A DNA stretch of 32,391 nt, from assembly GCA_003219265.1 (NCBI GenBank), contig QHQE01000141.1, positions 1 through 32,391 of the forward strand, read 5' to 3'. Source of the DNA: Verrucomicrobiota bacterium (GTDB taxonomy: Bacteria; Verrucomicrobiota; Verrucomicrobiia; Chthoniobacterales; UBA10450). The notes below the pieces were generated by a model. The model was not told the DNA's origin and did no database searches. It saw nothing but the letters and a program-made list of their open reading frames with translations. Of the stretch, positions 1 through 32,391 are shown one piece after another; the stretch's first letter is position 1, and each line of letters opens with the position of its first letter. The translations under genes were made by a program, and so were the position numbers.

Positions 1-240
1 CGGCGGGCGCGCAGTCACCGATTTGTCGGGAAAAATCCGGATCCACAATTTGCCTTTGCGCTTCATGTTGCGGGTCAGCGCGACTCGCGCGGCCTCCAGC
101 TGCGTGTTTGTGATCCAGGCGCGCTCGAGCGTTTGCAGCCCGAACTCGCCGAAGTCGATCCTGAGATTGCGCGAAGCTGTCCCCTTGCGGCTTCCCCGCT
201 GGGACTTGCGATACTTCACGCGTTTGGGCATCAACGGCAT
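1..240 (-). CDS. rplP: 50S ribosomal protein L16 (uL16), 3' part cut by window edge
   Basis: Reverse complement from 240 reads [79 protein letters not shown]; follows rpsC as expected in the S10 operon. Confidence 0.95.
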
Positions 241-251
241 AGCGCTTCCTC

Positions 252-941
252 CTAGACTTCCTCCGGCACCAGCGGCGGCGGTGGCGGTAGATTTGGCCCG
301 ACCGGCTCGGTGGCCGCTTCTTCTTTCTTACACATCCAGCATTTCACGCCGATCTTGCCATAGACGGTGTTGGCTTCGGCGAATCCATAATCGATTCCCG
401 TTCGCAAAGTGTGTAGCGGCACCTTGCCCTCGCGATACCACTCCGAGCGCGAGATTTCCGCGCCGTTCAATCGGCCCGAGCAACGCAGGCGAATTCCCTG
501 CGCGCCAAAATCCATCGCCGTCTGCACCGCTTTTTTCATCGCCCGGCGATAAGCGATGCGCCGCTCAATTTGCAGCGCGACATTTTCCGCGACCAACTGC
601 GCGTCGAGCTCCGGCGCCTTAATTTCCTGGATGTCAATCTTGATTTGCTTGCCCTGCGCCATCTTCGAAATCTCTTCGGTCATCTTTTCGATCTCGGCGC
701 CCTTGCGTCCAATCACGATGCCGGGACGCGCGGTGTGGATCGTCACGCGAATAGAGTTCCACGCCCGCTCCATAACAATTTTCGAGACCGCGGCGAACTG
801 AAGTTTTTTCTTCACATAACTGCGAATCTCCAGATCGCTGTGCAAAAACGCCGGCAACTCCTGCGGCGACGCGTACCAGCGCGCACGCCAGTCGCGGTTC
901 ACACCAAGACGAAAACCGATCGGATTAACTTTCTGTCCCAT
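252..941 (-). CDS. rpsC: 30S ribosomal protein S3 (uS3)
   Basis: [24 protein letters not shown]..., KH-domain motif [12 protein letters not shown]. Confidence 0.98.
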
Positions 942-1010
942 AACTAATTCCTCTGGGAGGCACGTGCGCTCCCCAAACTTCCCGTTCCTCGCTCAAAGTA
1001 ACAATTCATA

Positions 1011-1499
1011 TCATTTCTTCGTTTCCTTTCCGCCCGTCTTTGCTTTGGGCTTTTTCTCCACCGAACTTGTCGACCTTTCCTTTGTTTCGCCGGCTGTTCC
1101 TTCTTTTTTGGCCGCCTTCTCTTCCGCTTTGCGTTTCGCTTTTCTGGTCTCGCGCGTTTCAATTTGAATCTCGTCCGAGAGAACGATGCGGATGTGACTT
1201 GTGCGCTTCAAAATCCGGCTGCCGCTCCCGCGGGCGCGCGCCATCATCCGTTTCATTGTCGGGCCCTCGCCGACAATCGCTTCCTTCACCACCAGGCCGT
1301 CGGCTTTCAGGTTCGCGTTGTTCTCCGCGTTCGCGACCGCGCTCTTCAAAGTCTTGCCGATGAGAAACGCGGCTTTCTTCGGCGTGAAAGCGAGCACATC
1401 GAGCGCTGCCGAAACTGGCAGACCTTGGATCTCGCGCGTGACTTCGCGCACCTTGAAGGGCGAAATCCGCGCATACTTATATATCGATCTAACTTCCAT
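1011..1499 (-). CDS. rplV: 50S ribosomal protein L22 (uL22) with Lys/Glu/Thr-rich C-terminal tail
   Basis: KYARISPFKVREVTREIQGLPVSAALDVLAFTPKKAAFLIGKTLKSAVANAENN...GPTMKRMMARARGSGSRILKRTSHIRIVL. Confidence 0.95.
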   Translation of the reverse strand: MEVRSIYKYARISPFKVREVTREIQGLPVSAALDVLAFTPKKAAFLIGKTLKSAVANAENNANLKADGLVVKEAIVGEGPTMKRMMARARGSGSRILKRTSHIRIVLSDEIQIETRETRKAKRKAEEKAAKKEGTAGETKERSTSSVEKKPKAKTGGKETKK

Positions 1500-2291
1500 C
1501 TATTTTAAACTCACATTTTGCTGCGCATCCACCTGGAGGCGGTCGCCCACTTTTATTTTCTCTTTTGCAGAATCCATCTCTTGAATCACCGCGCCGCAAA
1601 TTTTCTGCCGAACATCGACAACCCGCAGCGTCGCGATCTTCTGGTCGCCGCGCATCACCCGCAGCGGCATCCCAATCTTTACGCCCTGTGTTTCGCCGAG
1701 GTTACCGACCACGAACGACCACTCATCCTTCACGCTGATCACGCTGCCGTCCATCAAACCCGGCTGCGCGGAATTCGGCGGCGCGTTTGTCGATCTTGTC
1801 GCGAGCGCATTGACGCCGCGCAATTGCGTTTCCACGTCCAGGCGCGCCTGCGCATCGCCGCTCTGCGCAGTTTTCAGATAGCGCCACATCGCTTCGTTCA
1901 GCCGCAGCATTTGGTCGCGATACTCCGCGCGTTCTCTGTGCGCGAGCTGCAAATCGCTCACCGCGGCCAGGAGACGCTGTTCTAGTTTCGCGCGATCTTT
2001 GTTCGCTGAAGCCAGACCAAGCGCTTCCATGCGCAATTCCAAATCGGAATACTTGCGGCGAAACAATTCCGCCTCGGCATTCGATTCCGCCAGGCTGCTC
2101 GTTAACGTCTTGAGCGATTCCTGCTCGACCGACAACTGCCTTCGCAGCTCTTCGTTCTGCACCAGCAACGCCGCCGCGGTCGCGCTCGGTTCCACGTTTT
2201 CAACTTTGGATTCTGACAAAGAACTATTTCCCTCTGCCGCCAGCCCGCGAGCCAGCGTTACGCAGCCCAAAACTATAAAAATGATCCTCAA
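1500..2291 (-). CDS. Putative exported coiled-coil protein of unknown function, inserted between rpsS and rplV
   Basis: ORF with TTG start directly after the rpsS TAG and TAG stop directly before the rplV ATG; hydrophobic N-terminus (MRIIFIVLGCVTLARGLAAEG), long coiled coil, beta-rich C-terminus (GSVISVKDEWSFVVGNLGETQGVKIGMPLRVMRGDQKIATLRVVDV). Confidence 0.8.
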   Translation of the reverse strand: MRIIFIVLGCVTLARGLAAEGNSSLSESKVENVEPSATAAALLVQNEELRRQLSVEQESLKTLTSSLAESNAEAELFRRKYSDLELRMEALGLASANKDRAKLEQRLLAAVSDLQLAHRERAEYRDQMLRLNEAMWRYLKTAQSGDAQARLDVETQLRGVNALATRSTNAPPNSAQPGLMDGSVISVKDEWSFVVGNLGETQGVKIGMPLRVMRGDQKIATLRVVDVRQKICGAVIQEMDSAKEKIKVGDRLQVDAQQNVSLK

Positions 2292-2570
2292 CTATTTCGC
2301 CACCTTCGCCGTGTGTGAACCGTGTTTCTTGAACATGCGCGTCGGTGAAAATTCGCCGAGCTTATGACCGACCATGTTTTCGGTAACAAAAACGGAATTA
2401 AAAATCTTTCCGTTATGAACCAAAAACGTGTGGCCGACAAAATCCGGCGTCACCATCGAGCGGCGCGACCAGGTCTTGATCGGTTTTTTCGCACTCGCAC
2501 TGTTCATCTTGTCGATCTTCTCCAGAAGATGCGACTCGACGAAGGGTCCTTTCTTCAACGATCTTGCCAT
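2292..2570 (-). CDS. rpsS: 30S ribosomal protein S19 (uS19)
   Basis: [19 protein letters not shown]...[53 protein letters not shown]; internal Met preferred over the ORF-track start. Confidence 0.97.
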
Positions 2571-2670
2571 AAAAATCAAATTTTAGTTGCGAATCTGGAC
2601 GCCAGGGATCCAGGAAAAGATTTCGTTTTTTGTTTTCAAATTCTTGGCTTCCTGGTTTCCAGATTATTTC

Positions 2671-3510
2671 TTACTTCTTCTTGCGACGCTCCAAAATGAA
2701 ACGATCGCTCGGTTTGTGTTTGCTGCGCGTCTTGAATCCTTTCGCGAGTTGCCCCCACGGGCTCACCGGATGATGCCGGCCGCCGCCGCCTTTCGATTTG
2801 CCCTGGCCGCCGCCCATCGGATGATCGATCGGATTCATGGCCATGCCGCGCACATGCGGCCGCCGTCCGCGCCAACGTGTGCGTCCGGCTTTCCCGCTCG
2901 ACACATTCATATGATCGACATTTCCAACCTGGCCGACCGTCGCGTAAGCGTTTTCGTGAATGCGGCGAATTTCGCCGGAAGGCATTTTCACAAGCGCGTA
3001 ACCGCCTTCGAGATTGTTCAGAGTGGCTTGTTGACCGGCGCTGCGCGCAATCTGTCCGCCGCGGCCGGGCGTCAGCTCGATGTTGTGAATGTTCGCGCCG
3101 AGTGGAATGGCGCGCAGCGGTAATGCATTTCCGAGATCGGGTGCGACATCCTCGCCGGCGGCGACTCTCGATCCAACGCGCAGACCGTCCGGTGCGAGAA
3201 TATAACTAAGCTCGCCGTCCGCATATTTAATAAGAGCAATGCGGGCGGAGCGGTTCGGATCGTACTCAATCCCGATCACCTCCGCGGCGACATCGCGTTT
3301 GCGCCGTTTGAAATCGACCTTGCGATATTTTTGTTTGTGGCCGCCACCAATGTGACGCGAAGTCAACCGGCCGTAATGATTGCGGCCGCCGGTTTTCTTT
3401 TTCGGTTCGACGAGACGCTTCGCCGGTTTCCACTTCGTGATTTCCTCGAAAGCAGGAAGCGATTTGAACCGAAGAGTCGGTGTGAGCGGGCGATAATTCT
3501 TGAGCGCCAT
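2671..3510 (-). CDS. rplB: 50S ribosomal protein L2 (uL2)
   Basis: [18 protein letters not shown]...[22 protein letters not shown]...[23 protein letters not shown]. Confidence 0.98.
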
Positions 3511-3528
3511 AAAGACTTATGGAGCAAA

Positions 3529-3599
3529 GGAGGAAGGGAGGAAGGGAGGAAGGGAGGAAGGATCCACCACTCCATCACTCCAACACTCCATCACTCCAG
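3529..3599. repeat. Two adjacent 8-nt tandem arrays: 4x GGAGGAAG (3529-3560) and 4x CACTCCAN (3568-3599)
   Basis: Direct reading of the rplB-rplW spacer: GGAGGAAG x4, then CACTCCAT CACTCCAA CACTCCAT CACTCCAG. Confidence 0.95.
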
Positions 3600-3608
3600 T
3601 TTCTGTGT

Positions 3609-3893
3609 TCATACCAAATCGATCTTTTCGCCTTCCGCCAGAGTCACGATCGCCTTTTTCCAATGCGCCTTGCGCCCGTAATCGGCGCGGCGTTCGCGCT
3701 TTTTTTTGCCGGCGTAATTGCAGGTGTTCACATCGACAACTTTCTTTTGGAACAAGCGCTCGATCGCGTTCTTGATCTGAATCTTGTTCGCGCGCGGACT
3801 GACGCGGAAGACGTACTTGTTCTGCTTCTCGCTCAGCAGCGTCGATTTTTCCGTCAATGATGCGGTTTGGATAATGTCGTACGGCTCGTTCAT
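3609..3893 (-). CDS. rplW: 50S ribosomal protein L23 (uL23)
   Basis: IIQTASLTEKSTLLSEKQNKYVFRVSPRANKIQIKNAIERLFQKKVVDVNTCNYAGKKKR. Confidence 0.95.
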   Translation of the reverse strand: MNEPYDIIQTASLTEKSTLLSEKQNKYVFRVSPRANKIQIKNAIERLFQKKVVDVNTCNYAGKKKRERRADYGRKAHWKKAIVTLAEGEKIDLV

Positions 3894-3894
3894 T

Positions 3895-4530
3895 TTATCG
3901 CGCCATAGCCTTCGGCGAAGGCGGACGGATCCTTTCCGCGAGGCGTTCGAGCGCCTTATGCGTTACGAGAATTTTCTCGAACGCGAGTAATTGTTCCGTG
4001 TTTACATCAGAGGCCGTCGCGAGCTGCACCGGCTTCACGTTGCGCGCTGACTTGAGGGTTGTCTCGTCAAACGCGTCCGAGATCAGCAAAACTTTCCCCG
4101 CCTCCGTTTGCCTCTTCAGCAAGGCCACGAACGATTTCGTTTTGAGTTCCGGCACAACGAACTGGTCGATGGTCAGCACATCGCCCGCGCTGATCCGCTC
4201 GCTCAGCGCTTTTTGAAAAGCGAGACGCCGCACGCTTTTCGAAACCTTCTTGGAATAATCGCGCGGCTTTGGTCCGAACACGACGCCGCCGCCGCGCCAA
4301 ATCGGCGACGATTTGTAGCCGGCGCGGGCGCGGCCGGTTCCTTTTTGCCGCCACGGTTTCGCACCAGACAAATCTACGTCCGCTTTGGTTTTCGTGTTCG
4401 CTGTTCCGGAACGACGAGCAGCGCGCATAGCAACGACAACATCGTTCACGGCTTGCGTCCCGCGGCCGCCCTCAATCATGTCGATGTTCGCTTCCTTCGC
4501 GGCGGCTTTGGTTAAAACTTTTGCGCTCAT
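3895..4530 (-). CDS. rplD: 50S ribosomal protein L4 (uL4)
   Basis: GAKPWRQKGTGRARAGYKSSPIWRGGGVVFGPKPRDYSKKVSKSVRRLAFQKALSER; 4-bp overlap with rplC. Confidence 0.97.
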   Translation of the reverse strand: MSAKVLTKAAAKEANIDMIEGGRGTQAVNDVVVAMRAARRSGTANTKTKADVDLSGAKPWRQKGTGRARAGYKSSPIWRGGGVVFGPKPRDYSKKVSKSVRRLAFQKALSERISAGDVLTIDQFVVPELKTKSFVALLKRQTEAGKVLLISDAFDETTLKSARNVKPVQLATASDVNTEQLLAFEKILVTHKALERLAERIRPPSPKAMAR

Positions 4531-5183
4531 TTCTTAACCCCGAATGCTTTCGGGGCTGCTTTCTTGAGCGCGGGACGCACCATGACGTAGCTGCCGTTGG
4601 AGCCCGGCACTGCGCCGCTTACCAAAATTATTTTCTCCGCTTCGCGCACCTGCATGACCTGAAGATTTTGCACGGTCACGCGCTCATCGCCGAGATGACC
4701 AGGCATACCCATGTTTTTCCAAATGCGGCCCGGCGTAGAGCGATTGCCGATTGCGCCGTTACGCCGATGCGTCTTCGAGCCGTGCGCCGCGCCTTGCCCG
4801 TGGAAGTTGTGCTTTTTCATTACGCCCTGGAAACCTTTGCCTTTCGAGCGCCCCGTAACATCGACATAATCGCCCGCCTGAAATTGCGTGACGCTTAAAT
4901 TGATCTCGCCCTCTGGTGTATCGATCTCGAGCCGGAACTCGCGCACGAATTTTTTCGGCTCCGCGCCAGCCTTCTTGAATTCGCCGAGAAGCTGTTTCGT
5001 CACACGCGATTCCTTTTGCGTGTCGAATCCAACTTGCACGGCTGAATAGCCTTCGTTCTCCGCCGTCAAGCGGCGCAGCAAAACGTTATCGCCCGCCGCG
5101 ATCACGGTCACTGGATGCAGCCGGCCAGTGGCGTCGTAGACGCTGGTCATGCCGATTTTCTGTCCAAGTAACCCGATGCTCAT
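4527..5183 (-). CDS. rplC: 50S ribosomal protein L3 (uL3)
   Basis: GLLGQKIGMTSVYDATGRLHPVTVI...VTGRSKGKGFQGVMKKHNFHGQGAAHGSKTHRRNGAIGNRSTPGRIWKNMGMPGHLG. Confidence 0.98.
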   Translation of the reverse strand: MSIGLLGQKIGMTSVYDATGRLHPVTVIAAGDNVLLRRLTAENEGYSAVQVGFDTQKESRVTKQLLGEFKKAGAEPKKFVREFRLEIDTPEGEINLSVTQFQAGDYVDVTGRSKGKGFQGVMKKHNFHGQGAAHGSKTHRRNGAIGNRSTPGRIWKNMGMPGHLGDERVTVQNLQVMQVREAEKIILVSGAVPGSNGSYVMVRPALKKAAPKAFGVKK

Positions 5184-5211
5184 GTTGGCGATGTGGCAAA
5201 ATTCTCAAGCG

Positions 5212-5523
5212 CTAAATCTTAATCGTAATATCGACGCCCGCAGGTAAATTTAACTTCTTCAGTTCATCCACCGTTTTGGCGGTCGGCTCGATGATGTCGA
5301 GCAAACGCTTGTGGGTGCGAATTTCAAATTGGTCCATCGATTTTTTATCGACGTGCGGCGAGCGGTTCACCGTGAACTTCTCGATCAACGTCGGCAGCGG
5401 AATCGGCCCCGCCACGCGCGCGCCGGTGCGTTTCGCCGTCTTGACGATCTCGACGGCCGATTGGTCGAGCATGCGATGATCGAACGCTTTTAAGCGAATG
5501 CGAATGCGCTGGCCGTTCGTCAT
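5212..5523 (-). CDS. rpsJ: 30S ribosomal protein S10 (uS10)
   Basis: [73 protein letters not shown]. Confidence 0.98.
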
Positions 5524-7697
5524 TTCGTCTCCTTTTGATCGAGAATCGCCGCGACCAGGTTCTGCGGCACGGGTTGGAAATGCGACGGCTCCATCGAGTA
5601 ACTCGACCGGCCTTTCGAGAGCGAACGGATTGCGGTCGCGTAACCGAACAATTCGGCGAGCGGAACTTCCGCGTGAATAATCGCGAGATGACCGCGGGTC
5701 TCGATGCTGTTAATGCTGCCGCGACGACGGCTCAGGTCGCCGCAAATGTCGCCCTGAGATTCTTCCGGCGTGATGTTTTCGACCTTCATGATCGGCTCGA
5801 GCAAAATCGGTTTGCCCTGTTTGAAGCCGTCTTTCATCGCGAAGATCGCCGCCAATTTGAATGCGAGCTCGCTCGAATCCACTTCGTGGAAGCTGCCGTA
5901 AACAATATCGACCTCAACATCGACAACCGGATAACCGCCGAGCACGCCGTTGAGCACGGCTTCCTCGATACCCTTCTTGACCGCAGGAATGTACTCGCGC
6001 GGAATGATGCCGCCGACAATTTTATTTTCGATTACCAAACCCTTCCCGCGATCGCCCGGACGCATATCAACTTCGACGTGTCCGTACTGACCGCGGCCGC
6101 CTGACTGCTTGATCAACTTGCCGACGCCGTGCGCATTGCCGGTGATCGTTTCGCGATAAGCGATCTGCGGCTTGCCCGCATTCGCATCCACCTTGAACTC
6201 GCGAAACATCCGATCGCGAATGATTTCGAGGTGCAGCTCGCCCATCCCCGCGATGATCGTCTGACCGGTATCTTCATGCGTATAAACGCGAAAGGTCGGA
6301 TCCTCTTCCGCGAGTCGTTGCAACGCGATTGCCATTTTTTCCTGGTCCAATTTTGTCTTTGGTTCGATCGCCATTGAAATGACGGGATCTGGAAACGTCG
6401 GCGGCTCGAGCAGGATCGGATGGTCTTCGTCACAAAGAGTATCGCCCGTCGTGATATTCTTGATTCCGACGATAGCCGCGATGTCGCCCGAGTAACAAGT
6501 CTCGATGTCTTCGCGCTTGTCCGCTTGGATTTGAATCAAACGCGAAATGCGTTCGCGCTTGTTCGTGCGCGGATTGTAAACCGTGTCGCCTTTGGAAAGC
6601 GTGCCGGAATAAACTCGGAAGAAAATAAGTTTGCCGACGAATGGATCGCTCCAAAGTTTGAAAGCAAGCGAACAAAACGGCGCGTTGTCATCCGTCGGCG
6701 CCTCCATCGGCTCGTGCGAGTCGGGGTCCATGCCCTTGGCCGGCGGAATGTCGAGCGGACTCGGCAGATAATCGACCACGGCATCGACCAGGTACTGCAC
6801 GCCTTTATTCTTGAGTGCCGAACCGCCAACGACGGGCACAAACTTGTTCGCAATCGTTTGACGACGAATGCCCGCTTTCAACAGCTCCGGTGTAACCGGT
6901 TTTTCTTCGAGAACAGCCCCCGCAACTTCGTCGTCGAGATTTGAGATTTGCTCGACCAGATCGTGATAAGCCTTGTCGACAAGATCGACATATTCCTTTG
7001 CAACGTTGGCAAGTTCATACGTCGAGCCGAGCTGATCGCTGTCGGAATAAATGACTGCTTTCTTATTAATAACGTCGAGCTGGCCTTTGAACTGATCTTC
7101 TTTGCCCAGCGGAAGCAGAACGGGCCACGCGTTGGCGCCGAGTTTCTTGCGCATGCTGTCGATCGACATTTTAAAGTCCGCGCCGACGCGGTCCATTTTG
7201 TTGATAAACGCAATGCACGGCACATTGTACTTTGTCGCCTGTCGCCAGACGGTTTCCGATTGTGGCTGCACCCCAGCCACCGCATCGAACACCGCGACCG
7301 CGCCGTCGAGCACGCGAAGCGAACGCTCCACTTCGGCGGTAAAATCGACGTGGCCAGGTGTGTCGATGATGTTAATGCGCTGCTTGATCCCTTCGAAAAT
7401 CTTGTAAACGCCGGGCTCCTGGCGCTGGGTCCACGCGCAAGTCGTCGCCGCCGAAGTAATCGTAATGCCACGCTCACGTTCCTGCTCCATCCAGTCGGTC
7501 ACAGTGGTGCCTTCATGCACTTCACCGATCTTGTGGATCATGCCAGTGTAAAACAGAATGCGCTCGGTGAGCGTCGTCTTGCCGGCGTCGATGTGCGCGG
7601 CGATCCCGATGTTGCGCGTCCGCTCGAGCGGGAACTTCCGATTAGGCGAATTCGGATTCTTCGCCGCGGTTTGTTTTTGTTCGAGCGTCGCGGGCAT
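5520..7697 (-). CDS. fusA: Elongation factor G
   Basis: [25 protein letters not shown]...[43 protein letters not shown]; 4-bp ATGA overlap with rpsJ. Confidence 0.99.
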
Positions 7698-7703
7698 AAT
7701 TCG

Positions 7704-8177
7704 TTACCAACGGAAATGCGCAAACGCGCGGTTCGCTTGCGCCATTTTGTGCGTGTCTTCGCGTTTCTTGATCGCGTTACCCTGCCCGGCGGCCGCGTCT
7801 TTGATTTCCTGCGCGAGCGCGTTGGCCATCGGCGTGCCGCGCCGCTTGTCCGCGTATTGAACGATCCAGCGCATGGCGAGCGAGAGTTGCCGTCCGGGCG
7901 CGACTTCCATCGGCACCTGATAAGTCGCGCCGCCCACCCGTCTAGATTTCACCTCGAGCCGCGGCCGAACGTTTTCCAGCGCCTTGTTTAAAATTTCGAG
8001 CGGATCGACCGAATCGGAGCCTTCCCGCGATTTGTCAATCGCGGTGTAAACGATCCGTTCCGCGAGCGATTTCTTCCCGCGCTTCATCACCGTGGAAATA
8101 AGGCGTGCCACCGCCCGACTCCCGTAACGGGAATCGACGTGCTCCTCTTTTTTGTAAACTTTCCGCCGTCGAGACAT
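7704..8177 (-). CDS. rpsG: 30S ribosomal protein S7 (uS7)
   Basis: MSRRRKVYKKEEHVDSRYGSRAVARLISTVMKRGKKSLAERIVYTAID...RRVGGATYQVPMEV. Confidence 0.98.
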   Translation of the reverse strand: MSRRRKVYKKEEHVDSRYGSRAVARLISTVMKRGKKSLAERIVYTAIDKSREGSDSVDPLEILNKALENVRPRLEVKSRRVGGATYQVPMEVAPGRQLSLAMRWIVQYADKRRGTPMANALAQEIKDAAAGQGNAIKKREDTHKMAQANRAFAHFRW

Positions 8178-8202
8178 TTTCGCTTTTCGTACTTATTCTA
8201 AA

Positions 8203-8658
8203 TTACTCTTTCTTTGCTGCGCTTTCCTTGGGCGCGGGCTCTTTCGCCGCACCCCCTTTGGGTGCAGTTTCACCGCCACCACCCCCTGCTCGCGGCCGTT
8301 TCGCCCCGTACTTCGATCGGCTGCGGCGGCGGCCATCCACGCCTAACGAGTCGAGCGTCCCGCGCACGATGTGGTAACGCACGCCCGGCAAATCTTTCAC
8401 CCGCCCGCCACGCACGAGCACGATCGAGTGCTCCTGCAAGTTGTGCCCTTCGCCCGGTATGTAGGCAATCACTTCCTGGCCATTCGTCAACCGCACCTTT
8501 GCTACTTTGCGCAAGGCAGAATTCGGCTTCTTCGGCGTCCGCGTCATTACTTGCACGCACACACCGCGCCGTTGCGGACAATTCGTCAGCGCCGGTGACT
8601 TCGATTTCACCGATACCTTGCGTCGTCCTTTCCGAATCAGCTGATTAATCGTGGGCAT
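8203..8658 (-). CDS. rpsL: 30S ribosomal protein S12 (uS12) with Gly/Ala/Pro/Lys-rich C-terminal extension
   Basis: [103 protein letters not shown]. Confidence 0.98.
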
Positions 8659-8677
8659 TTTTCCTTAAACAAAACGC

Positions 8678-8701
8678 CGCCCAAATCTCACGTTTTGGGC
8701 G
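8678..8701 (-). promoter_or_regulatory. Hairpin in the rpsL leader (possible attenuator)
   Basis: Perfect 8-bp arms CGCCCAAA/TTTGGGCG with an 8-nt loop; on the minus strand followed by GCGTTTTGTTT, about 20 nt before the rpsL ATG. Confidence 0.5.
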
Positions 8702-8971
8702 ACAAAAAAAACCGCTCAGTGCGTGACCCTCTCACACATCTGATGCGGAGGACGCGAATATAGAGGGAAAATCCGAGGCCGCAAAGAATTTCTTGTGCGC
8801 GGATCTGGGGAGCGCACGCGGCTCGCGTGCTGGTTTCGGCGGCTCGTCGAAACGAACGTGAATAACTCGATAAATTTGCGGCGCGAATCGAAAGAAAACT
8901 TCGCGAGCCGCGTGCGCTCGCCAAAACGAATCCGCTTGCGACATTTTCGTCGATCACGAACATGACCCGCA

Positions 8972-10201
8972 ATGTTCGAGTTGATCACAAGCAATCTTTC
9001 ATCGCGCGCGCGACGCGGCCGGCTGGCGACGGCGCATGGCGAGATCGACACTCCCGCATTCATTCCGGTCGGTACCCAAGGAAGCGTGAAAGCGGTGAGT
9101 CCCCGCGAACTACGCGAGCTCAAGGCGCAAATCATTCTCGGCAACACCTATCACCTATTCGTTAGGCCGGGAATTAATGTAATCAAACATTTCAGCGGGC
9201 TGCACCGGTTTATGAACTGGCACGATCCGATTCTGACCGACAGCGGCGGCTATCAGATTTTTTCACTGGCAAAGTTGCGCAAGATCACCGAAGAGGGCGT
9301 GCATTTTCAGAATCATGTCGATGGAACACCGGCGTTCATAAGTCCGGAGATCGCGATGGAAATTCAGGCGGCCCTCGGCAGCGACATCGCGATGGTGCTG
9401 GACGAATGCGCACCGTATCCGTGCGAGCGCGAGTATGCCGAGAAAAGCTTGGAGATGACGACGCGCTGGGCGAAGCGATCTAAAGCAGCAAACGCTCAAC
9501 GCTCAACGCTCAACCCGCCTTCGCCATGGACGGGCTCCGCCGTGGCGAGCGTTCAAGGTTTAACTGAGGAGGCTGAGCTATCCGCGATCCGCAATCCGCA
9601 ATCCGCAATTAAGCGCCAGCTTCTCTTTGGCATCGTGCAGGGCGCGACGTTTGATGATCTGCGCAAAGCGAGCGCACAGGCGATTGTCGATCTTTCATTC
9701 GACGGTTACGCGATCGGCGGCGTGAGCGTGGGCGAACCGGAGGAAGAAATGATGGGCGCGATCGAAGCGAGCGAACCGTTTTTGCCTAGCGACAAACCGC
9801 GCTATGCCATGGGACTGGGCACGCCGCCACAAATGCTCGAAATGATCGCGCGCGGCATCGACATCTTCGATTGCGTGCTGCCGACCCGCCTCGCCCGCAA
9901 CGGCACAGCGTTTACGTCGACCGGCACGCTGAATTTAAAGAACGCTGAGATCACCCTCTACAAGGATCCGATTGAACAAGATTGCGCATGTCCGGCCTGT
10001 CGCGAATTCACTCGCGGTTACGTTCGCCACTTAATCAAGGCAGAAGAAATTCTCGGATTGCGGCTTATCACACTGCACAACTTACATTTCTATCTCAATC
10101 TCATGAAGCGGACGCGCGCCGAGGTCGAAGCGGGAACGTTCGACGAATTTCGAAAAAACTTTGTTTCGAACTACAAAACGCGGGAAGTCGATCTCGCGTA
10201 A
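8972..10201 (+). CDS. tgt: Queuine/preQ1 tRNA-guanine transglycosylase, carrying an in-frame low-complexity insert
   Basis: HGEIDTPAFIPVGTQGSVKAVSPREL...LTDSGGYQIFSL...LFGIVQGATFDDLR...FDGYAIGGVSVGEP...PRYAMGLGTPPQMLEMIARGIDIFDCVLPTRLARNGTAFT...CDCPACREFTRGYVRHL-like Zn region. Confidence 0.97.
   Translation: MFELITSNLSSRARRGRLATAHGEIDTPAFIPVGTQGSVKAVSPRELRELKAQIILGNTYHLFVRPGINVIKHFSGLHRFMNWHDPILTDSGGYQIFSLAKLRKITEEGVHFQNHVDGTPAFISPEIAMEIQAALGSDIAMVLDECAPYPCEREYAEKSLEMTTRWAKRSKAANAQRSTLNPPSPWTGSAVASVQGLTEEAELSAIRNPQSAIKRQLLFGIVQGATFDDLRKASAQAIVDLSFDGYAIGGVSVGEPEEEMMGAIEASEPFLPSDKPRYAMGLGTPPQMLEMIARGIDIFDCVLPTRLARNGTAFTSTGTLNLKNAEITLYKDPIEQDCACPACREFTRGYVRHLIKAEEILGLRLITLHNLHFYLNLMKRTRAEVEAGTFDEFRKNFVSNYKTREVDLA
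9491..9610. repeat. Heptad arrays (AACGCTC x3; ATCCGCA x3) flanking a hairpin, inside tgt
   Basis: AACGCTC x3 at 9491-9511, hairpin TCGCCATGG...CCGTGGCGA at 9521-9548, ATCCGCA x3 at 9587-9607. Confidence 0.9.
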
Positions 10202-10278
10202 CATACCGTTTTGGTCGAACCTCCGGCGCCGTAGGCGCGCTCCGTTTATGGAATACGGTTTGTCTCTCAAAATGACGT

Positions 10279-10359
10279 TGTAGTCGCTCGCCACGGCGAG
10301 CGTGGCGCAGACGGTCAGAATCTCACGCGCAGCGCGTCGCCCAGAGGGCGACGGCTACA
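10279..10359. repeat. REP-like twin-hairpin element with TGTAG...CTACA termini
   Basis: TGTAG (10279-10283), hairpin CGCTCGC-CACG-GCGAGCG, hairpin GTCGCCC-AGA-GGGCGAC (10336-10352), CTACA (10355-10359). Confidence 0.75.
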
Positions 10360-10398
10360 GGAGCGACATGCGCGCAAATATGTCGCCCCTAACGGGGC

Positions 10399-10429
10399 TT
10401 GACACCTGACTCCTTATTGAGGCGATACT
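10399..10429 (+). promoter_or_regulatory. Candidate sigma70-type promoter for yajC-secDF
   Basis: TTGACA at 10399-10404, 19-nt spacer, GATACT at 10424-10429. Confidence 0.4.
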
Positions 10430-10579
10430 CTATAAGCATGACGCGTCGACGACGACGCTTAAATCGAGAACCGACCCACGTGCGGTCTTGCAACGGCTTG
10501 ACGTCCCTGCCACAAGGAGCCGGCAATTGACAAAGATGAATTGCAGGGTGCGCTTTCGCGCTTAAGCTCCAATTTTTCC

Positions 10580-10912
10580 ATGTTGCACGCGTTTCTCGCC
10601 CAAGCACAGCCGGCCGCTCCGCCCGGCCCCAGCCAAAATCCCGCGGGCGGCATCGGATTTTTTGTGCCGCTGATTTTCATTTTTGTCATCATGTACTTTG
10701 TGATGTTGCGGCCGCAGAAGAAGCGGCAGCAAGAGCAGCAACGATTGATTTCGAGTTTGAAGACAGGTGATCGCGTCGTCACGAACGCCGGCATTCACGG
10801 CCTCATCTCCAACGTGAAGGAGGCGACCGTGATCGTAAAAGTGGCCGATAACGTAAAGATTGAGATGGAGAAATCGGCCATTACGAATGTGCTGAAACCG
10901 GTTGAGAGTTGA
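10580..10912 (+). CDS. yajC: Preprotein translocase subunit YajC
   Basis: Small single-TM protein: GIGFFVPLIFIFVIMYFVMLRPQKKRQQEQQRLISSLKTGDRVVTNAGIHGLISNVKEATVIVKVADNVKIEMEKSAI; between tgt and secDF. Confidence 0.95.
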   Translation: MLHAFLAQAQPAAPPGPSQNPAGGIGFFVPLIFIFVIMYFVMLRPQKKRQQEQQRLISSLKTGDRVVTNAGIHGLISNVKEATVIVKVADNVKIEMEKSAITNVLKPVES

Positions 10913-10966
10913 TGGTTGAGAGATTTGAAATTCGCAGCGTTCGACTCTCAACTCTCAGCTCTCAAC
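10901..10966. repeat. Inverted repeat built of TTGAGAG-type heptads overlapping the yajC stop
   Basis: Left arm GTTGAGAGTTGATGGTTGAGAG (10901-10922), right arm CTCTCAACTCTCAGCTCTCAAC (10945-10966), 19 of 22 positions complementary. Confidence 0.8.
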
Positions 10967-10988
10967 TAACGACATTGCGATGAGCCAG

Positions 10989-11016
10989 TCGAAAATCGAA
11001 AATCGAAAATCGAAAA
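10989..11016. repeat. TCGAAAA x4 heptad array immediately upstream of secDF
   Basis: Four perfect copies, ending 4 nt before the secDF ATG at 11021. Confidence 0.95.
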
Positions 11017-11020
11017 TTCA

Positions 11021-13366
11021 ATGAGTCCCTCGCTCATGTTTTTTATCGAGCTGTCATGGCTCGCGCTCTTCGGCTGGTACTTCGCCACCGAGCACGGCGT
11101 GCGAAAGCGACTCATCGCCATCGTCCTCACCGTCACAGCGATCACGTTCAGCGTTTGGCTTGCTTATCCACCAGGCAAAAAAATCGCACTCGGTCTCGAC
11201 ATCAAAGGTGGTACGTCGTTCCTCATCCGCTTGATGGGTGGCGACAAGGAAATAAACAAGGGAATGCTCGACCAGGCGGTGGAGGTGATTCGCAAACGGG
11301 TCGATTACTTCGGTGCCGGCGAGCCGATCATCAGCCCGGTCGGGAACGATCGCATTTTGGTTCAGATTCCTGGGCTCGATACCGCAAAAATTCAGGAAGC
11401 GCGCGACCAGCTTTCGCGCGTGGCCAAGCTCGAGTTCCGCTTGGTTTATCCGGATAATGGCGGACGCTTGAAGGCGATCGATGCCGGCAAAGAGGTGATT
11501 CCGCCTGAGTACCGAATTGAAGTTTACAAACCGCCCACCGAAGGAAACGAAAAGCCACGAGAAGAACGGCTGCTCGTAAAAAAGAAAGCGGATCTCGGCG
11601 GTAACCGCGTCAGCGAGTCGCACGCCTATTTCGGGAACGAAGGTTGGGCTGTGCAATTGAAGTTCGACAGCGAAGGGGCCAAGCAATTCGGCCGAATCAC
11701 CGAGCAATACAAGGGCCACCGGTTCGCAATTGTGCTCGACGGGGTAATTCAATCCGCACCGGTGATTCGCGATGCGATCTACGGCGGAGATGCGGTTATC
11801 ACCGGCCGATTCACGGAAAAGGAAGCGCGCAGTCTGGCCAGCGTGCTGGAAAACCCGCTGCAAACTCCAGTGAGCATCGAGGAGGAGCGCAGTGTCTCGC
11901 CCACGCTCGGGATGGATTCGATTCGGGCGAGCATTCTCGCCGGCTTGATGGGCCTGGCGATCACGCTCGTGTGCGTGTTGATTTATTACAAACTGGCCGG
12001 TCTCGTCGCCTGCCTCGCGCTACTCGTAAATATAGTACTGCTGGTCGGCGCGTTTCAATTGATTCCTGGCGGCGTCACTCTGACTCTACCCGGCATCGCC
12101 GGTATCATCCTGACGATCGGCCTCGCCGTGGACGCGAGCGTACTGATTTACGAACGGCTGCGCGAGGAAATGGCGCTCGGAAAATCGCTCAAGATCGCGG
12201 TGCAAACCGCTTACCAAAAAGCGTTCAGCTCCATCTTCGACGCTAACGTGACCACGTTAATCACGGCCGCGATTTTGTTTTGGAAAGCGAGCGGACCGGT
12301 CAAAGGCTTCGCGATCTCGCTTACGCTCGGCATTTTGGCCTCCTTATTCACGGCGCTCATCGTCGGCCGGAACTGTCTCGGCTGGTTCGTCGATACCGGA
12401 CGCGTAAAACGAATGTCGATGTTGCATTTGATTTCGTCGAAGAACATCAACTTTCTCGGGAAAGGTTTTATCGCCTGCATGTGCTCGCTTGCGCTTCTGA
12501 TTGCCGGAGCGAGCGCTTTTTATCTTCGAGGCGAAAAGAATTTTGGGGTCGATTTCCGTGGCGGCGATTTGATCACTTTGAGCTCACCGAACACTATCGA
12601 CGTCGGACAAGTTCGTGACGCGCTGAAGCCACTTGGCTTGGCCGACGCTTCCATTCAAGAGTCAGCGCAGGGAGGCAAGAGTTACATCACGGTCCGGACC
12701 CCGCTGAACACGAGCGATAAAGTGGAGAAACAGATAATTCAGGCGATGCCGGGCGCCGGTTTTATGGTGGAAGGCTCCGAGCGTGTAGGCGCACTTGTCG
12801 GTGGTGAATTGGCGAAGAGCTCCCTCGTTGCGCTCGGTCTTGGTATTCTTGGCATCCTGATTTTTGTCACGTTCCGTTTCGAGCTTTCCTTCGCCGTGGG
12901 AGCGATCGTAGCCCTTTTGCACGACGTTTTCATGACGGTCGGAGTTTTTGCCCTGCTCGGTCACGAGTTAACCCTCACCATGGTCGGCGCCGTCCTCACA
13001 ATTGCCGGTTATTCCATCAACGACACCATTGTCGTTTACGACCGGATCCGGGAAGGTCTGGCCAGTGGCCGCCGCGGCACCATCGAGCAAATCATGAACG
13101 AAAGCATCAATCAGACGTTGAGCCGCACGATATTGACGAGCACCGTCACGCTCATTCCAATTCTATGTCTGTTTTTGTTTGGCGGCGCTGTGCTGCGCGA
13201 TTTCTCGCTCGCCATCATCATTGGGGTCGTCGTCGGCACCTACTCGTCGATCTTCATCGCATCGCCCATTGTCCTTTGGTGGACACGCGCCCGCGGCGGC
13301 AGCGCCACTGCGCTGCGGCGCGAAATCACTCAAAAAGTGACGACAGCCAATCCGGCAGCCTCGTAG
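11021..13366 (+). CDS. secDF: Fused protein-export membrane protein SecDF
   Basis: SecD motif LGLDIKGGTSFLIRL...; central GLAVDASVLIYERLREE; SecF half FGVDFRGGDLITL...GYSINDTIVVYDRIREG. Confidence 0.97.
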   Translation: MSPSLMFFIELSWLALFGWYFATEHGVRKRLIAIVLTVTAITFSVWLAYPPGKKIALGLDIKGGTSFLIRLMGGDKEINKGMLDQAVEVIRKRVDYFGAGEPIISPVGNDRILVQIPGLDTAKIQEARDQLSRVAKLEFRLVYPDNGGRLKAIDAGKEVIPPEYRIEVYKPPTEGNEKPREERLLVKKKADLGGNRVSESHAYFGNEGWAVQLKFDSEGAKQFGRITEQYKGHRFAIVLDGVIQSAPVIRDAIYGGDAVITGRFTEKEARSLASVLENPLQTPVSIEEERSVSPTLGMDSIRASILAGLMGLAITLVCVLIYYKLAGLVACLALLVNIVLLVGAFQLIPGGVTLTLPGIAGIILTIGLAVDASVLIYERLREEMALGKSLKIAVQTAYQKAFSSIFDANVTTLITAAILFWKASGPVKGFAISLTLGILASLFTALIVGRNCLGWFVDTGRVKRMSMLHLISSKNINFLGKGFIACMCSLALLIAGASAFYLRGEKNFGVDFRGGDLITLSSPNTIDVGQVRDALKPLGLADASIQESAQGGKSYITVRTPLNTSDKVEKQIIQAMPGAGFMVEGSERVGALVGGELAKSSLVALGLGILGILIFVTFRFELSFAVGAIVALLHDVFMTVGVFALLGHELTLTMVGAVLTIAGYSINDTIVVYDRIREGLASGRRGTIEQIMNESINQTLSRTILTSTVTLIPILCLFLFGGAVLRDFSLAIIIGVVVGTYSSIFIASPIVLWWTRARGGSATALRREITQKVTTANPAAS

Positions 13367-13464
13367 ATTGGCTTATTCACAAAAGTTGACGAGGTTGGCT
13401 CGCCCGAGTAGGCTCGGCCTCGCCCGTTAAGCCGGGTAATTTCTAAACCAGGAGTGATGATTCG

Positions 13465-13662
13465 ATGCCAGAAGTGATCGTTCGCAAAGGTGAACCGGTG
13501 GATCGCGCGTTGAAGCGGCTCAAGAACAAGCTGGATGCCGAGGGCATTCTCGAGGAAGTGCGGCGGTTGCGCGCGTTTGAGACGCCGTCGCAAAAAAGCC
13601 GGCGCAAGGCCAAAGCCAACGCCAAACGCGGTCGAACCCGGTTCCGCTTCAATCCTTCGTGA
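13465..13662 (+). CDS. rpsU: 30S ribosomal protein S21 (bS21)
   Basis: MPEVIVRKGEPVDRALKRLKNKLDAEGILEEVRRLRAFETPSQKSRRKAK. Confidence 0.93.
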   Translation: MPEVIVRKGEPVDRALKRLKNKLDAEGILEEVRRLRAFETPSQKSRRKAKANAKRGRTRFRFNPS

Positions 13663-13692
13663 GGTGGCGTTGGCGCTGTTAAAACGTTGAAC

Positions 13693-13724
13693 CGTTAAAT
13701 CGTTAAAACGGCAACGATTTAACG
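13693..13724. terminator. Candidate bidirectional terminator between convergent rpsU and the J-like/SUMF1 gene
   Basis: Perfect 12-bp inverted repeat CGTTAAATCGTT...AACGATTTAACG with an 8-nt loop; composed of CGTTRAA-type short repeats. Confidence 0.55.
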
Positions 13725-13745
13725 ATTTACGTTTCGCGTGTCAGA

Positions 13746-15344
13746 TCACTCGCATTCGCACACGACCCGGAAGCCGAGGTCGTTGCAGGAAAAAGTCGGC
13801 ACATTCGAGCCGCGCACGGTTGTTCTCAAGCTGTTGAAGCGCGATTTCCAACTGCCGCCACGATAAACGCGACGGTTGCCCATAGTGGGCCCGCGTGGGT
13901 TCACCTTCGGCGCCGGGCGATATGGCTCGTAGTAATCAAGACACCATTCCCAGACGTTCCCAGCCATGTCTTCCATGCCGAAGGCGCTGGCCCCGAAAGG
14001 GAATGCGCCCACCGGCGAGGTTTCCGGATACCCGTCGTCGATATCGCGGTCGCTCCAGGCAAAATTGGTATTGCGATCCGCGAAGTTTGCCAGATCGCCG
14101 CGACCTTCGTAATTGCCCCACGGATATTTTCTTCCGTCGGTGCCGCGTGCGGCATATTCCCATTCTGCTTCGGTGGGCAAACGATATTTCTTGCGTGTGC
14201 GCGCGCTCAACCATTGGCAGAACTTAATCGCCTCCAGGCTGCTGACATGGACGACCGGATGACGGTCGCCGGCGCCGGGCATTCGCTTGCGCACATGCGA
14301 GGGCTGGAACTGCTCGTAAGAGGCATTCGTGATCAAATGACGCGACAAATAAAAATGATTGAGGGTCACTCTGAATAGCGGCCCCTCGTTTGGCGCGGCC
14401 TCGGGCGCGTCGCTTCCCATCACGAATTCGCCCGCTGGGACAAAGAGCATTTCGCCAACCAGCGGATCCTGGAAATTGACATGCCGCCCATGCTCCGCCG
14501 GAACCTCGCTTTCGACGGCTGACGCACCATCGGCGACCGGCCTGGGCTCTGCTTCCCGCGGCGCCGGCCGGCTCACTTCGATCCGCGGCGCTTCCGGGGT
14601 GGCCTCTGCCGGGGAGGCGCCGTTGGCTTCTTCCAGATAAAGATCGACCAGGTCCTCCGCTTCATCTGCCTCGAGGCCGAGATTTTCAGCCATGTTGATG
14701 AACGCGTCGCGTTGGTCGTCCGTCATGTCCTCGCCATCGAGCCCGCTCAAACGAAGCATGCGCAGAAACTCTTCCTGCGGATTGGAAGATGCTTGGCCGT
14801 CTCTTTTCGGCGGTGAAACGGCCGCGGGCGGCGCAACTCGTTGAGCGCCGCTTTCCTTCAGTTTGCCCTCGATCCAGAAAATGATTTGCTCTTTGGTGAG
14901 CCCGTGTTCACGGCCAAAACGCATGAGATGTTTTTCTTGCTCGACGGTGAGCGTTCCGTCGCCGATGGCGAAGAGGAGATACTTCTGAAACTCTGCCACC
15001 GCCTCCTCATGTTCCTGGGCCGCGAGTTCGTCGTCCGCCGCGCGGCGACGCTCGGGATCGAGAAGCTCCACCCGCGCCTCGGTGAGGTAGCGGGACGATT
15101 CCTCCAGGCCGGCGCGGAGTAACTGCGCCAGAGGATTGCTGGGTTGATTTTTGAGTGGCAATTTTTTCTGCCACCAGCGCAACAGTTCCCGGCAATGTTC
15201 CTCGATCAGTTCGTTGCTCGGATTGGCCCGAGGATCAAGGCAAAGCCGCTCGTAGAAATTTGACGACCGGTACTTATTCCACCCATCCCATTTGTTTGGA
15301 TCGTCCGGCAGCGGAGTGGGAAAACTGATGTCGCATTTAGGCAT
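13746..15344 (-). CDS. Degenerate J-domain-like N-terminus, two helical modules and a C-terminal FGE/SUMF1-type domain
   Basis: N-term NFYERLCLDPRANPSNELIEEHCRELLRWW...YLTEARVELLDPERRRAADDEL resembles a J domain without HPD; C-term GEMLFVPAGEFVMGSDAPEAAPNEGPLFRVTLNHFYLSRHLITNASYEQF...RLPTEAEWEYAARGTDGRKYPWGN...DMAGNVWEWCLDYY...VYRGGSW...DLGFRVV is SUMF1/FGE-sulfatase. Confidence 0.85.
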   Translation of the reverse strand: MPKCDISFPTPLPDDPNKWDGWNKYRSSNFYERLCLDPRANPSNELIEEHCRELLRWWQKKLPLKNQPSNPLAQLLRAGLEESSRYLTEARVELLDPERRRAADDELAAQEHEEAVAEFQKYLLFAIGDGTLTVEQEKHLMRFGREHGLTKEQIIFWIEGKLKESGAQRVAPPAAVSPPKRDGQASSNPQEEFLRMLRLSGLDGEDMTDDQRDAFINMAENLGLEADEAEDLVDLYLEEANGASPAEATPEAPRIEVSRPAPREAEPRPVADGASAVESEVPAEHGRHVNFQDPLVGEMLFVPAGEFVMGSDAPEAAPNEGPLFRVTLNHFYLSRHLITNASYEQFQPSHVRKRMPGAGDRHPVVHVSSLEAIKFCQWLSARTRKKYRLPTEAEWEYAARGTDGRKYPWGNYEGRGDLANFADRNTNFAWSDRDIDDGYPETSPVGAFPFGASAFGMEDMAGNVWEWCLDYYEPYRPAPKVNPRGPTMGNRRVYRGGSWKSRFNSLRTTVRGSNVPTFSCNDLGFRVVCECE

Positions 15345-15346
15345 TC

Positions 15347-16909
15347 CTACTCAACGGTCACCTTTCCGAGACCGGAGATGGCCTTTTCCATTTCTTCTGG
15401 CGCCAGGCCTGTGTTGCGCTCGATCGATACCTTGGAGCGATTGCCGCATGCTTCCACGTTCACCTCTAGCACTTGATTGGCGTTGTAGTGATAGGTGAGT
15501 TCCACGGGAGAGCCTTTCGGTAAGAACGGCGGCAGTTGCACATCGCAAAGGCCCAATGGCGTGCATTCGCCCGGGAGCGTGCTTTCTCCTTCTACAACCT
15601 TGACCACGGCACGCTGCATGTTTGCGCTCGCGATGCCAAAGGAGTTTTTCGCGCTGGCCGGGATCGCGGTCCGCTTCCGGATCATCGGGAAGACATATTC
15701 CTCGAGGTGCGTTTCATCCCATAACACTACGCCGAGCGTGTGTGAGGTGATGTCGGTGATCTGAATCAAATGGCCATCGCGAGACGAAAATTGCTGCCGC
15801 GTATTTTCGCCGAGCAGTTTTTTGCCGGTCTTTTCTTCCTCGCGCAACATCGACAAGGTGGCTTGAATCGCCGCGCCCACTGCCACCGCTTCATCCGGGT
15901 TCATGTCGCTGACGAGTGGCGCGGAAGACAATTGCGAAATCATCTCGCGCACCATCGGCATGCGGGTCATACCTCCGATCAGTAGGATCTTGTCGATGTT
16001 GTCCCACTTCATTTTCGCCTCCTGCATCACGATCTCGCAAATCGTTTTGCACTTCTCGATCAGATGACGGCTGCGCTCTTCAAAATCTTCCCGGGTCAAC
16101 TCCACTTTCACGCTTTTGCCGTTGTGATGGTGGACGATGGCGGTATGTGGCCGGCTTGAAAGCTGGATCTTGCCGGCCAACGCGCGGGTCTGGAGGTCTT
16201 GATAACTTGCCAGATCGAGCAGCGGGTTTTCGCCATGCGCAGCGCTATACTCTTCCGCCACCAGATTAACGATCACGTCGTCCCAATCTTTGCCGCCCAG
16301 GCGGTGATCGCCGTTGGTCGCGATCATCTCGATCTTTTGGTCCTCGATCCGCATGATGGTGACGTCGAAAGTGCCCCCGCCAAGATCGAAAACGAACACC
16401 GTCTGGTTCTCGTCGAGCTTGTCGAGCCCGTAAGCGAGCGCCGCCGCCGTCGGCTCGTTGATAATCTGGAGAACGTTTAATCCCGCCAATTGTCCGGCGG
16501 TAATGGTGGCCGTGCGCTCGGCGTCGTTAAAGTATGCCGGAACAGTGATGACCGCATCGGTTACTGGCGCCTGTAAATATTTTTCCGCATCCGCTTTCAA
16601 CTTTTTCACAATGAGCGCGGAGAGTTCTTCCGCAGAATAAAGTTTGCCGCCGAATTCGCGGTGAAATTGCTCCTTCGGTTTGCCCATCTCGCGCTTGACG
16701 AAATCGACAATCTTCTCCGGCTCGGAGACCGAGTTGTTCTTGGCGAGCGTGCCCACGATCGCGCTCTCGCCGTCGAACAGAATCACCGAGGGAGTGATCC
16801 GTTCACTCTCGGCGTTGGGAATGATCTGCGGTTTGCCGTAGGCATCGATGTGCGCCCCAGCGGAGAAGGTAGTGCCCAGATCGATCCCGATTGCTTTGCG
16901 CTCGCTCAT
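15347..16909 (-). CDS. Short DnaK/Hsp70-like protein (520 aa), NBD plus beta-SBD, no helical lid or EEVD-type tail
   Basis: IGIDLGTTFSAGAHID...VITVPAYFNDAERTATITAGQLAGLNVLQIINEPTAAALAYGLD...VFDLGGGTFDVTI...ILLIGGMTRMPMVREMI...DMNPDEAVAVGAAIQ; ends soon after the beta-SBD. Confidence 0.92.
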   Translation of the reverse strand: MSERKAIGIDLGTTFSAGAHIDAYGKPQIIPNAESERITPSVILFDGESAIVGTLAKNNSVSEPEKIVDFVKREMGKPKEQFHREFGGKLYSAEELSALIVKKLKADAEKYLQAPVTDAVITVPAYFNDAERTATITAGQLAGLNVLQIINEPTAAALAYGLDKLDENQTVFVFDLGGGTFDVTIMRIEDQKIEMIATNGDHRLGGKDWDDVIVNLVAEEYSAAHGENPLLDLASYQDLQTRALAGKIQLSSRPHTAIVHHHNGKSVKVELTREDFEERSRHLIEKCKTICEIVMQEAKMKWDNIDKILLIGGMTRMPMVREMISQLSSAPLVSDMNPDEAVAVGAAIQATLSMLREEEKTGKKLLGENTRQQFSSRDGHLIQITDITSHTLGVVLWDETHLEEYVFPMIRKRTAIPASAKNSFGIASANMQRAVVKVVEGESTLPGECTPLGLCDVQLPPFLPKGSPVELTYHYNANQVLEVNVEACGNRSKVSIERNTGLAPEEMEKAISGLGKVTVE

Positions 16910-16978
16910 AAGTGGGAAATGAGATTGTCGATATTATTTACCGCGTGCGGAGCTTGCAGTGCAGTTTCCATGCCCCGG

Positions 16979-17692
16979 TCAGTTGAACCGTTTTGCGATA
17001 ACTTCTTCGGCTCGAATCACCTTGCCACGCCAGCAGAATCCTCGCTTCACCCGCATCACGATGCGCCCATCCTCTTCTGCAAAATCCGCCGGCTCATAAC
17101 TAACGACGCGATGAATTGCGCGGTCCACGCTCTCCTGCGGTTCGATTTCTTTGACATCGAGCCGATGGAAAATTTCCACGAGCGAATGAATGGCGTTCTC
17201 CAGGTTATCACGCCATTGCGCGACGCTATCATGCTGGCCCTTCACCGCGGTTCGCAACTGCTCGGAGAGCCCGCTGAGGTCGTCAAAAAGAAGAATGAGA
17301 TCGTGAATGAACGGCTTCTGGAGCGATTCGTGCAGAAAATTGTCGCGATATTTCAGGAGCTCCTCGTGCAGCGAATCGTACAAGCGCTGATTCACCCCTT
17401 CGCTGGTACGAATGGCCGCCAGGTGTTCGTCAATTTTTTGGAAATGTTCCGCGAGATCGACCGGCTCGCTCAATGGAATCATTGCTCCGAGTTGTTCGAT
17501 CTGTTTGGAAAGCGCGGTCTCGACGCTCTGGACATGAGCGTTCAACGCCCGAAATTCCCGCGCTAGCTCCCCGGCATCTCGCAGACGCTCCGGCTGCTCC
17601 GCTTGGTTCGGCGGGACTGGTTGTTTGGCTTCCGCGGTGAGCTGCTGCATCGCCGCTGCAAATTCGTCCGGCGCCTTTGTTCCGTTAGCCAT
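16979..17692 (-). CDS. Divergent GrpE-like nucleotide exchange factor
   Basis: Helical N-terminal region, then LLLFDDLSGL...DVKEIEPQESVDRAIHRVVSYEPADFAEEDGRIVMRVKRGFCWRGKVIRAEEVIAKRF, resembling the GrpE beta domain; adjacent to a dnaK-like gene. Confidence 0.75.
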   Translation of the reverse strand: MANGTKAPDEFAAAMQQLTAEAKQPVPPNQAEQPERLRDAGELAREFRALNAHVQSVETALSKQIEQLGAMIPLSEPVDLAEHFQKIDEHLAAIRTSEGVNQRLYDSLHEELLKYRDNFLHESLQKPFIHDLILLFDDLSGLSEQLRTAVKGQHDSVAQWRDNLENAIHSLVEIFHRLDVKEIEPQESVDRAIHRVVSYEPADFAEEDGRIVMRVKRGFCWRGKVIRAEEVIAKRFN

Positions 17693-19235
17693 GACCTTTT
17701 CCCTTCTCGAAGAACTCCCGAATCGCCTCGACTAAGCCGCCGATATCGTGCCGGCGCGCTTCGATCTCGATCTTCAAACCGTGATCGCGGGCCGTCTTCG
17801 ACGTGATCGGACCGATGCTCGCGACCTGCATCCCTTCCGGCCAGGGCAAACCAAGCGTGAGAAAATTCTCCACTGTCGATGAGCTCGTGAAGGTGATCAG
17901 ATCCGCGCCTTCCTCCAATAGATGCCGGCGCGCACCCGTAGTGTCGCGCGTCTCTGGAACCGTGCGATAAGCCAAACCTTCGTCCACAATTGCTCCCAAA
18001 GCCGAGAGTTGTTTAGCCAGCACGTCCCGCGCCTTTTCTGCGCGTACGAGCAGAATTCGCAAATTTTCCACGCCGCCCTGTCTTTGAAATTCGCTGACGA
18101 CCGCTTCCGCGACGAATTCGTCCGGTTGAAGATCGACATGCAGGTGAAAATCTTTGACCCGTTGCGCTGTTGCCGGGCCGATGGCGGCGATCCGCGCCCC
18201 GCCGATCTCGCGCCCGTCGTCATAAAGCTTGAAGAAGATTTCGAAAAACGCCTCGACGCCGTTCGCACTCGTAAAAACGATCCAGTCGTAACTGTGCGCG
18301 TCCTGAACCAGCTCCGCGAAGGCGCGCAAATCGCCCGGTGGCTCGATCCGAATCGTTGGCAATTCAAATACGTAGGCGCCGAGAGCGCGCAATTGCGCGC
18401 TCAATTCGCCAGCTTGTTTTCGCGTGCGCGTAACGACGATCCGTTTCCCGGAAAGCGGCCTCTTCTCGTACCAATTCAAACTTTCCCGCAAGGCGACGAC
18501 TTCGCCAAAAACCGCCACCGCCGGAGCTTCGAAGCCAACACCGGCCACGCGCTGCGCGATGTTTTGAAGTGTTCCAGTCAATGTTTCCTGCCGGCCAGTC
18601 GTCGCCCAACGCACGAGCGCGACCGGCAAATCCTCGCGCACCCCTTGCTTAAGCATTTCTCGCGCGATCGATTCAAGACGTTGCACGCCCATCAGCATCA
18701 CTTGCGTGCCGCCCAGTTTCGCCAGCGCCGCGTAATCAATCGGGCTTCCAGTTTTCTCTGGATCCTCGTGGCCGGTGAAAAAAGTCACGTGCGAATTTTC
18801 CGCGCGATGCGTCACCGGAATTCCGGCGTAGGCCGGCCCGGCGATCGCCGAGGTAATTCCGGGCACAATTTCAAATTCAATTCCAGCATCGACAATCGCG
18901 CTTGCCTCTTCCGCGCCGCGTCCAAAAACAAACGGATCGCCGCCCTTCAACCGGACAACTTGTTTTCCTGCGCGCGCTCGTTCGACCAGGAGCACGTTGA
19001 TTTTTTCCTGACCGAGCGCGTGTTCGCCGGCCCTCTTTCCGACGTAAATGATCTCTGCATCATCACGCGCCCAACTCAGCATTTCCGGATTCGCCAGATG
19101 ATCGTACACGATCACGTCCGCCTGCTCGATGCATTCCTTCGCGCGCAATGTGACTAGGCCGAGATCGCCGGGCCCGGCGCCAACGAGAAAACATCTCCCC
19201 ACGTTCTCGTTCGTACTCTTACTCTTACTCTCCAT
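17685..19235 (-). CDS. cobA-hemD: Fused uroporphyrinogen-III C-methyltransferase / uroporphyrinogen-III synthase
   Basis: CobA motifs VGAGPGDLGLVTLRAKE, VRLKGGDPFVFGRGAEE, PGITSAIAGPAYAGIPVTHR; C-terminal HemD half GKRIVVTRTRKQAGELSAQLRALGAYVFELPTIRIEPP...DWIVFTSANGVEAFF. Confidence 0.95.
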   Translation of the reverse strand: MESKSKSTNENVGRCFLVGAGPGDLGLVTLRAKECIEQADVIVYDHLANPEMLSWARDDAEIIYVGKRAGEHALGQEKINVLLVERARAGKQVVRLKGGDPFVFGRGAEEASAIVDAGIEFEIVPGITSAIAGPAYAGIPVTHRAENSHVTFFTGHEDPEKTGSPIDYAALAKLGGTQVMLMGVQRLESIAREMLKQGVREDLPVALVRWATTGRQETLTGTLQNIAQRVAGVGFEAPAVAVFGEVVALRESLNWYEKRPLSGKRIVVTRTRKQAGELSAQLRALGAYVFELPTIRIEPPGDLRAFAELVQDAHSYDWIVFTSANGVEAFFEIFFKLYDDGREIGGARIAAIGPATAQRVKDFHLHVDLQPDEFVAEAVVSEFQRQGGVENLRILLVRAEKARDVLAKQLSALGAIVDEGLAYRTVPETRDTTGARRHLLEEGADLITFTSSSTVENFLTLGLPWPEGMQVASIGPITSKTARDHGLKIEIEARRHDIGGLVEAIREFFEKGKGHG

Positions 19236-20205
19236 TGATCTCCTTCAGCAATTGCGCTGCGAGATGATCTCCGTCGTCACGTGCGCCTTCCACTTCGCCT
19301 TCGCGGGGCGACGCCGATCCGTCTTCGAAAATTTGCGCGCGCAATTTCATTTTGCCGTTCTCCATTTCCGCCAAAACTCCAACCGGCGACTGGCAATCAC
19401 ACTGCAACAACCGCAGAAATTCGCGCTCTGCTCGCAAGCAAAGCAGCGTGTCGCGATCGTTGATTGGATCGATAATCTCTCTCGAGCTTTCATCATCGCT
19501 GCGAATCTGGAGCGCAATGATCCCCTGCCCGCCGGCGGGCAAAAAAATTTCGTGCGAAAGAACCTCCACGAAAAATTTCCCGCCGTCGAAGTTGATTTCG
19601 CTTGGCGCCAGCGAAAGACCGAGCCGCTCCAGCCCGGCCCGGGCGAGCACGATCGCATCCCAATTGTTCTCGGCGAGCTTGCGCAAACGCGTCGGGACGT
19701 TGCCTCGAAGATCAACAATCTCCAGGTGAGGATATTGCCAATTGATCTGATGTTTTCTTCGCACGCTGCCCGTCGCAATTGTTGCGCCCTCCCCAAGCGC
19801 TGCGAAACCGCCCGCTCGTTTTGCAACCAGTACGTCATTCACCAAGCCGCGCGGAAGAACTGCGGCGATCTCGACCCCTCGACTCAGCTCACTCGGCAAA
19901 TCTTTCGCGCTATGCACTCCAAGATCAACCTCGTGCGCCAGCAATGCCCGCTCGATTGCCGCTGTGAACAACCCTTTGCGCCCCGCGCGCCGATCCAGGG
20001 ATTTAGTTTTGCGATCACTTTCGTCCCCCATCGTTCGAATGATGTTCGTTTCGATCGTCACGTCCTCCCACTGCGCATGCAACCGGTCCGCGACCATGCG
20101 CGCCTGCGTCCGCGCCAATTCGCTTCCACGCGTTCCGAGCACAGTTTTCTGTAGCGGCGGTCTATGACCGTCGCTCGATTTCATCGACGGGCCTTCGGCG
20201 CTCAT
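19225..20205 (-). CDS. hemC: Hydroxymethylbilane synthase (porphobilinogen deaminase)
   Basis: TVLGTRGSELARTQARMVADRL...KGLFTAAIERALLAHEVDLGVHSAKDLP...GSVRRKHQINWQYPHLEIVDLRGNVPTRLRKL...LCLRAEREFLRLLQCDCQSPVGV. Confidence 0.97.
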   Translation of the reverse strand: MSAEGPSMKSSDGHRPPLQKTVLGTRGSELARTQARMVADRLHAQWEDVTIETNIIRTMGDESDRKTKSLDRRAGRKGLFTAAIERALLAHEVDLGVHSAKDLPSELSRGVEIAAVLPRGLVNDVLVAKRAGGFAALGEGATIATGSVRRKHQINWQYPHLEIVDLRGNVPTRLRKLAENNWDAIVLARAGLERLGLSLAPSEINFDGGKFFVEVLSHEIFLPAGGQGIIALQIRSDDESSREIIDPINDRDTLLCLRAEREFLRLLQCDCQSPVGVLAEMENGKMKLRAQIFEDGSASPREGEVEGARDDGDHLAAQLLKEINGE

Positions 20206-20217
20206 AGAGCGCCGCTA
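20150..20217. repeat. REP-like palindromic element spanning the hemA stop and hemC start
   Basis: Arms TAGCGGCGGTCTATGA (20152-20167) and TCATAGAGCGCCGCTA (20202-20217) are inverted copies matching 15/16. Confidence 0.85.
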
Positions 20218-21276
20218 TAGCTCCGTGACGCGAAGCGGACTTTCGCTCATCGCCGAATGGGTCGAATCTGCGCGGCGTCGGGCCGTTCCGCTTTCCCAAA
20301 AATCCACGACGTGTTCGGCGATGATTGCTTCCGCCGCGGCAATTTGTTGCCGACGCAGGGCGAGCGATTGCTGCGCGACCGATTGCAACGAATCGATGTC
20401 GTACAGATAAACGCCCTCCATCTCGTTTACACTCGGATCGACGTCGCGCGGCACCGCGATGTCGATGATAAAAACCGGACGATCGATTCGATCGCGCAAC
20501 ATCGGTGCGAGATTTTCCGGTGTGAGCAACGGCGCCTCGGACGATGTCGATGTAATCAAAATGTCGATCTCGCGGCATTGCTCCGGCCATTCATCGAAGC
20601 AAATGGCGCGACCGGCGACGAGTCGCGCCAGTTCCGCGGCGCGATCCATCGAGCGATTGCTCACGCGAAGATCGCTCACGCCCCGTGAAACAAGCGCGCG
20701 CGCCGTGCGTTCGCTCGTTTCGCCCGCACCGAGCACAAGAACTTTGCGTCCGGACAGGTGACCAAAAATTTTCTCGGCAAGATCGACCGCCACCGACCCG
20801 ACTGAGACCGAGCCGCGCGTGATGTCCGTGTGCGTTCGGACCTGTTTCGCCGCGCGAAAGGCGCGTTGGAACAAACGATGCAGATACGGTCCCGCTGCGC
20901 CGGACGCGCGCGCGGATTCGTAGGCCTTTTTCGCTTGCCCGAAAATTTCGGTTTCACCAACAACCATGGAGTCGAGGCCGCACGTGACCCGGAAAAGATG
21001 CTGCACGCATTCGGCGTCCTCGTAGCGATAAAACGCCGAGGCGTCTTGGCAAAGCTGCTGGTCGATCTGGCGCGCGAGGCAGCGAATAATCTCTTCCGTC
21101 GGCACTCGCGCCGCCGCGGCGCCGTACACTTCCACGCGGTTGCATGTGGTTAAGAGCAGCGCTTCGGTGCAACCGGCGCCGCGCAGAATGCAATCGGTCT
21201 CAGCATGACCGGAGAAACGCTCGCGTGTCTCCACGTTCGCGGTGTGATGGCTCAGGCCGACGCAAAAAAGATTCAT
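20215..21276 (-). CDS. hemA: Glutamyl-tRNA reductase
   Basis: MNLFCVGLSHHTANVETRERF...LLLTTCNRVEVYG...FRVTCGLDSMVVGETEIFGQAKKAYESAR...VLVLGAGETSERTARAL...; start at 21276 in ATGA overlap with the upstream gene, not the longer ORF-track start. Confidence 0.96.
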   Translation of the reverse strand: MNLFCVGLSHHTANVETRERFSGHAETDCILRGAGCTEALLLTTCNRVEVYGAAAARVPTEEIIRCLARQIDQQLCQDASAFYRYEDAECVQHLFRVTCGLDSMVVGETEIFGQAKKAYESARASGAAGPYLHRLFQRAFRAAKQVRTHTDITRGSVSVGSVAVDLAEKIFGHLSGRKVLVLGAGETSERTARALVSRGVSDLRVSNRSMDRAAELARLVAGRAICFDEWPEQCREIDILITSTSSEAPLLTPENLAPMLRDRIDRPVFIIDIAVPRDVDPSVNEMEGVYLYDIDSLQSVAQQSLALRRQQIAAAEAIIAEHVVDFWESGTARRRADSTHSAMSESPLRVTEL

Positions 21277-22112
21277 GGCAGCGAATGCATTTGCGCAGCG
21301 AAGGTGATGCCCCAGAGAAGTGTCAGCGCCGCGCTGAATCCCACGATGCAAAGCGCGGCCACGCGTCTCGGCGCAAGCTGGCGAAAGTGTCTGCCCTGCA
21401 AAATCGCGGCGTAAAGCAGCCACACACCGAAAGCGCAAACCGCTTGCACCCAGGGCAACGGTTCGCCGATGAAGAAACCGCTGGCGAGGCCAAGTGTGTA
21501 AAGTGCGAAACCCCACCAAAGCAGCCGCGTGATCGCCGCGAAAAGATTGGTCAGCGGCGGCAGGTGATAAAAGATCGAACGCAACTGATGCGTCTTGAGC
21601 TGGCGTTCCTGCACCAGATACATCACGCCCGCGACGCAAGCGAGCGCGAACGCGCCGTAGGCCACGAGCGACATCGAAGCGTGAAATTCCAGCCACGGAT
21701 TGGCCGGCAGTTTCACCGCGTGCCGGACATCGATCGGCGCGAGCAAGGCAAAGGTTTGAATCAAGAAAACCAGCGGCGCCGTGAACGCTCCCATGAGCGA
21801 AAGCCGATAGGCCGGACCAATCAGCATGTAGATCAGGGCGATCGACCAGGCGAGAAAAATGAAAACTTCAAACAAGTTCGTGATCGGACACCGGCCAACC
21901 GCATGACCACGAATCGACAGGAACGCTGTTTGAAAAATAAATCCAAGCCCGACCGCAAGAAAATTAAATCGCCCCGGCCGAAAAACTCCCGCGCGCAACG
22001 CGGCAATCGTGCGCACCACAGCCGCGAGAAAACAAATCGTCGAAACAATGAGAAGATGTCGATCCACCAAGTAAATTAATTGTAGAGCGCGTCGCGCTTC
22101 TCGTAAATCCAC
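21273..22112 (-). CDS. CcsA/HemX-like cytochrome c assembly membrane protein
   Basis: Multi-TM protein with AVGRCPITNLFEVFIFLAWSIALIYML...WLEFHASMSLVAYGAFALACVAGVMYLVQERQLK; upstream of hemA. Confidence 0.85.
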   Translation of the reverse strand: MDLREARRALQLIYLVDRHLLIVSTICFLAAVVRTIAALRAGVFRPGRFNFLAVGLGFIFQTAFLSIRGHAVGRCPITNLFEVFIFLAWSIALIYMLIGPAYRLSLMGAFTAPLVFLIQTFALLAPIDVRHAVKLPANPWLEFHASMSLVAYGAFALACVAGVMYLVQERQLKTHQLRSIFYHLPPLTNLFAAITRLLWWGFALYTLGLASGFFIGEPLPWVQAVCAFGVWLLYAAILQGRHFRQLAPRRVAALCIVGFSAALTLLWGITFAAQMHSLP

Positions 22113-22151
22113 TTTCGCTACCGCTTAGAACCGGCAAATTAACCAAAAGGC

Positions 22152-23114
22152 ATGAAACCTCAGACGACGCCAGTCACAGCAGTCGTAGGATTCGTTTGTT
22201 ATTGTTTCGCGGGCGATTGCAGCGCTGGTGACGCAGTGTTCTCAAAGGATGGTAAGCGAATATATGGAGTGGCGAACGTTGGTCAGCAAGCGGCGGTGCA
22301 AGAGATCGATTTAAGCAAAAACACGATTCGCACGATTCCGCTTACACAACTGTCGTCTTCAGACTGGCTTCGCGGAATCACTTGTTCGAGCGAAAACAAA
22401 TTGTTTTGCACGACGAAGGGAAGCCTATGGTCACTCGATGCGCAATCCGGCAAACTAATGAAAATACGCGACGCACCAATGGGAGCTAATTTCTGGCGTA
22501 TCGCCTATGATGCGAAGAGTCGTAGGACTTTTGTGACCACTGATGATGAAGAGCATCCACTGTTCATGTTCAAGGAAGAAAGCGAATGGATTCCTGTGCG
22601 TATGCGACGTCACCCTTACCCGTCCTGTTTGGTTTTTGCTTCTACCGGTGAATTATTCTTCGCCGCCTATGGTGATTTATGGCATGGGGAAATTCAGAGC
22701 GACGAGGGAAACTATTTTTCGCTGGCAGCGTATCGTTATGCCCCTCTCGCAACGTTAGAAAGCGCAAATACGACTCCAACTGAGATCGGGGTATCTGATA
22801 TCGCAGTCACGCGTGACAGCGTGTACGTGAAGTCCTCCAGGATGGGAGGTTCCGGCGAGGGCTGGTTTGGACGGCTCACTCGACCTCGCGCAAAGCGCAA
22901 CGAATATGGCGAAATGGATCTGCACTATGAGCCGAAAGACCGCTTGGCTCTTTACCAAAAATCCCTGAAGTCGCTTCAGATTCTCAGTGAGGATTTTCGC
23001 GCTGGGAATCTTTGTACATCTCCCGACGAATCGCGCCTTTACTATTTTCTGGATCGTAAACATTGGCTCGCCACTAACGGTAAGCCCGAAGAATTGCATC
23101 TCCGCGAACAATAA
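22152..23114 (+). CDS. Hypothetical protein, possible secreted beta-propeller-like repeats
   Basis: GDAVFSKDGKRIYGVANVGQQAAVQEIDLSKNTIRTIPLTQLSSSDWLRGITCSSENKLFCTTKGSLWSLDAQSGKLMKI; divergent from ccsA. Confidence 0.65.
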   Translation: MKPQTTPVTAVVGFVCYCFAGDCSAGDAVFSKDGKRIYGVANVGQQAAVQEIDLSKNTIRTIPLTQLSSSDWLRGITCSSENKLFCTTKGSLWSLDAQSGKLMKIRDAPMGANFWRIAYDAKSRRTFVTTDDEEHPLFMFKEESEWIPVRMRRHPYPSCLVFASTGELFFAAYGDLWHGEIQSDEGNYFSLAAYRYAPLATLESANTTPTEIGVSDIAVTRDSVYVKSSRMGGSGEGWFGRLTRPRAKRNEYGEMDLHYEPKDRLALYQKSLKSLQILSEDFRAGNLCTSPDESRLYYFLDRKHWLATNGKPEELHLREQ

Positions 23115-23167
23115 TTCTTTGGCCTATCATCGTTGACGTTTCGTGAAGCGTCGTTAGCATCGCGCCG

Positions 23168-23698
23168 ATGGCTTCCACGATGACAGAGCAATTGCGGGCT
23201 GCAGTCCGGGATGTGCCCGATTTTCCAAAGAAGGGAATCGTTTTCAAAGATATCACGCCGATTTTGAAGGATGGCGCCTTGTTTCGAGCTTCGATCGATC
23301 TTTTTCTCGAACGCTTCCGCGGCAAGAAGATCGACAAGGTCGTCGGGATCGATGCCCGCGGATTTCTTTTTGGATCAGCCGTGGCCTACGAGCTCGGCAT
23401 CGGTTTCGTGCCGCTGCGGAAAAAAGGCAGACTGCCTTACAAAACTGAGAGCGCAAAATACTCGCTCGAATACGGCGAAGCGGAAATGGAATTGCACATC
23501 GACGCCATCACGCGCGGCGAGCAAATCGTTTTGATCGATGATCTGCTGGCGACCGGCGGAACATCGGCCTCCGCGGCGACGTTGATCAAAAAAGTGGGCG
23601 GTGAATTGCTTGAAGCAATCTTTTTGATCGAGCTGGAATTTTTGCACGGCCGCGAAAAGCTCGCGCCGACGCCGGTGATTTCATTTTTGAAATATTGA
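23168..23698 (+). CDS. apt: Adenine phosphoribosyltransferase
   Basis: VRDVPDFPKKGIVFKDITPILKDGALFRASIDLF...VVGIDARGFLFGSAVAYELGIGFVPLRKKGRLPYKT...IVLIDDLLATGGTSASA. Confidence 0.97.
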   Translation: MASTMTEQLRAAVRDVPDFPKKGIVFKDITPILKDGALFRASIDLFLERFRGKKIDKVVGIDARGFLFGSAVAYELGIGFVPLRKKGRLPYKTESAKYSLEYGEAEMELHIDAITRGEQIVLIDDLLATGGTSASAATLIKKVGGELLEAIFLIELEFLHGREKLAPTPVISFLKY

Positions 23699-23725
23699 TC
23701 TGCTCTGTCGCGTCCTCTGATTTTT

Positions 23726-23777
23726 GGGACGGCACGGAGGCCATCCCTCCAAGCGATTGAGGTCAATCGCCCCTACC
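23726..23777. repeat. Repeat element GGGACGGCACGGAGGCCATCCCTCC plus CGATTGAGGTCAATCG hairpin
   Basis: First part matches 25104-25128 with one mismatch over 25 nt; second hairpin overlaps the 3' end of the minus-strand ORF at 23763. Confidence 0.75.
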
Positions 23778-24185
23778 TTTCACGACCACTTCCATTTTAA
23801 TTTCCTGAAAGGCGAGCTGATCGTGAATCATCCCGAGCAATTCGAGAGCTCGCGCGTCGGGTATATGATCGCAACGGACTTCAATGCGCGCGTGTTTCTT
23901 CGCGAGCTCGGGATGCGACTCCGCCAGTTCACCATCGAGAAGAAACGAAACGTAGGCGTTGAATCGCTCCTGTAGCTCGTGCAACCGCTCATCGGACCCG
24001 TCCCACGCGCGCGGCTCGTTCATCACCAGGAGCACTTCATCCGTTCTCGTGTCGTGGGCGAGCAGGTCGATCACGCCGGCTTTGCCAGAGTGTTTGAGGT
24101 CCGCCAGTCGGACGGACTCGTCCTCTGGCGAGTTTGATGTTTGATCTTCAAAGAAATCTTTCAATTGTTGATTTTCAACGCTCAA
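23763..24185 (-). CDS. DUF6572-like small protein (start uncertain)
   Basis: GVIDLLAHDTRTDEVLLVMNEPRAWDGSDERLHELQERFNAYVSFLLDGELAESHPELAKKHARIEVRCDHIPDARALELLGMIHDQL; the ORF-track start is TTG. Confidence 0.65.
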   Translation of the reverse strand: MSVENQQLKDFFEDQTSNSPEDESVRLADLKHSGKAGVIDLLAHDTRTDEVLLVMNEPRAWDGSDERLHELQERFNAYVSFLLDGELAESHPELAKKHARIEVRCDHIPDARALELLGMIHDQLAFQEIKMEVVVKGRGD

Positions 24186-24231
24186 CGTCCAACGCTCAAC
24201 CCGCCGTAGGTCGCCGCGGCGACCTACGGCG
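24176..24231. repeat. CAACGCT heptad array followed by a 30-nt perfect palindrome
   Basis: CAACGCT CAACGTC CAACGCT CAAC (24176-24200), then CGCCGTAGGTCGCCGCGGCGACCTACGGCG (24202-24231). Confidence 0.95.
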
Positions 24232-24272
24232 CCTTCGTCACCAGTCTATCCGCGCAATTTACGCCGGCATTT

Positions 24273-25055
24273 TTGCAAAACGACAGTTACTGGGGCGATG
24301 GCAAAGCCGAGTTCAATTTTTACGACGCCCAAATCGTGCGCGAAGGGCAGGCGCGTCCGTGCGAGGTGCTGCACATTCTCGTGCGCGAGCCGTTCGATCC
24401 GAAGCAATGGACGAAAGTGGACGACTGGAAGCGGCCGGGTGTGATTCCCGTTGTGAAGCTCAATCAAATTCTGCATGTGCCGACCGGCGCTTACGCTTAC
24501 CAGCAAATGCACTCGAGCTTTTGGAAGATCGACAATGGATTGTTGCTGAAATGGTCGCTCACGAGCAACGACGGCTCCGGCAATACATTCAAGGAGATGA
24601 GGCGGTTGGGAGAACAGCTCGCGTTCAACTGGCATACTTATTGGGACGGCATGGCCGATGGCAGCGAGAACATCGCGCTACCCGCGAACGGTTATTTTTA
24701 CGATGAACTGCCGCTGCGCGTGCGGACGATCGACTTTTCCAAACCAAACGGCGAGTTCGGCATTCAACTCGCGCCCACCATGATCAATTCAAAGAAGGAG
24801 ACGATAGTATTTAAGCCGGCGAAAGTTTCGTTCGCTTCCAGGGAAGAAACGATCGAGCTCGACCTCGAGCACGCCGGCGGCAAAGATCATTTCGTTCTCG
24901 ATCGCGAATTTCCTTTCTTGCTGCGCGAATGGAGCGCGGCGGACGGTAGCCACTTAAAACTGAAACGCAGTTTGAAAATTGATTACTGGAATTACAACAA
25001 GCCCGGCGACCGGGAGCGCGCGTTAAAGGACCCGATGCTGCGTCACCCGGATTGA
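24273..25055 (+). CDS. Hypothetical protein, possibly 5'-truncated (no ATG; TTG start in track)
   Basis: QNDSYWGDGKAEFNFYDAQIVREGQARPCEVLHILVREPFDPKQWTKVDDWKRPGVIPVVKLNQI...; open frame continues upstream to a TAG inside the palindrome at 24207. Confidence 0.6.
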   Translation: MQNDSYWGDGKAEFNFYDAQIVREGQARPCEVLHILVREPFDPKQWTKVDDWKRPGVIPVVKLNQILHVPTGAYAYQQMHSSFWKIDNGLLLKWSLTSNDGSGNTFKEMRRLGEQLAFNWHTYWDGMADGSENIALPANGYFYDELPLRVRTIDFSKPNGEFGIQLAPTMINSKKETIVFKPAKVSFASREETIELDLEHAGGKDHFVLDREFPFLLREWSAADGSHLKLKRSLKIDYWNYNKPGDRERALKDPMLRHPD

Positions 25056-25103
25056 TGCTGGACCGACGCGGCCGCCGCGGCGACTCGCGTCCAGATTTCT
25101 TTC

Positions 25104-25128
25104 GGACGGCACGGAGGCCGTCCCTCCA
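25104..25128. repeat. Second copy of the GGACGGCACGGAGGCCGTCCCTCC hairpin repeat
   Basis: GGACGGC-ACGGAG-GCCGTCC stem-loop, same sequence as 23727-23751 with one mismatch; 49 nt after the preceding stop. Confidence 0.8.
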
Positions 25129-25171
25129 TATTTCGAATTGAAGCAATGTTGACGAATCGTAAGCTTGAAAT

Positions 25172-25612
25172 GTGGCGAAAGCGAAAACATCGAGACGCTT
25201 GACGCTGCTGGGCCGCAGCGACGCAAAGATTCCCGCTTTACCCGCCGAAGCGCAGCTGGAAACTTTCCCGAATCCGGCGCGGCGAAATTATCGGATTCAT
25301 TTTGAGACCGATGATTTCACATCGCTTTGCCCGGTGACCGGCCAGGCCGATTTCGCCAGGATCGATATCGACTACGTGCCGGAGCGTCTCTGCGTCGAAA
25401 GCAAGTCGCTCAAGTTTTATCTCGCCTCGTATCGAAACGAGCGCGCCTTCAACGAAGCAGTCACAAACCGGATTTTGGACGATTTCGTGCGTGCGTGCAC
25501 GCCGCGCGAAGCAATTGTGACGGCGCAGTTTTCAGCCCGCGGCGGCATCGCACTCACGGTACGGGCCGAATATCCGGATAAAAGTCTGGAAACCAGCCGC
25601 GATGGCCGATGA
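25172..25612 (+). CDS. queF: NADPH-dependent 7-cyano-7-deazaguanine reductase (QueF), GTG start
   Basis: FETDDFTSLCPVTGQADFARIDIDYVPERLCVESKSLKFYLASYRNERAFNEAVTNRILDDF. Confidence 0.95.
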   Translation: MAKAKTSRRLTLLGRSDAKIPALPAEAQLETFPNPARRNYRIHFETDDFTSLCPVTGQADFARIDIDYVPERLCVESKSLKFYLASYRNERAFNEAVTNRILDDFVRACTPREAIVTAQFSARGGIALTVRAEYPDKSLETSRDGR

Positions 25613-25654
25613 AGTTGGCGCACGTTTCTAAGTTTCTAACTTGCGAACACCGCC

Positions 25655-25675
25655 GCGCAACTTAGAAAGTTGCGC
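25655..25675 (+). promoter_or_regulatory. Perfect hairpin just upstream of queC
   Basis: GCGCAACTT-AGA-AAGTTGCGC, ending 9 nt before the queC ATG; part of a larger imperfect inverted repeat starting near 25615. Confidence 0.55.
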
Positions 25676-25684
25676 CACAAATAG

Positions 25685-26386
25685 ATGAAGCACGCGGTCG
25701 TTCTCTTAAGCGGCGGAGTTGATTCGAGCACAACCCTGGCGATCGCGATCGCAGGCGGTTTCGAAACCTATGCGCTTTCGTTCGATTACGGTCAGCGCCA
25801 CAATCTGGAACTGGAAGCAGCCCGTCGAGTCGCGAAGTCGTTGGGCGCGAAGGAGCATCGCGTGGCCAAGATCGACCTGCGCATCTTCGGCGGCTCGGCG
25901 CTCACGGCCGAGGTCGATGTCCCGAAGAAGCGATCGAAAAAAGAAATCGGGCATGGGATTCCAATCACATACGTGCCGGCGCGCAACACCATTTTTCTTT
26001 CCATTGCGCTCGCCTGGGCTGAAGTACTGGGGGCCGGCCACATTTTTCTCGGCGTGAACGCGATCGACTACAGCGGGTATCCAGACTGCCGTCCGGAGTT
26101 TATCGCGCTATTTGAAACACTGGCCAACATTGGGACCAAAGCCGGCGTCGAAGGCGCGCGCTTTCGCATTCACGCGCCGCTGCTCGCGCTTTCCAAAGCC
26201 GCCATCATTCGCAGGGCGCGAGAGCTCGATGTCGATCTTGCACTTACGCACAGTTGTTACGATCCATCGCCGGAAGCTCTCGCTTGCGGGTTATGCGATT
26301 CCTGTCAATTGCGCTTGAAAGGTTTCCGTGAAGCAGGCCTCACGGATCCAATTCCGTACGCGCCGTCGCGCCGTAGGTCTGGCTGA
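25685..26386 (+). CDS. queC: 7-cyano-7-deazaguanine synthase (QueC)
   Basis: [44 protein letters not shown]...[48 protein letters not shown]...[28 protein letters not shown]. Confidence 0.98.
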
Positions 26387-26398
26387 AGGCGGATCACG

Positions 26399-26599
26399 AT
26401 GAAAAACATTCTTGTTCTCACGAAACGCGAGCGGCGCGTCGTAATCGCGATCGTCCTCGCGTTACTGGCGGGGAGAATCGCAAAATATGAGTGGGCCGCG
26501 CATTCCCAGCCGCTTCGGCTGAATCCCAGGGAGACCGCGGCGGCACCGCCTGCTACTCCAGGGCGCGATGAATCCCAATCGGCGGACGAAACTCAGTGA
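26399..26599 (+). CDS. Small single-TM hypothetical protein
   Basis: MKNILVLTKRERRVVIAIVLALLAGRIAKYEW then a Pro/Ala-rich tail; 12 nt after queC. Confidence 0.5.
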   Translation: MKNILVLTKRERRVVIAIVLALLAGRIAKYEWAAHSQPLRLNPRETAAAPPATPGRDESQSADETQ

Positions 26600-26605
26600 C
26601 GGCGA

Positions 26606-27694
26606 TCAGCCGCCGGGCAAACCGGGAATTCGCGCATAACCGACGAAAGCCGGGCCGGGCCGGTTGTCTTCGGTCGCCTTCGCGCGTGAAACTTTGAAAT
26701 CGAAAACGCTGACTCCGAAACGCGATTGACCTTTGTAAGTGCGGCCATCGCTCGCGCCGACCATGATGCGATGATTGGTTGCTTTCTCGCGCCCGAGATA
26801 AATCATGGTGTGTGTGATCGGCGGGTCACGATCGACGCTGTAGGTGCCGCTCCAAAAAAGCAGATCGCCCGGCTTGAGTGCGTCGAGTTCAAAAGTGTCA
26901 TCGCTGTGAGCAAGGACAGCCTGGAAGTTTCCGGCTTTGCGGACCCAGGCATATTGTTCACGCGCGTCGCGCGGAACATCGGACATGCCGCTCTTCAAGA
27001 GAACGTAATAAATGAAACCCGAGCAATCCATTCCTCCATTAGCCGGATCGGCCGAGCCATATTTGTAGTCCAGATTCTGACTCGTTAGGCTGAGTGCGAG
27101 ATCGATCATCTTGCGAACTTCCGGCGGGTAACTCTCGTAGCCGGCGATTTCCACGGAGGAGAGGGTTGCATTCGGCGCCGGTGTTGGCTTGGCAACTGGC
27201 GACGGACTTGGCGAGTGCTTGGCGCGCGGGGCGGGACTAATCGGCCGAACGGCTTTTGGGTTTAGCAAGGAAGAAGTCAAAGCGTCAGGCGTCGATGACG
27301 CTGCAGGTGAAGCGGTGACCGATGGCTCCGGCGTTGTCATTGCACTCGGCGACGGTATTGCTGTCGCACTCGGTTCCGGGGACGCTGTGGCGCTCGCTTC
27401 CGGCGACGCCGTTGCACTCAGTAAAGGAGAAACTGTGGCAGTAGGCGCCGGAGAATCGGTTGCGCTCGGCGACGGTGATGGCGACACCTTGGGCGAAGGT
27501 GTCGGCGTTTCTTTCTTCTCTGCCGGACTGGATTTCTTGCGGTGCTTATGCGGAGTCGGCGTCGGTCGCACGAAGAAATGTTTGATCTTATCTGCCAGTG
27601 ATCCCTCTTCGTCATTGGTGCCGCGCGCCTGGCCGGTGATAGCCATCGCTACCGTCATCGCAATTACAATCAAAGAGGTCAGTTTTGTTTTCAC
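26606..27694 (-). CDS. Secreted NlpC/P60-family peptidase with Ser/Pro/Ala/Thr-rich repeat linker
   Basis: Signal-like N-terminus; SPSPSATDSPAPTATVSPLLSATASPEASATASPEPSATAIPSPS linker; catalytic-type motifs MDCSGFIYYVL and ITHTMIYLG. Confidence 0.88.
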   Translation of the reverse strand: MKTKLTSLIVIAMTVAMAITGQARGTNDEEGSLADKIKHFFVRPTPTPHKHRKKSSPAEKKETPTPSPKVSPSPSPSATDSPAPTATVSPLLSATASPEASATASPEPSATAIPSPSAMTTPEPSVTASPAASSTPDALTSSLLNPKAVRPISPAPRAKHSPSPSPVAKPTPAPNATLSSVEIAGYESYPPEVRKMIDLALSLTSQNLDYKYGSADPANGGMDCSGFIYYVLLKSGMSDVPRDAREQYAWVRKAGNFQAVLAHSDDTFELDALKPGDLLFWSGTYSVDRDPPITHTMIYLGREKATNHRIMVGASDGRTYKGQSRFGVSVFDFKVSRAKATEDNRPGPAFVGYARIPGLPGG

Positions 27695-27711
27695 GCAATG
27701 TTCCTTTGAGG

Positions 27712-29046
27712 TCAGACCGCCAATTCTTCCAGAACAGCTTTATTCATTCGGATGCCGGCGTCGAGATTCTCCAGCGGGAAATTTTCATTCGGCGAATGGG
27801 CGCGGCAGCCTGGCAAGGCGAGTCCGAGCAAGAGAGTTTCCACGCCGAGGATATTACGAAAATCGGAAACGATCGGGATGCTACCGCCTTCTCGGATGAG
27901 CGCGACCTCCGCGTTGAAAGCCTTTTGCAACGCGCGCTGAGCAGCCTGGCCGAAACGATTATGCGGATCGGTCAGATACCATGGGCCGTGGTGACCGGCA
28001 GTCTTCTCCAGCGTGACGCCGGGTGGTAAATTTTTTTTAAGATGTTTTTCCGCCAGTGCGATGATCTCGTCCGCCTTTTGGTCCGGGACAAGACGAAATG
28101 TTAATTTTGCCATCGCATAACTGGGAAGGACAGTTTTCGTTCCCCGCCCTTGATAACCGCCGCCAATGCCGTTGATCTCCGCGGTCGGCCGCGCCCAAAT
28201 CCGCTCCAAAGTGCTAAAACCAGCTTCGCCGAAAAGTGCCGGCGCACCAGTTTCCCGCAACATTTCCTTGTCCGGCGAGATCGGCAGTTTCTGCCATGCT
28301 TTGCGTTCCCAATCTTCCAGCGGCGCAACCCGATCATAAAAACCGGCGATCGCGACCCGTCCTTCGCGGTCGTGCAGAGTGGCGAGCAACTGCGCCAGCG
28401 CCGTGGCCGGATTGGCCACCGCGCCTCCGTAAATTCCGGAATGCAAATCCATCTTCGGGCCGGTCACTTTCAATTCCAACGCCGCGACTCCGCGCAATCC
28501 GTAACTCAACGTCGGCGTGCGCGGCGCGATCATTCCGGTATCCGAAACAACCACGGTGTCGCATTTCAACGCGTCGCGATTTTGGTGAAGAAAGTTTCCC
28601 AGACTGCCGCTGCCTATCTCCTCTTCGCCTTCGATAATGAAATGGAGGTTCACCGGCAACTCCCTCCGTTGCTCGATCGTTTCCTGCACGCCGAGAATGT
28701 GCGACAAAATTTGCCCTTTATTGTCCGTCGCGCCGCGGGCAAAAACATAGCCATCTTTCAAGACAGGCTCGAAGGGCGGTGAATCCCAAAGCTCGAGCGG
28801 ATCGGGCGGCTGCACGTCGTAATGGCCGTAAATCAAAACCGCGCGGCGCCCTTCTCGATGTTGATTGCGCGCCCAAACGACCGGATGCCCCGGAGTAGGA
28901 ACCAGTTCCGCCCTCAATCCGATGCCGCTCAGTTTCTCAACCAGCCAATGCGCGCATTCGGTAAGCTTTCCCGAATAATTTTCGTCCGTGGAAACGCTAG
29001 GAAATCGCAGAAACGAATAGAAATCTTCAAGATGACTGGCGCGCAT
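27712..29046 (-). CDS. M20-family metallopeptidase (dipeptidase-like)
   Basis: YGHYDVQPPDPLELWDSPPFEPVLKDGYVFARGATDNKGQ...IIEGEEEIGSGSLGNFL...GGSIPIVSDFRNILG...RAHSPNENFPLENLDAGIRMN. Confidence 0.95.
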   Translation of the reverse strand: MRASHLEDFYSFLRFPSVSTDENYSGKLTECAHWLVEKLSGIGLRAELVPTPGHPVVWARNQHREGRRAVLIYGHYDVQPPDPLELWDSPPFEPVLKDGYVFARGATDNKGQILSHILGVQETIEQRRELPVNLHFIIEGEEEIGSGSLGNFLHQNRDALKCDTVVVSDTGMIAPRTPTLSYGLRGVAALELKVTGPKMDLHSGIYGGAVANPATALAQLLATLHDREGRVAIAGFYDRVAPLEDWERKAWQKLPISPDKEMLRETGAPALFGEAGFSTLERIWARPTAEINGIGGGYQGRGTKTVLPSYAMAKLTFRLVPDQKADEIIALAEKHLKKNLPPGVTLEKTAGHHGPWYLTDPHNRFGQAAQRALQKAFNAEVALIREGGSIPIVSDFRNILGVETLLLGLALPGCRAHSPNENFPLENLDAGIRMNKAVLEELAV

Positions 29047-29115
29047 AGTTTGAAACCTTAAACCAACTTCATTCCTTTTGCCTACCACTTAGTCGCTTGG
29101 CGATCTCCGCGTTTC

Positions 29116-29176
29116 TGTAGCGGCAGCCGTGTCGGCTGCAATCGTTGTCGCGGCAGGCGACACGCCTGCCTCTACA
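29116..29176. repeat. REP-like twin-hairpin element with TGTAG...CTACA termini
   Basis: TGTAG (29116), GCAGCCG-TGT-CGGCTGC (29123-29139), GGCAGGCG-ACA-CGCCTGCC (29152-29170), CTACA (29172-29176). Confidence 0.88.
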
Positions 29177-29228
29177 TCTAGTAAGATCGATAATTGTATG
29201 CTTTAAGAGAGGCCGGCAAACTTTCCGA

Positions 29229-30557
29229 ATGTCTCCCGACTCGTCACCGCCGAAGGAACACGGCCTGGTTCGTGCGCTCGGCGTTCCGGCTTTAACTGCA
29301 AACATCGTCAACACCACGATCGGCGCAGGCATTTTCGTTTTGCCCGCACTCGTCGCGACAGGACTTGGGGCGGCGGCACCGCTCGCGTTCCTCGTGTGCG
29401 CGATTGCGATGGGTTTATTTGTTACGTCTTTCGCGATGGCCGGCAGTCGCGTGTCTCTGACCGGCGGACTTTACGCATACGTCGAGGTCGCCTTCGGGAG
29501 CTACGTCGGATTTTTAGCCGGCATTCTTTATTTTCTCACGGCAGTGCTGAGCGTTTCCGGCGTCGTCAACGTGTTCGCCACTTCGGTCGGCATTTTAGCG
29601 CCACAACTCGTCGCGACGAGCGTCGGACGTTTCATCGTTATTTTGTTTGTTTATGGCTTTCTTGCCGCGATCAACATTCGCGGTGTGCGCATCGGCGCAA
29701 GAGCGGTCGAAACGGTCACACTGATCAAACTTGTGCCGCTGATCGTTTTTGTTGTCGTCGGTATTTTTTTTATCCGGCCGGAAGCGATCGCCTGGCCCGG
29801 CTGGCCGGGAAGCAAGGCGCTGGGTGAAAGCGTGCTGCTGCTCATTTTCGCTTTTGTCGGAATCGAAGTCGCGCTCATGCCGAGCGGCGAAGTGAAACAG
29901 CCTTCGCGGACGGTTCCCCGCGCAATTTATGCCGCGCTCGCGATCACGACTTTGCTTTACATCATGATTCAACTTGTCGCGCAAGGCGTCCTCGGCGGTG
30001 ATTTGTCAAAACACCCCAATTCACCGCTAGCTGAAGCAGCTCTGCAGTTCTTGGGAAATTTCGGCCGCGTGCTTATGCTCGCCGGTGCGACAATTTCCGC
30101 GTTCGGTTTCGTGACGAGCGATATTCTCAGCTCACCGCGAATTATTTTTGCTTTCGGGCGCGATGGCGTGTTGCCGTCATGGTTCGCTCACATTCATCCG
30201 CGTTTTCATACGCCCGACGTCGCGATTGTCACTTACGCCGCGATTGCATTTATGTTGTCCTTCAGTTCCACATTCCAGCAGCTCGCCGTTCTTGCGAATG
30301 TTGCCGTTTTGTTGCTCTACCTTCTTTGCTGTCTGGCGGCGTTGCAATTGACCAGGTGCGATGTTCGAGGCGACGGCCCGCCGTTCATATTCCCCGGAGC
30401 GAAGCTGATTCCAGTTCTCGCCGTCCTTGTGATCATCTGGATTCTCGCGCACGCGACTGCAAAGGAATTCGCTGTCACCGCCGTGTGTCTTGGTGTCGCG
30501 TCCTTACTTTTTCTCGTTCGACGCCTTATGGTGACAAGAGCCGAACCGGTTTCATAA
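29229..30557 (+). CDS. APC-family amino acid permease
   Basis: Multi-TM: LTANIVNTTIGAGIFVLPALVATGLGAAAPLAFLVCAIAMGLFVTSFAMAGSRVSLTGGLYAYVEVAFGSYVGFLAG; start at MSPDSS preferred because the longer ORF begins in the repeat. Confidence 0.93.
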   Translation: MSPDSSPPKEHGLVRALGVPALTANIVNTTIGAGIFVLPALVATGLGAAAPLAFLVCAIAMGLFVTSFAMAGSRVSLTGGLYAYVEVAFGSYVGFLAGILYFLTAVLSVSGVVNVFATSVGILAPQLVATSVGRFIVILFVYGFLAAINIRGVRIGARAVETVTLIKLVPLIVFVVVGIFFIRPEAIAWPGWPGSKALGESVLLLIFAFVGIEVALMPSGEVKQPSRTVPRAIYAALAITTLLYIMIQLVAQGVLGGDLSKHPNSPLAEAALQFLGNFGRVLMLAGATISAFGFVTSDILSSPRIIFAFGRDGVLPSWFAHIHPRFHTPDVAIVTYAAIAFMLSFSSTFQQLAVLANVAVLLLYLLCCLAALQLTRCDVRGDGPPFIFPGAKLIPVLAVLVIIWILAHATAKEFAVTAVCLGVASLLFLVRRLMVTRAEPVS

Positions 30558-30695
30558 ACGTATCGAACTCGGAGCTGGCCCTGCCCCAACATCCTGTGGA
30601 AGGCAGGCCGGCGCACCCCTTCAAATTGTAGGAAAGCGCTTGTCACCGCCTCCAGAGCGTTGTATCTAGCGCCAATTCCAAGGGACGGCCTCGAC

Positions 30696-32391
30696 ATGCT
30701 TCTACAATCACTCGATCTTTTTGGCTTCAAATCGTTCGCCGATAAAACGATTTTCAATTTCCACGAAGGCGTCACCGCCATTGTCGGGCCGAATGGTTGT
30801 GGAAAATCCAATCTGCTTGATGCGGTGCGCTGGGCTCTCGGCGAACAATCGGCCAAATCGCTTCGCGGCGACGAAATGGCCGACGTTATTTTCAACGGCG
30901 CCGACACGCGCAAGCCACTTGGTTTCGCCGAGGTTTCACTCACTTTCACCGATTGTACGACCGAGCTCGGCGTGGACTGGCATGACGTGCGCGTAACGCG
31001 CCGTGTTTATCGCGACGGCAATTCTGAATACCTGCTCAACAAGACGCCCTGCCGTTTGCGCGACATCCAGAATCTTTTTGCGGACACCGGAATCGCCCGC
31101 GCCGCCTACTCGATGATGGAACAAGGCAAGATCGACATGGTGCTGAGCTCGCGACCGGAAGATCGGCGCGCGGTTTTTGAAGAAGCGGCTGGCATTACAA
31201 AATACAAGACGCACAAGCGCGAGGCATTGCGCAAGTTGGAAGCGACCGAGGCAAACCTTCTACGCATCGGCGACATCATCAAAGAGGTAAAGCGGCAGAT
31301 CGGCTCGTTGCAACGCCAGGCCGGCAAGGCGCGACGCTATCAGGCGTTGCTCGCCGATCTGCGAATGCTCGACACGCATCATTCGCGCACGCAACTCGAA
31401 TCGCTTGAAACCGAGCTCGCGAGTTGCCGCGCCGAAATCGCGCGCCTCGGTGAGTCGGAGCAGGCAACCCGCGCAAAGATCGACATGGGCGAAAACCAAC
31501 TCGCCGAGCAACGCCACGCGCTGGATGAAATCGACAAACTGATCGCCGATGGCCGCACTGAGTTGCAACGTCTGCAAAGCGAAATCGGGACGCATCGCAG
31601 TCGAATCGAGTTGAACCGGCAGCGCGCCGAGGAATTAACCGAACTCATCGAGCGCGCCCGGAAGGATATCGCCGCGGCCGAGGCAAAGCGCGCCCAGCAG
31701 CAGAAAGAAATACAGGAAGCGGATACGCTGATTGAACAGACGGGCCAGCTTGTGCAAAGGAAACAAGCCGAACTGATAAAGCTCACCGACTCGATCGCGA
31801 AAGTCCGCGCCGAGCGGAGCACGCACGAGACGCAATTAGAAGAGCTGCAACTAACACTGTCGAAAAACGAAAGCCGGATTGCGGAGCTGGAGGACGAACT
31901 CTCCGCCATCACCGTCCGCCGGGAAGCGACTCAGGAAAACCTGCGTGATCTCGAAGCGGCGATTTCCGCCACGAATGCCGCGCGAGACGGAGTTCGGTCA
32001 GAGATTGCGGCGGCCCGTGCAGCCATCGAAACGGCGCAAAAAAATCTCGATCTTCTTAAGGCGGCGGCGCAAGCCGGGGAAGAAAGATTACAGCAGCAGC
32101 AACAGCTCCTGAACGACGCCGAAAAAAGTCTCGTCGCAATTGAACGCGCCTTGACAGAAAAGGAATCGCGTCTCGAAATTTTGCGCCAACTCAACGAACA
32201 AGGTGAAGGCCTCGCTCAAGGTTCGCAGGCCGTGCTCAGAGGACTCGATGATCCGGCGCGAATTCATCCTGCGCTGGCTGGCGCCCTTGTCGCAAAGCTT
32301 GAGGTCGATCCAAAATTTATTGCCGCGATTGAAGCTGCCCTGGGTCGAAATCTGCAAGCGGTCGTTCTGCAAGATGCGAAACTGGCGCCTG
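30696..32391 (+). CDS. smc: Chromosome segregation protein SMC, 5' part (runs off the window)
   Basis: MLLQSLDLFGFKSFADKTIFNFHEGVTAIVGPNGCGKSNLLDAVRWALGEQSAKSLRG...FEEAAGITKYKTHKREALRKLEAT then long coiled coil and hinge start; open to window end. Confidence 0.96.
   Translation, partial: MLLQSLDLFGFKSFADKTIFNFHEGVTAIVGPNGCGKSNLLDAVRWALGEQSAKSLRGDEMADVIFNGADTRKPLGFAEVSLTFTDCTTELGVDWHDVRVTRRVYRDGNSEYLLNKTPCRLRDIQNLFADTGIARAAYSMMEQGKIDMVLSSRPEDRRAVFEEAAGITKYKTHKREALRKLEATEANLLRIGDIIKEVKRQIGSLQRQAGKARRYQALLADLRMLDTHHSRTQLESLETELASCRAEIARLGESEQATRAKIDMGENQLAEQRHALDEIDKLIADGRTELQRLQSEIGTHRSRIELNRQRAEELTELIERARKDIAAAEAKRAQQQKEIQEADTLIEQTGQLVQRKQAELIKLTDSIAKVRAERSTHETQLEELQLTLSKNESRIAELEDELSAITVRREATQENLRDLEAAISATNAARDGVRSEIAAARAAIETAQKNLDLLKAAAQAGEERLQQQQQLLNDAEKSLVAIERALTEKESRLEILRQLNEQGEGLAQGSQAVLRGLDDPARIHPALAGALVAKLEVDPKFIAAIEAALGRNLQAVVLQDAKLAP

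Follow-up and report, generated by a model that had tools for sequence, protein, structure and literature searches.

A lidless Hsp70 cassette of Chthoniobacterales with a predicted J-fold/SUMF1 protein that lacks the HPD motif

What kind of chaperone machine is encoded by three adjoining minus-strand genes that combine a divergent GrpE, a short Hsp70 and a J-like protein fused to a SUMF1 domain? The initial annotation of the window (the whole analysed stretch of 32,391 nucleotides) proposed that these genes, at positions 13746-17692, form a specialised paralogous Hsp70 machine. The three open reading frames are indeed present there: GrpE2, a divergent GrpE-type nucleotide exchange factor (16979..17692, minus strand, 237 aa), a lidless Hsp70 (15347..16909, minus strand, 520 aa; Pfam HSP70, 3.6e-122) and the J-like/SUMF1 protein (13746..15344, minus strand, 532 aa; Pfam FGE-sulfatase, 3.7e-53), with the reported 2 nt separating the Hsp70 stop from the start of J/SUMF1. 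The genes hemA-hemC-cobA/hemD lie directly upstream, the end of the cobA/hemD fusion (17685..19235, minus strand; Pfam TP_methylase and HEM4) overlapping the start of GrpE2 by 8 nt. A canonical set is found elsewhere in the same genome, namely dnaK (contig C112), grpE (C1) and two DnaJ genes (C1 and C80), which rules out that the triad Hsp70 is the housekeeping DnaK. The proposal of a specialised paralogous machine is thus borne out by a conserved three-gene unit that exists beside the canonical system.

This conservation was evaluated in a census of 72 loci from GTDB species genomes, in which synteny proved to be strong. In 65 of 66 testable loci Hsp70 immediately precedes J/SUMF1, GrpE2 adjoins in 51 of 58, and hemD lies upstream in 47 of 55. 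Both Hsp70 and J/SUMF1 occur in 53 of 147 related genomes and each gene alone in only one genome, with the proviso that shared ancestry inflates any statistic on such counts. The triad is nearly confined to the Chthoniobacterales, an order of soil bacteria, across which it is single-copy and holds a fixed position beside hemD in a vertical pattern; outside the order, a single genome of the same class (G461) carries the triad, without the hem genes, and several further loci have it without hemD. In a sister genus all three genes have been cleanly lost from between hemD and secDF, and in one genome (G092) the Hsp70-J pair was relocated while GrpE2 remained beside hemD. The draft sequence of the locus in the cultured Chthoniobacter flavus shows apparent frameshifts. 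One clade is devoid of GrpE2; no obvious change is seen there at the GrpE-facing Hsp70 positions examined, so that a decay of these residues accompanying the loss of GrpE2 was rejected. The cassette is ancient.

Canonical DnaK comprises about 640 aa and possesses a helical lid and a C-terminal tail. The triad Hsp70 consists of a nucleotide-binding domain (NBD), an insertion of about 15-20 residues before the linker, and the beta substrate-binding domain (SBD-beta); its chain terminates close to where lid helix A would begin. That the 520-aa protein stops soon after the SBD-beta had been noted before and is confirmed by complete relatives of 509-533 aa with the same end point, which rules out a frameshift or a lost lid exon as the cause of the short C-terminus. 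With its SBD-beta and an NBD with conserved ATPase residues the protein belongs to the Hsp70 superfamily; D8, K70, P143, D148, R151, E171 and T199 are kept in all readable orthologues.

A residue comparison of 63 Hsp70 orthologues with 21 canonical DnaKs of Chthoniobacterales revealed changes at the surface on which J-domains dock. Position Q148 (16466..16468, minus strand) corresponds to DnaK R167, the partner of the HPD aspartate, and is Q in 58, S in two, N in one and K in one of the 62 readable orthologues, whereas R167 is present in all 21 canonical DnaKs and in HscA and HscC. On the same J-docking face the charge is reversed at R187 (16349..16351, minus strand), which corresponds to DnaK E206: the 63 orthologues show R (57), K (4), Q (1) or E (1), compared to E (18) or Q (3) in the canonical DnaKs. 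Linker residue D393, invariably D in the 21 canonical proteins, is N in 52 and D in 11 of 63 orthologues, the protein of this window keeping the aspartate (D386; 15752..15754, minus strand). P419 is invariant in the triad Hsp70, N170 and T173 are kept and Q378 is retained in 62 of 63, while the two latch residues of the lid, R467 and D431, have likewise been replaced (by P and mostly A). A deletion of the GrpE-signature loop, considered as a special mark of the triad Hsp70, was discarded since the loop is also missing in 15 of the 21 canonical DnaKs of the order. Without a helical lid or C-terminal tail, and with the J-docking residues R167 and D393 changed, the protein does not qualify as a DnaK.

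In the Hsp70 tree the triad falls among short Hsp70s, with modest support of 55-87 for the deep branches and HscC represented by one sequence. The system of E. coli HscC with DjlB/DjlC resembles the triad in that a short Hsp70 paralogue has its own unusual J-protein encoded adjacent to it, DjlC carrying HPE where HPD is expected; moreover, both HscC and the triad Hsp70 lack the stretch DnaK 76-101 and carry an insertion in L1,2 (PMC8215388). However, HscC keeps R167, E206, D393 and part of the lid (556 aa), and is thought not to use GrpE, whereas the triad encodes an adjoining GrpE (51/58 loci). Assignment as HscC is rejected by these residues together with the tree, despite the single HscC sequence in the latter. 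The triad Hsp70 is neither DnaK, HscA nor HscC.

GrpE2 belongs to the GrpE family, as it matches the GrpE profile including the C-terminal beta-wing (Pfam GrpE, 3.7e-11), and, along the C-terminal half, its family profile matches the solved GrpE structures 4ani (1.9e-6) and 1dkg (3.6e-6). As a separate observation, the salt-bridge residues R56/E264/E267 are lost from the Hsp70, a change that could lower the need for an exchange factor.

Because Pfam and PDB profile searches with the N-terminus of J/SUMF1 yielded no match, structure was used for its assignment. With residues 1-245 as query the helical tail diluted the fold search, which was then carried out again on residues 1-115. The AlphaFold model of the J region (pLDDT 86.6, pTM 0.76) gave, in Foldseek against the PDB, top nine matches that were all J-domains or J-domain fusions, with a best probability of 0.99 and E-values of at least 0.4, and a profile comparison of the region with canonical J-domains gave a match with P = 1.1e-4. 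As judged from this model and the profile, residues 20-114 (15003..15287, minus strand) have a J fold. The earlier term "J-like" therefore holds on predicted structure and profile comparison, not on Pfam or PDB sequence searches. The HPD motif, however, is absent from every readable J/SUMF1 homologue, which the initial annotation did not notice when it spoke of a J component. Its loop is replaced by the motif WWQKKLPLKNQPSNP (residues 57-71; 15132..15176, minus strand), almost invariant in 49 homologues, within which the position of HPD depends on the alignment and may be taken by QKK, LPL or NQP. In the DnaK-DnaJ crystal structure HPD contacts R167 and Q378, and its proline, P34, packs against P419; in all J-protein systems tested, stimulation was lost when HPD was replaced (both reviewed in PMC8215388). 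Lacking HPD, J/SUMF1 cannot be assumed to be a normal ATPase-stimulating J-protein. The J region is followed by two family-conserved helical segments, Mid1 (residues 118-170; 14835..14993, minus strand; 'FqkyL.FA.aDG.LT..E') and Mid2 (residues 189-242; 14619..14780, minus strand; 'MTDDQRDAfiNMAEnLGL...AEDlVDeYL'), the latter predicted as three confident helices.

The C-terminal domain of J/SUMF1 (residues 297-528; 13761..14456, minus strand; Pfam 3.7e-53) is of the SUMF1/FGE type with a C-type-lectin fold and is clearly homologous to FGE (phmmer against human FGE, 8e-34). FGE has an active-site Cys pair, but in J/SUMF1 GGSWKSRFNSLR stands in place of the region around FGE GGSYMCHRSYC, and none of 24 orthologues has a cysteine at the corresponding positions. 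The missing cysteines rule out an active FGE enzyme, and with the pair replaced the domain is not expected to oxidise sulfatases. In the same 24 orthologues it is conserved, not hypervariable, and its C-terminal CEC is nearly invariant. The suggestion that the domain may serve client or ligand recognition is compatible with the lost catalytic cysteines, which fit a binding role.

The closest known parallels are found in GAP1-N2 GTPase-centred systems, which include HSP70, GrpE and DnaJ-FNIII proteins (Kaur et al. 2020, PMC7159879). We found no description of a stand-alone J/SUMF1 triad in the literature searched; the earlier remark that the triad is not a described system thus stands for that arrangement, but operons of GrpE, short Hsp70 and DnaJ-like proteins are already known within GAP1-N2 systems (PMC7159879). 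As in the triad, GrpE is encoded in these systems next to at least one short Hsp70 and to a protein whose N-terminus is J-like; the J-like part lacks HPD in the GAP1-N2-type Verrucomicrobiota examples read here. Three loci (L181, L182 and L185) combine GrpE, short Hsp70s and HPD-less J-like N-termini. The nearest relatives of the triad Hsp70 probably include short Hsp70s of GrpE-Hsp70-J-like operons, some of them inside published GAP1-N2/DO-GTPase conflict systems. Furthermore, triad and GAP1-N2-type proteins show a collinear match over the J-like region and Mid1 (P = 3.3e-4), Mid1 aligning with the segment that follows the J-like region in the latter. Unlike these systems, the triad has no GTPase, GAP1, vWA or DZR part, contains a single Hsp70 and a J region fused to SUMF1, and is inherited vertically at a fixed chromosomal site across an order. 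In a genome that is probably Akkermansia, GrpE and two short Hsp70s form an operon in which no GTPase was detected.

With somewhat better than even confidence we favour a dedicated Hsp70 machine, probably cytosolic, in which J/SUMF1 acts as client adaptor and docks by rewired chemistry, and which represents a stand-alone, vertically inherited relative of the GAP1-N2-type module. The three-part logic and the intact ATPase residues are those of DnaK-DnaJ-GrpE; the triad differs from it by the absent lid and HPD, by the changed docking residues and by a SUMF1 domain where DnaJ has its zinc and substrate domains. Judged from its residues, the Hsp70 is predicted to be an active ATPase, and its peptide-binding half, lacking a lid, should bind and release clients fast instead of locking on. 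GrpE2 would serve the Hsp70 as a nucleotide exchange factor of its own. In the putative complex, the J fold may dock close to the linker, where J-domains usually bind, with an LPL-like segment substituting for HPD, Q for DnaK R167, a retained proline contact and swapped charges on J helix II and the NBD, while the SUMF1 domain, without the FGE catalytic cysteines, may recognise a client or ligand. The triad may derive from the same stock as the GrpE/short Hsp70/HPD-less J-like modules of GAP1-N2 systems. A more specific version, in which both sides of the HPD-R167 pair were exchanged in a co-evolved re-matching, so that the J-like domain still drives the lidless Hsp70 via WWQKKLPLKN and the SUMF1-fold domain guides it to clients, is put forward tentatively, at clearly less than an even chance.

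J-like proteins without HPD are known, as exemplified by Pam16/Tim16 in mitochondria. By analogy, the J-like domain could be a regulator or tether and not a stimulator, holding the Hsp70 on the SUMF1 ligand, with ATP hydrolysis driven by the client alone or by canonical DnaJ in trans. The absence of HPD from every readable copy, taken with the abolished stimulation upon its replacement in all systems tested (PMC8215388), speaks for this reading, as do the two canonical DnaJ genes of the genome. We nevertheless regard it as unlikely: compared to Pam16/Tim16-type systems, the Hsp70 partner has here also lost R167, the contact of the canonical HPD, which makes normal DnaJ help in trans look unlikely, and the operon contains no HPD-bearing J partner; the near invariance of the replacement motif, moreover, suggests a positive role. 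The upstream hem genes, the GrpE2/hemD overlap, the frequent presence of hemD (47/55 loci) and the retention of GrpE2 at hemD in G092 after the Hsp70-J pair had moved would agree with a chaperone dedicated to tetrapyrrole enzymes (HemA, HemC or CobA/HemD) that share its transcript. Yet the sister genus has the hem genes and no triad, the triad exists without hemD in several loci and in G461, and linkage alone can be inherited, which renders such a dedication improbable.

A conflict (immunity-type) system, i.e. a reduced GAP1-N2-like module with SUMF1/FGS as effector or recognition domain, would accord with the relatives in other Verrucomicrobiota that combine GrpE, several short Hsp70s, J-like DZR proteins, DO-GTPase2 and GAP1-N2, and with the fact that FGS/SUMF1 domains are common effectors of such systems (PMC7159879). 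A present-day GAP1-N2 system is rejected for this genome, as neither GAP1-N2 nor DO-GTPase2 was found in it (84% complete), and no GAP1-N2/DO-GTPase genes are among the ten window neighbours scanned. In addition, the single-copy, hemD-adjacent site with its vertical pattern is unlike a mobile defence system, and the SUMF1 domain is not hypervariable; we thus consider the conflict reading quite improbable. SUMF1-domain proteins are generally common in Verrucomicrobiota, so that an ordinary diverged DnaK paralogue could share its operon with an unrelated SUMF1 enzyme. The near-perfect co-occurrence and adjacency of Hsp70 and J/SUMF1, the J fold and the absent FGE cysteines make such a coincidence highly improbable.

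In conclusion, what is new here is a J fold without HPD, a change of the matching Hsp70 docking residues, and a SUMF1 domain without the FGE cysteines. HPD is regarded as the single feature that no J-protein can do without, and here a conserved operon dispenses with it, along with the matching arginine of its Hsp70, in dozens of species. The triad is hence a natural experiment on the ways in which an Hsp70-J interface can be remodelled and an Hsp70 can function without a lid, and it links a housekeeping-like operon to the short-Hsp70 stock of GTPase-centred conflict systems.

The triad consists of three minus-strand open reading frames, namely a GrpE-like gene (GrpE2; 16979-17692), an Hsp70 gene (15347-16909) and a gene for a J-like/SUMF1 protein (13746-15344). 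These coordinates agree exactly with those of the initial annotation, and the three family assignments made there are borne out by Pfam matches to GrpE (3.7e-11), HSP70 (3.6e-122) and FGE-sulfatase (3.7e-53). The Hsp70 stop and the J/SUMF1 start are separated by 2 nt, while the end of cobA/hemD overlaps the GrpE2 start by 8 nt. Upstream neighbours in the window are hemA, hemC and cobA/hemD; downstream, secDF is convergent. The assembly holding the window (contig C36), a metagenome of 2.09 Mb and 84% completeness, also contains the separate canonical set that had been expected, with dnaK on contig C112, grpE and dnaJ on C1 and a second DnaJ on C80.

The relatives bear the names Chthoniobacterales/Spartobacteria (Verrucomicrobiota). 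Among 147 related genomes, 54 carry an orthologue of the Hsp70, 54 of J/SUMF1 and 53 of both, a co-occurrence to which Fisher's test cannot meaningfully be applied, as the genomes share ancestry. Where a single partner was found (two genomes), it sits near the end of a contig, so that the other may simply be missing from the assembly. Synteny is conserved, as anticipated, across 72 loci in genomes of GTDB species. The gene immediately upstream of J/SUMF1 is Hsp70 at 65 of the 66 loci where this could be tested (the sole exception, L122, being an orphan paralogue); GrpE2 is present in 51/58 and hemD lies upstream in 47/55. One clade (L110, L111, L114, L116, L127) has lost GrpE2 and retains hemD-Hsp70-J/SUMF1; in genome G092, GrpE2 still adjoins hemD, with Hsp70-J/SUMF1 located elsewhere. 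In a genus of the same family (g5), hemA-hemC-hemD faces secDF with the triad cleanly absent between them, which is best read as block loss, since the triad also adjoins secDF in a locus from another family of the order (L050). Beyond the order, the J/SUMF1 profile had no match among 289 genomes drawn from the phylum; an Hsp70 search recovered a full triad, without adjoining hem genes, in a genome of the same class (G461). The draft genome of Chthoniobacter flavus Ellin428 (L109:4333-7900) shows apparent frameshifts or stops in both Hsp70 and J/SUMF1, reflecting sequencing error or decay.

The absence of a helical lid holds beyond the window: relatives of the Hsp70 are likewise 509-533 aa long and end near the point where lid helix A begins. 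We set 63 orthologues in one alignment with E. coli DnaK, HscA and HscC and 21 canonical DnaKs from within the order (DnaK numbering). The ATPase residues D8, K70, P143, D148, R151, E171 and T199 are kept in all readable orthologues. The lid latch residues are gone (R467 is P, D431 mostly A), V436 is mostly A, a short insertion occurs in L1,2, and a further insertion precedes the linker. Salt-bridge residues of the nucleotide cleft (R56, E264, E267) are likewise replaced, which may accelerate ADP release. In the DnaK-DnaJ structure, H33 contacts the L391 backbone, P34 contacts P419, and D35 contacts R167 and Q378 (reviewed in PMC8215388). The triad Hsp70 is altered at residues a J-domain touches: R167 is Q in 58/62 orthologues (otherwise S, N or K), E206 is R or K in 61/63, D393 is N in 52/63 (the window's Hsp70 retains D), and L390 and L392 are polar. 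R167 and D393 are retained in all canonical DnaKs, HscA and HscC compared. Q378 is kept in 62 of the 63 orthologues; P419, N170 and T173 are kept too.

Sequence profiles from Pfam and the PDB gave no match to the J-like N-terminus, and its description as J-like stands at the level of fold. An AlphaFold model of residues 1-115 (49 homologues) reached a pLDDT of 86.6 and a pTM of 0.76; a Foldseek search of the PDB ranked J-domains or J-domain fusions in all nine top places (best probability 0.99, all E-values at least 0.4), and profile alignment to canonical J-domains gives P = 1.1e-4 across the whole domain. The HPD motif, however, is absent from every readable J/SUMF1 copy. The alignment places canonical HPDRN opposite LPLKN, by which the P419-packing proline would be kept and both partners in the D35-R167 pair lost, although the loop alignment is uncertain, with QKK or NQP as alternatives to LPL. 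The position of R22 in DnaJ helix II is occupied by a nearly invariant glutamate, E48, of opposite charge, and the charge is opposite on the Hsp70 side too, at E206; we infer that E48 meets the E206-equivalent position.

The SUMF1 domain matches human FGE at 8e-34. In place of the catalytic cysteines of FGE it carries GGSWKSRFNSLR, and none of 24 orthologues has a cysteine at these positions, so that FGE activity is not expected of this domain. By analogy with the C-type-lectin fold family, a binding role appears plausible. In four genomes that also carry the triad, an orphan J/SUMF1 paralogue occurs with no Hsp70 or GrpE nearby (L190:5321-6949, L191:2637-4256, L192:6341-7975, L193:5829-7415), a distribution to be expected if J/SUMF1 proteins served as interchangeable adaptors.

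In other Verrucomicrobiota, a GrpE gene heads a run of two to four short Hsp70s and a double-zinc-ribbon protein of about 900 aa, the same arrangement as the published GAP1-N2 theme with HSP70, GrpE and DnaJ (Kaur et al. 2020, PMC7159879). In two loci with GrpE, three or four Hsp70s and a zinc-ribbon J-like protein (L181:6379-16999; L182:3895-16999), DO-GTPase2 comes after the zinc-ribbon protein, in L182 together with GAP1-N2; the last Hsp70 of L181 is fused to a vWA domain. Genus g43 has GrpE, then two tandem Hsp70s of 557-561 aa and a 900-aa zinc-ribbon protein (L185:5554-9886, L194:1444-5776), with no GTPase detected in these operons, which adjoin genes for a P-loop NTPase and a T4SS coupling protein. 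The N-terminus of the ~900-aa proteins likewise lacks HPD and resembles, collinearly, the triad J-like domain plus the following helical segment Mid1 (profile P = 3.3e-4). The tree unites the triad Hsp70s in a single clade (support 100), which lies on the same side as these short Hsp70s and apart from DnaK, HscA and HscC, with modest deep support. R167 is also missing in several short Hsp70s of these operons and present in the vWA-fused ones.

Further short-Hsp70 loci were noted. L057:348-4187 holds a tandem pair of Hsp70s (509 and 515 aa) next to a GrpE2-like gene; at 40-44% identity these rank among the Hsp70s closest to the triad clade, and they retain R167. At L183:2153-4928, possibly another version of the module, a 530-aa Hsp70 precedes a protein whose J-like N-terminus lacks HPD and which also has a zinc ribbon and a DUF4190 membrane region. 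L184:319-3338 carries GrpE and a 526-aa Hsp70 between an upstream HerA-like ATPase and a downstream vWA-domain gene. The order also contains a second DnaK-like clade of shorter proteins (L055:2141-3910 and the canonical-type loci L142-L152, L154, L158-L161), mostly open frames of 580-700 aa, which in the tree groups with HscA and not with E. coli DnaK (support 95).

Sequence comparison and the modelled fold together show a three-gene unit with a GrpE, a lidless Hsp70 with intact ATPase residues and changed docking residues, and an HPD-less J fold joined to a domain without FGE cysteines. We propose that the three proteins form a complex in which the J-like domain would dock at the J site of Hsp70 through new contacts, the SUMF1 domain would read clients or ligands, the lidless Hsp70 would exchange clients fast and GrpE2 would reset it. 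Alternatively, the J-like protein could be a non-stimulating tether, similar to Pam16, or the triad as a whole could serve as a heme-enzyme chaperone or represent a conflict system in reduced form.

The initial annotation knew the triad as no described system, and the open-licence PMC literature searched indeed yielded no description of it, but the nearest system is that of Kaur et al. The components of the triad come from known families and this nearest system is already published; its unusual, testable twist is the Hsp70-J interface.
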